NCBI RefSeq assembly: GCF_037572775.1
Contig: NZ_JBBHKA010000001.1
Span: 2,604,001-2,668,000 of the forward strand
Direction: 5' to 3'
Source of the DNA: Ramlibacter sp. PS4R-6
Lineage (GTDB): Bacteria; Pseudomonadota; Gammaproteobacteria; Burkholderiales; Burkholderiaceae_C
Length of the DNA stretch: 64,000 nucleotides
Positions 1 through 64,000 of the stretch are shown in pieces; position 1 is the stretch's first letter; every line of letters begins with the position of its first letter. A program made the translations under genes and the position numbers. Under the pieces are notes generated by a model that worked only from the letters and a program-made list of their open reading frames with translations, was not told where the DNA came from and searched no databases.

Positions 1-586
1 GCGCACCTTTCGTCGGGTTGAAGAGGATGCGGTCGGCGCGCTTGGCGCCGGCAAGCAGGGAAGGCAGGCGCGCGACGTAAGCGGGCTCCGTGTAGACCGG
101 GATGGGGTCGCGCAGCGGCTCGCCCGTGACGCCTTGCGCTGCCAGGAACTCGCGCGCGTAGTCGCTCTGCGCGAAGTGCCTCAAGTGCGTCAGTGCCTTC
201 ACGCCGCCCAGCGGCGCGCGCCCCTTGGCCACGTACTTCCAGTAGCGCAGGCGGTCGCGCCACGCGTTGCCGTAGCGCTCGCCGGTGAAGTTGTTGACCG
301 ACATCCACCAGATCGCTGCGTCGGCCGGTGCGGCGCGCAGGGCGAGCGTCGTGAAGATTTCGGGGAAGACGACGAGCGTGCCGGCCTCCTGCGCGTAGCG
401 CGCAACCGGCGCGCCGTGCTGCCGGTAGGGCGCCGGCGTTTCGAACTCCCTGTCGAAGGGGTGGTAGACGATCGCCGCGGGCTGCCCGAGCCGGTTCATC
501 TCGCCGACGAGCTGGTGCAGCGCTTCCGGCCCCGCGGTCATCGCGTTGCCGGGACAGACGACGAGCACGCGGGCGTAGCGCTTCAT
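1..586 (-). CDS. GT-B-like glycosyltransferase, N-terminal part (runs off the window)
   Basis: The reading frame is open from an ATG at 586 to the window edge, giving about 195 residues with no stop. It begins MKRYARVLVVCPGNAMTAG, a short beta strand followed by a glycine-containing loop as in GT-B glycosyltransferases. Further on are a VVFPEI strand and a FAQSDYAREFL segment that resembles the 'which address is it' region of GT4/GT1 enzymes. Its ATG overlaps the TGA of the upstream GT9 gene (ATGA), so it is translated with msbA and the GT9 gene as part of an LPS or surface-polysaccharide operon. The C-terminal donor-binding half lies outside the window, so neither sugar nor acceptor can be named. 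Confidence 0.75.
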   Translation of the reverse strand, partial: MKRYARVLVVCPGNAMTAGPEALHQLVGEMNRLGQPAAIVYHPFDREFETPAPYRQHGAPVARYAQEAGTLVVFPEIFTTLALRAAPADAAIWWMSVNNFTGERYGNAWRDRLRYWKYVAKGRAPLGGVKALTHLRHFAQSDYAREFLAAQGVTGEPLRDPIPVYTEPAYVARLPSLLAGAKRADRILFNPTKGA

Positions 587-1644
587 GCAGCGGCGAGGAT
601 GCGAAGCGCCTCGTTCGCCACGCGCTCGGGCGTGATCGCGGGCAGGCACTCGGTGCGGCTGAAGCGATGGTCGTCGCAGCCGGCCTTGCCGCACGGCACG
701 CACGGCAGGTCGGCCTGCAGGAGCGTGACGCTTCCAACCGTCTGCGCGTCCGCACGGCGGACGAACCGGACGGGCGATTCCGTTTGGGCAGGCCACGGCG
801 CCCAGCGCTGCGGGTTCGTGGGCCCGAAGATCGCGACCATCGGCGTGCCGCAGGCGGCGGCCAGGTGCGAGATCGACGTGTCGGGGCCCACGTAGAGTGC
901 TGCGCCTTGCAAGAGGCTGGCGAGCTGGCCGAAGTCAAGTACGCCCGCGTCGATGGCGCCGCCGGTGGCCAGCGACGCGACGAGCTCGCGATCCTCCTTC
1001 GACGGCCCTCCAGTCAGCACCACCTGCCGGCCGGCCTCGAGGAGACGGCGCACCAGCGCCGCAAAGTGCGCGGGCGGCCATTGCTTGTACGGCCACATCG
1101 ACGGCGCATGCACGACCACGTAGCGCGGCTGCAGCCGCCCCGCAAGTTCGGGCGGCAAGGGCTTGCCGGGCGGCGGCACGAGCTTCGCTTCGAAACGCAT
1201 TCCGTTGCGCCAGGGCTCCAGCAGCGCCAACTTCTCCTGCACCACGTGCACCTCGCCGAGGTCACCCGCGGCTTCGACGGCGTGCGCCAGGAGCCGCTTC
1301 TTCCACCAGTTGCTCGGGTTGTCGGCCGGCAGCACGCCGGACCGCACGCGCCCGGCGATCGCGCCGATGATGTGGGCCCGGTCGCCGACGTCAGCCACCA
1401 ACGCGAGGTCGTAGCGCTTCCACAGCCGGTGCGCCAGCGCCAGCGTGCCGCCGAACCCCAAGCGGGGTGGCGTCTCGATGATCTCCCGAACCTCGGCATT
1501 GCCGCGCAACATGCCCAGCGTCCCCTGGAAGCCCAGCACGTCGACGGCCGCTTCGGGCCACAGCTGTTTCGCAGCGTGGATCAAGGGCGTGGTGAGCAGC
1601 ACGTCGCCGATCTGGCGCGTCACCACCACGAGGACGGAGCGCAT
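583..1644 (-). CDS. Glycosyltransferase family 9 (heptosyltransferase-like)
   Basis: The 353-residue protein matches the ADP-heptose:LPS heptosyltransferase family (GT9; WaaC/WaaF/WaaQ type). The N-terminus reads VVVTRQIGDVLLTTPLIHA, the GT9 glycine-rich acceptor-side loop. The C-terminal half carries VVLTGGPSKEDRE and then PDTSISHLAAACGTPMVAIFGPTNP, the typical GT9 donor-site signature. It would add heptose or a related sugar to the inner core at the cytoplasmic face of the inner membrane. The start ATG shares one base with the msbA stop (TGATG), indicating translational coupling. The exact position in the core (WaaF or WaaQ role) cannot be decided from motifs alone. Confidence 0.88.
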   Translation of the reverse strand: MRSVLVVVTRQIGDVLLTTPLIHAAKQLWPEAAVDVLGFQGTLGMLRGNAEVREIIETPPRLGFGGTLALAHRLWKRYDLALVADVGDRAHIIGAIAGRVRSGVLPADNPSNWWKKRLLAHAVEAAGDLGEVHVVQEKLALLEPWRNGMRFEAKLVPPPGKPLPPELAGRLQPRYVVVHAPSMWPYKQWPPAHFAALVRRLLEAGRQVVLTGGPSKEDRELVASLATGGAIDAGVLDFGQLASLLQGAALYVGPDTSISHLAAACGTPMVAIFGPTNPQRWAPWPAQTESPVRFVRRADAQTVGSVTLLQADLPCVPCGKAGCDDHRFSRTECLPAITPERVANEALRILAAA

Positions 1645-3446
1645 CAGGCCACGTGCGCGCCCGCGACGCCGAGCGCATGCAGGCGCGCGTACAGGCCGCC
1701 GCGCGCGAGCAGCTGCGCGTGCGAGCCGGTCTCGACCAGGCGGCCCTGATCCAGCACCGCGATGCGGTCGGCGTGCTCGATGGTCGACAGGCGGTGCGCG
1801 ATGATGAGCGTGGTGCGGCCGGCCATCAGGCGGCGCAGCGCCTCCTGCACCAGCCGCTCGGATTCGTTGTCCAGCGCCGAGGTGGCCTCGTCGAGGATCA
1901 GCACCGGCGCGTCCTTGTACAGCGAGCGCGCGATGGCCAGGCGCTGGCGCTGCCCGCCCGAGAGAATCGTCGCGTTGTGGCCGACGTTGGTGTCGATGCC
2001 TTGCGGCAGCGACGCCACGAGGTCCGTGAGGTTGGCCGCCTTCAGCGCCTGCTCGACCCGACCGCGGTCGATCTCGTCACCCAGCGCCACGTTCGCGGCC
2101 AGCGTGTCGTTGAACATCACGACGTCCTGGCTCACCATCGCGACCTGCCGGCGCAGCGCGGGCAGGCTCCAGTCGCGCAGCTCGTGGCCGTCGAGCAGGA
2201 TCTCGCCCGAAGTCGGTTCGATGAAGCGCGGCAGCAGGTTCACCAGCGTGGTCTTGCCCGCGCCCGAAGGCCCGACGAGCGCGATTGTCGTGCCCGGCTG
2301 GACGTCGAAAGTGAAATCCTCCAGCGCCGCGCCGCTGCCGCCGGGGTAGCGCACCGCGGCGTTGCGGAATTCGATGCGACCGGTGGCGCGGCCCGGGTCA
2401 TGCGTGCCGCCGGATTCAGGCGGCGTGTTCTCCACCAGGTCGAAGGAGCGCTCCAGCACCGCCAGCGCGCGCGTGACGGGGCCCGTGGCCTCCGACAGGC
2501 GCTTGACCGGCGCGATGAGCATCATCAGCGCCGCGACGAACGAGGCGAACGTGCCGACGGTCATCGTTTCGCCGCCCTGGACCAGGGCAACACAGATCAC
2601 GCCCGACAGCGCCGCCGCCGCCACCATGTGCATCAGCGGCGTGATGGCGGCCGAGGCCACCGCGGACTTCATCGCCAGGCGCCGCAGCGAGACGCTCAAT
2701 TTGTCGAAGCGCGACTCCTGCGCATGCTGCGCGCCGTGCAGGCGCACGAGGCGGTTGGCCAGCATGTTCTCTTCCACCGCGTAGGCCAGTTCCACCGTAG
2801 CGGCCTGGCTGCTCTTGGCCAGGCGGTGCAGGCGGCGCGATGCCGTGCGCATCACCCATGCCACGGCCGGCCCGAGGAAGCCGACGATGAGCGTCAGCTG
2901 CCAGTTGATCCACAGCAGGTAGGCGAGGAGGGCGACCAGCGCCAAGCCATCCTTGACCAGGCCCGTCAGTGCGTTGACCAGCAGCGTGATCGCGTTCTGC
3001 ACCTCGTGCACGATGCTGTTGGCGAGCGAGCTGGCCGATTCGCCGCGCAGCACGTCCAGCCGCACGTCGAGCATGCGCGAGAAGAGGGCGCGCCGCAGTT
3101 TCACCATGCCCTCGTTGGCGATCTTGGCCAGGCCGATGTCGGCGATGAAGCCGGCCGTGCCGCGCACCGCGAAGACCAGGAGCAGCGCCGCGGGGATCAG
3201 CCACAGGCTGAACGAGCGCTCGACGAAGCCCTTGTCGAGCAGCGGCTTGAGCAGGCCGGGAACGATGGGCTCGGTCGAAGCGCCGACCACGGTGGCGAGC
3301 AGCACCACGATCCAGTAGCGACGCACGTGGTGCACGTAGGGGAAGAAGCGCCTGATCCGCGCGAACACGCTCGCGGGTTCGGCCGGCGCGCCCGCGCCCG
3401 CTTGGCCTGGCGTCGCTTCGCGCTCGATGGGGAAAGCCGATGACAT
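1644..3446 (-). CDS. msbA: Lipid A export ABC transporter, ATPase/permease
   Basis: With the start at 3446 (MSSAFPIERE) the product is 600 residues, the usual MsbA length; an in-frame start further upstream would add an unrelated low-complexity extension and was not used. Residues about 40-330 form a six-helix exporter transmembrane domain. The nucleotide-binding domain has Walker A GPSGAGKTT (392-400), Q-loop Q440, signature LSGGQ (495-499), Walker B VLILDE (515-520) and switch His551. The family flips lipid A-core or lipid-linked substrates across the inner membrane as a homodimer. It heads an operon with the GT9 and GT-B genes and diverges from the WaaL-like gene, so export and core assembly sit together. 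Confidence 0.92.
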   Translation of the reverse strand: MSSAFPIEREATPGQAGAGAPAEPASVFARIRRFFPYVHHVRRYWIVVLLATVVGASTEPIVPGLLKPLLDKGFVERSFSLWLIPAALLLVFAVRGTAGFIADIGLAKIANEGMVKLRRALFSRMLDVRLDVLRGESASSLANSIVHEVQNAITLLVNALTGLVKDGLALVALLAYLLWINWQLTLIVGFLGPAVAWVMRTASRRLHRLAKSSQAATVELAYAVEENMLANRLVRLHGAQHAQESRFDKLSVSLRRLAMKSAVASAAITPLMHMVAAAALSGVICVALVQGGETMTVGTFASFVAALMMLIAPVKRLSEATGPVTRALAVLERSFDLVENTPPESGGTHDPGRATGRIEFRNAAVRYPGGSGAALEDFTFDVQPGTTIALVGPSGAGKTTLVNLLPRFIEPTSGEILLDGHELRDWSLPALRRQVAMVSQDVVMFNDTLAANVALGDEIDRGRVEQALKAANLTDLVASLPQGIDTNVGHNATILSGGQRQRLAIARSLYKDAPVLILDEATSALDNESERLVQEALRRLMAGRTTLIIAHRLSTIEHADRIAVLDQGRLVETGSHAQLLARGGLYARLHALGVAGAHVA

Positions 3447-3455
3447 GCAGCTGTG

Positions 3456-3461
3456 TATTAT
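3456..3461 (+). promoter_or_regulatory. -10-like hexamer of the WaaL-like gene
   Basis: TATTAT lies ten bases before the ATG at 3472, inside the short msbA/waaL divergent gap. No Shine-Dalgarno sequence fits between it and the start codon and no good -35 is visible. If used, the transcript would have a leader of only a few bases. Confidence 0.4.
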
Positions 3462-3471
3462 CCCCTGTCCC

Positions 3472-4770
3472 ATGCAAACGGTCCCCGGCGAGATCCCGCT
3501 TCCCAGCATCAAGCCGGCACCGTGGGCCCGCAAGCTGGCCCCGGCGCTCGGGGTCTTCCTGTGCGCGGCCTGCCTCCTCGTGCTGACCGTTCGCGGCTGG
3601 TCGCCGGCCGTGCTGTTCGTCGGCTGCCTGTTGTGCCTGGCCGTGCTCGCCTGGGGGCACCTGCCGCCGGTGCCGGTCGAGTCCAGCCGCGCCGCGCGGC
3701 TCGTCTGCATCGTGCTGGTCGCGCCGCTGGTCGCGGTGTTCGTCAGTTCGGCCTTCCGCGCCGACGGCTACACGGGCCAGCTCGATGCGCCGCTGCGCTT
3801 CGCATTGGCGGTGCCCATCTTCCTCTTCGCCTTGCGCATGCGGCTGGATGTCGCGCATTCGCTGCGCTGGATGCTGCCGGTCGCCTTGCTGCTGCTGCTG
3901 GCCGCGCGCCTGGTCCAGGGCCAGCCCGCGCGCTGGCCGGCCGAGCGCATGACCACGGGCTTCGTCGACCCGCTGGTGTTCGGCTACCTGTCGCTCACCT
4001 TCGGGATCATGGCCATGTTCGGCTGGCCCGGCGAGGACCGCCGCAGCCACCCGGTGATCGTGGGGCTTGCCTTCGTCGCGCTGGCGCTGGGCGCGTCCTT
4101 CTCCATCGGCTCGCAGTCACGCACCGGCTGGCTGGCCGTGCCGCTGCTGGCGGCGCTGTGGCTGCACCTGCATTGGTCGCGCGCGCGGCGCTGGTCGCTG
4201 GCGTGGACGGCGGTGGGCGCGTGCGTGGTGGTGGTGGCCGCGTTCATGTTCGTGCCCACCATCCATGCGCGCGTGCTGGAGGCGCTGGGCGAGGTCATGC
4301 AGTACCCGTGGCATTCGGTGCCGCCGGACACGCCGGTGTCGCTGCGCATCACCTACCTGCGCATCGCGGCGGACGTGTTCGCCCAGCACCCCTGGCTGGG
4401 CGTCGGCCTGACGCCCTTGCTCTCGCCCGACACCTTGCCGCCGCTGGGCTACGCCTCGCCGGTGGCGGTGAAGGCCGCGCTGCAATCGGGCTTCCACAAC
4501 CAGATCGTCAGCGATGCCGTGCGCCATGGCATCGGCGGCCTGTTCGCCACCGTGGCGCTGCTCTTGGTGCCGCTGGTCGTCTGCCTGCGCGCGCTCGGCA
4601 GCACGTCCGCCGTTACGCGGCGCAACGCGGCGATGGGCACGGCGTTCTTCACCTGCGTGTTCGTCGCGAGCTTCACCACCGAGGTGGTGGACCTGAAGTA
4701 CATGGCGAGCCTGTACGCCGTGATGGCGGCGATCTTCTGCGGCGCCGCGCTGGCCCGCCGCGACGACTAG
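3472..4770 (+). CDS. O-antigen ligase family membrane protein (WaaL-like)
   Basis: The 432-residue polytopic protein has about ten hydrophobic segments. It contains IGSQSRTGW (about 212-220), the conserved arginine region of the Wzy_C/O-antigen ligase domain, and a later GFHNQ-VSDAVRHGIGG stretch matching the conserved periplasmic-loop histidine region. The family joins O-antigen from undecaprenyl diphosphate to lipid A-core on the periplasmic side, although O-antigen polymerases and protein O-oligosaccharyltransferases share the fold. The ATG at 3472 was chosen because of the -10-like TATTAT just before it; an in-frame ATG at 3445 is possible. Its stop overlaps the convergent GT2 stop by four bases. 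Location beside msbA supports an LPS role. Confidence 0.82.
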   Translation: MQTVPGEIPLPSIKPAPWARKLAPALGVFLCAACLLVLTVRGWSPAVLFVGCLLCLAVLAWGHLPPVPVESSRAARLVCIVLVAPLVAVFVSSAFRADGYTGQLDAPLRFALAVPIFLFALRMRLDVAHSLRWMLPVALLLLLAARLVQGQPARWPAERMTTGFVDPLVFGYLSLTFGIMAMFGWPGEDRRSHPVIVGLAFVALALGASFSIGSQSRTGWLAVPLLAALWLHLHWSRARRWSLAWTAVGACVVVVAAFMFVPTIHARVLEALGEVMQYPWHSVPPDTPVSLRITYLRIAADVFAQHPWLGVGLTPLLSPDTLPPLGYASPVAVKAALQSGFHNQIVSDAVRHGIGGLFATVALLLVPLVVCLRALGSTSAVTRRNAAMGTAFFTCVFVASFTTEVVDLKYMASLYAVMAAIFCGAALARRDD

Positions 4771-5585
4771 CGCCAGACGAACTGGCCGCCCTTGCGCTCG
4801 CCGTGCAAGGTCATGCCGTAGCGGGCGAGTTCCTCCTCGCGCCAGCGCTCTTCCTGCCGCCGCCGCTGGAACTTGTCCCACTTGCGCTGCAGCGTCGACT
4901 TGCCCAGCAGCCGGTAGTTGTCGCGCGCGCCCAGGCCCTGCTTGTCCGACAGGCCGCGCTCCTGCTTCATCGCGCTCACCGTGATGGAGCCGTAGTGGTG
5001 CAGCCACGACGCGCCGACGATGGCGGTGCGGATGCCGGCGCGGTCCAGGTGGTGGAAGAAGAGGGTGTCCTCGTAGCCCCACAGGCCCGGCGTGGCGGCG
5101 AAGTAGCCGACCTTCTCCCACACCGAGCGGTGCACGCACAGGCACACGGCATGGCGCGCGCCGATGCGGGCCACGTCGCGCATCTTGGCCGAGGCGTCGG
5201 CGGCGAAGGTGTCGAGGTCATAGTCCAGCGCACCCTCGACGAGGGCCGGCGAGACCACGGGCACGTCGAAGCGCTTCGCGGCGTCGACAAGCGCCTCGAG
5301 CCAGCCGGCGGTGACGATCACGTCGTTGTTCATCACCACCGTCCATTCCGTCTGCAGCGCCAGCACGCCCTGGTTCCAGGCCACGCCGCAGCCCAGGTTG
5401 GCCTTGTTGGCCACGTGCGCGCCGAAAGGCTTCGTCGCAAGGTAGGCCGCGGTCTCGTCGCTGGAGGCGTTGTCGACCACCGCGACGCGCGCCAGGTCGT
5501 TGCCGTGCCGCACCAGGCTGTCCACGCACTGCCGCGTGTAGTCGACCTGGTTGTAGCAAGCGAAAGTGATGGAGTAGTCAGTCAT
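4767..5585 (-). CDS. Glycosyltransferase family 2
   Basis: The 272-residue protein starts MTDYSITFACYNQVDYTRQCVDSL, the GT-A entry strand. It has VVDNASSDET (nucleotide-binding aspartate) and VVMNNDVIVTAGW (a DxD-equivalent acidic metal site written as NND). A WGYEDTLFFHHLDRAG segment contains the ED acidic pair seen as the catalytic base region of GT2 rhamnosyl or galactosyl transferases. It has no membrane segment and is likely cytosolic or peripheral. It is divergent from the waaE-like gene over 15 bp and convergent with the ligase gene, so it belongs to the LPS block. Donor and acceptor are unknown. Confidence 0.85.
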   Translation of the reverse strand: MTDYSITFACYNQVDYTRQCVDSLVRHGNDLARVAVVDNASSDETAAYLATKPFGAHVANKANLGCGVAWNQGVLALQTEWTVVMNNDVIVTAGWLEALVDAAKRFDVPVVSPALVEGALDYDLDTFAADASAKMRDVARIGARHAVCLCVHRSVWEKVGYFAATPGLWGYEDTLFFHHLDRAGIRTAIVGASWLHHYGSITVSAMKQERGLSDKQGLGARDNYRLLGKSTLQRKWDKFQRRRQEERWREEELARYGMTLHGERKGGQFVWR

Positions 5586-5600
5586 TCATAATGCCCCGCC

Positions 5601-6392
5601 ATGCCGGGATTATCCAGCGAGCGGGCACCCCTCTCGGTCGTCCTGATCACGCGCGACGAAGCCGCCAACGTGGCGGACTGCCTCGCGTCGGTGGCGTTCG
5701 CCGCCGAATGCATCGTGGTGGACAGCGGCAGCAGCGACGGCACGCCCGGCATTGCGCGTTCGCTCGGCGCCCACGTCACGCAGGCCAGCGACTGGCCCGG
5801 GTTCGGGCCGCAGAAGAACCGCGCGCTGGCGCAGGCCACTCAGCCCTGGGTGCTGTCCATCGACGCCGACGAGCGCGTCACGCCGCAGCTGCGCGACGAG
5901 ATCCTGCGCACGATTGCCCAGGATGCGGCGAGCGTCGCGGGCTGGGACATGCCGCGCAAATCGAGTTTCTGCGGCCAGTACATGGCGCATTCGGGTTGGT
6001 ACCCCGACCGCGTCACGCGGCTGTTCCGGCGCGGCAAGGGCCGTTTTTCGGACGACCTCGTGCACGAACGCGTGATCGTCGACGGCGAGGTGGGACATCT
6101 TCGCAACGACTTGTTGCATGCCACCTACCCGGACCTGGAGACGATGCTGGCCAAGCTCGATCGCTATTCGAGCGCTTCGGCACAGGCCCTGTTCGAGCGC
6201 GGCGAACGTAGCTCCCTCGCTGGGGCGATCGTGCGCGGCGCCTGGGCTTTCTTCCGCACCTATGTGCTGCGCCTGGGCGTGCTCGACGGGCGCATGGGCT
6301 TCGTCCTCGCGGTCTCCGTGGCTGAGACGACTTATTACAAGTACCTCAAGCTCTGGATACTCGGTCGGCGAAAAGCCGCCACGGGCGTTTGA
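5601..6392 (+). CDS. Glycosyltransferase family 2, LPS core type (WaaE/KdtX-like)
   Basis: The 263-residue protein opens with PLSVVLITRDEAANVADCLASV, then VVDSGSSDGT and LSIDADERVTP, the GT2 signature as found in WaaE/KdtX core beta-glucosyltransferases. The middle has GWYPDRVTRLFRRGKG and a VHERVIVDG segment, both typical of that subfamily. The C-terminus has a hydrophobic stretch (about 210-245) suggesting membrane association. The start ATG is eight bases after a CATAAT -10-like hexamer (5587-5592) and has no Shine-Dalgarno sequence. It is followed by tolB with a 15-bp gap. The exact sugar (glucose or heptose linkage) is not determinable from sequence. Confidence 0.85.
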   Translation: MPGLSSERAPLSVVLITRDEAANVADCLASVAFAAECIVVDSGSSDGTPGIARSLGAHVTQASDWPGFGPQKNRALAQATQPWVLSIDADERVTPQLRDEILRTIAQDAASVAGWDMPRKSSFCGQYMAHSGWYPDRVTRLFRRGKGRFSDDLVHERVIVDGEVGHLRNDLLHATYPDLETMLAKLDRYSSASAQALFERGERSSLAGAIVRGAWAFFRTYVLRLGVLDGRMGFVLAVSVAETTYYKYLKLWILGRRKAATGV

Positions 6393-6407
6393 ACATAATC
6401 GCCGGAA

Positions 6408-7709
6408 ATGACACCAATGCTCATGAATGACAAGCGCATGTGGCGCCGCCGCGAGGTGGCGGCGCTCTTCGGCGGCCTGGCCGCGGCGCCCGCGTTCGCG
6501 CAGTTCCGCGTGGAGGTCACGGGCGTCGGGCTCACCCAGCTGCCCATCGCCATCGCGCCCTTCCGCGGGCAGGACCAGGCGCCGCCGAAGCTCTCGGCCA
6601 TCATCGCGGCCGACCTGGAGCGCAGCGGCCAGTTCCGCGTGATCGACGGCTCCGGCCCCAACCTCGACGAATCCAGCCGCCCCGACATGTCCCCGTGGCG
6701 CCAGAAGGCCGCCGATTCGCTGGCCGTGGGCAGCGCCTCGCGCCTGGCCGACGGCCGCTTCGACGTGCGCTTCCGCCTGTGGGACGTGGTGAAGGCGCAG
6801 GACCTGGGCGGCCATGCGCAGGCCGTGCCGCAGGGCGACCTGCGCCGCGCCGCGCACCGCATCGCCGACGCCATCTACGAGAAGCTCACGGGCGACAAGG
6901 GCGTGTTCGCCACGCGCATTGCCTACGTCACCAAGGCCGGGCCGCGCTACAACCTGTGGGTGGCCGATTCCGACGGCGAGAACGCGCAGTCGGCCCTGGC
7001 CAGCAACGAGCCCATCATCTCGCCGGCCTGGTCGGCCGATGGCGAGCGCGTGGCCTACGTGTCGTTCGAATCGCGCAAGCCCGTCGTGTACGTGCACGAC
7101 GTGTCATCCGGCAAGCGGCGCCTCATCGCCAACTTCCGCGGCTCCAACAGCGCGCCGGCGTGGTCGCCCGACGGCAAGACCCTCGCCGTCACCCTGAGCC
7201 GCGACGGCGGCTCGCAGCTGTACACCATCGACGCCAACGGCGGCGAGCCGCGGCGCCTGACGCAATCGTCGGGCATCGACACCGAGCCCGTGTATTCGCC
7301 CGACGGCAGGTCCATTTATTTCGTGAGCGACCGCGGCGGCGCGCCGCAGGTCTACCGCATGCCCGCCGGCGGCGGCAACCCCGAGCGCGTCACCTTCAGC
7401 GGCAACTACAACATCTCGCCGGCCATCAGCCCCGACGGCCGCATCCTCGCCTTCATCTCGCGCGTGAACGGCCAGTTCAAGCTGCACGTGATGGAGCTGG
7501 GCGGCAGCGGCACGGCCACCGCCATCACCGACACCGTCGCCGACGAGAGCCCGAGCTTCGCGCCCAACGGCCGCCTGATCCTGTACGCCACGCGCCAGGG
7601 CAACCAGGAAGCCCTGATGACCACCACGCTGGACGGCAAGATCAAGGCGCGGCTGGCCGGGCAGGGCGGCGACCTGCGCGAGCCCGACTGGGGCCCGTTC
7701 CTGAAATGA
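6408..7709 (+). CDS. tolB: Tol-Pal system beta-propeller protein
   Basis: The 433-residue periplasmic protein of the Tol-Pal envelope-constriction system has an N-terminal signal peptide ending near AAPAFA. This is followed by the TolB N-domain (FRVEVTGVGLTQLPIAIAPF) and a C-terminal propeller of repeated W/Y-S-P/A-D-G blades (AWSADGERVAYVS, AWSPDGKTLAVT, VYSPDGRSIYFVS, AISPDGRILAFIS, SFAPNGRLILYAT). TolB binds Pal and is released by TolA. Start choice is uncertain: ATG 6408 gives a longer N-region, and 6423 or 6438 would also leave a signal peptide. A CATAAT hexamer sits at 6394-6399. It is followed directly by pal and cpoB; tolQRA are not in the window. Confidence 0.95.
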   Translation: MTPMLMNDKRMWRRREVAALFGGLAAAPAFAQFRVEVTGVGLTQLPIAIAPFRGQDQAPPKLSAIIAADLERSGQFRVIDGSGPNLDESSRPDMSPWRQKAADSLAVGSASRLADGRFDVRFRLWDVVKAQDLGGHAQAVPQGDLRRAAHRIADAIYEKLTGDKGVFATRIAYVTKAGPRYNLWVADSDGENAQSALASNEPIISPAWSADGERVAYVSFESRKPVVYVHDVSSGKRRLIANFRGSNSAPAWSPDGKTLAVTLSRDGGSQLYTIDANGGEPRRLTQSSGIDTEPVYSPDGRSIYFVSDRGGAPQVYRMPAGGGNPERVTFSGNYNISPAISPDGRILAFISRVNGQFKLHVMELGGSGTATAITDTVADESPSFAPNGRLILYATRQGNQEALMTTTLDGKIKARLAGQGGDLREPDWGPFLK

Positions 7710-7764
7710 CCCCCTTCCCCCCACAAATACAATGCCCCAAATGCATCGCACAAGGAGAACCCGA

Positions 7765-8286
7765 ATGATCCGCAGCAACATCCGAGTCGCCGCACTGGCC
7801 GCCGCGCTGGCCCTGGCGGGCTGCTCGAGCGTGAAGCTCGACGACGTGCCCGTGGACAACAAGGGCGGCACGCCGAACACCGGCGCGCAGCAGCCGGCCA
7901 CGCGCGTCGAGCCCGTCACCACCGGCTCGGACGCCGGTCAGAACCAGGGCCCGCAGAACGTCGCGCGCCTGATCTACTTCGATTTCGACAGCTACGTGAT
8001 CAAGCCGGAGTACCAGTCCATCGTGGACGGCCACGCCCGCTACCTGCGCGCCAACCCGGCGCGCCACATCTTCATCGAAGGCCACACCGACGAGCGCGGT
8101 GGCCGCGAGTACAACCTGGCGCTGGGCCAGCGCCGCTCCGAGGCCGTGCGCAACGCGCTGCGCCTGCTGGGCGTGCAGGACAACCAGGTCGAGGCCGTGA
8201 GCTTCGGCAAGGAAAAGCCCGCCGACCCCGGCAACGGCGAAGACGCGTGGGCCAAGAACCGCCGCGCCGAGATCGTCTACCGCTAA
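7765..8286 (+). CDS. pal: Peptidoglycan-associated lipoprotein
   Basis: The 173-residue outer-membrane lipoprotein starts at 7765, seven bases after an AGGAG ribosome site (7753-7757). Its lipobox is LAGC with the acylated Cys20. After a linker rich in G, T, N and Q comes an OmpA-like peptidoglycan-binding domain with YFDFDSYVIKPEYQ, IEGHTDERGGREYN and LGQRRSEAVRNAL, including the Asp and Arg that grip diaminopimelate. An in-frame ATG at 7732 would destroy the signal peptide and was rejected. It is cotranscribed with tolB and cpoB; Pal tethers the outer membrane to the cell wall. Confidence 0.96.
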   Translation: MIRSNIRVAALAAALALAGCSSVKLDDVPVDNKGGTPNTGAQQPATRVEPVTTGSDAGQNQGPQNVARLIYFDFDSYVIKPEYQSIVDGHARYLRANPARHIFIEGHTDERGGREYNLALGQRRSEAVRNALRLLGVQDNQVEAVSFGKEKPADPGNGEDAWAKNRRAEIVYR

Positions 8287-8296
8287 AGGACCGCCC

Positions 8297-9079
8297 ATGT
8301 TCCGGTTTCCCGCTCCCCGTGCCGCCGTCGCGGCTGCCTGCGCAGCGCTCGCGCTGCTGGCGGCGGGCGGCGCCCAGGCCGCGCTATTCGAGGACGACGA
8401 CGCCCGCCGCGCCATCCTGGAGCTGCGCCAGCGCTTCGAGGCGCAGCGGGTCGACGCGCAGCGCCAGCTCGACGAGCTGCGCACCGAGAACGCCCAGCTG
8501 CGCGGCAGCCTGCTGCAGCTGCAGATGCAGATCGAGACGCTGAAGCAGGAGATCGCGCGCCAGACGGGCGCCAACGAGCAGCTCACGCGCGACCTCGCCG
8601 AGCTGCAGCGCCGCACGCGCGACCTCGCCTCGGGCGTGGACGAGCGCATGCGCCGCTTCGAGCCTTCCAAGGTCACGGTGGACGGCAAGGAATTCATCGC
8701 CGACCCGCAGGAGTCGCAGACCTTCGAGGCCGCGCTGGCCGTGTTCCGCAAGGGCGACTTCGCTGCCGCGCAGGTGGCTTTCGCTGATTTCATCAAGCGC
8801 TACCCGCAAAGCGGCTTCCGCCCGACGGCGCTGTTCTGGCTGGGCAATTCGCAGTACGCCAACCGCGACTACCGCGGCGCCATCACGAACTTCCGCGAGC
8901 TGCTGGCCACCGCGCCGGACCACCCGCGTGCGCCGGAGTCGCTGCTGTCCATCGCCAACTGCCAGATCGAGCTCAAGGACGCCGCCGGCGCGCGCCGCAC
9001 GCTGGACCAGCTGGTGAAGACCTATCCGCAGTCCGAGGCGGCCGGCGCCGCCAAGGAAAGGATGGCGCGGCTTCGTTGA
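8297..9079 (+). CDS. cpoB: Cell division coordinator CpoB (YbgF family)
   Basis: The 260-residue protein has a signal peptide cut after GGAQA. A heptad-rich coiled coil follows (about 35-115, RFEAQRVDAQRQLDEL onward) and mediates trimerisation in this family. The C-terminal half holds TPR repeats (AALAVFRKGDFAAAQVAF, ALFWLGNSQYANRDYRGAI, SLLSIANCQIELKD). CpoB links Tol-Pal to PBP1B in coordinated septal synthesis. The gene follows pal by ten bases with AAGGA before its ATG. The coiled-coil-plus-three-TPR layout and the length are normal for the family. Confidence 0.93.
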   Translation: MFRFPAPRAAVAAACAALALLAAGGAQAALFEDDDARRAILELRQRFEAQRVDAQRQLDELRTENAQLRGSLLQLQMQIETLKQEIARQTGANEQLTRDLAELQRRTRDLASGVDERMRRFEPSKVTVDGKEFIADPQESQTFEAALAVFRKGDFAAAQVAFADFIKRYPQSGFRPTALFWLGNSQYANRDYRGAITNFRELLATAPDHPRAPESLLSIANCQIELKDAAGARRTLDQLVKTYPQSEAAGAAKERMARLR

Positions 9080-9089
9080 CAATCGAGGT

Positions 9090-9884
9090 GTGACCCACCT
9101 CGACGAATCCGCGGACCTCAAGCGCCGTTTCGGCGGCCTCGAGCGCCTGTACGGCATCGACGGCGCTGCCGCCATCCGCGCGGCGCACGTCGCGGTGGTC
9201 GGGATAGGCGGCGTGGGTTCGTGGGCCGCGGAAGGGCTGGCCCGCAGCGCCGTCGGCGAGATCACCCTCATCGACCTGGACCACGTCGCCGAATCCAACA
9301 TCAACCGCCAGGTCCACGCACTCGACGCGACTCTGGGGCAGGCGAAGGTGACGGCGATGCGCGAGCGCATCGCGCAGATCAACCCGGGCTGCATCGTGCA
9401 CGAGGTCGACGACTTCGCCTCGCCCGACAACTGGCCGCGCTTGCTGCCCCCGGGCGTCACGGCCGTGATCGATGCGTGCGACGAGGTCAAGGCCAAGGTC
9501 GCCATGGCCGCGTGGGCGCTCCAGACCAAGACGCTGTTCATCTCGTGCGGCGCGGCGGGCGGCAAGCGGCTGGCCCACCAGGTCGACGTGGACGACCTCG
9601 CGAACACCACGCACGACCCGCTGCTGGCGCAGCTGCGCTACCGCATGCGCAAGTTCCACGGCGCGCCCCGGGAAGGCAAGGCCATCGGCGTTCCGTGCGT
9701 GTTCAGCGGCGAGGCCGTGGCGCCACCGGATCCGTCGTGCGACATCGAGGCAGGCAGCGACGGATCGCTCAATTGCCACGGCTACGGCTCGGTGGTGAGC
9801 GTCACCGCGACCTTCGGGCAGTGTGCGGCGGGCTGGGTCCTGGACCGCGTGGCATCGAGGAAGCGCCCCGGCCCGACGCTATAA
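9090..9884 (+). CDS. tcdA: tRNA threonylcarbamoyladenosine dehydratase (TcdA/CsdL)
   Basis: The 264-residue E1-like protein starts at GTG 9090. It has the adenylate-binding loop VVGIGGVGSWAAEGLARS (about 36-53), LIDLDHVAESNINRQ and AVIDACDEVKAK, all standard in the ThiF/MoeB/TcdA family. TcdA adenylates and cyclises t6A37 to ct6A37 in tRNAs decoding ANN codons. It is interesting that a tRNA-Lys(UUU), a known t6A-type tRNA, lies immediately downstream; this is a neighbourly link only. The short GTG-to-stop gap after cpoB (10 bp) suggests readthrough from the tol-pal operon. Confidence 0.9.
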   Translation: MTHLDESADLKRRFGGLERLYGIDGAAAIRAAHVAVVGIGGVGSWAAEGLARSAVGEITLIDLDHVAESNINRQVHALDATLGQAKVTAMRERIAQINPGCIVHEVDDFASPDNWPRLLPPGVTAVIDACDEVKAKVAMAAWALQTKTLFISCGAAGGKRLAHQVDVDDLANTTHDPLLAQLRYRMRKFHGAPREGKAIGVPCVFSGEAVAPPDPSCDIEAGSDGSLNCHGYGSVVSVTATFGQCAAGWVLDRVASRKRPGPTL

Positions 9885-9885
9885 T
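9880..9885 (+). promoter_or_regulatory. -10 box for tRNA-Lys
   Basis: A perfect TATAAT sits at the end of tcdA, 47 bp before the mature tRNA 5' end. No clear -35 is visible. It is the only exact -10 consensus near the tRNA and would give a short 5' leader for RNase P to remove. Confidence 0.55.
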
Positions 9886-9932
9886 CGTCGGCTTTGCTGC
9901 ATGCGCAACGCATGCAACACGCAAAAAGGCTC

Positions 9933-10008
9933 GGGACGTTAGCTCAGTTGGTAGAGCAGCGGACTTTTAATCCGTTGGTCACAAGTTCGAATCTTGTACG
10001 TCCTACCA
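9933..10008 (+). tRNA. tRNA-Lys (anticodon UUU)
   Basis: The 76-nt cloverleaf has an encoded CCA end. The acceptor GGGACGT pairs with ACGTCCT (first pair G-U), the D arm contains AGCTCAGTTGGTAGAGC, the anticodon stem GCGGA/TCCGT encloses the loop CTTTTAA (anticodon TTT at 9966-9968), and the T loop is TTCGAAT. The sequence is close to enterobacterial tRNA-Lys. No variable-arm insertion or intron is seen. No direct repeat of its 3' end was noticed nearby, so there is no sign that it serves as an integration site here. Confidence 0.97.
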
Positions 10009-10014
10009 CCCGCC

Positions 10015-10248
10015 CTACTGCAAGCGCGCTTCCTTCGGGTCCGGGTCGTCGGTCATGGCCTGGATCGAAGCCGAGAGCTTGTGGTCCGCAATGGCGCGCA
10101 GGCGCGCCACTTCATGCAGGACGGACAGGTCCACGACCGGGCCGCCGCTCATCTCCAGCCGCAAGGCTTCGGCCAGCGCGGACTCGGCAAGCTTGGCCTT
10201 TTCGTTCGCTTCCCGCCAGGCGGTCAGCGCTTTGAGCACGGCGTCCAT
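10015..10248 (-). CDS. Small hypothetical protein, helical
   Basis: The 77-residue protein (MDAVLKALTAWREANEKAKL...) is not recognised. It is dominated by alanine, leucine and charged residues in heptad-like spacing (residues 1-35 and 38-68), suggesting two amphipathic helices or a short coiled coil. No signal peptide or membrane segment is present. It is antisense to nothing else and converges on tRNA-Lys with a six-base gap. The ribosome site is weak (GAG ten bases upstream). The balanced composition supports a real gene over a shadow frame, but no function can be assigned. Confidence 0.6.
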   Translation of the reverse strand: MDAVLKALTAWREANEKAKLAESALAEALRLEMSGGPVVDLSVLHEVARLRAIADHKLSASIQAMTDDPDPKEARLQ

Positions 10249-10369
10249 GCAGCGATCTCGTTGTTACCCTCAAGTCAACGGTAGGCCGCAACCCGCGTCG
10301 CTGCTGTAGGACTTTTCCGATTGCGCGTGCGAAGGGCCGCTGGCGAGCGGTTTCGCAGCGGATGGGCAG

Positions 10370-10750
10370 TCACTCCCCAAGGACGATGACGCCGCAGCGC
10401 GTCTCGCGCGAGTGCGGGTCGTAGCTGTCCAGCGCTTCCTCCACGATGGCGGCTTGCAGCGAGGCGATGTCGCGGCGGCTTTCCTCGTCGCAGGTCCACA
10501 GCGCCAGCAGCAGGCCGGGCTCGATGCGGATCACCACCGGTGCGGCAAAGTGCGACGCGCGGCGCGCGCCCTCGCGCAGCAGCCACGACACCACGAGGCA
10601 GCCGTAGTCGGCCTGGTCGACCATCGCGTGCGCGGGAAAGAGGTGGCGCACGGCGTCCCAGACGGCGGCGTGCGCTTCGTCGAGGTCGTCCCACGCGGGG
10701 TCGTAGCGTGCGATGCGCGGCTGCGGTGACGAACGAACCAGCTCCAGCAT
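10370..10750 (-). CDS. Hypothetical protein, 126 residues
   Basis: The ATG at 10750 follows a good GGGAGG ribosome site by about six bases, which supports translation. The protein (MLELVRSSPQPRIARYDPAWDDLDEAHAAVW...) is cytosolic, has no signal peptide, and contains helical segments around 22-62 and 90-112. The family is not recognised. It is on the same strand as the 77-residue gene, with a 121-bp gap containing nothing obvious. The upstream 170 bp (10751-10920) separates it from the divergent 107-residue gene and includes a small CGTCC/GGACG hairpin. Confidence 0.65.
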   Translation of the reverse strand: MLELVRSSPQPRIARYDPAWDDLDEAHAAVWDAVRHLFPAHAMVDQADYGCLVVSWLLREGARRASHFAAPVVIRIEPGLLLALWTCDEESRRDIASLQAAIVEEALDSYDPHSRETRCGVIVLGE

Positions 10751-10920
10751 GAAGGCCTCCCTCGAGAGAGCGTGATCGTCACCGCGCCGCGTGCGCCGTC
10801 CGTGTAGGACGCCAAGGATGAAAAACGTAGTCGGGGGGCCGTTCGTCTTACTCGGGTGTGCGAGCGGCCCTCACACCAAGAGTGGAAGACGTTGCTTCGT
10901 GTCCACTGCGCCGTGATGGA

Positions 10921-11244
10921 ATGATGTCGCGCATGACTGTGAAGAAGACCGACCCTCGCGAAGCATTCGTGGATAGACGTTCCTGGAGGGATTCGGACGC
11001 CGTCATCGAGCTTGCCGAACCCGGGGGCCGCACCACCCGCCTGACCCGCACGCAGGCGCGCGTCCCGGCCTGGCAGGTGCGCCGCTGGCTGCGCGTGGGG
11101 CAGTTGCCCAGCGCCAATGGCGCCAGCGCGCGCGTGCTGCAGGCGTTCATGTCCGCCGACGCGCAGATGTTCTACCCGGAAGAGATCACGCAGCTCGCGA
11201 AGGCTGCGAGGACCGACCCGAGCGAAGAGCGCTCGGTCGCCTGA
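10921..11244 (+). CDS. Hypothetical protein, 107 residues
   Basis: The likely start is one of the clustered in-frame ATGs at 10921, 10924 or 10933; a GTG at 10858 would add 21 poorly constrained residues. The body (VKKTDPREAFVDRRSWRDSD...) is basic and hydrophilic. It has TRTQARVPAWQVRRWLRVG, which could be a short helix-turn-helix-like basic segment, and a C-terminal FYPEEITQLAKAAR helix. No family is recognised. Its last 59 bases overlap the 3' end of the convergent 184-residue gene, which is unusual and could mean that one of the two C-termini is mis-called. Confidence 0.55.
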   Translation: MMSRMTVKKTDPREAFVDRRSWRDSDAVIELAEPGGRTTRLTRTQARVPAWQVRRWLRVGQLPSANGASARVLQAFMSADAQMFYPEEITQLAKAARTDPSEERSVA

Positions 11245-11740
11245 CACCCTTCGGCGCCGGCAGCGCCAGCTGCGCCTGGCGCACCACCCGCACGCAGTCC
11301 TTGATGTGCTCCTCGCCGAGGTAGCGCAAGGCCGTGTAGCCCATGACCGCCGACACCGCCTGCCCGGCGATGGGCACGTACTTGGCCGCCTGCTGCACCG
11401 TCAGCCGCTTGCCCACCACCTTGGCCATGCGCACGACCAGGTCGCGCGTGACGAGACGGCCGATGACCACCGAGCCGACCATGGCCATCGCCTTCTGCAC
11501 CTGTTCGCGCTTGGTGTCGGGCAGGGCGTCGATCTGCTGCGGCGTCAGGCCGAATTCCTCGTTGATCACCGGGATCACGCGCGAGATCAGCGCCGCATCG
11601 ACGGCCCAGTCCAGCCCGGGGATGGGCACGGCGCTCGCGGCCGCTGCGACGAGCGCGCGGCGGTTCAGCAGCTTGCGGCAGCGGCGCACGGCGTCCTGCA
11701 GGGCAGCGTCGCCTTTCGCGAGGTCCAGTGCGGTGGGCAT
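11186..11740 (-). CDS. Hypothetical protein with hydrophobic centre (DUF697/YcjF-like)
   Basis: This 184-residue protein has an N-terminal helical region, a small-residue-rich segment VAAAASAVPIPGLDWAVDAALI (35-56), and a second hydrophobic part including VPIAGQAVSAVMGYTALRYLG (about 126-146). The repeated VPIPG/VPIAG turn between hydrophobic helices resembles DUF697/YcjF-like or GTPase-associated membrane proteins, but that is a weak match by eye. Its ATG shares one base with the stop of the ABC-F gene (TGATG), so it is translationally coupled to it. The 3' 59 bp overlap a convergent gene. Confidence 0.7.
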   Translation of the reverse strand: MPTALDLAKGDAALQDAVRRCRKLLNRRALVAAAASAVPIPGLDWAVDAALISRVIPVINEEFGLTPQQIDALPDTKREQVQKAMAMVGSVVIGRLVTRDLVVRMAKVVGKRLTVQQAAKYVPIAGQAVSAVMGYTALRYLGEEHIKDCVRVVRQAQLALPAPKGVRRPSALRSGRSSQPSRAA

Positions 11741-13623
11741 CAGCCCATGTTATCGATTTGCTCGTGCAGGTGGAGCCAGCGCTCCTCGATCGAATGCAAC
11801 TCTTCGTCGAGGGCCTTCAATTTCCGCCCGGCGTCGGCCAGCTCAGCCGGCGCCGTGGTCCCGCCCAGGAGCGCCTGCAGTTGCTCCTTCTCGGCGCCGA
11901 TCTGCGCCATGCGTTTCTCGGCCTGTTCCAGCTCTTTCTTGAGCGGCTTCGCACGCGAGAGGTCGGGGCGGCGCGTCGGTGCGGGTGTCGGCGGGGGCGC
12001 CGAGGCCTGCTTCGCCTGTTCGCGCTGGCGCTTCGCTTCGTCCAATAGGTACTGCTGGTATTCGTCCAGGTCGCCGTCGAAGGGCTGCACGCCGCCGCGC
12101 GCCACCAGCCAGAACTCGTCGCACACCGAGCGCAGCAGGGCCCGGTCATGGCTGACCAGCATCACCGTGCCTTCGAACTCGTTGAGCGCCACCGACAGGG
12201 CTTCGCGCGTGGCCAGGTCGAGGTGGTTGGTCGGCTCGTCCAGGAGCAGCAGGTTGGGGCGCTGCCAGACCATGGAGGCCAGCACCAGGCGCGCCTTCTC
12301 GCCGCCGCTCATGGTGCCGACGGGCTGCGCGACCATCTCGCCCGAGAAATTGAAGGTGCCCAGGAAGTTGCGCAGCTCCTGCTCGCGCGCCGGGTAGCCG
12401 CTGCCAGCGAGCGAGCGCGCCAGCCGCGTCATGTGCTCCAGCGGCGTGTCCTGCGGCCGCAGCACGTCCAGCTCCTGCTGCGCGAAGTAGCCGATGGTCA
12501 GGCCCTTGCCTTCGGTGATCGTGCCGCCCAGCGCCGCGATGTCGCGCGCGATCGACTTCACCAGCGTCGACTTGCCTTGGCCGTTGGCGCCGAGGATGCC
12601 GATGCGCTGCCCGGCCATCACCGTCTTGTCCACGCCCCGCAGGATGACCTTGTCGCAATAGCCGAACTCGCCGTCGCGGATGGCCAGCATCGGGTTGGGC
12701 AGGTTCGCCGGCTCCTTGAACTCGAAGCTGAACTCCGCGTCGGCCAGCACCGGGGCGATCTTCTCCATGCGCTCCAGCGCCTTGATGCGGCTTTGCGCCT
12801 GCCTGGCCTTGGTGGCTTTCGCGCGGAAGCGGTCGATGAATTTCTGCAGGTGGGCGATCTTCTCCTGCTGCTTCGAATACGAAGACTGTTGCAGGGCGAG
12901 CTGCTGCGCGCGCAGCGTTTCGAAGCTGGAGTAGTTGCCGCCGTAGCGGTTGAGCTTGAGCTGCTCGATGTGCACGGTGACGTCGGTGATGGCGTCGAGG
13001 AACTCGCGGTCGTGGCTGATGACGATCAAGGTGCCCGCATAGCGCTTCAGCCACGCCTCCAGCCAGACCAGCGCGTCCAGGTCCAGGTGGTTGGTCGGCT
13101 CGTCCAGCAGCAGCAGGTCGGACGGGCACATCAGCGCCCGCGCCAGCTGCAGGCGCATGCGCCAGCCGCCGGAAAAGCTGTTCACGGGCGCATCGAGCTC
13201 GTGCACCTTGAAGCCCAGGCCCAGGATGAGCGATTGCGCGCGCGGCACGGCGTCGTGCTCGCCGGCATCGGCCAGGTCGCTGTGGGCGTGGGCGATGGCC
13301 ATGCCGTCGCCGCCGTGCTCGGCGCGCTCGAGTTCCGCGCGCAGCTCCATCAGCCGTGTGTCGCCGCCCAGCACGAAGTCGGTGGCGGATGCGTCGGTCT
13401 CCGGCATGTTCTGTTCGACCTGCGCGATGCGCCACTGCGGCGGCAGCGAGAAATCGCCCGCGTCCTCGTGCAGCGAGCCGTCGAACAGGCGGAACAGGCT
13501 GGATTTGCCCGCGCCGTTGCGCCCGACCAGGCCGACGTGCTCGCCCGGGTTCACCACGAGCGAGACGCTGTCGAGCAGGACCTTCGCCGCGCGGCGAAGG
13601 GTGAGGTTCTTCAGGATGATCAT
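11740..13623 (-). CDS. ABC-F family ATPase (YheS-like)
   Basis: The 627-residue soluble protein has two ABC ATPase domains and no membrane domain. Domain 1 has Walker A GRNGAGKSS (about 35-43), signature FSGGWRMRL and LLLLDEPTNHLDLDAL. Domain 2 has GANGQGKST, MSGGEKARL and LLLLDEPTNHLDLATR. The linker between them is basic and helical (KATKARQAQSRIKALERMEKI), the P-site tRNA interaction motif of ABC-F factors. A C-terminal coiled coil (about 550-627) follows a proline-rich hinge, as in YheS/Uup-type proteins. The family acts on stalled or specialised ribosomes. It is coupled to the 184-residue gene downstream. Confidence 0.92.
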   Translation of the reverse strand: MIILKNLTLRRAAKVLLDSVSLVVNPGEHVGLVGRNGAGKSSLFRLFDGSLHEDAGDFSLPPQWRIAQVEQNMPETDASATDFVLGGDTRLMELRAELERAEHGGDGMAIAHAHSDLADAGEHDAVPRAQSLILGLGFKVHELDAPVNSFSGGWRMRLQLARALMCPSDLLLLDEPTNHLDLDALVWLEAWLKRYAGTLIVISHDREFLDAITDVTVHIEQLKLNRYGGNYSSFETLRAQQLALQQSSYSKQQEKIAHLQKFIDRFRAKATKARQAQSRIKALERMEKIAPVLADAEFSFEFKEPANLPNPMLAIRDGEFGYCDKVILRGVDKTVMAGQRIGILGANGQGKSTLVKSIARDIAALGGTITEGKGLTIGYFAQQELDVLRPQDTPLEHMTRLARSLAGSGYPAREQELRNFLGTFNFSGEMVAQPVGTMSGGEKARLVLASMVWQRPNLLLLDEPTNHLDLATREALSVALNEFEGTVMLVSHDRALLRSVCDEFWLVARGGVQPFDGDLDEYQQYLLDEAKRQREQAKQASAPPPTPAPTRRPDLSRAKPLKKELEQAEKRMAQIGAEKEQLQALLGGTTAPAELADAGRKLKALDEELHSIEERWLHLHEQIDNMG

Positions 13624-13632
13624 GAAACGACG

Positions 13633-13653
13633 ACCCCGGCCTCGGGCCGGGGT
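13633..13653 (-). terminator. GC-rich hairpin between the UbiB-family and ABC-F genes
   Basis: The nine-base-pair stem ACCCCGGCC/GGCCGGGGT has a three-base loop. On the minus strand it is followed by CGTCGTTTC and then the ABC-F start codon. It lies downstream of a GACAAT -10-like box (complement of 13659-13664), so it is either a weak terminator for the upstream gene or a leader hairpin for the ABC-F mRNA. The T-run is poor. Confidence 0.45.
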
Positions 13654-13672
13654 GCCGTATTGTCCCCCAAGG

Positions 13673-15325
13673 CTATTTCCGGGGTTTTCGAGGTTTTCGC
13701 GTGGGAGTGCGGTCCTGGCGGTAGATCTTCACCAGCAGGACGATCCCGCCCAGCGCCGCGCCGATGAAGCACAGGATGGCGAAGCCGGGATAGCCGAGCA
13801 CCTCGAAGTCCGTCTGCACGCGCATCAGCAGCGCCGCGCCGATGATCAGCGCGGCCAGGATCAGCCCCGTCGTCACGCGGTTGGCGATCTTCTGCAGGCC
13901 TTCGATCACGTCGCCGGCATCGGTGGCGCGAACCTTGATCTCCAGCTCGCGGTTGACCACCGCGTCCATGATGCGGTTGACCCGGTTGGGCAGCCCCGCC
14001 GCGAAATTCTTGAGCTCCATCGCGGCGGTGAGCAGGCTGCCTTCCGTCGATTCGCGCTTCATGCGCTTGGACGTGAGCGTGGCCGCGTGGCGCCGCACCG
14101 CTGCGTTCGGGTCGAATTCCGGGTCCAGCACCTTGCCGATCTCGTCCAGCTGCAGCAGCGTCTTGGCCAGCATGGTCAGTTCGCTCGGCACGAAGAAGCC
14201 GCAGTCGGCCGCCAGGCGGGTGACGTCGATCAGCGTATTGCCGACGTTGACGTGCTGCAGCCCGCGGCCCTGCTGCGCGGCGACCAGCGCGCCCATGCGG
14301 CGCCGGAACTCGGCGGCATCGGTGTCGTCCTCCTCGTCGTGCTCGCTGATCTGGACGATGACGTCCGAGGCCTGCTCGCTGCGGCCGTCGCTGACGGCGA
14401 TCAGGATCTTGAGCAGGTGCTCCTGCATCTCGGGCGTGGTGCGGCCGACCATCCCCAGGTCGAGGAGGGCGAGGCGCCCGTCTTCGGTGATGAACACGTT
14501 GCCCGGGTGCGGGTCGGCATGGAACAGGCCGTCGACGAGCACCTGCTTCAGGTACGCGTGGAACAGCTCGTCGATGAGCGCCGTGCCGTCGATGTCCAGG
14601 CGGGCGAATCCCGACAGCTTGGTGATTTTGGTGCCGACCACGCGCTCCATCGTGAGGACGTGCCCGGTGGAATAGTCGGGGATGGGCTGCGGGACGAAGA
14701 TGCGCTCGAACTCCGCCAGGTTCTTCGCCACCGCCACGAGGTTCTCGGCCTCGCGTTCGTAGTCCAGCTCCTCCTGGATGGAGGAACGGAACTCGCCCAG
14801 CGCGCGGCGCAGGCGGTGCCGCCGGCCGACCTCCGTGTGCGCATCGAGGAATTCCGCGACCTGCTCCAGCACCTCGAATTCCTCGGCCACCTGCCGGGCG
14901 ACTTCGGGGCGCTGGACCTTGACGACGACCGGCGTGCCGTCGCGCAAGGTGGCGGCGTGCACCTGGCCCAGCGATGCGGCAGCCAGCGGCTCGGGGTCGA
15001 AGGACGCGAACGCCTTCGACAGGCGCACGCCCAGTTCCGATTCGACGATGACGCTGGCTTCCTCGAAGGAGAACGGCTTCACGTCGTCCTGCAGGCGCGC
15101 CAGCGCCTTGGTGTAGGCGGCGGGCAGCAGGTCGGGGCGGCTGGCCAGCACCTGCCCGAGCTTGACGTAGGCGGGCCCCATGGCCTCCAGGTCGTCGGCG
15201 AGCTGTTCGGCGGGCGACGCTTCGTCGTTCTGGGCCGGCGCGTCGTGGTATTTCCACGCGAGGCCGGCGAGTTTCTTCCAGCGCGCGAGGCGCTCGAGTG
15301 TCGGGGTGGGCGCGGGATTGGGCAT
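13673..15325 (-). CDS. UbiB/AarF (ABC1/ADCK) family atypical kinase
   Basis: The 550-residue product (start MPNPAPTPTLERLARWK, 15325) carries the UbiB signature. It has the KxGQ-type motif AYVKLGQVLASRPDLLP, an alanine-rich loop AAASLGQVH, nucleotide-lysine VVVKVQRPEV, catalytic HADPHPGNVF and DFG-like LLDLGMVG. Two C-terminal hydrophobic helices (about 480-540) anchor it in the inner membrane. Family members support ubiquinone assembly or lipid trafficking. It does not sit with ubi genes, and many Burkholderiales carry both a ubi-linked UbiB and a separate paralogue, so this may be the paralogue. An alternative start at 15379 adds 18 residues of unlikely sequence. Confidence 0.88.
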   Translation of the reverse strand: MPNPAPTPTLERLARWKKLAGLAWKYHDAPAQNDEASPAEQLADDLEAMGPAYVKLGQVLASRPDLLPAAYTKALARLQDDVKPFSFEEASVIVESELGVRLSKAFASFDPEPLAAASLGQVHAATLRDGTPVVVKVQRPEVARQVAEEFEVLEQVAEFLDAHTEVGRRHRLRRALGEFRSSIQEELDYEREAENLVAVAKNLAEFERIFVPQPIPDYSTGHVLTMERVVGTKITKLSGFARLDIDGTALIDELFHAYLKQVLVDGLFHADPHPGNVFITEDGRLALLDLGMVGRTTPEMQEHLLKILIAVSDGRSEQASDVIVQISEHDEEDDTDAAEFRRRMGALVAAQQGRGLQHVNVGNTLIDVTRLAADCGFFVPSELTMLAKTLLQLDEIGKVLDPEFDPNAAVRRHAATLTSKRMKRESTEGSLLTAAMELKNFAAGLPNRVNRIMDAVVNRELEIKVRATDAGDVIEGLQKIANRVTTGLILAALIIGAALLMRVQTDFEVLGYPGFAILCFIGAALGGIVLLVKIYRQDRTPTRKPRKPRK

Positions 15326-15410
15326 GGTCGGCCCAGTTTGGCCAAGCGCGAAGCGCCGCCGCATAGTCGCGGGGCGCATCGTCGTGTCGGAATTGGGCGT
15401 CGGACGCGGA

Positions 15411-16277
15411 CTACGCGTGCGCCATGTCCTGCCGCGTGAGCAGCAGGACCTGGTCGGCGCCGGCGCTGGTTTCGAGCCACACGCAGGGCAGGCGCGGGAA
15501 GGCGCGCTCGAAGTGCCCGCGCTCGTTGCCGATCTCCAGGACCAGCACCGCCCCGCTGCTCATCCGCGTGGGCGCATCGCGCAGCAGCGCGCGCACGAAG
15601 TCCATGCCGTCGGCGCCGCCGGCCAGGGCCAGCGCGGGTTCGGCGCGGAACTCCTCGGGCAGGGCGGCCATCGAGCGGGCGTTGACGTAGGGCGGGTTGC
15701 ACAGGACGAGGTCGTAAGGCCCTTGCAATTGCGCGAGGCCGTCGGACTCGACCAGGCGGATGCGGTCCGCGAGGCCGTGCTTGGCGACGTTGATGCGGGC
15801 GATCTCCAGCGCATCCTTCGAGATGTCGGCCGCGTCGACCTGAACGTCGGGGTAGGCCATGGCGGCCAGCACGGCAAGGCTGCCGTTGCCCGTGCACAGG
15901 TCCAGCACGCGCCGCGTCTGGTCCGACAGCCAGGGGTCGATGGTGCCCTCGGCCAGCAGCTCCGCGATGAAGCTGCGCGGCACGATGGCGCGCTCGTCGA
16001 CGTAGAAAGGCACGCCTTGCAGCCACGCCTCGCGCGTGAGGTAGGCGGCGGGCTTGCGCGAATTGATGCGCTCGGTGACGAGCTCGTTCACCGAGTCGAT
16101 CTGCTGCGGCGACACGGACATCGCGGCAACCGAGTCGAGGTTGTCGATGGGAAGGCCCAGTTGCCACAGCACCAGCCACGCGGCTTCGTCGAAGGCATTG
16201 GCCGTGCCGTGGCCGAAAGCCACGCCCGCGCCGGCAAGCCGGGCGGCGCTCGCCTCCACCAGGTCGATCAACTTCAT
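15411..16277 (-). CDS. prmB: Ribosomal protein L3 N5-glutamine methyltransferase
   Basis: The 288-residue protein has the PrmB/PrmC layout: an N-terminal helical domain, then the SAM-binding motif [16 protein letters not shown] (about 136-151) and the substrate-glutamine motif [10 protein letters not shown] (about 202-211). The segment [31 protein letters not shown] is the PrmB-type spacer. It methylates Gln150 of L3 during 50S assembly. The ATG at 16277 overlaps the dapE stop (ATGA); longer open frame upstream is inside dapE and was ignored. It is the last gene of the dap operon. Confidence 0.92.
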
Positions 16278-17422
16278 CGGAGCTTGTCGAGCGCCTCGAT
16301 TGTGCGGCGGTAGATGTCCTTGAGCGGCTCGATGTCGGCCACGCGCACGTGCTCGTCGATCTTGTGGATGCTGGCGTTGAGCGGCCCGAACTCGATCACC
16401 TGCGGGCAGATGCGCGAGATGAAGCGGCCGTCGCTGGTGCCGCCGGTGGTGGACAGCTCGGTTTCCACGCCGGTGGTGGCGCGGATCGCCTGCTGGATCG
16501 CGCCGACCAGCTCGCCGGGCTTCGTGAGGAAAGGCAGGCCGCCCACGACCCACGCGATTTCGTAGTCGAGCTCGTGGCGGTCCAGCACGTCGTGCACGCG
16601 CTTTTGCAGGCCCTCGGCGGTGCATTCGCTGGAGTAGCGGAAGTTGAAGTCGATGACGACGCTGCCCGGGATCACATTGGTGGCGCCCGTGCCGCCATGG
16701 ATATTGCTCATCTGCCAGCTGGTGGCCGGGAAGAACTCGTTGCCCATGTCCCACTCGGTGCGCGCCAGTTCGCCCAGCGCGGGCAGGGCGAGGTGGATCG
16801 GGTTGCTGGCCAGTTGCGGGTAGGCGATGTGGCCTTGCACGCCCTTGACCGTGAGCTTGGCCGACAGTGAGCCGCGCCGGCCGTTCTTGATCATGTCGCC
16901 CAGCTTCTCGACCGAGGTCGGTTCGCCGACGATGCAGTAGTCGAGCCGCTCGCCGCGCTGCTTCAGCTTCTCGCAGACGACGAGGGTGCCGTCGACGCTC
17001 GGGCCTTCCTCGTCGCTCGTGATCAGGAAAGCGATGCCCAGCGCCGGCTCTTTGTTCGCGGCCAGGAACTCCTCGGCCGCGACCGTGAAGGCCGCGATCG
17101 ACGTCTTCATGTCCGCCGCGCCGCGGCCGAAGAGCAGGCCGTCACGGTGCGAGGGCGTGAAGGGGTCGGAGCTCCATTGCTCCAGCGGGCCCGTCGGCAC
17201 GACGTCGGTGTGGCCCGCGAACACGAGCGTGCGGCCGGAGGTGCCCGGCCGCTTCGCCCACAGGTTGGTGACGCGGAAGTTGTCGGGGCCGCTGGCGATG
17301 GTTTCGCAGGCGAAACCCAGCGGCTTCAGGCGCGCGGCGAGGATCTCCTGGCAGCCGCCGTCTTCCGGCGTGACGGAGCGCCGCGAGATGAGCTGTTCGG
17401 CGAGATGAAGCGCACGCGACAC
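16274..17422 (-). CDS. dapE: Succinyl-diaminopimelate desuccinylase
   Basis: The 382-residue M20-family dinuclear zinc amidohydrolase has zinc and catalytic motifs [12 protein letters not shown] (about 69-80), [23 protein letters not shown] (catalytic Glu-Glu), and C-terminal [11 protein letters not shown] and [16 protein letters not shown]. It makes LL-diaminopimelate for lysine and peptidoglycan. The start is GTG (17422), directly after the TAA of the pilU-like gene, so translation is tightly linked. Length and motifs are normal. Confidence 0.95.
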
Positions 17423-18583
17423 TTAGTGCTTCACGTCGAGCGAGATCTCGGTGAACGACGGCTCGTCCTGCAGGTCCTCCTCGGACGCGCCTTCCTCGGG
17501 CCGGTCGAGGTCCTTGGCGGCGAAGTCGTTCTGCAGGCGCCATTGCAGGTTGGTCGGCGAATCGGCGTAGGCGATGCCTTCCTTCTTGTCCACGATGCCG
17601 TCGATGATCAGCTTGGCGATGGCGGCCTCGAAGGTCTGCGAGCCTTCGGCCATGGACTTCTCCATCGCTTCCTTCACGCCGGAGAAGTCGCCCTTTTCGA
17701 TCAGCTCGGAAACGAGCTTGGTGTTCAGCATGACCTCCACCGCCGGCGCGCGGCCGCCGTGGATGGTGCGCAGCAGGCGCTGCGACACGACGGCCTTCAG
17801 CGCCGCGGCCAGGTCGCCCAGCATGGTCGGGCGCACTTCCACCGGGTAGAAGGACAGGATGCGGTTCAGCGCCTGGTAGCTGTTGTTGGCGTGCATGGTG
17901 GCCAGGCACAGGTGGCCCGACTGCGCATACGCGATGGCCGCGGACATGGTCTCGCGGTCGCGGATTTCGCCGACCAGGATCACATCGGGCGCCTGGCGCA
18001 GCGCGTTCTTCAGCGCGGTCTGCATCGATTGCGTGTCGCTGCCCACCTCACGCTGGTTCACCACCGACTTCTTGTTCTTGAACAGGAATTCGACGGGGTC
18101 CTCGATGGTGAGGATGTGGCCCGAGGCGCGCTCGTTGCGGAAATCCATCATGGCGGCGAGCGTGGTGCTCTTGCCGGCGCCGGTGGAGCCCACCATCAGC
18201 AGCAGGCCGCGCTTTTCCATGATCAGCTCGCCCAGGATCATGGGCACCGCCAGGCTTTCCAGCGGCGGGATGTCGGTGGTGATGTAGCGGATCACGGCCG
18301 CATACGTGCCGCGCTGGCGCATCGCCGAGAAGCGGAAGTTGCCGACGCCCTCGATGGCGTGGGCCATGTTCAGCTCGCCGGTGTCTTCCAGTTCCTCCAT
18401 GCGCTTGGCGGGGAGCACCTCGGCCAGCAGCGCCTTGGGCGCGTCGGGCGGCAGCAGCTGGTTGTTGATCGGCACGCACTGGCCGTTGATCTTGATCAGC
18501 GCAGGCGCATGCGCGGACAGGTAGACGTCCGACGCCTTCTTTTCGCCCATCAGGCGAAGGATCCGCTCCATCGTGCCGCTCAT
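17423..18583 (-). CDS. pilU: PilT/PilU-family type IV pilus motor ATPase
   Basis: The 386-residue ATPase has an N-terminal PAS-like domain, an Arg-finger region, Walker A GSTGAGKSTT (about 130-139), the Asp box TIEDPVEFLF, Walker B VILVGEIRDRETM and the His box SGHLCLATMHANNS. The extended acidic C-terminal tail (EEGASEEDLQDEPSF) fits PilU better than PilT. It would power twitching or DNA uptake by pilus retraction at the inner membrane. It lies between dapD and dapE with no other pilus gene in the window; its stop is adjacent to the dapE start, so it is cotranscribed with lysine-pathway genes. Confidence 0.85.
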   Translation of the reverse strand: MSGTMERILRLMGEKKASDVYLSAHAPALIKINGQCVPINNQLLPPDAPKALLAEVLPAKRMEELEDTGELNMAHAIEGVGNFRFSAMRQRGTYAAVIRYITTDIPPLESLAVPMILGELIMEKRGLLLMVGSTGAGKSTTLAAMMDFRNERASGHILTIEDPVEFLFKNKKSVVNQREVGSDTQSMQTALKNALRQAPDVILVGEIRDRETMSAAIAYAQSGHLCLATMHANNSYQALNRILSFYPVEVRPTMLGDLAAALKAVVSQRLLRTIHGGRAPAVEVMLNTKLVSELIEKGDFSGVKEAMEKSMAEGSQTFEAAIAKLIIDGIVDKKEGIAYADSPTNLQWRLQNDFAAKDLDRPEEGASEEDLQDEPSFTEISLDVKH

Positions 18584-18613
18584 GACTGCTCCTCAGTGCT
18601 GCCCCAACAGTGT

Positions 18614-19434
<821 letters not shown>

Positions 19435-19438
<4 letters not shown>

Positions 19439-20625
19439 GGGCGGTTCTGGACGAATTGGACGATGCGTTGCGCGGCTTCCACGCACTCGGCCGTGTCGGC
19501 GACGAGGGCCATGCGCACGCGGCCGGCGCCGGGGTTCGCGCCGCCCGTTTCGCGGGCGATGTAGCTGCCCGGCAGGACCGTCACATTGTATTGGGCGAAG
19601 AGTTCCCGGGCGAAATCCGTGTCGCTGCCCTCGACGCCTGCCCAGAGGTAGAAGCTGGCGTCGGGCAGCTTCACGTCGAGCACTTCGGACAGCATCGGCG
19701 TGACCCGGGCGAACTTCTCGCGGTACATGCGGCGGTTCTCGACAACGTGTTTCTCGTCGTCCCAGGCCGCGATGCTGGCGCGCTGGATCACCGGGCTCAT
19801 CGCGCTGCCGTGGTAGGTGCGGTACAGCAGGAATTTCTTGATGAAGGCGGAGTCGCCGCAGACGAAGCCGCTGCGCATGCCCGGCACGTTGCTGCGCTTG
19901 GACAGGCTGGTGAAGGCCACCAGCCGGCGGAAGTCGCTGCGCCCCAGCTTGTTCGCCGCCTGCAGCCCGCCCAGCGGCGGCTCGTCGCCGAAGTAGATCT
20001 CGCTGTAGCACTCGTCCGAGGCGATGACGAAGCCGTACTTGTCCGACAGCTCGAAGAGTTTCTTCCACTCGGGAAGCGGCATCACGGCGCCCGTGGGGTT
20101 GCCGGGCGAGCACACGTACAGCAGCTGCGTGCGGACCCAGACCTCGGGCGGCACCGCATCCCAGTCCACCGCGTAGTTGCGGGCCGGGTCGCACGGTGCG
20201 TAGTACGGCTGCGCCCCGCCCAGCAGCGCCCCGCCTTCGTAGATCTGGTAGAACGGGTTGGCGAACACCACGTACGGCTTGGCGTTCGCATCGAGCACGG
20301 TCTGCGCGAACGCGAAGAGCGCCTCGCGCGTGCCGTTCACCGGCAGGATCTGCGTGTTGGCGTCCACCGCCAGGCCGTAGCGCGTCATCAGCCAGCGCCG
20401 GATCGAATCGCGCAGGTGCGGCTCGCCGGCGGTGATGGGGTAGTAGGCCAGCCCGCCGTCCAGGCCCGCCACCAGGGCGTCCTTGATGAACTGCGGCGTC
20501 GGGTGCTTCGGCTCGCCGATGCCCAGGCTGATGGGCCGGTACTTCGAGGGGGGCGTGATGCCCGCGAGGAGGGTGCGCAGCCGCTCGAAGGGGTAGGGCT
20601 GCAGCTTGTCCAGCAGGGGATTCAT
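19435..20625 (-). CDS. dapC: Succinyldiaminopimelate transaminase
   Basis: The 396-residue class I/II PLP aminotransferase starts at ATG 20625, seven bases after a GATAAT -10-like box. Motifs include [50 protein letters not shown] and the PLP lysine in [16 protein letters not shown]; the C-terminal arginine is in GRVRMALV. It converts N-succinyl-2-amino-6-ketopimelate to N-succinyl-DAP. It heads dapC-dapD-pilU-dapE-prmB, giving three consecutive steps of the same pathway in one transcript. Confidence 0.93.
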
Positions 20626-20632
20626 GTCCCGG

Positions 20633-20638
20633 ATTATC
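20633..20638 (-). promoter_or_regulatory. -10-like hexamer directly before dapC
   Basis: On the minus strand GATAAT ends seven bases before the dapC ATG. Transcription would begin at or within a base or two of the start codon. No Shine-Dalgarno sequence and no strong -35 are visible. It is the clearest example of the leaderless-type arrangement in this window. Confidence 0.5.
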
Positions 20639-20765
20639 GGGCGGTATCGCCGGACGCTACTGGCGAGGGCGCACCGGGCTACGGATGCATGCCGTGGGGG
20701 TCGCGGCGGCGCGGGCTGCCCACACTCCGCGGCCACGAGCATGTGCTCGGGCCACCCGGATCTCC

Positions 20766-21188
20766 ATGAAGATCGCTCTTGCTTCCGCCAGTATCCTTGC
20801 CGCCGCCGCCCTCACGGGCTGCTACGTGGTGCCTGTGCAGCCCACGCCGGTTGCCGCACAGGTCACGCCCTTGCCGCCGCCCGTCGCCGCGACCTTCGCG
20901 GCGCGGCTGTACCCGTCCAACGACATGGCCGCGCCCTACGGCATGGTCGGCGCCATCGTCACCAACGACATGAACGGCCGCGGGCATTTCACGACGCAGA
21001 TCGGGCCGGAGAGCTTCAGCGGCGAGGCCACGCGCATGGCCGGCTCGCCCCGCGAGGGCATCGCGAACGGCGCGGGCAACATGGGCAGCTTCCTGAACTG
21101 CCGCTACACGATGAACTCGCCCACGCTGGGCACGGGCAACTGCCGCCTGTCCAACGGCGCCACGTTCACGATGCACGTGGGCAGCTAG
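20766..21188 (+). CDS. Small secreted lipoprotein of unknown function
   Basis: The 140-residue protein has a signal peptide with lipobox LTGC (Cys19) and a proline-rich linker (PVQPTPVAAQVTPLPPPV). A compact C-terminal domain follows (FAARLYPSNDMAAPYGMVGAIVTNDMNGRG...), with two cysteines (CRYTMNSPTLGTGNC) that probably form a disulfide. The fold is not recognised. Glycines and a terminal beta pattern suggest a small barrel or sandwich. It lies divergent from dapC across 140 bp and overlaps the convergent YiiX-like gene by four bases. Confidence 0.7.
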   Translation: MKIALASASILAAAALTGCYVVPVQPTPVAAQVTPLPPPVAATFAARLYPSNDMAAPYGMVGAIVTNDMNGRGHFTTQIGPESFSGEATRMAGSPREGIANGAGNMGSFLNCRYTMNSPTLGTGNCRLSNGATFTMHVGS

Positions 21189-21934
21189 GAAACGGCCAGC
21201 TGGAACTTCAGGTGCCCGACGTAACGTAGCGACTGGTGCGCGCGCACCGAGGGCACATCGCCCTCGCGCATGTGCAGCAGGTCGGCCGGGCTGAGCAAAC
21301 GCGGGTCTGCATCCGTCAGGGGCAGGCCCGCTTGCCTGTAGGCCTCCAGCACGAAGGCCGAGCAGAAGAAGCGGTCGTTGCGCAGCACGCCCAGGTGCAC
21401 GGCGCCCAGGCCTTGCAGGCAGGCATCCCGAAGCGGCGCAGGCATCAGCGGCACCTCGCACAGGCGGCGGTCCACCGTGAAAGGCGCTTGCAGCATCACG
21501 CCCATCAGGTCGTAGGGGCGGCCAATGGTCTGCCCCACGAATTCGCGCATGCGGTGGATGTGCGCGGCCTGGACGGCCGGGTGGCGGAAGGCGACCACCG
21601 TGGACTCCTCTTCCAGCAACGCGGCCACGCGCCGGCGCTGGATGCCGTGCGTCACGGCTTCGGCAACTTCGCCGTCGCCGACGTACAGCGAGGCGTGGCT
21701 GACGGGCGACAGCGTCACCAGCCGCACGCCGATGGAGCCGATGCCCGGCGCGGCCGACAGCACGATGTCGCCCGGCGCGAGGGCGTCGGCCGCGATCGCC
21801 ACGCCGCCGTTGCCGGGATTCAGGCCGAGGTCCTGCACGCGCAGCTGCGGTGCGCCGGGGTCGTCCCAGACACTGGTGGCGCAGCCCGCCAGGAGCCAAG
21901 CGGGAAGGGCGAGGAGGTGGCGTCGCGAGAGCAT
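21185..21934 (-). CDS. YiiX/YebB-like permuted NlpC/P60 lipoprotein
   Basis: The 249-residue lipoprotein has signal and lipobox LLAGC (Cys18). It carries the core of the permuted papain-like (NlpC/P60) fold: PGDIVLS (53-60), His80 in SHASLYVGDGEVAEA and Cys191 in RFFCSAFVLEAY, with about 110 residues between them and the His before the Cys as in the permuted order. Family members are thought to cleave peptide or acyl amide bonds in the envelope; the substrate here is unknown. The start is ATG 21934, and the gene diverges from alkB over 23 bp. Confidence 0.8.
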   Translation of the reverse strand: MLSRRHLLALPAWLLAGCATSVWDDPGAPQLRVQDLGLNPGNGGVAIAADALAPGDIVLSAAPGIGSIGVRLVTLSPVSHASLYVGDGEVAEAVTHGIQRRRVAALLEEESTVVAFRHPAVQAAHIHRMREFVGQTIGRPYDLMGVMLQAPFTVDRRLCEVPLMPAPLRDACLQGLGAVHLGVLRNDRFFCSAFVLEAYRQAGLPLTDADPRLLSPADLLHMREGDVPSVRAHQSLRYVGHLKFQLAVS

Positions 21935-21957
21935 CGCGGCGATTCTAGAATCGCGGC

Positions 21958-23010
21958 ATGGCGACCACTTTCCGGGTGTCGGACCTGCGCTTCCTCGCGG
22001 GGTTGCTGCTGCCCCTGGGGCTGCTGTTCAACATGCTCGTGCACCCGGACCGCGCCGGCATCGGCGCCTTCGTGATCTGGATCGCCGTGGCGCTGGTGGA
22101 CGGCTTCTGGCCCGGCGCGCACCGCTCGCCGCCGGCGGGTGGGTCGGTGGGTTTCCTGCGCTGGACCTTGCGGCTGTACGTCCCGGTGCAGGTGGCGTTG
22201 CTCGCGGTCGGCATCTGGGTGACGGCTCGGGCCGAGTGGGCCATCGTCGTCGGCGTGGCGTATGGCGCGGGCTTCCTCACCGGCGCGCAAGGCATCACCT
22301 TCGCGCACGAACTGGGCCACAGCCGCAACAAGGTGGACCGATTCCTGGGCTGGGTCCTCATGACGTGCGTGAACTACCCGCAGTTCATGGTGGAACACTA
22401 CCGGGGCCACCACGTGAAGGCGGCAACGCACGACGATCCCGCCAGCGCGCGCCTCGGCGAGAGCCTGTGGCGCTTCCTGCCGCGGACGGTCGTGGGGAGC
22501 ACGATCCACGCGTGGCAGCTGGAGGCGAAGCGGCTGGTGGAAATGAAACGCGGCTGGATCTCGAGCCCGCTGCTGTGGGCCACGGCGGTGAACGTCGCTT
22601 TCCTTGCCGGGATCGTCGCGCTCGCCGAGTGGAAGGTGCTTTTCTTCTGGCTGTTCCAGTCGGCGTTCGCGGTCTGGCTGTTGGAAACCGTGAACTACAT
22701 CGAGCACTACGGGCTGTCGCGCGCCCCGCGCGAGCCTTTCGGCGTCCAGCACGCATGGAATGCCGACCACGTGGTGTCGAACTCGCTGCTGGCCAACCTG
22801 CAGCGGCATTCGGACCATCACGTGAACGCGTGGAAGCCGGCGGCGCAGCTCGAGGCGCTGCCCGGCCCGCAACTGCCTACGGGGTATGCAGGATGCCTTT
22901 TGCTGGCGGCAGTACCGCCGCTCTGGTTCCGCGTGATGCATCCGCGTCTGACGGAGCCTCGGTGGCAGAGAAACGGGCCTGCGTTGGGCCGAGAAGGGGC
23001 TGGAGGCTAG
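21958..23010 (+). CDS. alkB: AlkB-type membrane alkane/fatty-acid hydroxylase
   Basis: The 350-residue integral membrane diiron oxygenase has the eight-histidine signature: HELGHS (117-122), EHYRGHH (146-152) and LQRHSDHH, plus the NYIEHYGL motif typical of alkane 1-monooxygenases. Four to six hydrophobic helices surround them. It would hydroxylate terminal carbons of medium-chain alkanes or related substrates using rubredoxin electrons; no rubredoxin gene is nearby. A TAGAAT -10-like box ends six bases before the ATG. The last 19 residues come from the inverted-repeat element at 22953-23220 and look unlike normal AlkB tails, so the native C-terminus has probably been replaced. Confidence 0.87.
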   Translation: MATTFRVSDLRFLAGLLLPLGLLFNMLVHPDRAGIGAFVIWIAVALVDGFWPGAHRSPPAGGSVGFLRWTLRLYVPVQVALLAVGIWVTARAEWAIVVGVAYGAGFLTGAQGITFAHELGHSRNKVDRFLGWVLMTCVNYPQFMVEHYRGHHVKAATHDDPASARLGESLWRFLPRTVVGSTIHAWQLEAKRLVEMKRGWISSPLLWATAVNVAFLAGIVALAEWKVLFFWLFQSAFAVWLLETVNYIEHYGLSRAPREPFGVQHAWNADHVVSNSLLANLQRHSDHHVNAWKPAAQLEALPGPQLPTGYAGCLLLAAVPPLWFRVMHPRLTEPRWQRNGPALGREGAGG

Positions 23011-23220
23011 GCGCGGAAACGGGTCAATACTTGATGTATTGACCCGTTTTCGGAACGACGCATACGGCCCCTTATCGGCCCAACCCTGCGGGCCATCCAC
23101 CAGAAACGCGTCATGCGTTGTTACGGCCTCCTGATGTACGCGAGTACACGGCGTCGGCCGCGCCTAGCCTGACGCGTTTCTGGTGGCGGCGCAGGCCCGT
23201 TTCTCTGCCACCGAGGCTCC
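22953..23220. repeat. 268-bp palindromic repeat element with 31-bp terminal inverted repeats
   Basis: The ends 22953-22983 and 23190-23220 are perfect 31-bp inverted repeats. Inside are further inverted pairs: 22984-23000 with 23067-23083 (one mismatch in 17), 23004-23016 with 23158-23170 (13 of 13), a 14-bp hairpin 23017-23030/23036-23049, and 23097-23113 with 23170-23186 (17 of 17). Some pairs cross each other, so it is a mosaic of palindromic modules and not one long stem. No ORF for a transposase is present and no target-site duplication is obvious. Each arm runs into the end of a convergent gene and supplies its stop codon. Confidence 0.8.
23017..23049. terminator. Bidirectional intrinsic terminator in the alkB/DUF72 gap
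   Basis: A 14-bp perfect stem (AAACGGGTCAATAC and its complement) with loop TTGAT is flanked by A-run and T-run on the two sides. It sits just after the alkB stop and also serves the opposite-strand DUF72 gene. It forms the centre-left module of the larger repeat element. Confidence 0.75.
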
Positions 23221-24051
23221 TTGCCACGGGACGCGCAGTCCCAGCATCTCCATGAGCTCCTGCGCGTTGTCCGGCGCGTGCAACTTGTCGGTGTTGTCGA
23301 AGTAGCAGTACACGTCGCGGCCCGAATCCGCCCAGCCCCGCATCAGCGTCGCGTAATGCGCGAGTTCCTCGTGCGTGTAGCGGCTCTGGTACAGCTCGGT
23401 CGCGCCGTGCAGGCGCATGTACGCGAAGTCGGCCGTCACGCCCTCGAACTTCGGCCAGGGGTTTGGCGTATCCGCCACCACGAAGGCCATGTTGTGCCGC
23501 TCGAGCAGGGCGATGAACTCCGGCGTCTCGAAACTCGCGTGCCGGACCTCCACCGCATGACGCAGCGGAAAGTCGTCGAGCGGCTCCAGGCAAACGCGGC
23601 CCTTCGGACGGTCGTCGTGCGCGCAAGCGATCCACATCGCCTCGCCGGTCGTGCGCGGCAGGATGGAGAAGAAGGCATCGAACAGCTCGGGGTCGAAACG
23701 CGTCATGGCGGGGAACTGCCACAGCAGCGGCCCGAGCTTGTCGCCGAGCTCGAAGAGGCCCGAGGCGAAGAAGTTCGCGAGCGCCGTCTCGATGTTGCGC
23801 AGCTTCAGCATGTGCGTGATGTAGCGGCTGCCCTTGATGGCGAAGACGAAGCCTTCGGGCGTCTGCTCCGCCCACTGCGCATAGCTGGTGGGCCACTGCA
23901 GCGAGTAGAACGAGCCGTTGAGCTCGATCGACTCGAAGACGCGCGACGCATAGTGCAACTCGCGGCTTTGCGCAAGCCCTTTCGGGTAGAAATTGCCGCG
24001 CCAGGGCGAGTAGCGCCAGCCCGAGACGCCAATCCGTATCTTCCCGGTCAT
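23164..24051 (-). CDS. DUF72 family protein (YecE-like)
   Basis: The 295-residue TIM-barrel-like protein starts IRIGVSGWRYSPWRGNFYPKGL, the DUF72 signature. It continues with ELNGSFYSLQ, FVFAIKGSRYITHMLKL, GPLLWQFPAM, EVRHASF and YMRLHGATELYQSRYT, all conserved in this family. A role in tRNA or nucleic-acid metabolism has been proposed for DUF72, but it is not established. Start ATG 24051 was chosen over an upstream extension because the signature begins immediately. The final 19 residues, including GASVAEKRAC, are encoded by the repeat element at 22953-23220. Confidence 0.88.
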   Translation of the reverse strand: MTGKIRIGVSGWRYSPWRGNFYPKGLAQSRELHYASRVFESIELNGSFYSLQWPTSYAQWAEQTPEGFVFAIKGSRYITHMLKLRNIETALANFFASGLFELGDKLGPLLWQFPAMTRFDPELFDAFFSILPRTTGEAMWIACAHDDRPKGRVCLEPLDDFPLRHAVEVRHASFETPEFIALLERHNMAFVVADTPNPWPKFEGVTADFAYMRLHGATELYQSRYTHEELAHYATLMRGWADSGRDVYCYFDNTDKLHAPDNAQELMEMLGLRVPWQGASVAEKRACAATRNASG

Positions 24052-24191
24052 GGGTGGAGTTTTCGCCGGGCGAAATCCGCCGGGTGATAGCCATTTCCGA
24101 ACGTTTCTGTAGGCGGAACCCGCCCGCCAGATGGCTATGATTGGCTGAGCCGGGCCGAGGGGGCCCGTTTGCATTCCAAGAAGCTGGGCCC

Positions 24192-31436
<7,245 letters not shown>

Positions 31437-31459
<23 letters not shown>

Positions 31460-31880
31460 GGCAGGCCTTGCAGGTGGCGGCCGTCGCGGCGTAGGCGGCC
31501 TTGAGTTGGTCGAGGTTGTGGGTCTTCGCCGCCGCGGCGAGGCGCGTGGCCTCCGCGATGAATCGCTCGTTCTGCTCCTTGAAGCGGGCCTGCTCCGTCC
31601 AGATCTCGGGCTTGGCGCCGCGCGAGCCGTGTTCGGTGCCTGGGCCGAAGCCCGCGCCCGGCAATTTCGCCAGCACGGCGACGATCTCGGCGTTCTCGGC
31701 GGCGGCGCGCGCGTCGTAGGGCACGCGGCCGTTCACCATGGCGCCGATGCGCGTGAAATGCTGGGACAGCACGAAGAGCGTGCCTTGCCGGTACTTCACG
31801 GCGTCTTCGGCCCGCGCGAACTGCGCCTGTGCGCACGATGCGGCCAGCCCCAGCAGCGCCGCGGCGAAATGCCGCCTCAT
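31437..31880 (-). CDS. Cytochrome c' / c556 family protein
   Basis: The 147-residue periplasmic protein has a signal peptide (MRRHFAAALLGLAASCAQAQ). Its single heme motif CKACH (137-141) is at the C-terminus, the hallmark of class II cytochromes c. Between lie four predicted helices, with the expected distal region (YRQGTLFVLSQHFTRIGAMV). Such proteins bind NO or carry electrons. The ATG overlaps the upstream binding-protein stop (ATGA) and the 3' end overlaps the cytochrome b561 gene, so all are translated together. Confidence 0.88.
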
Positions 31881-32722
31881 TCCCCCGTGTACTCCAGCAA
31901 TGCCAGGTACTCCTTGCGGTCGGCGCGCGCCCATTGCTTCACGCCGATGTCGGCCAGCAGCGGCCCGGAGGCCGAGTTCATCGCGAGCAGCGACTCCGTC
32001 AGGCGCGCGACGGTGTCTGCCGGCACCTTGGGCGCGGCGAGCACCGACCAGTTCACCACCGGCTGCGTCTCGGCGATCACGCGCCCGCCGGATTCCTTCC
32101 ACTTGCGTGCGATGGTCGGGTTGACCACGCCGGCTTCGGCGAGCCCCGTGGACACCTGGATCGCCACGCTGTCCTGGAAGCGCGTGTGCGACATGTAGGG
32201 CTCGCGGATGTTCAGGCGCCGGATCTCCGCGCGGGCCACGGCGGCCGTGGCCGAGTACGTGTCGGGCAGCAGCAGCTTGCGGCCCGAGAGCTGCTCCACG
32301 CTGCGGATCGTGGAGTCCTTCGGCACGATGAACGCGGCCTGGTAGGGCTCGGGCCGGCGCACCAGCGGCTGGTAGCCGTGGTCGCGCACGAGCTTGGCGA
32401 GGTGGTTCACCGACTTGCCGAACACCAGCAGCGGCTTCTGGTCGCCCAGGGCCTGCTGCACGAAGCGCGGGATGTCGATGATGGGGTCCACCAGCACCTG
32501 CTTGTTGTGGATCTGCGCGCCCAGGTACTCGGCCCAGCTGCGGTAGCGCATCGCAAGCATCGAGATGCTGAGGTCGGCCGTGACGGCCTCGTTCACCAGC
32601 ATGCGCCAGCGGTCCGCGCCCGAGGACTGCGCCCAGGCGAAGGGCAGGGCGGCGCAGGCGGCCGCGGCGGCCGAGCCGGCCAGGAGCGTGCGCCGCGTGA
32701 GGGGAAGTCGTATCGCTGTCAT
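31877..32722 (-). CDS. PhnD/AioX-like periplasmic substrate-binding protein (copy 1)
   Basis: The 281-residue protein has an RR-containing signal region (LTRRTLLAGSAAAAA) that suits Tat export. The mature part shows the PhnD-type type II binding-protein pattern: WRMLVNEAVTADLSISMLAMRYRSWAEYL, VFGKSVNHLAKLVRDHGYQPLVRR and a VVNPTIARKWKESGG hinge. It is clearly a paralogue of the gene at 33725, sharing AKLVRDHGYQPLVRR and ETQPVVNW. No permease or ATPase is nearby, so it is probably not part of an ABC importer. The ligand is unknown; PhnD-like proteins can bind phosphonate, phosphite or arsenite. Confidence 0.82.
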   Translation of the reverse strand: MTAIRLPLTRRTLLAGSAAAAACAALPFAWAQSSGADRWRMLVNEAVTADLSISMLAMRYRSWAEYLGAQIHNKQVLVDPIIDIPRFVQQALGDQKPLLVFGKSVNHLAKLVRDHGYQPLVRRPEPYQAAFIVPKDSTIRSVEQLSGRKLLLPDTYSATAAVARAEIRRLNIREPYMSHTRFQDSVAIQVSTGLAEAGVVNPTIARKWKESGGRVIAETQPVVNWSVLAAPKVPADTVARLTESLLAMNSASGPLLADIGVKQWARADRKEYLALLEYTGE

Positions 32723-33720
32723 GGGGCCTCCTTGGTGCGTTCGCGTTCCCACGCCTGGGCCTGCCGCCAGCTGGCGCGGAAGGCCTCGGCGCTCTCGAGC
32801 AGCCATCTCTTCTGGTCGGGCGAGAGCGGGACGGTGTTGCGGAATTCGTCGACGGGCATGCGGTCGTCGCGCACCGACTTGATCAGGCGGTCGATCTCGC
32901 CCGCCGCATGCGCGGGCGTGGAGAGCAGCACCAGTCGGCTCATCTTCTCGGGGTTGTTGGGCACGTGGCACTGGCTGCATTGGGACTCGCGCATCTGCAG
33001 CGCCAGGTCGCGGTACTGGCGATCCATCGCGTGGATGTACGGGTTGTCGGGGCGCAGCACGCCGTCGAAAAGCGTCACGGCGGGCTGGGTGCGGCCCTGC
33101 GCGTCGGTCCAGACCCACTGGCCGTCATGCTTGGCATGCTTGACCGGCGTGACCGCCTGCAGGCGCGGCGTGGGCGCGATGTCCGTGAACTGCGCGGCGC
33201 GCAGCAACTGCGTGTCCGGCGCGATCCACAGCGTGACCGCGTTGGCGTTCTCGTAGGTGGCCCACTTCGCTTCCTCGTGCCAGAACGGGTACGGGAACTG
33301 GCCCGGCGCCAGCCGGTTGCGGAAGGCGGCCTCGAGCCGCATGCGGTACAGGCGCTCCTCGGCGACCCATTCGAGCGTGTAGCGGCCGTTGAACATGAAC
33401 AGCGGCACGTACATGTTCGTCCACACGTCGGGCGCGAACTGCGTGAGGTGGGTGGTGCGCAGCGTCGCGCCGGGCGCCTTGCTCTCGCGGCCCCACAGCA
33501 GGATGGCCGGCAGTCGCGCGCGCAACGCCTGCGAGGCGAACAGCCCGCGCCGGCACGCGTCGTAGGCGGCGGTGTCGTTCGCCGGCGCCAACGGGCATTG
33601 CTTCGCGAGTTCGGCGGCGATCTCGCGTGCCGCCTGCTCGACGGGCTGGGGCACCGCTTGGGCCGCCGCCGTTGTGGAGACGGCCAGCGCCAGCGCGGCG
33701 GCCAGGAGGTTTCTTCGCAT
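32719..33720 (-). CDS. Secreted single-heme c-type cytochrome-like protein
   Basis: The 333-residue protein has a signal peptide cut near AAAQA. A large N-terminal domain has two cysteines (41 and 56) that may pair as a disulfide, and a tryptophan- and aromatic-rich centre (residues 78-210, including the HEEAKWATYENANAVTLWIAP region). The heme site CSQCH is at 248-252, with downstream methionines (M260, M288) as possible sixth ligands. I do not recognise the large N-terminal domain; it is not an ordinary class I cytochrome c. It sits between the two PhnD-like genes, overlapping the next by ATGA, so it probably works with them. Confidence 0.75.
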   Translation of the reverse strand: MRRNLLAAALALAVSTTAAAQAVPQPVEQAAREIAAELAKQCPLAPANDTAAYDACRRGLFASQALRARLPAILLWGRESKAPGATLRTTHLTQFAPDVWTNMYVPLFMFNGRYTLEWVAEERLYRMRLEAAFRNRLAPGQFPYPFWHEEAKWATYENANAVTLWIAPDTQLLRAAQFTDIAPTPRLQAVTPVKHAKHDGQWVWTDAQGRTQPAVTLFDGVLRPDNPYIHAMDRQYRDLALQMRESQCSQCHVPNNPEKMSRLVLLSTPAHAAGEIDRLIKSVRDDRMPVDEFRNTVPLSPDQKRWLLESAEAFRASWRQAQAWERERTKEAP

Positions 33721-33724
33721 CCGT

Positions 33725-34567
33725 CTATTCCCGGGTGTAGTCGAGGAGGGCGAGGTAGTCCTGGCGCTCGGCGCGCGCCCATTCCTTGATGCCGAGCGAC
33801 CCGAGCACGGACGTTGCCTGCTTGTTCATCGCGAGCAGCACGTCGCGCAGCTGCGTCGCCGTTTCCGCGCCCATGCCGGGGCCGGCCAGCAGCGACCAGT
33901 TCACGACCGGCTGCGTCTCGGCCAGGATGCGGCCGCCGTCCGCAGCCCATTTGCGCGCGATGGTCGGGTTGACGACGCCCACCTGCCCCATGCCGCTCTT
34001 GACCTGCTGCTCCACCGCTTCCTGGTAGCGCACGTGCATCACGATGGGGTTCGCGATGTTCAGGCGCTTCAGTTCCGCGCGGGCGACGGCCGTGGTCGCG
34101 GCGAACTCGTCGGGCATGACGATGCGGGCCTGGCCGATCTCGGCGAGCGAGCGGATCGGCGAGGACTTCTCGACGATGAAAGCGGCCTTGTACGGGTCGG
34201 CGCGGCGCACCAGCGGCTGGTAGCCGTGGTCGCGCACGAGCTTGGCCAACTGGTTGACCGACTTGCCGAACACCAGGTCGGGCTTGGACTCGCCCTGGGC
34301 CAGCGACATGAAGCGGCGGATGTCCACCACCGGTTCGATGCCGACGACGCGGCCTTTCACGTGCTGCCCGAGGTAATCCGCCAGGGGCTGGTAACGGCTG
34401 GTGAGGAGGAAGATGTTGGTCTCGCCCGTGACCGCTTCGTTGATCAAGAGGCGCCAGTTGGGCGCGGCCGGCTTCTTCACGGCGTCGGGGGACACGGCCG
34501 CATGCGCGAGCCAGGGAGCCAGCGCGATCGACGCGCACAGCCGGCGGCGAGTTTCGTTCTTCTTCAT
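33725..34567 (-). CDS. PhnD/AioX-like periplasmic substrate-binding protein (copy 2)
   Basis: The 280-residue protein is the first gene of the cytochrome/binding-protein operon. A short signal peptide (cut near AHAA) is followed by WRLLINEAVTGETNIFLLTSRYQPLADYL and GKSVNQLAKLVRDHGYQPLVRRADPYKAAFIV, the same architecture as copy 1. Both copies end with YLALL-YT-E. Duplication followed by divergence is likely. The ribosome site is GGAGGA (34573-34578) just before the ATG. No ABC permease or ATPase neighbours exist, so signalling or delivery to the cytochromes seems more likely than transport. Confidence 0.82.
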   Translation of the reverse strand: MKKNETRRRLCASIALAPWLAHAAVSPDAVKKPAAPNWRLLINEAVTGETNIFLLTSRYQPLADYLGQHVKGRVVGIEPVVDIRRFMSLAQGESKPDLVFGKSVNQLAKLVRDHGYQPLVRRADPYKAAFIVEKSSPIRSLAEIGQARIVMPDEFAATTAVARAELKRLNIANPIVMHVRYQEAVEQQVKSGMGQVGVVNPTIARKWAADGGRILAETQPVVNWSLLAGPGMGAETATQLRDVLLAMNKQATSVLGSLGIKEWARAERQDYLALLDYTRE

Positions 34568-34585
34568 CGCTTCCTCCGTTCACCC

Positions 34586-34613
34586 AATCTACCGGCGCTG
34601 CGTTGCAGGTCAA
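34586..34613 (-). promoter_or_regulatory. Promoter of the PhnD/cytochrome operon
   Basis: On the minus strand TTGACC (complement of 34608-34613) and TAGATT (34586-34591) are separated by 16 bp, a good sigma-70-like promoter. Transcription would start near 34579, giving a leader of about eleven bases with the Shine-Dalgarno sequence at its start. The remainder of the 34568-34856 gap holds the palindrome below and otherwise nothing recognised. Confidence 0.6.
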
Positions 34614-34632
34614 TATGTCGTTCCGCGATGTA

Positions 34633-34648
34633 CTGTCAGAGTTGACAG
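34633..34648. promoter_or_regulatory. Palindrome CTGTCA-N4-TGACAG, likely operator
   Basis: This is a perfect 6-4-6 palindrome with spacer GAGT. Its centre is about 61.5 bp upstream of the inferred transcription start of the PhnD/cytochrome operon, a classical activator position. It is also about 215 bp before def. No regulator gene is adjacent. Confidence 0.5.
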
Positions 34649-34856
34649 GGGTGCCTCCGCTTTTGTGACGATTGCTCACGCGCCACTACAAACGGTGGCA
34701 GGTCAGGCGCCGCATCGCGCCCCATTCCGGTGACGCACTTCGCAACTTGTGCCGCGGGTGTGCGGTAGTGCATTGCGCGCAAGCCCCTGCGGCTTCTGTC
34801 ATTTCTGACGGTGCAACGCGTCTGCCGCACGCGACACCTGTACGATCCGTGCTGCC

Positions 34857-35396
34857 ATGGCCGTACACCCGATCCTCAAGATGGGGGACCCGCGACTGCT
34901 TCGCGTCGCGCAACCCGTCACCCGCTTCGGCACGCCCGAACTGAACACGCTCGTCGCCGACATGTTCGAGACGATGAAGGCCGCCAACGGCGCGGGCCTT
35001 GCCGCGCCGCAGATCGGCGTCGACCTGCAGCTGGTGATCTTCGGCACCGATGCGCCGAACCCGCGCTATCCCGATGCGCCGCCCGTGCCGCGCACCATCC
35101 TGCTCAACCCCGTGATCACGCCCCTGTCGAACGAAGAGGAAGACGGCTGGGAAGGCTGCCTCTCGGTGCCGGGGCTGCGCGGCGTCGTGCCGCGCTGGAA
35201 GGCGATCCGCTACACGGGCTTCGACCCCGAAGGGAAACCCATAGACCGGACGGCCGACGGCTTCCATGCCCGCGTGGTGCAGCACGAGGTGGACCACCTG
35301 CTGGGCAAGCTGTACCCGATGCGCGTGCGCGACTTCACGCAGTTCGGCTTCACGGAAGTGTTGTTCCCGGGCCTGGACGCCGGCGAAGACGACTGA
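34857..35396 (+). CDS. def: Peptide deformylase
   Basis: The 179-residue iron/zinc hydrolase has the three deformylase motifs: [11 protein letters not shown] (about 43-53), EGCLSVPG (about 99-106) and HEVDHL (about 142-147). It removes formyl from N-terminal methionine at the ribosome. Normally def sits next to fmt; here it is followed by two glycosyltransferase-like genes, so it may be a second deformylase. A TACGAT -10-like hexamer ends ten bases before the ATG and no Shine-Dalgarno sequence is present. Confidence 0.95.
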
Positions 35397-35417
35397 AGAG
35401 TTCGCTATGCTCGGTGG

Positions 35418-36359
35418 ATGCCGCGCATCGCCTACCTGAGCTGGCCGGCCCCGGAGTTCTCCGGCGGCGTCAAGACGACGTTCCGTCACGTGGAGCTGTT
35501 GCGCGGTGCGGGGTTCGACGCCGTCGTCGCCACGCCGGATGGCAAACCGCCCGGGTGGTTCCGCACCGACGCGCCGCACGAAACCTTTGCCGACCTTCGT
35601 GCGGACGACGTCCTCGTCCTGCCCGAGAACAGCCACAAATGGCTGGAGCGGTTCGCGCCGCGCCCCAACCGCAAGCTGGTGTTCTGCCAGAGCTGGTCGC
35701 TGGTGTACCGGGGGCTGGCCAACTACGCGTCGTTCGCCGAAGCCGGCGTGCGTCACATCCTGTGCCCGAGCCACACGGTGATGCAGTTCTGCCGGGAGCG
35801 CTTTCCCGGCACGCAGCTGGCGTACACGCCGGTGCTGATCGACGAGCAGGTGTTCAAGCCCGCCGCCGAGAAGAAATTGCAGGTAATGGCCGTGCCGTTC
35901 AAGCGCATGGTGGAGTTCGGCGCACTGCACGACTTCTTCCACGCCAGGTACCCGCAGTGGAAGCACGTGCCCTGGCACTTCGCGAAGGAGGCGAGCGAGG
36001 ACGACGTGGCGCGCTCGATGGGCGAGTCGGCGGTGTTCCTCTCGATGGCGCGGCTGGAGGCCATGGGGATGACGGGCCTGGAGGCGATGGCCAGCGATTG
36101 CGTCGTCACCGGCTACAGCGGCCTGCCGGGCGGGACCGACTCGGCGACGCTGCGCAGCGGCTTCTGGGCCCGCGAGGACGACCTGTACGACGCCGCGCGC
36201 CAACTGGACCGCGCGCTGGCCGTCGCACAGGAGGGCGGGCCGGTGCGTGACGGCATGGTCGCCGCCGGCCGCGAAACGGCGGCGCGCTACCGCCGCCAGC
36301 CGGTTACCGACGCGCTCGCCGCGTTCTGGCGCGGCTTCCTCGGCGCGAAGGCTGCGTGA
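35418..36359 (+). CDS. GT-B-fold glycosyltransferase-like protein (copy 1)
   Basis: The 313-residue protein (MPRIAYLSWPAPEFSGGVKTTFRHVELL) has the GT-B opening with a GGVK loop. Later it has LVLPENSHKWLERFAPRPNRKLVFCQ, and a C-terminal GESAVFLSMARLEAMGMTGLEAMASDCVVTGYSGLPGG. The last resembles the GT4 donor site E-x7-E, here written AREDD/ARLEAMGMTGLEAMA. TATGCT (35406-35411) lies six bases before the ATG. It is not recognised as a named enzyme. The adjacent gene is a paralogue, so the pair arose by tandem duplication. Confidence 0.7.
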   Translation: MPRIAYLSWPAPEFSGGVKTTFRHVELLRGAGFDAVVATPDGKPPGWFRTDAPHETFADLRADDVLVLPENSHKWLERFAPRPNRKLVFCQSWSLVYRGLANYASFAEAGVRHILCPSHTVMQFCRERFPGTQLAYTPVLIDEQVFKPAAEKKLQVMAVPFKRMVEFGALHDFFHARYPQWKHVPWHFAKEASEDDVARSMGESAVFLSMARLEAMGMTGLEAMASDCVVTGYSGLPGGTDSATLRSGFWAREDDLYDAARQLDRALAVAQEGGPVRDGMVAAGRETAARYRRQPVTDALAAFWRGFLGAKAA

Positions 36360-37291
36360 TGGCCGGGCGCATCGTCTACGTCTACGGCTCGGCGAACGCC
36401 ATCGCCGGTGGCATCAAGGGGGCCTTCCAGCACGTCGAACTGATCGCGCACGCGGGACTCGACGCGGTGATCGCGACCCCCGACGGCGCCGCGCCCACGT
36501 GGTTCGCAACGCGCGCGAAGCAAGTCCTGCATTCGGATATCCGCGACGACGATTTGCTGGTGCTGCCCGAGAATTTCCGGCCGCTGCTGGAGACCTGGGC
36601 TGCGCGGCCCAACCGCAAATTCGTGTTCTGCCAATCGCCCTGGTACGTGCACGAAGGCCTGGGCACGCGTGCCTCGTACGCGGACTACGGCGTGGAACAG
36701 GTGCTGTGCACCAGCCATTCGGTGATGCTCTACTGCCGCGAGCGCTTTCCCGGCCTGCCGGTCGCGTACACGCCGCCGATGATCGACGTGGCGCTGTTCG
36801 CGCCGCGCGCCAAGAAGATGCAGGTGGCGGTGATCCCGCGCAAGCGGCCGGTGGAGGCGGGCGTGATCGCCGACCTGCTGCGCCACCGCTACCCCAAGCT
36901 GTCGTCCTCGGTCACGTGGGTCGTGATCCAGAACGCCACCGAGGCGCAGGTGGCGCAGGCCATGGGGGAGTCGGCGGTTTTCCTGTCGCTGGCGCGCATG
37001 GAGGCGCACAGCCTCACCACGCTCGAGGCCATGTCGAGCGGCGCGGTGGTGGCGGGCTTTTGCGGCGTGGCCGGCGGCGACGATACCGCGACGCCTGCCA
37101 ATGGCTTCTGGGCCGCGGAGGAAGACGTCTTCGGCTGCGTCGAGCAGCTGGCGCGGGCCATCGACCTCGTCATGCGCGGCGGGATGGCGTACGAAGCCCT
37201 GGTCGGCGAAGCGCGGGCCACCGCGGCGCGCTATTCGCGGGAAGCTTCGGGCGCCCGCCTGGCGGCCTTCTGGCGCGACAAGCTGGGCTGA
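36359..37291 (+). CDS. GT-B-fold glycosyltransferase-like protein (copy 2)
   Basis: The 310-residue protein is the tandem paralogue of the preceding gene: GGIKGAFQHVELI, LVLPENFRPLLETW-ARPNRKFVFCQS, YCRERFPG-P-AYTP and GESAVFLSLARMEAHSLTTLEAMSSGAVVAGFCG align across the whole length. The ATG overlaps the previous stop (TGATG), with a GTG alternative at 36356, so the two are translationally coupled. Donor and acceptor are unknown. Its stop is one base from the convergent glnD stop. Nothing nearby suggests which polysaccharide they serve. Confidence 0.7.
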   Translation: MAGRIVYVYGSANAIAGGIKGAFQHVELIAHAGLDAVIATPDGAAPTWFATRAKQVLHSDIRDDDLLVLPENFRPLLETWAARPNRKFVFCQSPWYVHEGLGTRASYADYGVEQVLCTSHSVMLYCRERFPGLPVAYTPPMIDVALFAPRAKKMQVAVIPRKRPVEAGVIADLLRHRYPKLSSSVTWVVIQNATEAQVAQAMGESAVFLSLARMEAHSLTTLEAMSSGAVVAGFCGVAGGDDTATPANGFWAAEEDVFGCVEQLARAIDLVMRGGMAYEALVGEARATAARYSREASGARLAAFWRDKLG

Positions 37292-37292
37292 A

Positions 37293-39923
37293 TCAGCCGG
37301 CCAGCGCTTCCAGCAGCTCGGTCTCGATCTCGATCTGCTTGCGGTTCTGCTGCAGCTCGGGGCCGTCGACAAGGAAGGTGTCTTCCACGCGTTCGCCCAG
37401 CGTCGAGATCTTGGCCAGCTGCAGGTTGATCTTGTGCTTGGCCAGAACGCGGGCGATGCAGTACAGCAGGCCCGCCCGGTCGCTGGCCGAGATCGACAAC
37501 AGCCATTTCTGCGCCTTCTCGTCGGGCGCGAGTTGCACGCGCGGCGCGATGGGGAAGCTGCGCACGCGGCGCGACACCCGGCCGCGGCTGGGTGCGGGCA
37601 GCGGCCCGGCCTGCTCGATGGTGTGGGCCAGTTCCGACTCCACCATGCTCACGAGCTCGCGGTTGTGCTCCGGCAGCATCGAGCTCACGACCTGGAACGT
37701 GTCCAGCGCGTAGCCGTTGTTGGCGGTGTGGACCTTGGCGTCCAGGATCGAGAAGCCGGCCTGGTCGAAGTAGCCGCAGATGCGTGCGAACAGGTCCGGC
37801 TGGTCGGGCGTGTACACCAGCACCTGCAGCCCTTCGCCGATGGGCGACAGCCGCGCACGGACGATGGCCTTGGCCTTGCCGGCGTGGCGCGCGAGGTGGC
37901 GCGTGTGCCAGACGATGTCGCTCGCGTCGTGGCGCATGTAGTAGTCCACGCCCAGCGTGTCCCACAGCTTCTTGTGGCCCTCGTGCGGCAGCGCGTAGAG
38001 GGCCAGCTGCACCAGCGCCTCGCGCTTGCGCGCTTCCACCTCGGCGTCGCGGTCCGGCGCGCGGCCGCCCAGCACGCGCAGCGTGTAGCGGTACAGGTCT
38101 TCCAGCAGCTTGCCCTTCCACGCGTTCCACACCTTGGGGCTGGTGCCGCGGATGTCGGCGACCGTCAGCAGGTACAGCGCGGTCAGGTTGCGCTCGTTGC
38201 CCACGCGCTGCGCGAATGCCTTGATCACCTCGGGGTTGCCCAGGTCCTCCTTCTGCGCCACGCGGCTCATCGTGAGGTGTTCCTTGACCAGGAACTCGAC
38301 CAGCTGGCAATCCTCCTTGGCGATGCGATGCTGGCGGCAGAACAGGCGCACGTCGCGCGCGCCCAGCTCCGAGTGGTCGCCGCCGCGGCCCTTGGCGATG
38401 TCGTGGAAGAGGGCGGCCACGTACAGGATCCACGGCTTGTCCCAGCCGGCCGCCAGCTGCGAGCAGAACGGGTACTCGTGCGCGTGCTCCGGGATGAAGA
38501 AGCGCCGCACGTTGCGCACCACCATCAGGATGTGCTGGTCCACCGTGTACACGTGGAACAGGTCGTGCTGCATCTGGCCGACGATCTTGCGGAACACCCA
38601 CAGGTAGCGCCCGAGCACCGACGTCTGGTTCATCAGCCGCAGGGCGTGCGTGATGCCCGCGGGCTCCATCAGCATCTGCCGAAAGGTCTCGTGGTTGGCC
38701 GGGTCGCTGCGGAACTTGGCGTCCATCACGTTGCGCGCGTTGTAGAGCGCGCGCAGGGTGCGGGCCGACAATCCCTTGACGCCGACCGTCGTCTGGTAGA
38801 TCAGGAAGGTCTCGAGGATGGCGTGCGGGTTGCGGATGTACAGGTCGTCGCTCGCGACCTCGATCATCCCGTCCTTGTTCAGGAAGCGCTCGTTGATCGG
38901 CTCCGGCGCGCGGCCGCTGGGGTCCAGGCGCTCCTCGATGCCCAGGAGCAGGATCTGGTTCAGCTGCGTCACCGCCTTGGCCGCCCAGTAGTAGCGCTTC
39001 ATCAACGCCTCGCTGGCGCGCGATACCAAGCGGCCCGATTCGCTGATCTCGTTCTTGTAGCCGAAGGACTCGGCCACGGCCGTCTGCAGGTCGAACACCA
39101 GCCGGTCTTCGCGGCGGTCGGCGATCACGTGCAGGCGCGCGCGGATCAGCGACAGCAGCGCTTCGTTGCGCTTGACCTGGCGCGCCTCGAAGTCGGTGGC
39201 GATGCCGTTGCGCGCGAGCTCGTCCCAGGATTGCCCCAGGCCCGCCGCCTTGGCCACCCACAGGATCACCTGCAGGTCGCGCAGGCCGCCCGGCGACTCC
39301 TTGCAATTGGGCTCCAGCGAGTACGGCGTGTTCTCGAACTTGTTGTGCCGCTGGCGCATCTCCAGCGTCTTGGCGACGAAGAAGGCCCGGGGGTCGACCG
39401 TCGGCCTGAAGCGCTTGACGAACTCCGCATGCAGCTTGCGGTTGCCGGTGAGCGGCCGCGACTCCAGCAGCGAGGTCTGCACGGTGACGTCGTCCTTCGC
39501 CAGCGCCACGCACTCGGCCACCGTGCGCACGGACGAGCCGATCTCCAGGCCCGCGTCCCAGCAATGGCCGATGAACGCCTCCACGTGGCGCTTGACCGCG
39601 CCGTCGCCATCGCCGTCGGCCGAGGCGCCGTCGGGCATCAGCACCAGCACGTCGACGTCGGAATGCGGAAAGAGCTCGCCGCGGCCGTAGCCGCCGACGG
39701 CCACCAGCGCGAAGTCATCAGGCAGGCCGGCCGCGTCCCAGAGCTTGCGCAGCGTGACGTCGGCTTCGCGCGAGAGCTTCTGCAGCAGCTTGGTGATGCC
39801 GCGGGTGGAGGCGCCCTGGGCTTGCAGCGTAGCGAGAACAGCGGACTTGCGCGCGCGGTAGTCGTCACGCAGCGCCTGCAGGTCGGTCGCGGCGGGCCCG
39901 GGAGCGAGCCCCAGCTGCATCAT
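37293..39923 (-). CDS. glnD: Bifunctional PII uridylyltransferase/uridylyl-removing enzyme
   Basis: The 876-residue nitrogen sensor has the nucleotidyltransferase motif [19 protein letters not shown], then the GlnE/GlnD-type centre. An HD domain ([16 protein letters not shown]) removes UMP, and two C-terminal ACT domains bind glutamine ([30 protein letters not shown] and [31 protein letters not shown]). It modifies GlnB/GlnK to report nitrogen status. Its start overlaps the map stop (ATG 39923 or 39920), so map-glnD form an operon. The length is normal. Confidence 0.96.
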
Positions 39924-40726
39924 TGCGCGGGCACGAAGGCCGGCGGGGGCGGGCTGCCCGCCGAAAGCGTCAACACCTCGTAGCCGGTCTCGGTCACCAG
40001 CACCGTGTGCTCCCACTGGGCGGAGAGCGAATGGTCCTTGGTGACGATGGTCCAGCCGTCGTTGCCCCATTCCTTCACGTCGCGGCGGCCCGCGTTGATC
40101 ATGGGCTCGATCGTGAAGGTCATGCCGGGCTTGAGCTCCTCGAGCGTGCCGGGCTTGCCGTAGTGGAGCACCTGCGGCTCCTCGTGGAAGTTGCGGCCGA
40201 TGCCGTGGCCGCAGAACTCGCGCACCACCGAAAAGCCGTGGCTTTCGGCGAATTTCTGGATCGCCCAGCCGATGTCGCCCAGGTGGATGCCGGGGCGCAC
40301 CTTGACGATGCCGTGCCACATGGCCTCGTAGGTGAGCGTCACCAGGCGCTTGGCGGCGATGGACACGTCGCCGATCATGAACATGCGGCTGGTGTCGCCG
40401 AAGTAGCCGTCCTTGATGACGGTGACGTCGACGTTGAGGATGTCGCCCTTCTTCAGGGGCTTGTCGTTGGGGATGCCGTGGCAGACCACGTGGTTCACCG
40501 ACGTGCACAGCGACGCGGGGTAGGGCGGGTAGCCGGCGGGCTGGTAGCCCAGCGTGGCCGAGGTGGTGCCCTGCTTCTTCATGAAGTCGGCCGCCAGGCG
40601 GTCGATCTCCTTGGTGGTGATCCCGGGCTTGATGTGCCCCGTGAGGTGGTCGAGCACCTCGGAGGCCAGGCGGCCCGCCGTGCGCATGCCCTGGACTTCC
40701 TCGGCGCTCTTGTAGGTGATGCTCAT
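39920..40726 (-). CDS. map: Methionine aminopeptidase, type I
   Basis: The 268-residue dimetal aminopeptidase has ligands in motif order: [25 protein letters not shown] (two Asp), [19 protein letters not shown] (His), [10 protein letters not shown] (Glu) and [10 protein letters not shown] (Glu). It removes initiator methionine. GATAAT (minus strand, 40736-40741) lies nine bases before its ATG. It diverges from purL across 56 bp. [20 protein letters not shown] stretch matches the family loop. Confidence 0.96.
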
Positions 40727-40770
40727 GACGATGCGATTATCCCAGAGGCAGAATGACTTCGCTGCACGGG

Positions 40771-40776
40771 TAAAAT
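40771..40776 (+). promoter_or_regulatory. -10-like hexamer directly before purL
   Basis: TAAAAT ends six bases before the purL GTG, predicting transcription that starts at or next to the start codon. There is no Shine-Dalgarno sequence. The divergent map gene has a mirror-image GATAAT at 40736-40741, so the 56-bp gap carries two back-to-back short-leader promoters. Confidence 0.5.
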
Positions 40777-40782
40777 GCACCC

Positions 40783-43700
40783 GTGACGCCGCACATCACC
40801 GAGTTCGAGGGCGGGCGCGCCCTCAGCGACTTCCGAATCCAGCAACTCCTTCCCCGCCTGCAGGCGATCCATCCCAAGGTGAACGCGCTTTCGGCGCGTT
40901 TCGTCCATCTGGTGGCCACGGATCACGCCCCGGGCGCCGGCGAGCGGGCGCAACTGGCCGCATTGCTGACCTACGGCGACCCGGTCGCGCCCGCCGACGG
41001 GGCGCTGATCGTCGTGACGCCCCGCTTCGGGACCGTTTCGCCCTGGGCGTCGAAGGCGACCGATATCGCCCACAACTGCGGCTTGGCCTTGCGGCGCGTC
41101 GAGCGGATCACGGAATTCCGCGTAGGCGTGAAGGGCGCGCTGGAGCCGGCGCAGGCGTGCGCCATTGCGGCGCTGCTGCACGACCGGATGACCGAAAGCG
41201 TGATGTTCACGCGCGCCGAGTCGCATGCGCTCTTCAACGAGCTGGCGCCGGCGCCGATGGAGTACGTGGACGTGCTCGGCGGCGGGCGCGGCGCGCTGGA
41301 AAAGGCCAACATGCAGTTCGGCCTGGCGCTGGCGGACGACGAGATCGACTACCTGGTGGACGCCTTCAGGGGCCTGAAGCGCAACCCGACCGACGTCGAG
41401 CTGATGATGTTCGCGCAGGCGAACAGCGAGCACTGCCGCCACAAGATCTTCAACGCCCAGTTCACCATCGACGGCCAGGCGCAGGAGCGCAGCATGTTCG
41501 GGATGATCCGCAACACGCACCAGAAGGCGCCGCAGCACACGGTGGTCGCGTACGCGGACAACGCGTCGATCATGGAAGGCTACGAGATGGAGCGCTTCGC
41601 ACCGGACGAGCCGGGCGCCGCGCCCTACCGCAAGCAGCAGGCGCTGCACCACGTGCTGATGAAGGTGGAAACGCACAACCACCCGACGGCGATTTCACCT
41701 TTCCCCGGCGCGTCCACCGGCGCGGGCGGCGAAATCCGCGACGAGGGCGCGACCGGCCGCGGCTCCAAGCCCAAGGCGGGCCTGACGGGCTTCACCGTGT
41801 CGAAGCTGTGGGACGGCTGGAGCGACCAGCCGGGCGGCAAGCCGGAACACATCGCTTCGCCGCTGCAGATCATGATCGAAGGCCCGCTGGGCGGCGCGGC
41901 CTTCAACAACGAGTTCGGCCGGCCCAACCTGCTGGGCTACTTCCGCGAGTACGAACTCGAAACCGGCGGCGTGAAGCGCGGCTACCACAAGCCGATCATG
42001 ATCGCGGGCGGCGTCGGCACCATCGACGCCAAGCTGGCCAAGAAGATCCTCTTTCCGGCCGGCACGCTCCTGATCCAGTTGGGCGGTCCCGGCATGCGCA
42101 TCGGCATGGGCGGCGGCGCCGCGAGCTCGATGGCCACGGGCGTGAACGCAGCCGACCTGGATTTCGATTCCGTGCAGCGCGGCAATCCCGAGATCGAGCG
42201 CCGCGCGCAGGAAGTCATCAACCATTGCTGGTCGCTGGGCGACCGCAACCCGATCCTGGCGATCCACGACGTCGGCGCGGGCGGCCTGTCCAACGCCTTC
42301 CCCGAGCTGACCAACGACGCGGGCCGCGGCGCGCGCTTCGACCTGCGCGCGGTGCCGGTCGAGGAATCGGGCCTGGCACCCAAGGAAATCTGGTGCAACG
42401 AGAGCCAGGAGCGCTACGTGCTGGCCATCGCGCCGGAATCGCTGGAGCAGTTCCGCGGCTTCTGCGAGCGCGAGCGCTGCCCGTTCGCGGTGGTCGGCAC
42501 GGCGACGGAAGAGCGCCAGCTGCGGCTGGTCGAGGAGGGCAGCGCGTCGCCGGTCGACATGCCCATGGACGTGCTGCTCGGCAAGCCGCCCAAGATGCAC
42601 CGAGACGTGAAGCGGGTGCGACGCGAATTCAAGCCCGTCGACCTCACCGCCGTGAAGCTGCAGGACGCCGCGATCCAGGTGCTGTCGCACCCGACGGTCG
42701 CCTCCAAGCGCTTCCTCGTCACCATCGGCGACCGCACGGTGGGCGGCCTCACGCACCGCGACCAGATGGTCGGCCCGTGGCAGGTGCCGGTGGCCGATTG
42801 CGCCGTGACGCTGGCCGACTACCGGGGTTTCGCCGGCGAGGCGATGAGCATGGGCGAGCGCACGCCGATCGCCGCCATCGACGCGCCGGCATCCGGCCGC
42901 ATGGCGGTGGCCGAGGCGATCACCAACCTGCTGGCGGCGCCGATCGAACTGTCGCGCGTGAAGCTCTCCGCGAACTGGATGGCGGCTTGCGGCGAGGCGG
43001 GCGAGGACGCCGCGCTGTACGACACGGTGCGCGCCGTCGGCATGGAGCTGTGCCCGGAGCTGGGCGTCTCCATCCCCGTCGGCAAGGACAGCCTGTCGAT
43101 GCGCACGCAGTGGGACGGCAAGAAGGTCACGTCGCCCGTGAGCCTGATCGTTTCGGGTTTCGCGACGCTGCAGGACGTGCGCGGCACGCTCACGCCGCAG
43201 CTGAAGGCCGACGGGGACACGACGCTGGTGCTGGTCGACCTGGGCAAGGGCCGCCATCGCATGGGCGGCAGCGTCCTGGCGCAGTCGCTCGGCCAGAGCG
43301 GCGACGAGGTGCCCGACCTCGACGACGCGAAGGACCTGGCCAGCCTGGTGAACGCGGTGAACCAGCTGCGCTCGCAGGGCCGCATCCTGGCCTACCACGA
43401 CCGCAGCGACGGCGGCCTGTTCGCGGCCGCCTGCGAGATGGCCTTTGCGGGCCATGTCGGCGTGACGCTCAACGTCGACTTGCTCGTCACCGAAGGCGAC
43501 GGCATCAGCGACAGCCGCGCGGAATACGGCGATGCCAAGAACTGGGCGTCGCAGGTGAGCGCCCGGCGCGAGGAGCTCACGCTCAAGGCGCTGTTCAACG
43601 AGGAACTGGGCGTCGTCCTGCAGGTGCCGACCGAGTCGCGCAACGAGGTGATGCAGGTCCTGCGCGAGCACGGCCTGTCGAAGTGGAGCCACTTCGTCGG

Positions 43701-44706
43701 CAAGGCGGCGGCCAAGCCCGCGGTCGAGGTCTGGCGCGATACCAAGGCGGTGTTCAGCGCGAGCCTGCTCGACCTGCAGCAGGTGTGGGACAGCGTCAGC
43801 TGGAAGATCGCCCGCGAGCGCGACAACCCGGCGGGCGCCGACAGCGAGCATGCGGCCGCGGGGGCACCCGACGATCCGGGCTTGCACGTTTCGCTCACGT
43901 TCGACCCGAAGGAAGACGTCGCGGCGCCGTTCCTGAACCTGAAGCGCCCCAAGGTCGCGATCCTGCGCGAGCAGGGCGTGAACTCGCACGTCGAGATGGC
44001 GTACACGTTCACCGAAGCCGGGTTCGAAGCCTACGACGTGCACATGACCGACCTGCAGTCGAGGCGCGCCAAGCTGGGCGACTTCCAGGGCTTCGTGGCC
44101 TGCGGTGGCTTCAGCTACGGCGACACGCTGGGCGCCGGCATCGGCTGGGCGCGCAGCATCACCTTCAACCCGAAGCTCGCCGATCAGTTCAAGTCGTTCT
44201 TCGCGCGCACCGACACCTTCGCGCTGGGCGTGTGCAACGGCTGCCAGATGGTGGCCGAGCTCGCGGACATCATCCCGGGCGCGCAGGCGTGGCCGCGTTT
44301 CACCACCAACCGCAGCGAGCGCTACGAGGCGCGGCTGTCGCTGGTGGAGGTGCTGGACTCGCCGTCGATCTTCTTCGCCGGCATGGCCGGCAGCCGGATC
44401 CCGATCGCGGTGGCGCACGGCGAGGGCTACGCCAACTTCGCGTACCGCGGCGACAAGGCCAAGGTCATCGCGTCGGCCCGCTTCGTCGACAACCACGGCA
44501 AGCCCACGGAGGCCTATCCGGCCAACCCGAACGGCAGCCCCGGCGGCCTGTGCAGCGTGACGACGGCCGACGGCCGTTTCACGGCCATCATGCCCCACCC
44601 CGAGCGCGTGTTCCGCAACGTCCAGATGTCCTGGACCAGCGGCGACAAGGGCGACTTCAGCCCGTGGATGCGCCTGTGGCGCAACGCGCGCAAGTGGGTC
44701 GGCTGA
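40783..44706 (+). CDS. purL: Phosphoribosylformylglycinamidine synthase, large form
   Basis: The 1307-residue single-chain FGAM synthase starts at GTG 40783 ([11 protein letters not shown]). It has an N-terminal PurS-like region, two ATP-grasp/AIRS-like halves with [41 protein letters not shown] and [15 protein letters not shown], and a C-terminal glutamine amidotransferase domain (class I) with Cys in [11 protein letters not shown] and His/Glu in MPHPERVF. It catalyses the fourth purine step with glutamine hydrolysis. The size matches the large PurL of Proteobacteria. The next gene overlaps its end by 13 bp. Confidence 0.97.
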
Positions 44707-45437
44707 CCGCGCAGCGCTTCGATTCCATCGACGCCCTGCGCGGCGTCGCGATCGTCTGGATGACGGTCTTCCATTTCTGCTTCGACCTGAACTGGTTCGG
44801 GTGGCTGAAACAGGACTTCTACGAAGACCCGTTCTGGACGCTGCAGCGCACGGCCATCGTCAGCCTGTTCCTGTTCTGCGCCGGGCTCGGGCAGGCGGTC
44901 GCCGTGGAGCAGGGGCAGTCGTGGCAACGTTTCTGGAAACGCTGGGGCCAGGTCGCGGCCTGCGCGGCGCTCGTGAGCATCGGCTCCTACTTCATGTTCC
45001 CGCGCAGCTTCATCTACTTCGGCGTGCTGCATGGGATCGCGGTGATGCTCATCGTCGTGCGCGCGACGGCGGGTTGGGGGCGTTGGCTGTGGCTCTCCGG
45101 AGCATTGGCGATCGCGATGAAATGGATCGCGGCCTGGGCGATCGCGGGCGACCCGTCGCTGGACTTCCTGAACGCGCGCGCCTGGAACTGGCTCGGGCTC
45201 GTCAGCCGCAAGCCGATCACCGAAGACTACGTGCCGCTCATCCCGTGGCTCGGTGTGATGTGGTGGGGCATGGCGGCGGGGCAATGGCTGCTCGCGACGA
45301 AGCGCAAGATGCTGGAGATGGACCTGCCGCGCGCCACGGCGCCGCTGTCATGGCTGGGGCGCTGGAGCCTCACGTGGTACATGCTGCACCAGCCGGTGAT
45401 GATCGGCGCGCTGATGGCGCTCAAGGAGCTGCGCTGA
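44694..45437 (+). CDS. DUF1624/heparan-alpha-glucosaminide-N-acetyltransferase-like membrane protein
   Basis: The 247-residue protein from GTG 44694 (or CTG 44703) overlaps purL by 13 bp. It starts [28 protein letters not shown], the signature of the DUF1624/YeiB-like acyltransferase fold (R-x-x-x-I-D-x-x-R-G, and His in VFHFCFDL). About seven helices follow, then a [11 protein letters not shown] end motif. Such proteins acetylate sugars or glycans on the far side of the membrane from acetyl-CoA, but no substrate is indicated. Its TGA directly abuts the convergent propeller gene stop. Confidence 0.78.
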
Positions 45438-46733
45438 TCATTCGATCGCGTACAGGTTGCCGTCGGCGCTGCCGATGTAGATGACGCCTTGCGCCACCAG
45501 CGGCGTGGCGTAGAACGAACCCACGCTCTGCTGCCGGTCGAAGGCCAGGGCCGTGGCGTCGTACCAGCTCGAGGGAAAGAGCATCGCCGAGTTGAAGCGG
45601 CCCTCGGCCGTCAGCACCCAGCCTTCGTTGGCGCGCGCGGCGTCGGTGCGGAACTCCCAGAGCAGTGCTCCGGTCTCGCGGTCGCGCGCCTGCAGCGTTC
45701 CGTTGAGCACGCCGACCAGCACCACGTTGCCCGCCACGACGGGCGACGAAAAGACATAGGCCTTCGAATCCTCCTGCAGCAGCGGCTTGCCGCTGGCGGC
45801 GTCGACGGCGTGGATGCGCGAGGAATCGGACGTCGCGAACCACACCCGGCCGTTCGCGACCGCCGGCGAGCTGTTGACCCAGCTCGCGCCGGTGGGAAAG
45901 CGCCATTTCTCCGCGCCCGTGCGCGCGTCCAGCGCATAGACGTTCGCGTCGCGCGACCCCGTGTAGACGACGCCGTCCACGACGGCGGGCGACGACTGGA
46001 AGCCCTGCTGGTTGTGCATCAGCGCGTCGACGCCGCCCTGGAAAACCCAGCGTTGCTCGCCGCTGCGCGCATCGAGCGCGTAGAAGCGGCCGTCCCAGCC
46101 GCCCACGTAAACCATGCCCCCGTGCACCGCGGGCGACGCGTGCACCACGTCACCGGTCCTGAATTTCCACCGCAGCGATCCCGCCGTGGCATCCACGGCA
46201 TAGACGTGGCCGTCGCCGCTGCCGAAGTACACCGTGCCGTCCACCACCGCGGGGCTGGAGCGGTACACGTCGAACATGTCCGCGAAGGTCTGCGTGGCGG
46301 GCTGCATGCCGTGCAACCCGCGCGCCTCGAACCGGCGCTCGCCGCCGGTCGCGAATTTCCAGAGGACTTCGCCGTTGGCGGCATCGAGCGCATAGACGCG
46401 GCCGTCATCGCTCAGCGCGTAAACCTTGCCCGCCGCGACGGCCGGCGTCGACGCCACCGGGCCGCCGGTGCGCTGCATCCAGCGCTGGCGTCCGGTCGCC
46501 GCGTCGACGGCGTAGACGTTGCCGTCGTCGCTGCCGAAGATCACGGCGCCCTGGTGCCACACCGCGGACGACACGATGCGCGCGCCCGTCGGGAAGCGCC
46601 ACTTCACGCGGTGGAATTCGCGCGGCGCCGCCGGGGCCACGCCCTGGTGCGACGCGTCGCCGCGGAACATGGATTGCGCCACGCAGGGCAGCGACACCGC
46701 GATCGCAGCAGCCAGCAAAAGCGCGCGGATCAC
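45438..46733 (-). CDS. Secreted PQQ-type beta-propeller repeat protein
   Basis: The 431-residue exported protein starts at GTG 46733 with signal MIRALLLAAAIAVSLPCVAQ. It carries about seven PQQ-like blades of the form SPAVVDGTVYFGSGDGHVYAVDATAGSL-W-F (for example residues near 55, 95, 150, 190, 245 and 285). No dehydrogenase active-site Asp-Glu-Asn set or heme motif is visible, so a structural or binding role is more likely than a PQQ enzyme; BamB has the same fold but is a lipoprotein. It overlaps the next upstream secreted gene by GTGA, so the two form a pair. Confidence 0.8.
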   Translation of the reverse strand: MIRALLLAAAIAVSLPCVAQSMFRGDASHQGVAPAAPREFHRVKWRFPTGARIVSSAVWHQGAVIFGSDDGNVYAVDAATGRQRWMQRTGGPVASTPAVAAGKVYALSDDGRVYALDAANGEVLWKFATGGERRFEARGLHGMQPATQTFADMFDVYRSSPAVVDGTVYFGSGDGHVYAVDATAGSLRWKFRTGDVVHASPAVHGGMVYVGGWDGRFYALDARSGEQRWVFQGGVDALMHNQQGFQSSPAVVDGVVYTGSRDANVYALDARTGAEKWRFPTGASWVNSSPAVANGRVWFATSDSSRIHAVDAASGKPLLQEDSKAYVFSSPVVAGNVVLVGVLNGTLQARDRETGALLWEFRTDAARANEGWVLTAEGRFNSAMLFPSSWYDATALAFDRQQSVGSFYATPLVAQGVIYIGSADGNLYAIE

Positions 46734-47446
46734 GACGCGGCTCCCGGCGCGCGGCGCAGCACGATGGGCGCCTCGAAAGGCCCTTGCGACATCTGGCCGT
46801 CGATCGAACCGTCGGGCGTGGTGAAGCGGCCCTCGATGCGAAAGCGCGAGGCGCTCGCCTCGAACATCACGAACTCCCGGCCCTGCACCACGCGGTCCAC
46901 CTTCAGCGTCGACGTGCGCCTGCCCACGACGACGATCTCCCCGCCGGCGAGGCCGTTCGCGTCGTTGGAAACCTTCAGCGTGACCTGCCGTTGCACGCCT
47001 CCGAGTTCATAGCGGCCCACCCAGGTGCCCGCGATCTGCGCCGTGACGCCGGTTGCTGGCGGTGGCGGGTCGACCTGGGCGTCGCCGGTGCGGCGCAGGA
47101 GCACGCGTGCCGCGTTGCCCGCCAGGCGGAAGTCGCCGGCGAGCGCGCCATCGGGCTGCGACGACAGGGCCAGTTCCGGCGCGGGGTCGACGGGCGCAGC
47201 GAAAGCTTCCGGGAGTTGTGCGCGCAGGGTGGTTCCGGTGACCTGCAGGCTGCGCAGCGGCGCGCCTTTCACGCCGCGTCCCGGCAGGATGGCCGACCCG
47301 GTCCACCCCGCAGGGCCGGCGGCGAGGTCGACCACGATGCGCTGCGGCGCGCCGGGCACCTGGATCACGCCTTCCCAGCGGCCCGCGAGGTCGGCGGCGG
47401 AGGCGGAAAGCGCGAAGAGGAAGGGAGCAAGGAGGAGGGTGCGCAT
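46730..47446 (-). CDS. Secreted hypothetical protein, probable partner of the propeller
   Basis: The 238-residue protein has a cleavable signal (MRTLLLAPFLFALSASAAD). Two similar halves follow: LAGRWEGVIQVPGAPQRIVVDLA and IAGTWVGRYELGGVQRQVTLKVS, each with W-G-x-x, suggesting an internal duplication of a lipocalin-like or beta-sandwich unit. The family is not recognised. The start could be 47470 (MALGSNRP...), but the signal peptide argues for 47446. Its stop overlaps the GTG of the propeller gene. Confidence 0.7.
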   Translation of the reverse strand: MRTLLLAPFLFALSASAADLAGRWEGVIQVPGAPQRIVVDLAAGPAGWTGSAILPGRGVKGAPLRSLQVTGTTLRAQLPEAFAAPVDPAPELALSSQPDGALAGDFRLAGNAARVLLRRTGDAQVDPPPPATGVTAQIAGTWVGRYELGGVQRQVTLKVSNDANGLAGGEIVVVGRRTSTLKVDRVVQGREFVMFEASASRFRIEGRFTTPDGSIDGQMSQGPFEAPIVLRRAPGAAS

Positions 47447-47502
47447 CGGCCGATTGGAGCCAAGCGCCATGCGGGCGTCAATCGTGAAAAGGAGCCAATG
47501 AA

Positions 47503-47524
47503 AAAGCGGCCCGGGGGCCGCTTT
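47503..47524 (-). terminator. Intrinsic terminator after the PpiC-type gene
   Basis: A ten-base-pair stem AAAGCGGCCC/GGGCCGCTTT has a two-base loop. On the minus strand it is followed by TTTTCATT and lies 42 bp after the stop of the isomerase gene. It separates that gene from the secreted pair downstream. Confidence 0.8.
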
Positions 47525-47565
47525 CGCAAAGTCGCTGGGTCCCGGGCTGCGCCGGGACGACAGTC

Positions 47566-48345
47566 CTATTCCACCTTCGCTTTGCTGCGCAGTTCCTCCT
47601 GGAACTTCGCCAGCTTCTGCTGCTGCAGCTGCTGCGAGATCTGCGGCTTGACTTCCTCCAGCTTGGGCAGCTGCGCCTCGCGGATGTCGTCCACGCGGAT
47701 CACGTGCCAGCCGAAGCTGGTCTTGACGGGCTCCTGCGTCATCTGGCCCTTGTTCAGCTTGAGCAGCGCCTGCGCGAACTCCGGCACGTAGCTGTTGGGG
47801 GTGGCCCAATCGAGGTCGCCGCCGTTGGCGGCCGAGCCCGGGTCCTTGGACTGCTTCTTGGCGATGTCCTCGAACTTCTGGCCCTTCTTGATGTCGGCGA
47901 TGACCTTCTTCGCGGCGGCTTCGTCCTCCACGAGGATGTGGCGCGTGCGGATTTCCTTGCCGCCGTTGGCCGCGACGAACTTGTCGTACTCGCCCTGGAT
48001 CTCGGCGTCGGTCACCGGGTTCTTCTTCTGCCAGTCGGAGAAGAGCTCGCGGATCAGGATGGTCTGGCGCGCCAGCTCCAGCTGCGCCTTGTAGTCGTCG
48101 GTGGCGTCCAGGCCGCGGCGCGAAGCCTCCTGCATGAACACTTCGCGGGCGATGACTTCCTCCTTGAGCATGTTGTCCATCTCGGGGCTCACGGGGCGCC
48201 CGCTCTTCTGGATCTGCGCCTTGAGCACGTCCACGCGCGCCTTGGGCACCGGCTTGCCGTTGACGATGGCGACGTTCTGGGCGGCGGCGGGCCCAGCGAT
48301 GCCCAGCATGGCGGCCGCCACGGCGGCGATGAATAGCTGCTTCAT
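47566..48345 (-). CDS. PpiC-type peptidyl-prolyl cis-trans isomerase (parvulin)
   Basis: The 259-residue periplasmic protein has a signal peptide cut near PAAA. An N-terminal SurA-like helical domain is followed by a parvulin domain with IRTRHILVEDEAAAKKVIADI, FEDIAKKQSKDPGSAANGGDLDW and VKTSFGWHVIRVDDIRE. It assists folding of outer-membrane proteins. No lipobox is present. There is no Shine-Dalgarno sequence in front of its ATG. It is separated from the upstream bolA-yciB-msrB-selO run by 31 bp and has a strong terminator. Confidence 0.88.
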   Translation of the reverse strand: MKQLFIAAVAAAMLGIAGPAAAQNVAIVNGKPVPKARVDVLKAQIQKSGRPVSPEMDNMLKEEVIAREVFMQEASRRGLDATDDYKAQLELARQTILIRELFSDWQKKNPVTDAEIQGEYDKFVAANGGKEIRTRHILVEDEAAAKKVIADIKKGQKFEDIAKKQSKDPGSAANGGDLDWATPNSYVPEFAQALLKLNKGQMTQEPVKTSFGWHVIRVDDIREAQLPKLEEVKPQISQQLQQQKLAKFQEELRSKAKVE

Positions 48346-48376
48346 AGGGAGGAAACGGTGAAGGAGGGGGTGGATG

Positions 48377-48649
48377 TCAAAGCGTTTCGATGGCGAGGGC
48401 GTGCAGGCCGCGGTCCACGAAATCGCGCAGCGCATCATACACAAGGCGGTGCTGCGCCACCCGGGGGCGGCCGGCGAACAGGGGTGAGGCGATGCGGACC
48501 CGGAAATGCGTCCCCGAGCCCGTGCCGTCCGCCCCCGCATGGCCGGCGTGCTGCCAGCTCTCGTCCAGCACTTCGAGGTGGCTGGGCTGCAGGAGTTCCC
48601 GCAGGCGCTGCTCCAGCGCCTGCGCCGTGATGCCCGTGCCCGCGGTCAT
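48377..48649 (-). CDS. bolA: BolA family protein
   Basis: The 90-residue protein has the BolA core: LEQRLRELLQPSHLEVLDESWQHAGHAG, a T-H-F-R-V-RIASPLFAGRPRVAQHRLVYDALRD, and conserved histidines. The FRVRIASPLF motif is the class II KH-like signature. BolA proteins bind monothiol glutaredoxins and some regulate transcription. The ATG overlaps the yciB stop (ATGA), so it is cotranscribed with it. The start at 48649 gives normal length. Confidence 0.9.
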   Translation of the reverse strand: MTAGTGITAQALEQRLRELLQPSHLEVLDESWQHAGHAGADGTGSGTHFRVRIASPLFAGRPRVAQHRLVYDALRDFVDRGLHALAIETL

Positions 48650-49185
48650 TCCGCTTCTTCGGTCTTCATGTGGCGGCCCAGGTAGACCGCCTGGCCCACG
48701 ATGAACAGCACCATCAGGCCCATGCCGCCGAACAGCTTGAAGTTGACCCACGTGTTCTCGTCGAAGTTGAAGGCCACCCACAGGTTCAGCGCGCCCATGA
48801 AGGCGAAGAACCCCATCCACGACCAGCCCATGACGCGCCACACCGCATCCGGCAATTCCAGCTGCGAGCCCATGAGCGCCTTCATCGGGTTGCTTCGCAT
48901 CACCACCTGGCCGCCGAAGAGAACGAGGCCCAGCGTCCAGTACAGGATGGTCGGCTTGAGCTTGATGAAGGTGTTGTCGTGCAGCACGATCGTCAGGCCG
49001 CCCAGGATGCCGATGATCGCCAGGCTGACCCACTGCAGCGGCTCGATCCTGCCGGTGCGATAGCGGCTCCAGCCGATCTGCGCCAGGGTGGCGACGATGC
49101 CCACCGCGGTGGCGACGAAGATGTCCGAGACCTTGTAGGCCGCGAAGAACAGGATGATGGGAACGAAATCGAACAGCAGTTTCAT
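48646..49185 (-). CDS. yciB: Inner-membrane septation protein A (YciB/IspZ family)
   Basis: The 179-residue protein has five membrane helices and starts MKLLFDFVPIILFFAAYK, the conserved YciB N-terminus. It has GRIEPLQWVSLAIIGILGGLTI, KLKPTILYWTLG, and FNFDENTWVNFKLFGGMGL, each a family signature. It takes part in cell-envelope and septum stability. It lies six bases after msrB and overlaps bolA at its end. The yciB-bolA-ppiC neighbourhood is a common Betaproteobacteria order. Confidence 0.93.
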   Translation of the reverse strand: MKLLFDFVPIILFFAAYKVSDIFVATAVGIVATLAQIGWSRYRTGRIEPLQWVSLAIIGILGGLTIVLHDNTFIKLKPTILYWTLGLVLFGGQVVMRSNPMKALMGSQLELPDAVWRVMGWSWMGFFAFMGALNLWVAFNFDENTWVNFKLFGGMGLMVLFIVGQAVYLGRHMKTEEAE

Positions 49186-49191
49186 CGAGGC

Positions 49192-49605
49192 TTACTTCGG
49201 CTGGAAATCCAGCGAGGCGGAGTTCATGCAGTAGCGCAGGCCGGTGTCGCTGGGGCCGTCGTCGAACACGTGGCCCAGGTGCGCGCCGCACTGCGCGCAC
49301 ACCGTCTCCACGCGGATCATCCCATGGCTGGTGTCGCGGATTTCCCTGATCGCGCCGGGCACGGCCTTGTCGAAGCTGGGCCAGCCGCAGTGCGCGTCGA
49401 ACTTGGTCGACGAGTCGAACAGCTTGTTGCCGCAGCAGATGCAGTGGTAGCTGCCGTCGGCCCACACGCGCTCGTACTTGCCCGAGAACGGGCGTTCGGT
49501 CGCGGCATGGCGCGTGACCTGGAAGGCGCCGGGCTCGGCGCCCTTGGACGCGAGGATTTCCTTCCACTCGGCGTCGGTCTTCTGGATGGCGTATTTGTCG
49601 GTCAT
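49192..49605 (-). CDS. msrB: Peptide-methionine (R)-S-oxide reductase
   Basis: The 137-residue MsrB has the zinc CxxC pairs (CICCGNKL and [16 protein letters not shown]) and the catalytic Cys in [11 protein letters not shown] near residue 126. SYHCICC and [13 protein letters not shown] are normal for the family. It repairs methionine-R-sulfoxide in proteins. Its ATG overlaps the selO stop (ATGA). The RYCMN in place of the more usual RYCIN is a mild variation. Confidence 0.95.
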
Positions 49606-51098
49606 GAGGAGCAGCTGATCTCGATGTGTTGCGCCCAGTCGGGCGGGAAGCCGGCCTTGTCCTCGTGCGCCGGGTGCTCGTCGCACGGGGATTGCACCAG
49701 GGCCAGCAGCGCGTCCACCTCGGAGAAGTCCTTCAGCTTGGCCTGCCGGATCGCGATCTCGCACAGGTGGTTGCGCAGGACGTACTTGGGGTTGGTTCGC
49801 AGCATCCGCAAGCCCGCCGCCTCGCGGCCGCCTTCCTGTTGCGCGAAGCGGGCTTCATACAGTCGGAGCCAGGCGCCGAAACTTTCACGGTCGAGGAAGA
49901 GGTCGCGCACCGGCTCGGCGCCGGAGCCGGCCGCGTGGTGCGACAGGCGCCGCCAGAAGATCGTGTAGTCGACGCGGTCCTTCGCCAGCAGCTGCAGCAC
50001 GGACTCGACCAGTTCTCGGTCGCCTTCTTGGTCGTCGGCCAGGCCCAGCTTGGCGCGCATGCGCATCTCCATCTCGCGCGGGAAGACGGCCTTGTACGAC
50101 TCCAGCGCCGCCAGGGCGAGCTCCTGGTCGCCGATGAGCGGCAGCAGCGCCTGCCCCAGGCAGAAGACGTTCCAGTAGGCGACGTTGGGCTGGCGGTTGT
50201 AGGCGTAGCGGCCCTGCTCGTCGCTGTGGTTGCAGATGTGGTTGGGCACGAAGGCATCGAGGAACTGGAACGGCCCGTAGTCGATGGTCAGGCCGAGGAT
50301 GCTCATGTTGTCCGTGTTCATCACGCCGTGGCAGAAGCCCACGGCCTGCCACTGCGCCACCATCGCCGCCGTGCGCTCGCTCACCGCCTCCAGGAAAGCC
50401 GCATAGGCGTTGCCCGCGAAGCGGTCCGTGGTGCGCGCATCGGGATAGAAGCGGTCGATGACGTAGTCGGCTAGGGTGCGCAGTTCGTCGATGCGGCCGT
50501 TGGCCGAGAAGTGCTCGAAGTGGCCGAAGCGCACGAACGACGGCGACACCCGAGTCACCACGGCGGAGGTCTCGACCTCTTCGCGGCGCACAGGCGCGTC
50601 GGAGCCGGTGACGAGCAGTGCGCGCGTCGTCGGGATGCCCAGGCCGTGCATCGCCTCGGAGCCTAGGTATTCGCGGATGCTCGAGCGCAGGACCGCGCGG
50701 CCGTCGCCCATGCGCGAGTAGGGCGTGCGGCCGCTGCCCTTGAGCTGCAGCTCCTGCGGCCCGGCGGGCGTTTGGGCTTCTCCGAGCAGGAGCGCACGGC
50801 CGTCACCCAGCTGCCCGGCCCACACGCCGAACTGGTGGCCGCTGTAGACGCTGGCGAGCGTGTCGCTGCCCGCGATGGGGACATTGCCGGTGAAGGCCGC
50901 CACGCCATCGGGTGACGCCAGCAGCGCGGGGTCGAAGCCGAGCTCGTGTGCCAGCGCCTGGTTCAGGCCCACCAGGTACGGGTCGGGAAGCGGCTGGGAA
51001 GGCAGGCGGGTGAAGAACGCCGGGCCCAGGGCCGCGAAGCTGTTGCGCCACGGCACGCGAAGGTCGACGGCGGCGGGCGACTCGAGGACGGCTGTCAT
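49602..51098 (-). CDS. selO: Protein adenylyltransferase SelO
   Basis: The 498-residue pseudokinase-fold AMPylase starts at ATG 51098 (MTAVLESPA). Family motifs include [57 protein letters not shown] (active-site Asn/Asp) and [11 protein letters not shown]. SelO AMPylates proteins during oxidative stress and is often linked to redox repair; MsrB directly downstream fits that theme. GACAAT (minus strand, 51105-51110) lies six bases before the ATG. A longer open frame upstream of 51098 lies in the intergenic region and was ignored. Confidence 0.93.
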
Positions 51099-51199
51099 CC
51101 CCCGATTGTCCGCGCTGCGGGGCGCGGCAGGCGCCCGCGGGGCCATTTCGCAACCAAATGGGTTAAGGAAATTGCCTAGCACAGCAGCCCGCTTCTCCC

Positions 51200-51205
51200 C
51201 ATAAT
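51200..51205 (+). promoter_or_regulatory. -10-like hexamer upstream of the FeeM-like gene
   Basis: CATAAT lies 48 bp before the ATG at 51254 in the 155-bp gap divergent from selO. A -35 at the ideal distance is not clear. A GGCCGG/CCGGC imperfect palindrome lies just after it (about 51216-51232), and the ribosome site AGGGAG is at 51239-51244. Confidence 0.35.
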
Positions 51206-51253
51206 GACCAGCAAGGGCCGGCCACGACCGGCGCCATTCAGGGAGCAAGAGTG

Positions 51254-51903
51254 ATGGATACACGCGTTGCCGGCCTGGCACGGCCGCCGGCGTACATCCC
51301 GCCGTCCGTCGAGCGGGAACCCTCGTCGCAGATCCACGATGTGGTGCTGCACCACCTGCGGACGCCCGCCGAAATCGAGGGCATCATCGACCTGCGCGAC
51401 GAGATCGACCTGTCGGTGCACACCGCTGCCGGACGGCAGCAGTTCGAGAGGCTCGAAAAAAAAGAGACGAGTGCGGGTTCGTGTTCGGATTCGAACTCGG
51501 CGGGGAGTGGATCGGCACGATCCGCATCGTCCCGCTGGGCTACCAATTGACGCTGACGGAGACACTGCTGCCCCACGCGGGTGCCGACGCACCCCCCACC
51601 GGCCCGGGCGACTGGGAAGTCGGGCGGCTGGTGCTCGCCCCCGCCTATCGCAGCGACGTCGAGGCGCTGCGCCACTGCCTGCGCATCGCCCTCGAGTACG
51701 CCTGCGGCGCGACGCGCGTCGACCACCTGTTCGCCACCTGCACACACGTGCTCGGCCGCCTGTACCGGCGCTTCGGCTTCGCGGTGTTCGCGCGCGACGT
51801 GGTGTTGCCCGGCACGGACAAGTCGTACACGCTCATCCGCGGGGGCTCGAACGCCGTCGCCATGGGCCTTTCCTCGCGCACCTCGCCCGCGGTGACGCAA
51901 TGA
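51254..51903 (+). CDS. FeeM/GNAT-like N-acyltransferase, frame interrupted by an A8 run
   Basis: The first 70 residues ([14 protein letters not shown]... to FERLEKK) are in one frame, and the remaining 146 ([16 protein letters not shown]... to the TGA at 51903) are in the -1 frame. They join at the A8 run 51456-51463 to give one uninterrupted 216-residue protein. The joined sequence has [50 protein letters not shown] and [18 protein letters not shown], which resemble N-acyl amino acid synthase (FeeM) or autoinducer-synthase GNAT proteins. These attach a fatty acyl group from acyl carrier protein. A strong ribosome site (AGGGAG) is present. It is followed by two kinases after ten bases. An authentic frameshift, programmed slippage or a sequencing error are all possible. 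Confidence 0.6.
51457..51463 (+). other. Slippery heptamer A AAA AAA, possible -1 frameshift site
   Basis: In the frame of the first part the codons read GAA AAA AAA GAG, so A-AAA-AAA is in the exact X-XXY-YYZ register for -1 slippage. A GAGAGG Shine-Dalgarno-like sequence lies five bases upstream (51446-51451). A GTTCG/CGAAC hairpin with a four-base loop starts 20 bases downstream (51483-51496). Slippage of polymerase on A8 would give the same product. Confidence 0.5.
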
Positions 51904-51913
51904 GGCCCGCGCC

Positions 51914-54412
51914 ATGAAGATGCTGCGCCGCCTGTTCGCCCGCTACGAGGCCTACCACGAGCACGGGCCGCTGCTCCTTCGCTACATCAGCGTGCTGGGC
52001 CTGATCATGCTGCCGGTGATGTATCTGCTGCGCCCGACGCGCAGCCCCGGCGCCTACGACGACCTGGCGCTGCGCGCGGTGGACTGCGCACTGCTCCTGG
52101 GCCTGATGGCGCGCAAGCACTGGCCCGAGAGGATCAAGGGGGCCTACCTCGCTTACTCCTATCTCGTGATCACGGCGTGCCTGCCGTTCACGTTCATCTT
52201 CACGTCGCTGAAGAACGGCGGCGGCGCCGGCGCGGTCGCCAACACCTTCATGGCCGTGTTCCTGGTGCTGCTGCTGGCCGACTGGCGCAACATGGTCGTC
52301 ATGCTGGTCGCGGGCGCGGGCGCCGCGGTGCTCGGCTACTTCGCCACGACGCCGGGCGCGCGCATCCCAGCCGACTACATCGCGCGGCTGCCGCTCCTCA
52401 TCGGCACGATCATCGGCGCGAGCCTGTTCAAGTACGCGCTGGAGCAGGCCACAGCCGAGCGCGTGCGGCATGCCTATGCCTCGCTCGCGGGGTCGATCGC
52501 GCACGAGATGCGCAACCCCCTCGGGCGCATCCGCCACAACCTCGAGTGCATGCAGGAGGCGCTGCCGCAGCCCACCACGCTCAACGACCCGCAGCTGCTG
52601 GACGCCGGCCGCACCGATGCGCTGTACCGGCTGGTCGCCGAAAGCGAAGTGGCGGTCAAGCGCGGCTTGCAGGTCATCGCGATGACGCTGGACGAAGTCG
52701 GCGCCAAGCCCATCGACCGCGCGGGCTTCGCGCTGCTGTCGGCCGCCGACACCACGCGCAAGGCGCTGCAGGAGTACGCCTTCCAGGGCGATGACGAGGC
52801 CGCGCGCGTGGACGTGCGGGTCACTGCCGACTTCGTCTTCCGCGGCGACGAGACCGCCTACGTGTTCGTGATCTTCAACCTGATCAAGAACGCGCTGTAC
52901 TACCTGCCGGCCTACCCACACGCCCGGGTGACCATCACGGTGGGCGACCAGCAGGTGAAGGTGCACGACGACGGTCCTGGCATCCCCTACGACGTGCAGG
53001 AGCGCCTCTTCCAGCCCTTCGCATCGGCCGGCAAGACGGGCGGCACCGGGCTGGGCCTGGCGTACTGCCGCCGCGTCATGGAAGCCTTCGGCGGCACCAT
53101 CCGCTGCGAGTCGGTGCCGCAGAAGTACACCGAGTTTTCGCTGGCCTTCCCGCAGGTGCCGCCTGCCGAGGTGCAGGCGCTGCAGCAGCGCGCGATGGAG
53201 AAGGCGCGGGCCGCTTTCGCCGGCAAGCGCCTGCTGCTGGTGGACGACGACGCGGCGCAGCGCACGACCTCGCGCCACAAATTGCAGGCGCTGGGCGTGG
53301 AGATCGACCAGGCCACCGATGGCCAGCGCGCGCTCGAGGCCCTGGCCCGCACCCCCTACGACATCGTGCTGCTGGACCTCAACATGCCGCTGCTGGACGG
53401 CTATGCCGTGGCGCGCAGCGTGCGGCAGGGACAGGTGCCGCTAAACCGCGACGTGGCCATCGTCGCCCACACGAGCGAGCCCGCGCACATCGCGGCGCTG
53501 AAGGCGCGGCGCGCGGGGATGGATGCCTTCGTCGGCAAGCCCAGCACGCAGGCGCAACTGATCGAGGCCCTGAGCGAGGCGCTGCAGGCGCGCATCGCGA
53601 CGCAGGCCAGCGTCGAGCGGCGGCTCACGGGCCGGCGCATCCTCGTGGCCGACGACGCCGCGTACAACCGCAAGACCGTGGCCGCGTACCTGCGCCATGT
53701 CGGCGTGACGGTGGTGCAGGCCTCGCACGGCGAGGCGGTGCTGCAGGCCCTGCGCGCGGGCGGCGGCTGGGACGCGATCGTCCTGGACATCAACATGCCC
53801 GGCATGGACGGCCTGCAGACGGCCGCCGCCATCCGCCAGCTCGACCCGCCGCTGCGCGACGTGCCCATCATCGCCCTCACTGCGCACTCGGACGACGAGA
53901 CGCTGCGGGCCGCGCAGGCCACGGGCATGAACGGCTTCATCACCAAGCCGGTCGACGCGGCGGTGCTGTACAAGACCCTGGGCGAACTCGTTTCGGACAC
54001 GCCGGCGCCGCAGCCGCTCTTGCGCCGCACGGAGGGCTCCGCCGCCGTGCCCGACGCCGACGCGCTGCTCAACCCGTCGCGGCTGGAGAGCTACGCGCGC
54101 ATCGGCATGCTGGGCGAGCTGCTGGGCGAGTACGTCCCCGAGCTCACCGCGCTGGCCGGCAAGCTGCAGCGCCATGCGCAGCTGCAGGACATGCCGGCTT
54201 GCGCCGACGTGCTGCATTCGCTGCTGGGCATGAGCGGCGAGGCCGGCGCGCCCGCGCTGTACCAGGCGGTGCGCCGCGTGTACGTGCCGATGGTGGAGGC
54301 GAAGGCCTGGCCGGTGCAGGACGACTGGGCCGGCCGCATCGCGGCGCTGGCCGCCGAGACGGTGCAGGCGCTGAACGCCTACGGGGCGGCGCAAGGCGCC
54401 CGCCACGAGTGA
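51914..54412 (+). CDS. CqsS/PhcS-like membrane hybrid histidine kinase with two REC and an Hpt domain
   Basis: This is an 832-residue sensor. Residues 20-175 form about five to six membrane helices with no large periplasmic domain, as in CqsS, LqsS and PhcS quorum-sensing receptors. HisKA His197 lies in SIAHEMRNPLGRI, a spelling typical of that subgroup. The ATPase domain has N326 and DDGPGIP (352-358) and GLGLAY. Two receiver domains carry D488 and D625. A C-terminal Hpt has H768 in LHSLLGMSGEAGA. This gives a complete intramolecular phosphorelay (H-D-D-H). It follows the FeeM-like gene by ten bases, so it is the likely receptor for the acyl product. Confidence 0.8.
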   Translation: MKMLRRLFARYEAYHEHGPLLLRYISVLGLIMLPVMYLLRPTRSPGAYDDLALRAVDCALLLGLMARKHWPERIKGAYLAYSYLVITACLPFTFIFTSLKNGGGAGAVANTFMAVFLVLLLADWRNMVVMLVAGAGAAVLGYFATTPGARIPADYIARLPLLIGTIIGASLFKYALEQATAERVRHAYASLAGSIAHEMRNPLGRIRHNLECMQEALPQPTTLNDPQLLDAGRTDALYRLVAESEVAVKRGLQVIAMTLDEVGAKPIDRAGFALLSAADTTRKALQEYAFQGDDEAARVDVRVTADFVFRGDETAYVFVIFNLIKNALYYLPAYPHARVTITVGDQQVKVHDDGPGIPYDVQERLFQPFASAGKTGGTGLGLAYCRRVMEAFGGTIRCESVPQKYTEFSLAFPQVPPAEVQALQQRAMEKARAAFAGKRLLLVDDDAAQRTTSRHKLQALGVEIDQATDGQRALEALARTPYDIVLLDLNMPLLDGYAVARSVRQGQVPLNRDVAIVAHTSEPAHIAALKARRAGMDAFVGKPSTQAQLIEALSEALQARIATQASVERRLTGRRILVADDAAYNRKTVAAYLRHVGVTVVQASHGEAVLQALRAGGGWDAIVLDINMPGMDGLQTAAAIRQLDPPLRDVPIIALTAHSDDETLRAAQATGMNGFITKPVDAAVLYKTLGELVSDTPAPQPLLRRTEGSAAVPDADALLNPSRLESYARIGMLGELLGEYVPELTALAGKLQRHAQLQDMPACADVLHSLLGMSGEAGAPALYQAVRRVYVPMVEAKAWPVQDDWAGRIAALAAETVQALNAYGAAQGARHE

Positions 54413-54416
54413 TACT

Positions 54417-55562
54417 GTGAGCATGTTCCCCCGCATCGGGTCCGAAGCGGTCCTGTTCGTCGACGACGAGGCCATGTCGCGCAAATGGTTCTCGCGCGCC
54501 TTCTCCGACGAGTTCAACGTGGTCACCGCCGCCGGCGCCGCCGAGGCGCTGCAGGTCCTGAGCGAACGCGGCCACGAGTTCGCCGTGCTCGTCACCGACT
54601 ACCGCATGCCCGAGCGCGACGGCATGAAACTGCTGCGGGCCGTGCAGCGCGACTACCGGCACGTGATCCGGCTGCTGGCCACCGCCTACGCCGAGAAGGA
54701 CGTCGCCATCGCCGCGGTGAACCAGGGCAAGGTGCTGCGCATCCTCGAAAAGCCCCTGGACGAGGAGCAGACGCGCGGCGCGCTGCGCGAAGCGGCGGCG
54801 ATGTACCGCACCCAGGCGCTGGAGCGCGCGATGAACGAGAACCGCGTCGCCGCGCTGCGCGAGACGCTGGGCTTCCTCGCGCATGAACTCAACACGCCGC
54901 TGGCCACCGTGCGCGGCTGCGTGAGCTCGGTGGCCTCGCGCTACAAGCCCGCCGACCCGGCGCGGCCCGGCGTCGCCGAATTCACGGAACACCACCCCGG
55001 CGAGTTGCTGGCGGCGCTGGAGCGCGCCGAGCGCCGGGCGCTGTATTGCCAGTCGCTGGTGTCCACCTTCGTGCAGTCCGCGCGCGACGCCTACCCGGGC
55101 TCGGAGCCGCAGAGCGTCACGGCGTCGTCGCTCGTCTCCGCGCTGCTGGACGAGTACCCGTTCGAGGACGAGGAGCGCACCTGGGTCGGCAGCCGCATCG
55201 CGCAGGATTTCAGCCTGCCCGGCCGGCGCGACCTGCTTTACCTCGTGCTGTGCACGCTGGCGAAGAACGCGCTCATCGCGCTGCGCGGCCAGCCCGCGCC
55301 GAGCCTGCGCATCGAGGCCGGCGTGGAAGGCACGGGCAACCGGCAGCCGTGGCTGCGCTTCGTCGACAACGGCCCGGGCATCCCGCCCGAGGTGCTGGCC
55401 AAGCTCACGCGCGAGCCCGTGACCACGCGCGCCCAGTCGGGCGGCAACGGCATGGGGCTGATGTTCTGCCAGCGCGTGATGCAGTCGATCGGCGGCGGCA
55501 TCGAGATCGAGTCGGCGGCGGGCGCGGGCACCACCGTCACGCTGCGCTTCAAGCCGTCCTAG
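54417..55562 (+). CDS. Response regulator with C-terminal histidine kinase (PhcR/PhcQ-like)
   Basis: The 381-residue cytosolic protein starts at GTG 54417 (ATG 54423 alternative). A receiver domain (phospho-acceptor D61 in VTDYRMPERDG) comes first, then a HisKA-type helix with H156 in FLAHELNTPLATVRG. An ATPase domain follows with N284 in LAKNALIAL, DNGPGIPPE and GGNGMGLMFCQ. This REC-HK order is reversed compared with ordinary kinases and is like PhcR of Ralstonia. It follows the hybrid kinase by four bases. It has no DNA-binding output domain. The last 14 bp overlap the convergent desaturase gene. Confidence 0.82.
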   Translation: MSMFPRIGSEAVLFVDDEAMSRKWFSRAFSDEFNVVTAAGAAEALQVLSERGHEFAVLVTDYRMPERDGMKLLRAVQRDYRHVIRLLATAYAEKDVAIAAVNQGKVLRILEKPLDEEQTRGALREAAAMYRTQALERAMNENRVAALRETLGFLAHELNTPLATVRGCVSSVASRYKPADPARPGVAEFTEHHPGELLAALERAERRALYCQSLVSTFVQSARDAYPGSEPQSVTASSLVSALLDEYPFEDEERTWVGSRIAQDFSLPGRRDLLYLVLCTLAKNALIALRGQPAPSLRIEAGVEGTGNRQPWLRFVDNGPGIPPEVLAKLTREPVTTRAQSGGNGMGLMFCQRVMQSIGGGIEIESAAGAGTTVTLRFKPS

Positions 55563-56556
55563 GCACGCCTTCTTCGCCCGCCGCGGGCGGCACCGACCAG
55601 TGCGGGCGCGAGCCCGAGAACCACTGCGCCAGCAGGCGCACGAGCGAGCGGTGCTCGTACACGCCGTGGCGGATGAGAATGGGCCGCATCAGGCGCAGCG
55701 CCTCGCCCATCCGGTAGAACGGGATGTTGGCGTAGAAGTGGTGGACCATGTGGCAGTCGCCCGTGCCCCACCAGAACATCACCCGCGAGAAGAAGCCCGT
55801 GCGGTAGAAGGTGCCGACCCACAGCGGGTTGCTGCGTTCCAGGTCGAAGTGCTCCAGCACGATGCGCACGGTGTTCACCAGCGGCGTCACGGTCGCGAAG
55901 GGCAGCAGGTAGCCGAAGACCGGCAGGCGCCAGTCCCACGCCAGGCTGGCGAGAACCAGCGCGATGATCGCGTAGCGCGTGCCTTTCTCCCAGCGCAGGC
56001 GCGCTTCGCCGCCGTGCGCGGGCTTGACCTGCTGCTTGACGATGAGGCCGCGGTAGAAGAGGGCGCGGAAGACGATGAGCGCCGGCGTCGCATAGACGAT
56101 GCGCTTGAACATCGTGTCGATGCCGCCCTTGTGCATCTCGGTGTCGCCGTCGGTGCCCAGCATGCGGTGGTGCGTCAGGTGCTGGCTTTCGTACAGCGCG
56201 CTGCGCAATTGCGCCGGCCAGGCGAGGACGGACGACACCACCCAGCGCAGCGGCGTGGGCAGCAGCTTGCGGTGCACGAAGGCATCGTGGTTCAGGATGG
56301 CCATCAGCACGATGACGTCGCCCTGGACGAACAGGCACAGCCACCACAGCGGCTGCGTCAAGCTGCCGGTGGCGAGCTGCCACGCGCAGGCCAGGAAGAG
56401 GGCGATGAGGCCGGCGATGGCGGCGAGGTCGATCGCGAGGTTGGTTTCGTGGAGCCGGGCGAGCCGTTCGGCCCCCAGTTCGCGCGCGATGATGGCGCGG
56501 GCGGCGCGCAGCTGCAGCTCGCGCGACGGGTCCTGCCCGGTGGGTACTTCGTTCAT
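55549..56556 (-). CDS. Membrane fatty acid desaturase
   Basis: The 335-residue integral-membrane diiron enzyme has three histidine clusters: HDAFVH (NHDAFVHRKL, about 89-98), HLTHHRMLG (about 126-134) and HMVHHFYANIPFY (about 269-281). Four hydrophobic helices lie between them. It is close to the acyl-lipid/fatty acid desaturase family (PF00487) and could introduce a cis double bond in a fatty chain; electrons would come from ferredoxin or cytochrome b5. It sits 152 bp after the AraC-type gene and converges on the sensor kinases. Given its position, unsaturation of a signal precursor is possible but not shown. Confidence 0.88.
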   Translation of the reverse strand: MNEVPTGQDPSRELQLRAARAIIARELGAERLARLHETNLAIDLAAIAGLIALFLACAWQLATGSLTQPLWWLCLFVQGDVIVLMAILNHDAFVHRKLLPTPLRWVVSSVLAWPAQLRSALYESQHLTHHRMLGTDGDTEMHKGGIDTMFKRIVYATPALIVFRALFYRGLIVKQQVKPAHGGEARLRWEKGTRYAIIALVLASLAWDWRLPVFGYLLPFATVTPLVNTVRIVLEHFDLERSNPLWVGTFYRTGFFSRVMFWWGTGDCHMVHHFYANIPFYRMGEALRLMRPILIRHGVYEHRSLVRLLAQWFSGSRPHWSVPPAAGEEGVPRTA

Positions 56557-56708
56557 GACTTTGCCCGGCGGTTTCCGCCTGGGCTCTCCCTGGAAGATGC
56601 GGGTTCGAGGTTAGTGGATCGGGGGGCTGCCTGCAAGGATGCCCGACCGGGCGCCGCGGGCCTCGGTAAACTTTCTTAATCCCCCTAGGGCGTTTGCTTA
56701 ACGCTTAT

Positions 56709-57722
56709 TCACTGCGCCTGGTTGCGGTACTGCGCCGTGGCCACGCCGAACCAGCGCTTGCAGGCGGCGGCCAGCTGCGTCGGCGTTTCCCAACCCAGCA
56801 GGTTGGCCACGCGCGTGGGCGTGTACCCCTCCTGGTGCAGGTAGTGCTCGGCCAGCTCGCGCCGAACGCCATCGAGGAGGTCGTCGAAGGACTGGCCCTC
56901 GGACTTCAGGCGCCGCTCGAAGGCGGAATCGGCCAGGCCCAGGCTGCGCGCGAGGTCCTCGCGGCGCGGCTCCCCCAGGTGCAGGCGCCGGATGATCTCC
57001 TCGCTGGCGCGGTAGCTCGTGCGCGCGCGCCCGTAGCGCTCCAGCCGGTCCTCGATCACCTGCTCCTGGATCGCGAAGAGCGACTCGCCCGCGCCCATCA
57101 CGCGCAAGGCCAGGTCGTCGCGCGAGAGCTTCATGCGGTTGGCGTCCTGCCCGAAGCGCAAGGGGCAGTGGAAGGCCATCCGGTACGGGTGCAGCGACGC
57201 GGGCTCCGGGAAGACGAACTCCACCACCAGCGGCCGCAGTTGGTGGTGCGTGACCGTCTGCAGCAGCAGCAGCGTGCCGAACATCGAGAACTCCTCGCGC
57301 TGGCGCGGGCTCAGGCCGTCGCCGCCGTGGTCGTGCACCAGCCAGCGGTCGCCGCGGTCGGCCACCAGCGTGAAGGCGTGGGCGTCGTTGATGAGGTGCA
57401 GGTACTTCTGCAGCACCGCCAGGCCCGATGCGAGGTCGGGGCTGGACCACATGGCCTGCGCGGCGATGTTGAAGTCGATGTGCCGCCGCGCGATGGTGCG
57501 GTCCAGTCCCAGCGTCGCCTGCCCGGTGCGCCCGACGGCGAGGTCCCACATGCGGTCGACCTCGCGCATGGTGAAGCGCTCGTGCGCGTGCTTCAGGCGT
57601 TCGGGGTCGATGTTCGCCGCGCGCAGGAGCCAGTCGGTGTCCACGCCCTGCGAGGCGAACAGGTGCACCACGCCCCGCGTCCACGCGGAGGAATGTGTGG
57701 GGACTTCGGCCACGTCGGCCAT
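56709..57722 (-). CDS. AraC-family transcriptional regulator with Arabinose_bd-type ligand domain
   Basis: The 337-residue protein has a large N-terminal ligand-binding region (PF12625-like; WDLAVGRTGQATLGL, WSSPDLASGLAVLQKYLHLI) and a C-terminal double helix-turn-helix with LARSLGLADSAFERRLKSEGQSFDDLLDGVRRELAEHYL and TRVANLLGWETPTQLAAACKRWFG. The family responds to hydrophobic or amino-acid-like ligands. It is the gene upstream of the desaturase in the same direction, so that gene is a likely target. Start ATG 57722 was preferred over an in-frame TTG at 57734. Ribosome site is unclear. Confidence 0.87.
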   Translation of the reverse strand: MADVAEVPTHSSAWTRGVVHLFASQGVDTDWLLRAANIDPERLKHAHERFTMREVDRMWDLAVGRTGQATLGLDRTIARRHIDFNIAAQAMWSSPDLASGLAVLQKYLHLINDAHAFTLVADRGDRWLVHDHGGDGLSPRQREEFSMFGTLLLLQTVTHHQLRPLVVEFVFPEPASLHPYRMAFHCPLRFGQDANRMKLSRDDLALRVMGAGESLFAIQEQVIEDRLERYGRARTSYRASEEIIRRLHLGEPRREDLARSLGLADSAFERRLKSEGQSFDDLLDGVRRELAEHYLHQEGYTPTRVANLLGWETPTQLAAACKRWFGVATAQYRNQAQ

Positions 57723-57777
57723 GTCCCCATTCAAAGCCTTTCAGGACAGTGCCGCAAGAGGGGCGGGTGCTAGGAAT

Positions 57778-58455
57778 TCACGCTTGCGACAGCACTGATT
57801 GCAGGCCGGCTTCGTCGACGATCTCGACGCGGCCGAATTCGGCCGAGATGTAGTGCTTCCGCTCGAACTCCTTGAGCACCGTGTTCACCGTCTGCCGCGA
57901 CAGGCCGGCGAGGATGCCCAGCTCCTCCTGCGTGAGGCTCATGCGGCGCGAGCCGCGCCACAGGTGCGGGCCCAGGTACATCGCGACGCGCTGCGCCGGC
58001 GAGCGCAGGCGCGCGGTCTCGATGATGGCCAGCGCCTGCCCCAGGCGCATGTTCAGGTGCTCGATGAGCGCGTTGCAGAAGTCGATGCTGCTCGCGCGCA
58101 GCTGCTCGAACTCGGTGCGCGGCAGGCAAAGCAGCTCGGTGTCGCGCAGGGCGACCACGTCGTAGCGGCGCGGCTCGTCCTTCAGCACCGAGCCTTCGCC
58201 GAACCACTCGCCGGCGGGGATGCCCAGGAAGGCCTGCCGCCGGCCTTCGGGCGACTCGGTCTGCAGCTTCACCAAGCCGTAGAGCACCGCGTACCAGCCG
58301 CCCACCGGCTCGCCGGCGCGCAGCAGCACGTCGCCCTTGTGCGCCTGCACGGTCGTGACGGATTTCGGCAGGCGCTCGCGCCAGGGCTCGGGCAGCCGTT
58401 GGAACCACGGCTGCATCTGCAGGAACCGGGTGGCCGGCGGGGGCAGCGTTTCCAC
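57778..58455 (-). CDS. Crp/Fnr-family regulator (copy 1)
   Basis: The 225-residue protein has a cNMP-binding-fold domain (about 25-135) with GGWYAVLYGLVKL and GEWFGEGSVLKDEPRRYDVVALRDTELLCL, and a C-terminal winged helix with RMSLTQEELGILAGLSRQTVNTVLKEFER. No N-terminal cysteine cluster of the FNR kind is present. Its recognition helix (GLSRQTVNTVL) is identical to that in copy 2. It is ten bases after copy 2, so both are one transcript. Candidate targets are the PHA genes that diverge from it, but no site was proven. Confidence 0.85.
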   Translation of the reverse strand: METLPPPATRFLQMQPWFQRLPEPWRERLPKSVTTVQAHKGDVLLRAGEPVGGWYAVLYGLVKLQTESPEGRRQAFLGIPAGEWFGEGSVLKDEPRRYDVVALRDTELLCLPRTEFEQLRASSIDFCNALIEHLNMRLGQALAIIETARLRSPAQRVAMYLGPHLWRGSRRMSLTQEELGILAGLSRQTVNTVLKEFERKHYISAEFGRVEIVDEAGLQSVLSQA

Positions 58456-58465
58456 GGGGCGCGCT

Positions 58466-59218
58466 TCAGCCGCGCGGCGCTTCGCGCAGGTGGTTCGCGT
58501 TGAAGGCGATGGCCATCAGCCCCTTTTCGTCCTTGATCTCGATGCGGCCGAAGTCCAGCGACACGAGGCCCTGCCGCCCGAACTCGTTGAGCACCGTGTT
58601 CACCGTCTGGCGCGACAGGCCGGAGAGGATGCCCAGCTCCTCCTGCGACAGGCTCATGCGTCGCGAGCCGTGCCACAGCGTGGGGCCCAGGTACATCGCC
58701 ACGCGCTGGTCGGGCGCGCGCAGGCGCATGGTCTCGATGATCACCATGACCTGGCCCAGGCGCATGTTCAGGTGGCGGCTGATCGACTGGTTGAACAGGA
58801 TGCTGGTGGCGTACAGCTCCTCGAAGAGCGGCCGCGGCAGGCACAGCAGCTCGCTGTCGCGCAGCGCGATCACGTCGTAGCGGCGCGGCTCGTTCTTCAT
58901 CACCGAGCCTTCGCCGAACCATTCGCCGCCGGGGATGCCCAGGTAGCCCTGGCGGCGGCCCTGCGACAGCTGGCTCTGCAGCTTGACCAGCCCGGTCAGC
59001 ACGGCGTACCAGCCCTGCACCTCCTCGTTGGCCTTCAGGATCACCTCGCCCTTGTTGCCCTGCAGGGTGTAGACGCTGTCGACGATGCGCTGGCGCAGGC
59101 CTTCGTCGAGGCCGGCCATCCAGGGCTGCGCCAGGATGAACTGCATCCCGGGACGCGAGGCGTCGCCGATGAACATCGACGCACCCGGAAAAAGGTTGTG
59201 CGACAGGGGGATCGCCAT
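58466..59218 (-). CDS. Crp/Fnr-family regulator (copy 2)
   Basis: The 250-residue protein is the tandem paralogue of the downstream gene, aligned along the whole length: GWYAVLTGLVKLQSQ, YLGIPGGEWFGEGSVMKNEPRRYDVIALRDSELLCLPR and ILSGLSRQTVNTVLNEF. An extra 25-residue N-terminus distinguishes it. It lacks the cAMP-binding arginine-serine pair of Crp and FNR cysteines, so its signal is unknown. A ribosome site AGGAGA is about ten bases before ATG 59218. It diverges from a LivK-type gene across 138 bp with a CCCGAC/GTCGGG palindrome between them. Confidence 0.85.
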   Translation of the reverse strand: MAIPLSHNLFPGASMFIGDASRPGMQFILAQPWMAGLDEGLRQRIVDSVYTLQGNKGEVILKANEEVQGWYAVLTGLVKLQSQLSQGRRQGYLGIPGGEWFGEGSVMKNEPRRYDVIALRDSELLCLPRPLFEELYATSILFNQSISRHLNMRLGQVMVIIETMRLRAPDQRVAMYLGPTLWHGSRRMSLSQEELGILSGLSRQTVNTVLNEFGRQGLVSLDFGRIEIKDEKGLMAIAFNANHLREAPRG

Positions 59219-59247
59219 TGCTTGGATGTCTCCTCATTTGTCGGCTG

Positions 59248-59266
59248 CCCGACTCGACGTGTCGGG
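59248..59266. promoter_or_regulatory. Palindrome CCCGAC-N7-GTCGGG in the Crp/Fnr-LivK gap
   Basis: A 6-7-6 inverted repeat with inner TCGACGT lies 30 bp upstream of copy 2 and 91 bp before the LivK-type ATG. A second inverted pair GTGTC-N12-GACAC is at 59307-59328. They are candidate operators for the adjacent regulators; neither matches the Crp (TGTGA) or Fnr (TTGAT) half-site. Confidence 0.45.
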
Positions 59267-59356
59267 GCCGCGACCCATGCTGTCGGTGTAACTACATGGT
59301 TTGAGTGTGTCAAGGGCCGCTTCGACACTGCTGCAACACAACACCAGGAGACAGCC

Positions 59357-60496
59357 ATGTTCCGCACGAACGTTCGCATTCTCGCCACGGCCCTTTTGCT
59401 CGGGGTCGCCGCCGCCGGCGCGCAAGCCGAACCGGGGATCTCGGGCAACGAGATCGTCCTGGGCCAGTCGCTCGCGCTCACCGGGCCGCTGGCCGAACTG
59501 GGCAAGGACATCGAAACGGGCACCCGCGCGTATTTCAGCTCGGTCAATGCGAAGGGCGGAATCTACGGCCGGCGCATCCGCGTCGTGACCCTGGACGACG
59601 GCTACAAGGCCGACAACACGGTGAAGAACGTGCAGCAGCTGCTGGGCGAGGACCAGGTCTTCGCGCTGTTCAACGTGATGGGCACGCCCAACTGCGCCGC
59701 GATCCTGCCGCTGGTGGAAAAGGACGGCATCCCGTTCTTCTCGCCCTTCACCGGCGCGGAGGCCACCCGCAGCCCGGCGCTGCCGGCGGTGTTCAACATC
59801 CGTGCGAGCTACAAGGACGAGGCCGCCAAGATCGTGCAGCACCTGAACACGGTGGGCATCACGAAGGTGGGCGTGGTGTACCAGGCCAACGGCTTCGGCA
59901 AGGACGGCCTGGCCGCCGTGGAGGCGGCGATGGGCCGCTACAACCTGAAGGTGCTGGCCGCGGCGCCGGTGCAGACCGACGCGTCCGACGCGCAGAAGGC
60001 CGTGGCCACCCTGCACGCCAGCCAGCCGCAGTCGGTGATCATGATCACCGCCGGCAAGCCCACGTTCGAGTTCATCAAGGCGTACAACAAGGTGCGCCGC
60101 GGCATGACCTTCTACACGCTGTCGGTGATGGGCGCGCAGGCCAATATCAAGGCGCTGGGCCCGGACGGCGTGGGCGTCGTGGTCGCCTCGGTCGTGCCTT
60201 TCCCGTGGAACGTCGCCCACCCGCTGGTCAAGGAGTACCAGGCCGCCATGAAGGAGATCGGCGCGGCCGACTACTCCTTCGTGAGCTTCGAGAGCTACAT
60301 CAACGCCCGCGTGCTGGGCGAGGCGCTGCGCCGCTCGGGCAAGGAGCCCACGCGCGCACGCCTGGTCGCCGCAGCCGAAGGCATGAAGGACGTTCGCCTG
60401 GGCGGCTTCGACGTGAACTTCGGCCCCGATTCGCGCCAGGCCTCGCGCTTCGTCGAGCTGACCATCATCGGCGCCGACGGGCGCTTCACCAAGTAG
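59357..60496 (+). CDS. LivK-type periplasmic binding protein
   Basis: The 379-residue protein has a signal peptide cut near GAQA and the type I periplasmic binding fold of the branched-chain amino acid/amide receptor family: GISGNEIVLGQSLALTGPLAELGKD, GGIYGRRIRVVTLDDGY, FALFNVMGTPNCAAILPL and GVVYQANGFGKDG. A ribosome site CCAGGAG is seven bases before ATG 59357. No ABC permease or ATPase is nearby. It starts an operon with three PHA genes (gap of three bases to the next), and a role in sensing or supplying precursors can only be guessed. Confidence 0.85.
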   Translation: MFRTNVRILATALLLGVAAAGAQAEPGISGNEIVLGQSLALTGPLAELGKDIETGTRAYFSSVNAKGGIYGRRIRVVTLDDGYKADNTVKNVQQLLGEDQVFALFNVMGTPNCAAILPLVEKDGIPFFSPFTGAEATRSPALPAVFNIRASYKDEAAKIVQHLNTVGITKVGVVYQANGFGKDGLAAVEAAMGRYNLKVLAAAPVQTDASDAQKAVATLHASQPQSVIMITAGKPTFEFIKAYNKVRRGMTFYTLSVMGAQANIKALGPDGVGVVVASVVPFPWNVAHPLVKEYQAAMKEIGAADYSFVSFESYINARVLGEALRRSGKEPTRARLVAAAEGMKDVRLGGFDVNFGPDSRQASRFVELTIIGADGRFTK

Positions 60497-60499
60497 CGC

Positions 60500-61303
60500 A
60501 TGACGGCCGATGCCTTCGAGATGAAGATGCTGCGCGCCGACGGGCACGTCGTGCGCGTCGGCCGCCGCCGGGGTGCGGGCGAAGGCCCGCCGCTGCTGCT
60601 GTTCAACGGCATCGGCGCCAACATCGAGCTGTTCGAGCCGCTGGCCCGGCGCCTGCCGGGACGCGAGGTAATCACCTTCGACATTCCCGGTGTCGGCCAT
60701 TCGCTGTTGCCCGCCTTGCCGTACCGCCTGGGCGGCATCGCGCGGCTGGCGGCCGGCATCCTGGACCACTACGGCCACGAACGCTGCGACGCGCTCGGCG
60801 TCTCCTGGGGCGGGGCGGCTGCGCAGCAGTTCGCGCGCAGCCAGCCCGCCCGGTGCCGGCGCCTGATCCTGGCCGCCACCTGCGCCGGCATGGCCATGGT
60901 GCCGGCCACGCCCAACATCCTGTGGATGATGGCGACGCCGCGGCGCTACATCGACCCCGCCTACGCGCAGCGCTTCGCCGGCACGCTGTACGGCGGCGAC
61001 TTCCGCGCCGACCCGCAGCTCGCGGCAGGCCTGCACCAGCACGTGCGCTGGCAATCGCGCATGGGCTACTACCTGCAGATCGCCGCGGTCGCCGGCTGGA
61101 CCAGCATCCACTGGCTGCATGCCCTGGAGCAGCCCACGCTTGTCATGCACGGCACGGACGACCCGCTGGTGCCGCCGGCCAACGCCCACCTCATGCACGC
61201 GCTGATCCCGCGCAGCGAGCTGATGCTGCTCGATTGCGGGCACATGTTCCTGCTCACGCGCGCCGAAGCCTGCGCGCGGGCGATCCACGACTTCCTCCAC
61301 TAG
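60500..61303 (+). CDS. phaZ: Intracellular PHA depolymerase-like alpha/beta hydrolase
   Basis: The 267-residue alpha/beta hydrolase has the nucleophile elbow GVSWGG (Ser102) and a typical oxyanion FNGIGANIELFEPLARRL. An Asp in MHGTDDPLVP and a His in DCGHMF complete the triad. The overall pattern is that of medium-chain-length poly(3-hydroxyalkanoate) depolymerase (PhaZ). It degrades stored polymer. It sits with a PHA synthase-like gene and a MaoC hydratase, which supports the assignment over a generic esterase. It follows the LivK-type gene by three bases. Confidence 0.8.
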   Translation: MTADAFEMKMLRADGHVVRVGRRRGAGEGPPLLLFNGIGANIELFEPLARRLPGREVITFDIPGVGHSLLPALPYRLGGIARLAAGILDHYGHERCDALGVSWGGAAAQQFARSQPARCRRLILAATCAGMAMVPATPNILWMMATPRRYIDPAYAQRFAGTLYGGDFRADPQLAAGLHQHVRWQSRMGYYLQIAAVAGWTSIHWLHALEQPTLVMHGTDDPLVPPANAHLMHALIPRSELMLLDCGHMFLLTRAEACARAIHDFLH

Positions 61304-61316
61304 CCCCCGCCACGCC

Positions 61317-61775
61317 ATGAAACCCCTCACGCCTGCATCGCTGGCCGCGCGCATCGGCCAGGCCTTCGACCCCTCGCACTGGATCACGCTGGACCAGGGC
61401 CGCATCGACGACTTCGCCGTGTGCACCGGCGACGCGCAATGGATCCACGTGGACATCGACCGAGCCGAGCGCGAGAGCCCCTTCGGCGGGACGATCGCGC
61501 ACGGGTTCCTGACGCTGTCGCTCACGGCCACGACCTTCCAGGACATCGTGCTGCAGCACGTGGCGGCGCGGCAGGTCGTCAACTACGGGCTGGACAAGGT
61601 CCGCTTCGTCGCCCCGGTGCGAGCCGGCCGGCGCGTGCGCAACCGCATCCGCATCATCGACGTGGTGGAGAAAGGGCCGGGCTGCCACCTGCTCACCACG
61701 GAACACACGATCGAGATCGAGAACGAGCCCAAGCCGGCGCTGGTGGCGATCTCGCTCGTGTACCTGATGGACTGA
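61317..61775 (+). CDS. MaoC-type (R)-specific enoyl-CoA hydratase
   Basis: The 152-residue hot-dog-fold protein has the hydratase catalytic region FAVCTGDAQWIHVDIDRAERE (Asp/His dyad), FGGTIAHGFLTLSL and an NYGLDKVRFVAPVRAG segment, all typical of the MaoC/PhaJ family. It converts trans-2-enoyl-CoA to (R)-3-hydroxyacyl-CoA, the precursor for PHA synthase. In this operon it links beta-oxidation to polymer formation. Length fits the single-domain PhaJ type. It is followed by the synthase after four bases. Confidence 0.87.
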   Translation: MKPLTPASLAARIGQAFDPSHWITLDQGRIDDFAVCTGDAQWIHVDIDRAERESPFGGTIAHGFLTLSLTATTFQDIVLQHVAARQVVNYGLDKVRFVAPVRAGRRVRNRIRIIDVVEKGPGCHLLTTEHTIEIENEPKPALVAISLVYLMD

Positions 61776-61779
61776 CGCG

Positions 61780-63525
61780 ATGGGAACGACACGCACCTTG
61801 CGCGAAGCCGCGGCCGCCACCGGCGGCAAGGCGATGCGTACCGCCGCCGAATGGACCGAGCTGGTCGCGAGCGCGGTGGACAACACGCTCACGTTCAACC
61901 CGCTGCTGGGCGTGCGCCGGCGCGACGTGGCCGAGTCGGCTGCCGCGCTCGCCCGCGTCATCGCGGCCGCCCCGCGGCGCAACAGCACGCATGCGGCGCG
62001 CCTGCTGCGCGAGCTGCGCGAGATCGCCGGCGGCAGTTCGGCGATCGCCGCCGACCCGAAGGACCGCCGCTTCGCCGACCCGGCGTGGCAGGGCAACCCC
62101 TTCCACAAGCGGCTGCTGCAAACCTACCTGGCGACGCAGGGCATGCTGGGCCGCGCGGTGGACGAATCGTCCCTGGACGAGCGCACCAAGGCCCGCGCGC
62201 GGTTCTTCACGTCGCTGGCGTGGGATGCGATGGCGCCCTCGAACTGGCTATTGGGCAACCCGGCCGCCCTGCGCAAGACCGTGGAATCGGGCGGCCGCAA
62301 CGTGTGGCAGGGCGCGCGCCACATGGTCGACGACCTCCTGCACAACGACGGCATGCCCACGCAGGTGGACGCCTCGCCGTACAAGGTGGGCGAGAACATC
62401 GCGACGACGCCGGGCCAGGTCGTGCTGCGGCACGAGATGTTCGAATTGATCCAGTACGCGCCGTCGACGCCGAAGGTGCACGCACGGCCGCTCATCATGT
62501 CGCCGCCGCAGGTCAACAAGTACTACGCGATCGACCTGACGCCCGAGAAGAGCCTGGCGAAATGGGCCGTCGATTCGGGCATCCAGTTCTTCGTAATCAG
62601 CTGGCGCAACCCCACGGTGGAACACGGCCACTGGGGCCTGGACGACTACGTGCTGGCGCTCGACGCCGCGGTGGAAGCGGCGAAGGCCATCACGGGCAGC
62701 GCCGACGTGAACATGTGGGGCTCGTGCTCCGGCGGCATGACGCTCGCAGCGTACCTGGGGTGGCTGGCCGCGCGCGGCGAGGAGAAGGTCGCCCACGTCA
62801 CGTGGGCCGTCTGCATCCTGGACACGCACGACGCCTTCGGCGACGGCGCGCTGGGCATCTTCAACACGCCGTCGACGCTGGGCGCGGCCAAGGCGCGCTC
62901 GCGGCGGCGCGGCATCGTCACGGGCCGCGAGATGGCGTCGATGTTCGCCTGGCTGCGTTCCAACGACCTGGTGTGGAATTACTGGGTCAACAACTACCTC
63001 ATGGGCAACAAGCCGCCCGCGCACGACATCCTGGCCTGGAACAGCGACAACACCGCGCTGCCGGGGCGCTTCCATTGCGACCTGCTGGAGCTGCTGGAAC
63101 ACAACCCCTACCGCAACCCGGGCAAGCTCGAAGTCGCCGGCGAGGCCATCGACATGCGCCGCGTCAAGGCCGGCGCGTACGTGATCGCCGGCACGAACGA
63201 CCACATCACGCCCTGGCGCGCCTGCTATCGCACCGCACGCATGTTCGGGCCGAATTCGCGCTTCGTGCTGGCCAACGCGGGCCACCTGCAAAGCCTGGTG
63301 AACCCGCCGGGGCAGGGCAAGGCCTTCTACATGTCGGGGCCGGCTTCGAAGGCGGATGCCGATGCGTGGCTGCAGTCGGCGAAGCGCGAGGAGGGCAGCT
63401 GGTGGCCGGATTGGCGGGTGTGGATCCAGCGCCGCTCGGGCCCGCGGGTGGAAGCGCCTGTGAGGCTGGGATCGCGCCGCTACAAGCCCTTGGGCGCGGC
63501 GCCCGGCACCTACGTGCTGGAATGA
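61780..63525 (+). CDS. phaC: Class II-like poly(3-hydroxyalkanoate) synthase
   Basis: The 581-residue protein has the PHA synthase active site with Cys316 in GSCSGG, Asp474 in GTNDHITPW and His502 in NAGHLQSL, the normal catalytic triad. The GxCSGG lipase box and the segment RPLIMSPPQVNKYYAIDL followed by VDSGIQFFVISWRNP are closer to class II (medium-chain-length) than to class I synthases. The N-terminal domain (about 1-200) is as usual. It polymerises (R)-3-hydroxyacyl-CoA. It ends an operon of depolymerase, hydratase and synthase and is followed by a strong terminator. Confidence 0.92.
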   Translation: MGTTRTLREAAAATGGKAMRTAAEWTELVASAVDNTLTFNPLLGVRRRDVAESAAALARVIAAAPRRNSTHAARLLRELREIAGGSSAIAADPKDRRFADPAWQGNPFHKRLLQTYLATQGMLGRAVDESSLDERTKARARFFTSLAWDAMAPSNWLLGNPAALRKTVESGGRNVWQGARHMVDDLLHNDGMPTQVDASPYKVGENIATTPGQVVLRHEMFELIQYAPSTPKVHARPLIMSPPQVNKYYAIDLTPEKSLAKWAVDSGIQFFVISWRNPTVEHGHWGLDDYVLALDAAVEAAKAITGSADVNMWGSCSGGMTLAAYLGWLAARGEEKVAHVTWAVCILDTHDAFGDGALGIFNTPSTLGAAKARSRRRGIVTGREMASMFAWLRSNDLVWNYWVNNYLMGNKPPAHDILAWNSDNTALPGRFHCDLLELLEHNPYRNPGKLEVAGEAIDMRRVKAGAYVIAGTNDHITPWRACYRTARMFGPNSRFVLANAGHLQSLVNPPGQGKAFYMSGPASKADADAWLQSAKREEGSWWPDWRVWIQRRSGPRVEAPVRLGSRRYKPLGAAPGTYVLE

Positions 63526-63550
63526 CAAGGGCGGCTGGGCCGCCCTTGTC
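63524..63550. terminator. Bidirectional terminator after the PHA synthase
   Basis: The 12-bp stem GACAAGGGCGGC/GCCGCCCTTGTC has the loop TGG. It overlaps the TGA of the synthase gene and lies three bases from the stop of the opposite-strand small gene. T-rich sequence (GTTTC) follows on the plus strand only briefly. Confidence 0.7.
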
Positions 63551-63553
63551 GTT

Positions 63554-63805
63554 TCAGGCCCGCGCCGCGGGCAGGTCCATCCGTTCGATCAGCCCCATCT
63601 CCAGCAGCGAGGCGATGCTGCGCATCAGCGAAACCGGCGGGAAGAAGTGGCGCAGCTCCAGCTCCCACGCGCCACGCCGGCACAGCATCAGCAGGTCGTA
63701 GAGGTAGGGCGAGCGGCCCGCGATCACCTCGTCGACGCCGGGCAGCTGCGCCTTTTCCGTGGCGCGGTAGTAGTTGGACCAGAAGGGGGTCGTCTGCTTG
63801 CTCAT
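63554..63805 (-). CDS. Small hypothetical protein, 83 residues
   Basis: ATG 63805 has a good ribosome site GAAGGAGA seven bases upstream. The protein (MSKQTTPFWSNYYRATEKAQLPGVDEV...) has no signal peptide. It has a compact all-helix pattern with a W/Y/F-rich core and an RRGAWELELRHFFPPVSLMRSIASLLEMGLIERM end that could form a winged-helix-like unit. It is next to the PHA operon and convergent with it; phasins and PhaR are usually larger and different. I do not recognise it. The upstream 63806-64000 holds no further gene. Confidence 0.7.
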   Translation of the reverse strand: MSKQTTPFWSNYYRATEKAQLPGVDEVIAGRSPYLYDLLMLCRRGAWELELRHFFPPVSLMRSIASLLEMGLIERMDLPAARA

Positions 63806-64000
63806 CGCTGTCTCCTTCGCATGTCGTACCCGATGGCTGCACTTTGGACGCCGCGGCGACAAGCCGCAAAGCGTGTCGCGCTGCCTACACCAACCGTCGT
63901 CCAAGCGACAGCCTCCCGGGCCCCGTGCATGTCCGCGGCCCGACAAAGTTGGCTTGTTGCGCCGCGGAAACCGAGGATCGCGGGGTTACGATTGACGCAA
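63806..64000. other. Intergenic region at the right edge
   Basis: These 195 bp upstream of the 83-residue gene carry no clear gene, terminator or repeat. The promoter for the small gene must lie here; no convincing -35/-10 pair was found. The next gene is outside the window. Confidence 0.6.

Follow-up and report, generated by a model that had tools for sequence, protein, structure and literature searches.

The stretch of DNA that we analyzed (the window, 64,000 nucleotides from Ramlibacter sp. PS4R-6) contains three adjacent units at 51251-55562: a putative synthase and two histidine kinases. The open reading frames agree with an earlier note on this DNA as to the order of these units, their shared + direction, and the gaps of 10 and 4 bp between them. 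The earlier note also took the acyltransferase to be one open gene. Instead, it is split: the N-terminal part (N-part) is in the zero frame, and the homologous C-terminal part (C-part) continues in the -1 frame as far as 51903. The features, including a run of eight A's (A8), are:

51254..51550, + strand: N-part of the synthase, zero-frame ORF (ATG at 51254, GTG at 51251 also possible; stop at 51548-51550; the homologous N-part of relatives is in frame 0)
51455..51467, + strand: slippery block GAAAAAAAAGAGA (A8 run at 51456-51463; invariant at 44/44 distinct A8 sites)
51463..51903, + strand: catalytic part of the FeeM/LuxI-type acyltransferase, -1 frame, from AGA (Arg) to the stop TGA at 51901-51903
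51914..54412, + strand: CqsS-type membrane hybrid histidine kinase, 832 amino acids (N-terminal membrane domain, HisKA, HATPase, two receivers, weak Hpt match)
54417..55562, + strand: receiver-histidine kinase (REC-kinase), 381 amino acids (downstream in 22/24 A8 loci with at least 4.6 kb of downstream sequence)

The zero-frame ORF (51251-51550) encodes 99 amino acids. The frame switches at GAAAAAAAAGAGAC; outside its A8 (51456-51463), neither strand of the window has a run of eight or more A's. At this site, the zero frame reads GAA AAA AAA GAG and the -1 frame reads ...AAA AAA AGA GAY. Past the switch, the zero frame of the window ORF encodes unrelated residues, and across 45 A8-type genes, the zero-frame stop lies 6-87 codons past the site. 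Beyond the three units, a fatty acid desaturase gene (PF00487; 55549-56556, - strand) is convergent with the REC-kinase gene and overlaps its end by 14 bp. Two CRP/FNR-type regulator genes lie in tandem at 57778-58455 and 58466-59218 (- strand).

To survey the genus, we used a profile built from 38 C-parts of A8 genes to search 60 genomes; this search is independent of the A run. There were matches in 43 of the 60 genomes, and no profile match at E = 1e-8 in the other 17. The 52 match rows represent 42 subfamily genes, 9 distant paralogs, and a second piece of the gene from genome G409. Exactly A8, with the N-part in frame 0 and the C-part in frame -1, is found in 39 of the 42 subfamily genes. 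(One of these 39 rows, on contig 40 of G393, was read via locus L096, whose coordinates agree.) Of the remainder, the G097 gene has A9 and then GGAC and still requires a -1 shift, the G422 gene is in frame and lacks the A run, and the G409 gene, which has A8 but two bases fewer, is in frame and broken a second time further on. Further breaks in the A8 gene are seen in R. terrae (G452; L052/L158), which is one of the 39, and in G409 (L159); because G452 is only 63% complete, assembly errors are likely for these further breaks.

Because most of the relatives that we found have the same break, it reflects neither chance nor sequencing error. Sequencing error is ruled out because many species, assembled separately, have the identical break. 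We also considered that A8 might be a mutable tract in a phase-variable gene, or a scar in a decaying pseudogene, given the mutability of homopolymers and the two in-frame relatives that lack the run. However, we found no relative that is simply one A away and in frame, and the -1 protein is conserved across deep branches. Together with the exact A8 requiring a -1 shift in 39 of 42 genus genes, and the kinase gene that follows all 45 A8 genes in a species-level comparison, this makes phase variation or decay hardly credible.

Outside the genus, the gene is present in at least 4 of 200 genomes from the family (best 19 candidates per genome scored), with A8 in G164, G134, and G200 and in frame without A8 in G105. 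It is also in at least 2 of 144 genomes from the genus of P. oxyphila (best 27 candidates scored), both with A8. In an order-wide profile search of 399 genomes (E = 1e-6), the sole match among the best 9 candidates scored per genome was in the window's own genome. With so few candidates scored per genome, these order, family, and P. oxyphila genus counts are lower bounds.

A scan of an 84,980-species collection for the A8 motif, which required A8 and AGA and is blind to relatives without A8, gave 69 stretches. Thirty-two of these are homologs, as judged by a GT[IVLM]R motif read in the -1 frame; the other 37 are not. The homologs are from Ramlibacter, Caenimonas, unclassified relatives, four Paraburkholderia/Burkholderia records, and one Burkholderiaceae MAG, so other Comamonadaceae besides Ramlibacter have the A8 gene. 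Named isolates that contain it include Ramlibacter albus GTP1 and Caenimonas koreensis DSM 17982. Among 33 loci from an early tblastn search, 24 have A8 and 9 lack any run of six or more A's; only L012 of those 9 matches the profile, so the remaining 8 look spurious. In a plasmid collection, the sole match to the window's C-part was a Novosphingobium AHL synthase (33% over 65%, E = 5e-4), and the C-part from P. oxyphila had no match at E = 1e-10. Judging from the genomes, the split gene for the putative synthase and the adjoining gene for a quorum-sensing-type receptor are kept in dozens of species of the Ramlibacter group of soil bacteria.

To look for constraint at the nucleotide level, we compared 47 distinct sites (44 A8, one A9, and two in frame), from which matches that were partial or weak, such as G409, R. 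terrae, and UYCP14C, had been removed. The 13-nt block is identical at all 44 distinct A8 sites, even at silent positions, and neighboring silent positions mostly vary; some of these sites were collected by the A8 motif scan, and for them the run itself does not count as independent evidence. Elsewhere in the 45 A8-type genes, lysine is encoded by AAA 29 times and by AAG 105 times (of 134), glutamate by GAA 212 times and by GAG 314 times (of 526), and arginine by AGA in just 15 of 705 cases. The arginine codon after A8 (within 51455-51467 of the window) is AGA in the A8 genes, though AGG is commoner elsewhere in them; AGA after the run was a condition of the motif scan and not of the genus census. 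We selected 393 kb of genus DNA surrounding these genes; it has 16 copies of the motif and 8 other runs of at least eight A's, of which the G097 and G409 genes must account for 2 or more.

We also inferred a tree from 57 C-parts with the first three residues removed, leaving out the three rows (G409, R. terrae, and UYCP14C) that cover fewer than about 110 model positions. Nine distant in-frame paralogs are apart (support 100/99) from a 48-row clade of 45 A8 genes, one A9 gene, and two in-frame genes, and the in-frame rows are nested beside A8 sisters. The tree needs three changes; if rooted on the paralogs, these are one gain and two losses. The gene has the conserved slippery site and the two conserved frames that are expected of a programmed -1 frameshift gene. 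Recoding of the putative synthase gene by a -1 shift at A8 is thus well supported by comparative sequence analysis.

Another way to explain two conserved frames is that the N- and C-parts are separate proteins that assemble, with the C-part arising from internal initiation. Upstream of the site, 13 of 45 genes do have a start codon of some kind in the -1 frame, and an ATG, GTG, or TTG is found within seven codons after the site in 29 of 45. But in 32 of the 45, the -1 frame lacks a start codon upstream of the site. In addition, the first two residues of the C-part, Arg1 and Asp2, precede every downstream start that we saw and are invariant in all 38 aligned sequences. Also, in-frame homologs occur, and A8 would be superfluous for separate initiation. 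We consider a split enzyme to be very improbable.

How might the shift take place? Because GAA precedes the in-frame AAA AAA, both lysyl-tRNAs can re-pair at -1. A_AAA_AAA is described as a known ribosomal -1 site in passages of PMC4066793 and PMC3711429, and the latter gives, from assays of magnesium chelatase cassettes, 10% with seven A's and 40% with nine A's. Alternatively, RNA polymerase could add one A at A8 in some mRNAs, and the mixed transcripts would yield short and full-length proteins. This transcriptional slippage would fit with the lack of a conserved stimulator among the 45 A8 genes: just 4 of 45 have SD-like upstream 4-mers, and downstream folding has z below -2 in 4 of 45 (including the window, whose fold is fairly stable at z = -2.4), as compared to 1 in a control stretch. 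(A passage of PMC4066793 names a proven frameshift case without an established stimulator.) It would also fit with the A9 relative (G097), which still requires a shift. According to passages of Baranov 2005 (PMC1088944), eight A's are inferred to be used in Deinococcus IS elements, but the selection threshold for transcriptional slippage is commonly nine A/T, which A8 does not reach, and the same eight A's contain the established ribosomal site. We rate transcriptional slippage as plausible, if a little short of an even chance, and two lysyl-tRNAs slipping on A_AAA_AAA as somewhat more likely than an A added by RNA polymerase. The two mechanisms give an identical protein.

The product of this gene has the family that the earlier note proposed. 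The C-part from the window matches FeeM (PF21926) at 32.3 bits (cut-off 27), and 36 of 38 alignment members match PF21926 at E up to 1; a longer stretch of the window that begins before the shift has no FeeM match at E = 0.1. So the synthase slot is indeed held by a FeeM-family gene in place of PhcB or CqsA. The structural model of the C-part (pLDDT 92.0, pTM 0.85) has a fold like that of solved FeeM (2g0b) and of AHL synthases. The leading Foldseek matches are BjaI, RpaI, LasI, and TofI, along with FeeM 2g0b, and general GNATs are close behind. By this comparison, the predicted structure of the C-part is nearest to AHL synthases. Counting against this, when the enzyme is matched by sequence to a solved AHL synthase, the score falls short of significance (E = 0.12). 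At E up to 1, the window protein matches only FeeM and Acetyltransf_1, and not PF00765 (Autoind_synth, LuxI), which 9 of 38 alignment members match weakly. We considered a general GNAT or N-terminal acetyltransferase and rejected it, given the FeeM score above the Pfam cut-off and the AHL synthases at the head of the Foldseek list, though many GNATs score well too. An N-acyl amino acid may be the product, by analogy with the name of the family.

In five genomes (L147, L148, L165, L166, and G134 = L167/L172), a distant FeeM-type paralog that is in frame lies some 13-16 kb away from the A8 gene. The distant paralog adjoins its own kinase in all 4 of the neighborhoods that we read; one paralog scored 23.2 bits, which is under the FeeM cut-off of 27. 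At L160 (G410), there are two tandem pairs of an in-frame FeeM-type gene and a kinase.

The 832-residue kinase has the AHEMRNP H-box that the earlier note pointed out. Its HATPase domain and two receivers are above the Pfam cut-offs, and its HisKA and Hpt matches are below; similarly, in the 381-residue protein, REC and HATPase are above the cut-off and HisKA is below. By eye, the N-terminus of the larger kinase has six membrane helices. The best NCBIfam match of its core is LuxN, far below the cut-off for that family. With the first 211 residues as the query, we found matching kinases on seven plasmid-collection records. The match from Vibrio campbellii (tblastn; 26.5% over 87% of the query, E = 7e-8) adjoins CqsA (696.7 bits, cut-off 428). 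Among 160 genomes from the order, four more such kinases turned up (27-33%, E = 9e-15 to 4e-23), each near a CqsA (564-603 bits). The N-terminus is therefore homologous to that of CqsS, as proposed earlier, and the pairing of its homologs with true CqsA confirms the receptor class.

The window's genome has a canonical CqsA elsewhere (G000:C1:1322117-1323286, L191; 557.6 bits), about 1 kb from kinase L003, a paralog of the window's kinase (29%). Given this CqsA and paralogous kinase, quorum sensing in this Ramlibacter need not depend on the FeeM locus. At L180 (Paraburkholderia caribensis plasmid 2), a gene for a CqsS-like kinase lies directly 3' of a 3-oxoacyl-ACP synthase III-like gene, which perhaps represents yet another putative class of synthase with a CqsS-type receptor.

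The gene order, which the earlier note had suggested as a check on the locus, is conserved. A kinase with a CqsS-type N-terminal domain follows all 45 distinct A8 genes (for 2 of the 45, there is under 1.2 kb of downstream sequence, with partial kinase matches). Of the 24 A8 loci with 4.6 kb or more of downstream sequence, two lack the REC-kinase, those of P. oxyphila and REEB369. In 34 of 45 cases, the -1 stop lies within -17 to +24 nt of a downstream start, with a 4-nt overlap in 13; these starts were chosen mechanically, and 3 of the 45 genes had no start that we could find. Because the -1 stop is so often on or near the next start, translation of the full-length synthase is probably coupled to that of the next gene, which is usually the receptor kinase.

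A gene of the Haem_oxygenas_2 type (PF14518) is present at the FeeM-kinase loci L016, L018, L019, L049, L081, L084, L085, L086, L093, L116, L149, and L150; the family was checked in L019 and L149 only. In some loci it sits between the synthase and the kinase, and there is none at the window's locus. The encoded enzyme may modify the acyl product.

Taken together, we think that the locus quite probably encodes a synthase-receptor signaling system whose FeeM/LuxI-type synthase is made whole only by a -1 slip at A8, that is, by programmed frameshifting. The two in-frame relatives count against this reading, as they imply that the slip is not required everywhere, and so do the 17 of 60 genus genomes with no profile match and the lack of a conserved stimulator. 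If ribosomes or polymerases do slip in vivo, the slip would give the full-length acyltransferase; without it, a short product that ends 6-87 codons past the site would lack the catalytic core. The synthase would make an acylated small molecule, and the CqsS-like kinase would sense that molecule and pass phosphate via its receivers to the REC-kinase. We infer that the neighboring kinase reads this signal because of the family, the synteny, and the receptor class. Given coupling, the rate of the slip would throttle the synthase's output and set the ratio of synthase to receptor. More tentatively, it is possible, if somewhat doubtful, that recoding sets the signal output and, by coupling, that ratio; the threshold would then depend on conditions of translation or transcription.

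The recoding could be real and yet the enzyme could serve in membrane-lipid or fatty-acid metabolism, with the kinase sensing something else. Acyl-CoA ligase, ABC transporter, or haem-oxygenase-like genes are near several copies, and the desaturase gene adjoins the window's locus. But the constant partner is a kinase with a CqsS-homologous membrane domain, and the distant in-frame FeeM-type paralogs adjoin such kinases too. We consider this metabolic role to be unlikely.

If it is true that a conserved shift acts in a presumed autoinducer synthase beside a CqsS-type receptor, this would be a new control point in quorum sensing. The locus also suggests that CqsS-type receptors are paired with more than one class of synthase. 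And automatic annotation may label such split genes as pseudogenes.

In the open-access literature in PMC, we found no description of this system in titles or abstract openings, among the matches listed; subscription papers are outside this collection. A passage of PMC5009743 ties +1 frameshifting in FseA of M. loti to quorum sensing, and a passage of PMC2627896 mentions an earlier suggestion that frameshifting rescues luxN of A. salmonicida. In PMC10470506, frameshifting appears in the reference list only. According to a passage of PMC9731981, R. albus has a homoserine lactone cluster at 110-131 kb of a contig, and the A8 gene of R. albus is near 298 kb of contig2. As the positions differ and the passage does not name the contig, we do not equate the two.

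It is worth comparing the locus to known systems. CqsA/CqsS and LqsA/LqsS (from Vibrio and, according to abstracts, from Legionella and Janthinobacterium) resemble it in having linked genes for a synthase and a kinase with a homologous N-terminal membrane domain. The window's locus differs in its FeeM/LuxI-type synthase, its REC-kinase partner, and the -1 shift in the synthase gene; CqsA is not beside the kinase. LuxM/LuxN and AinS/AinR likewise combine a signal synthase that transfers acyl groups with a membrane hybrid kinase, but the LuxM/AinS family differs from the FeeM-type synthase, and we know of no frameshift in those systems. The likeness to PhcB/PhcS/PhcR of Ralstonia is in gene order (synthase, kinase, REC-kinase), as the earlier note put it, and the synthase slot holds the FeeM-family gene instead of the PhcB methyltransferase. 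The FeeM N-acyl amino acid synthase and the LuxI AHL synthases are similar to the window's synthase by the FeeM Pfam match and by structural matches, but the window's synthase is split by A8 and linked to a CqsS-type kinase. The best-known cases of bacterial frameshifting are dnaX, prfB, and transposases. With dnaX, IS transposases, and magnesium chelatase genes, the gene shares an A-rich slippery site and a conserved two-frame layout; unlike in those genes, the shift is in a presumed signal synthase and there is no conserved stimulator. To judge from the open-access papers listed, what is new here is the joining of a known type of enzyme (FeeM/LuxI) to a known type of receptor (CqsS), with a conserved -1 shift in the gene for the putative synthase.
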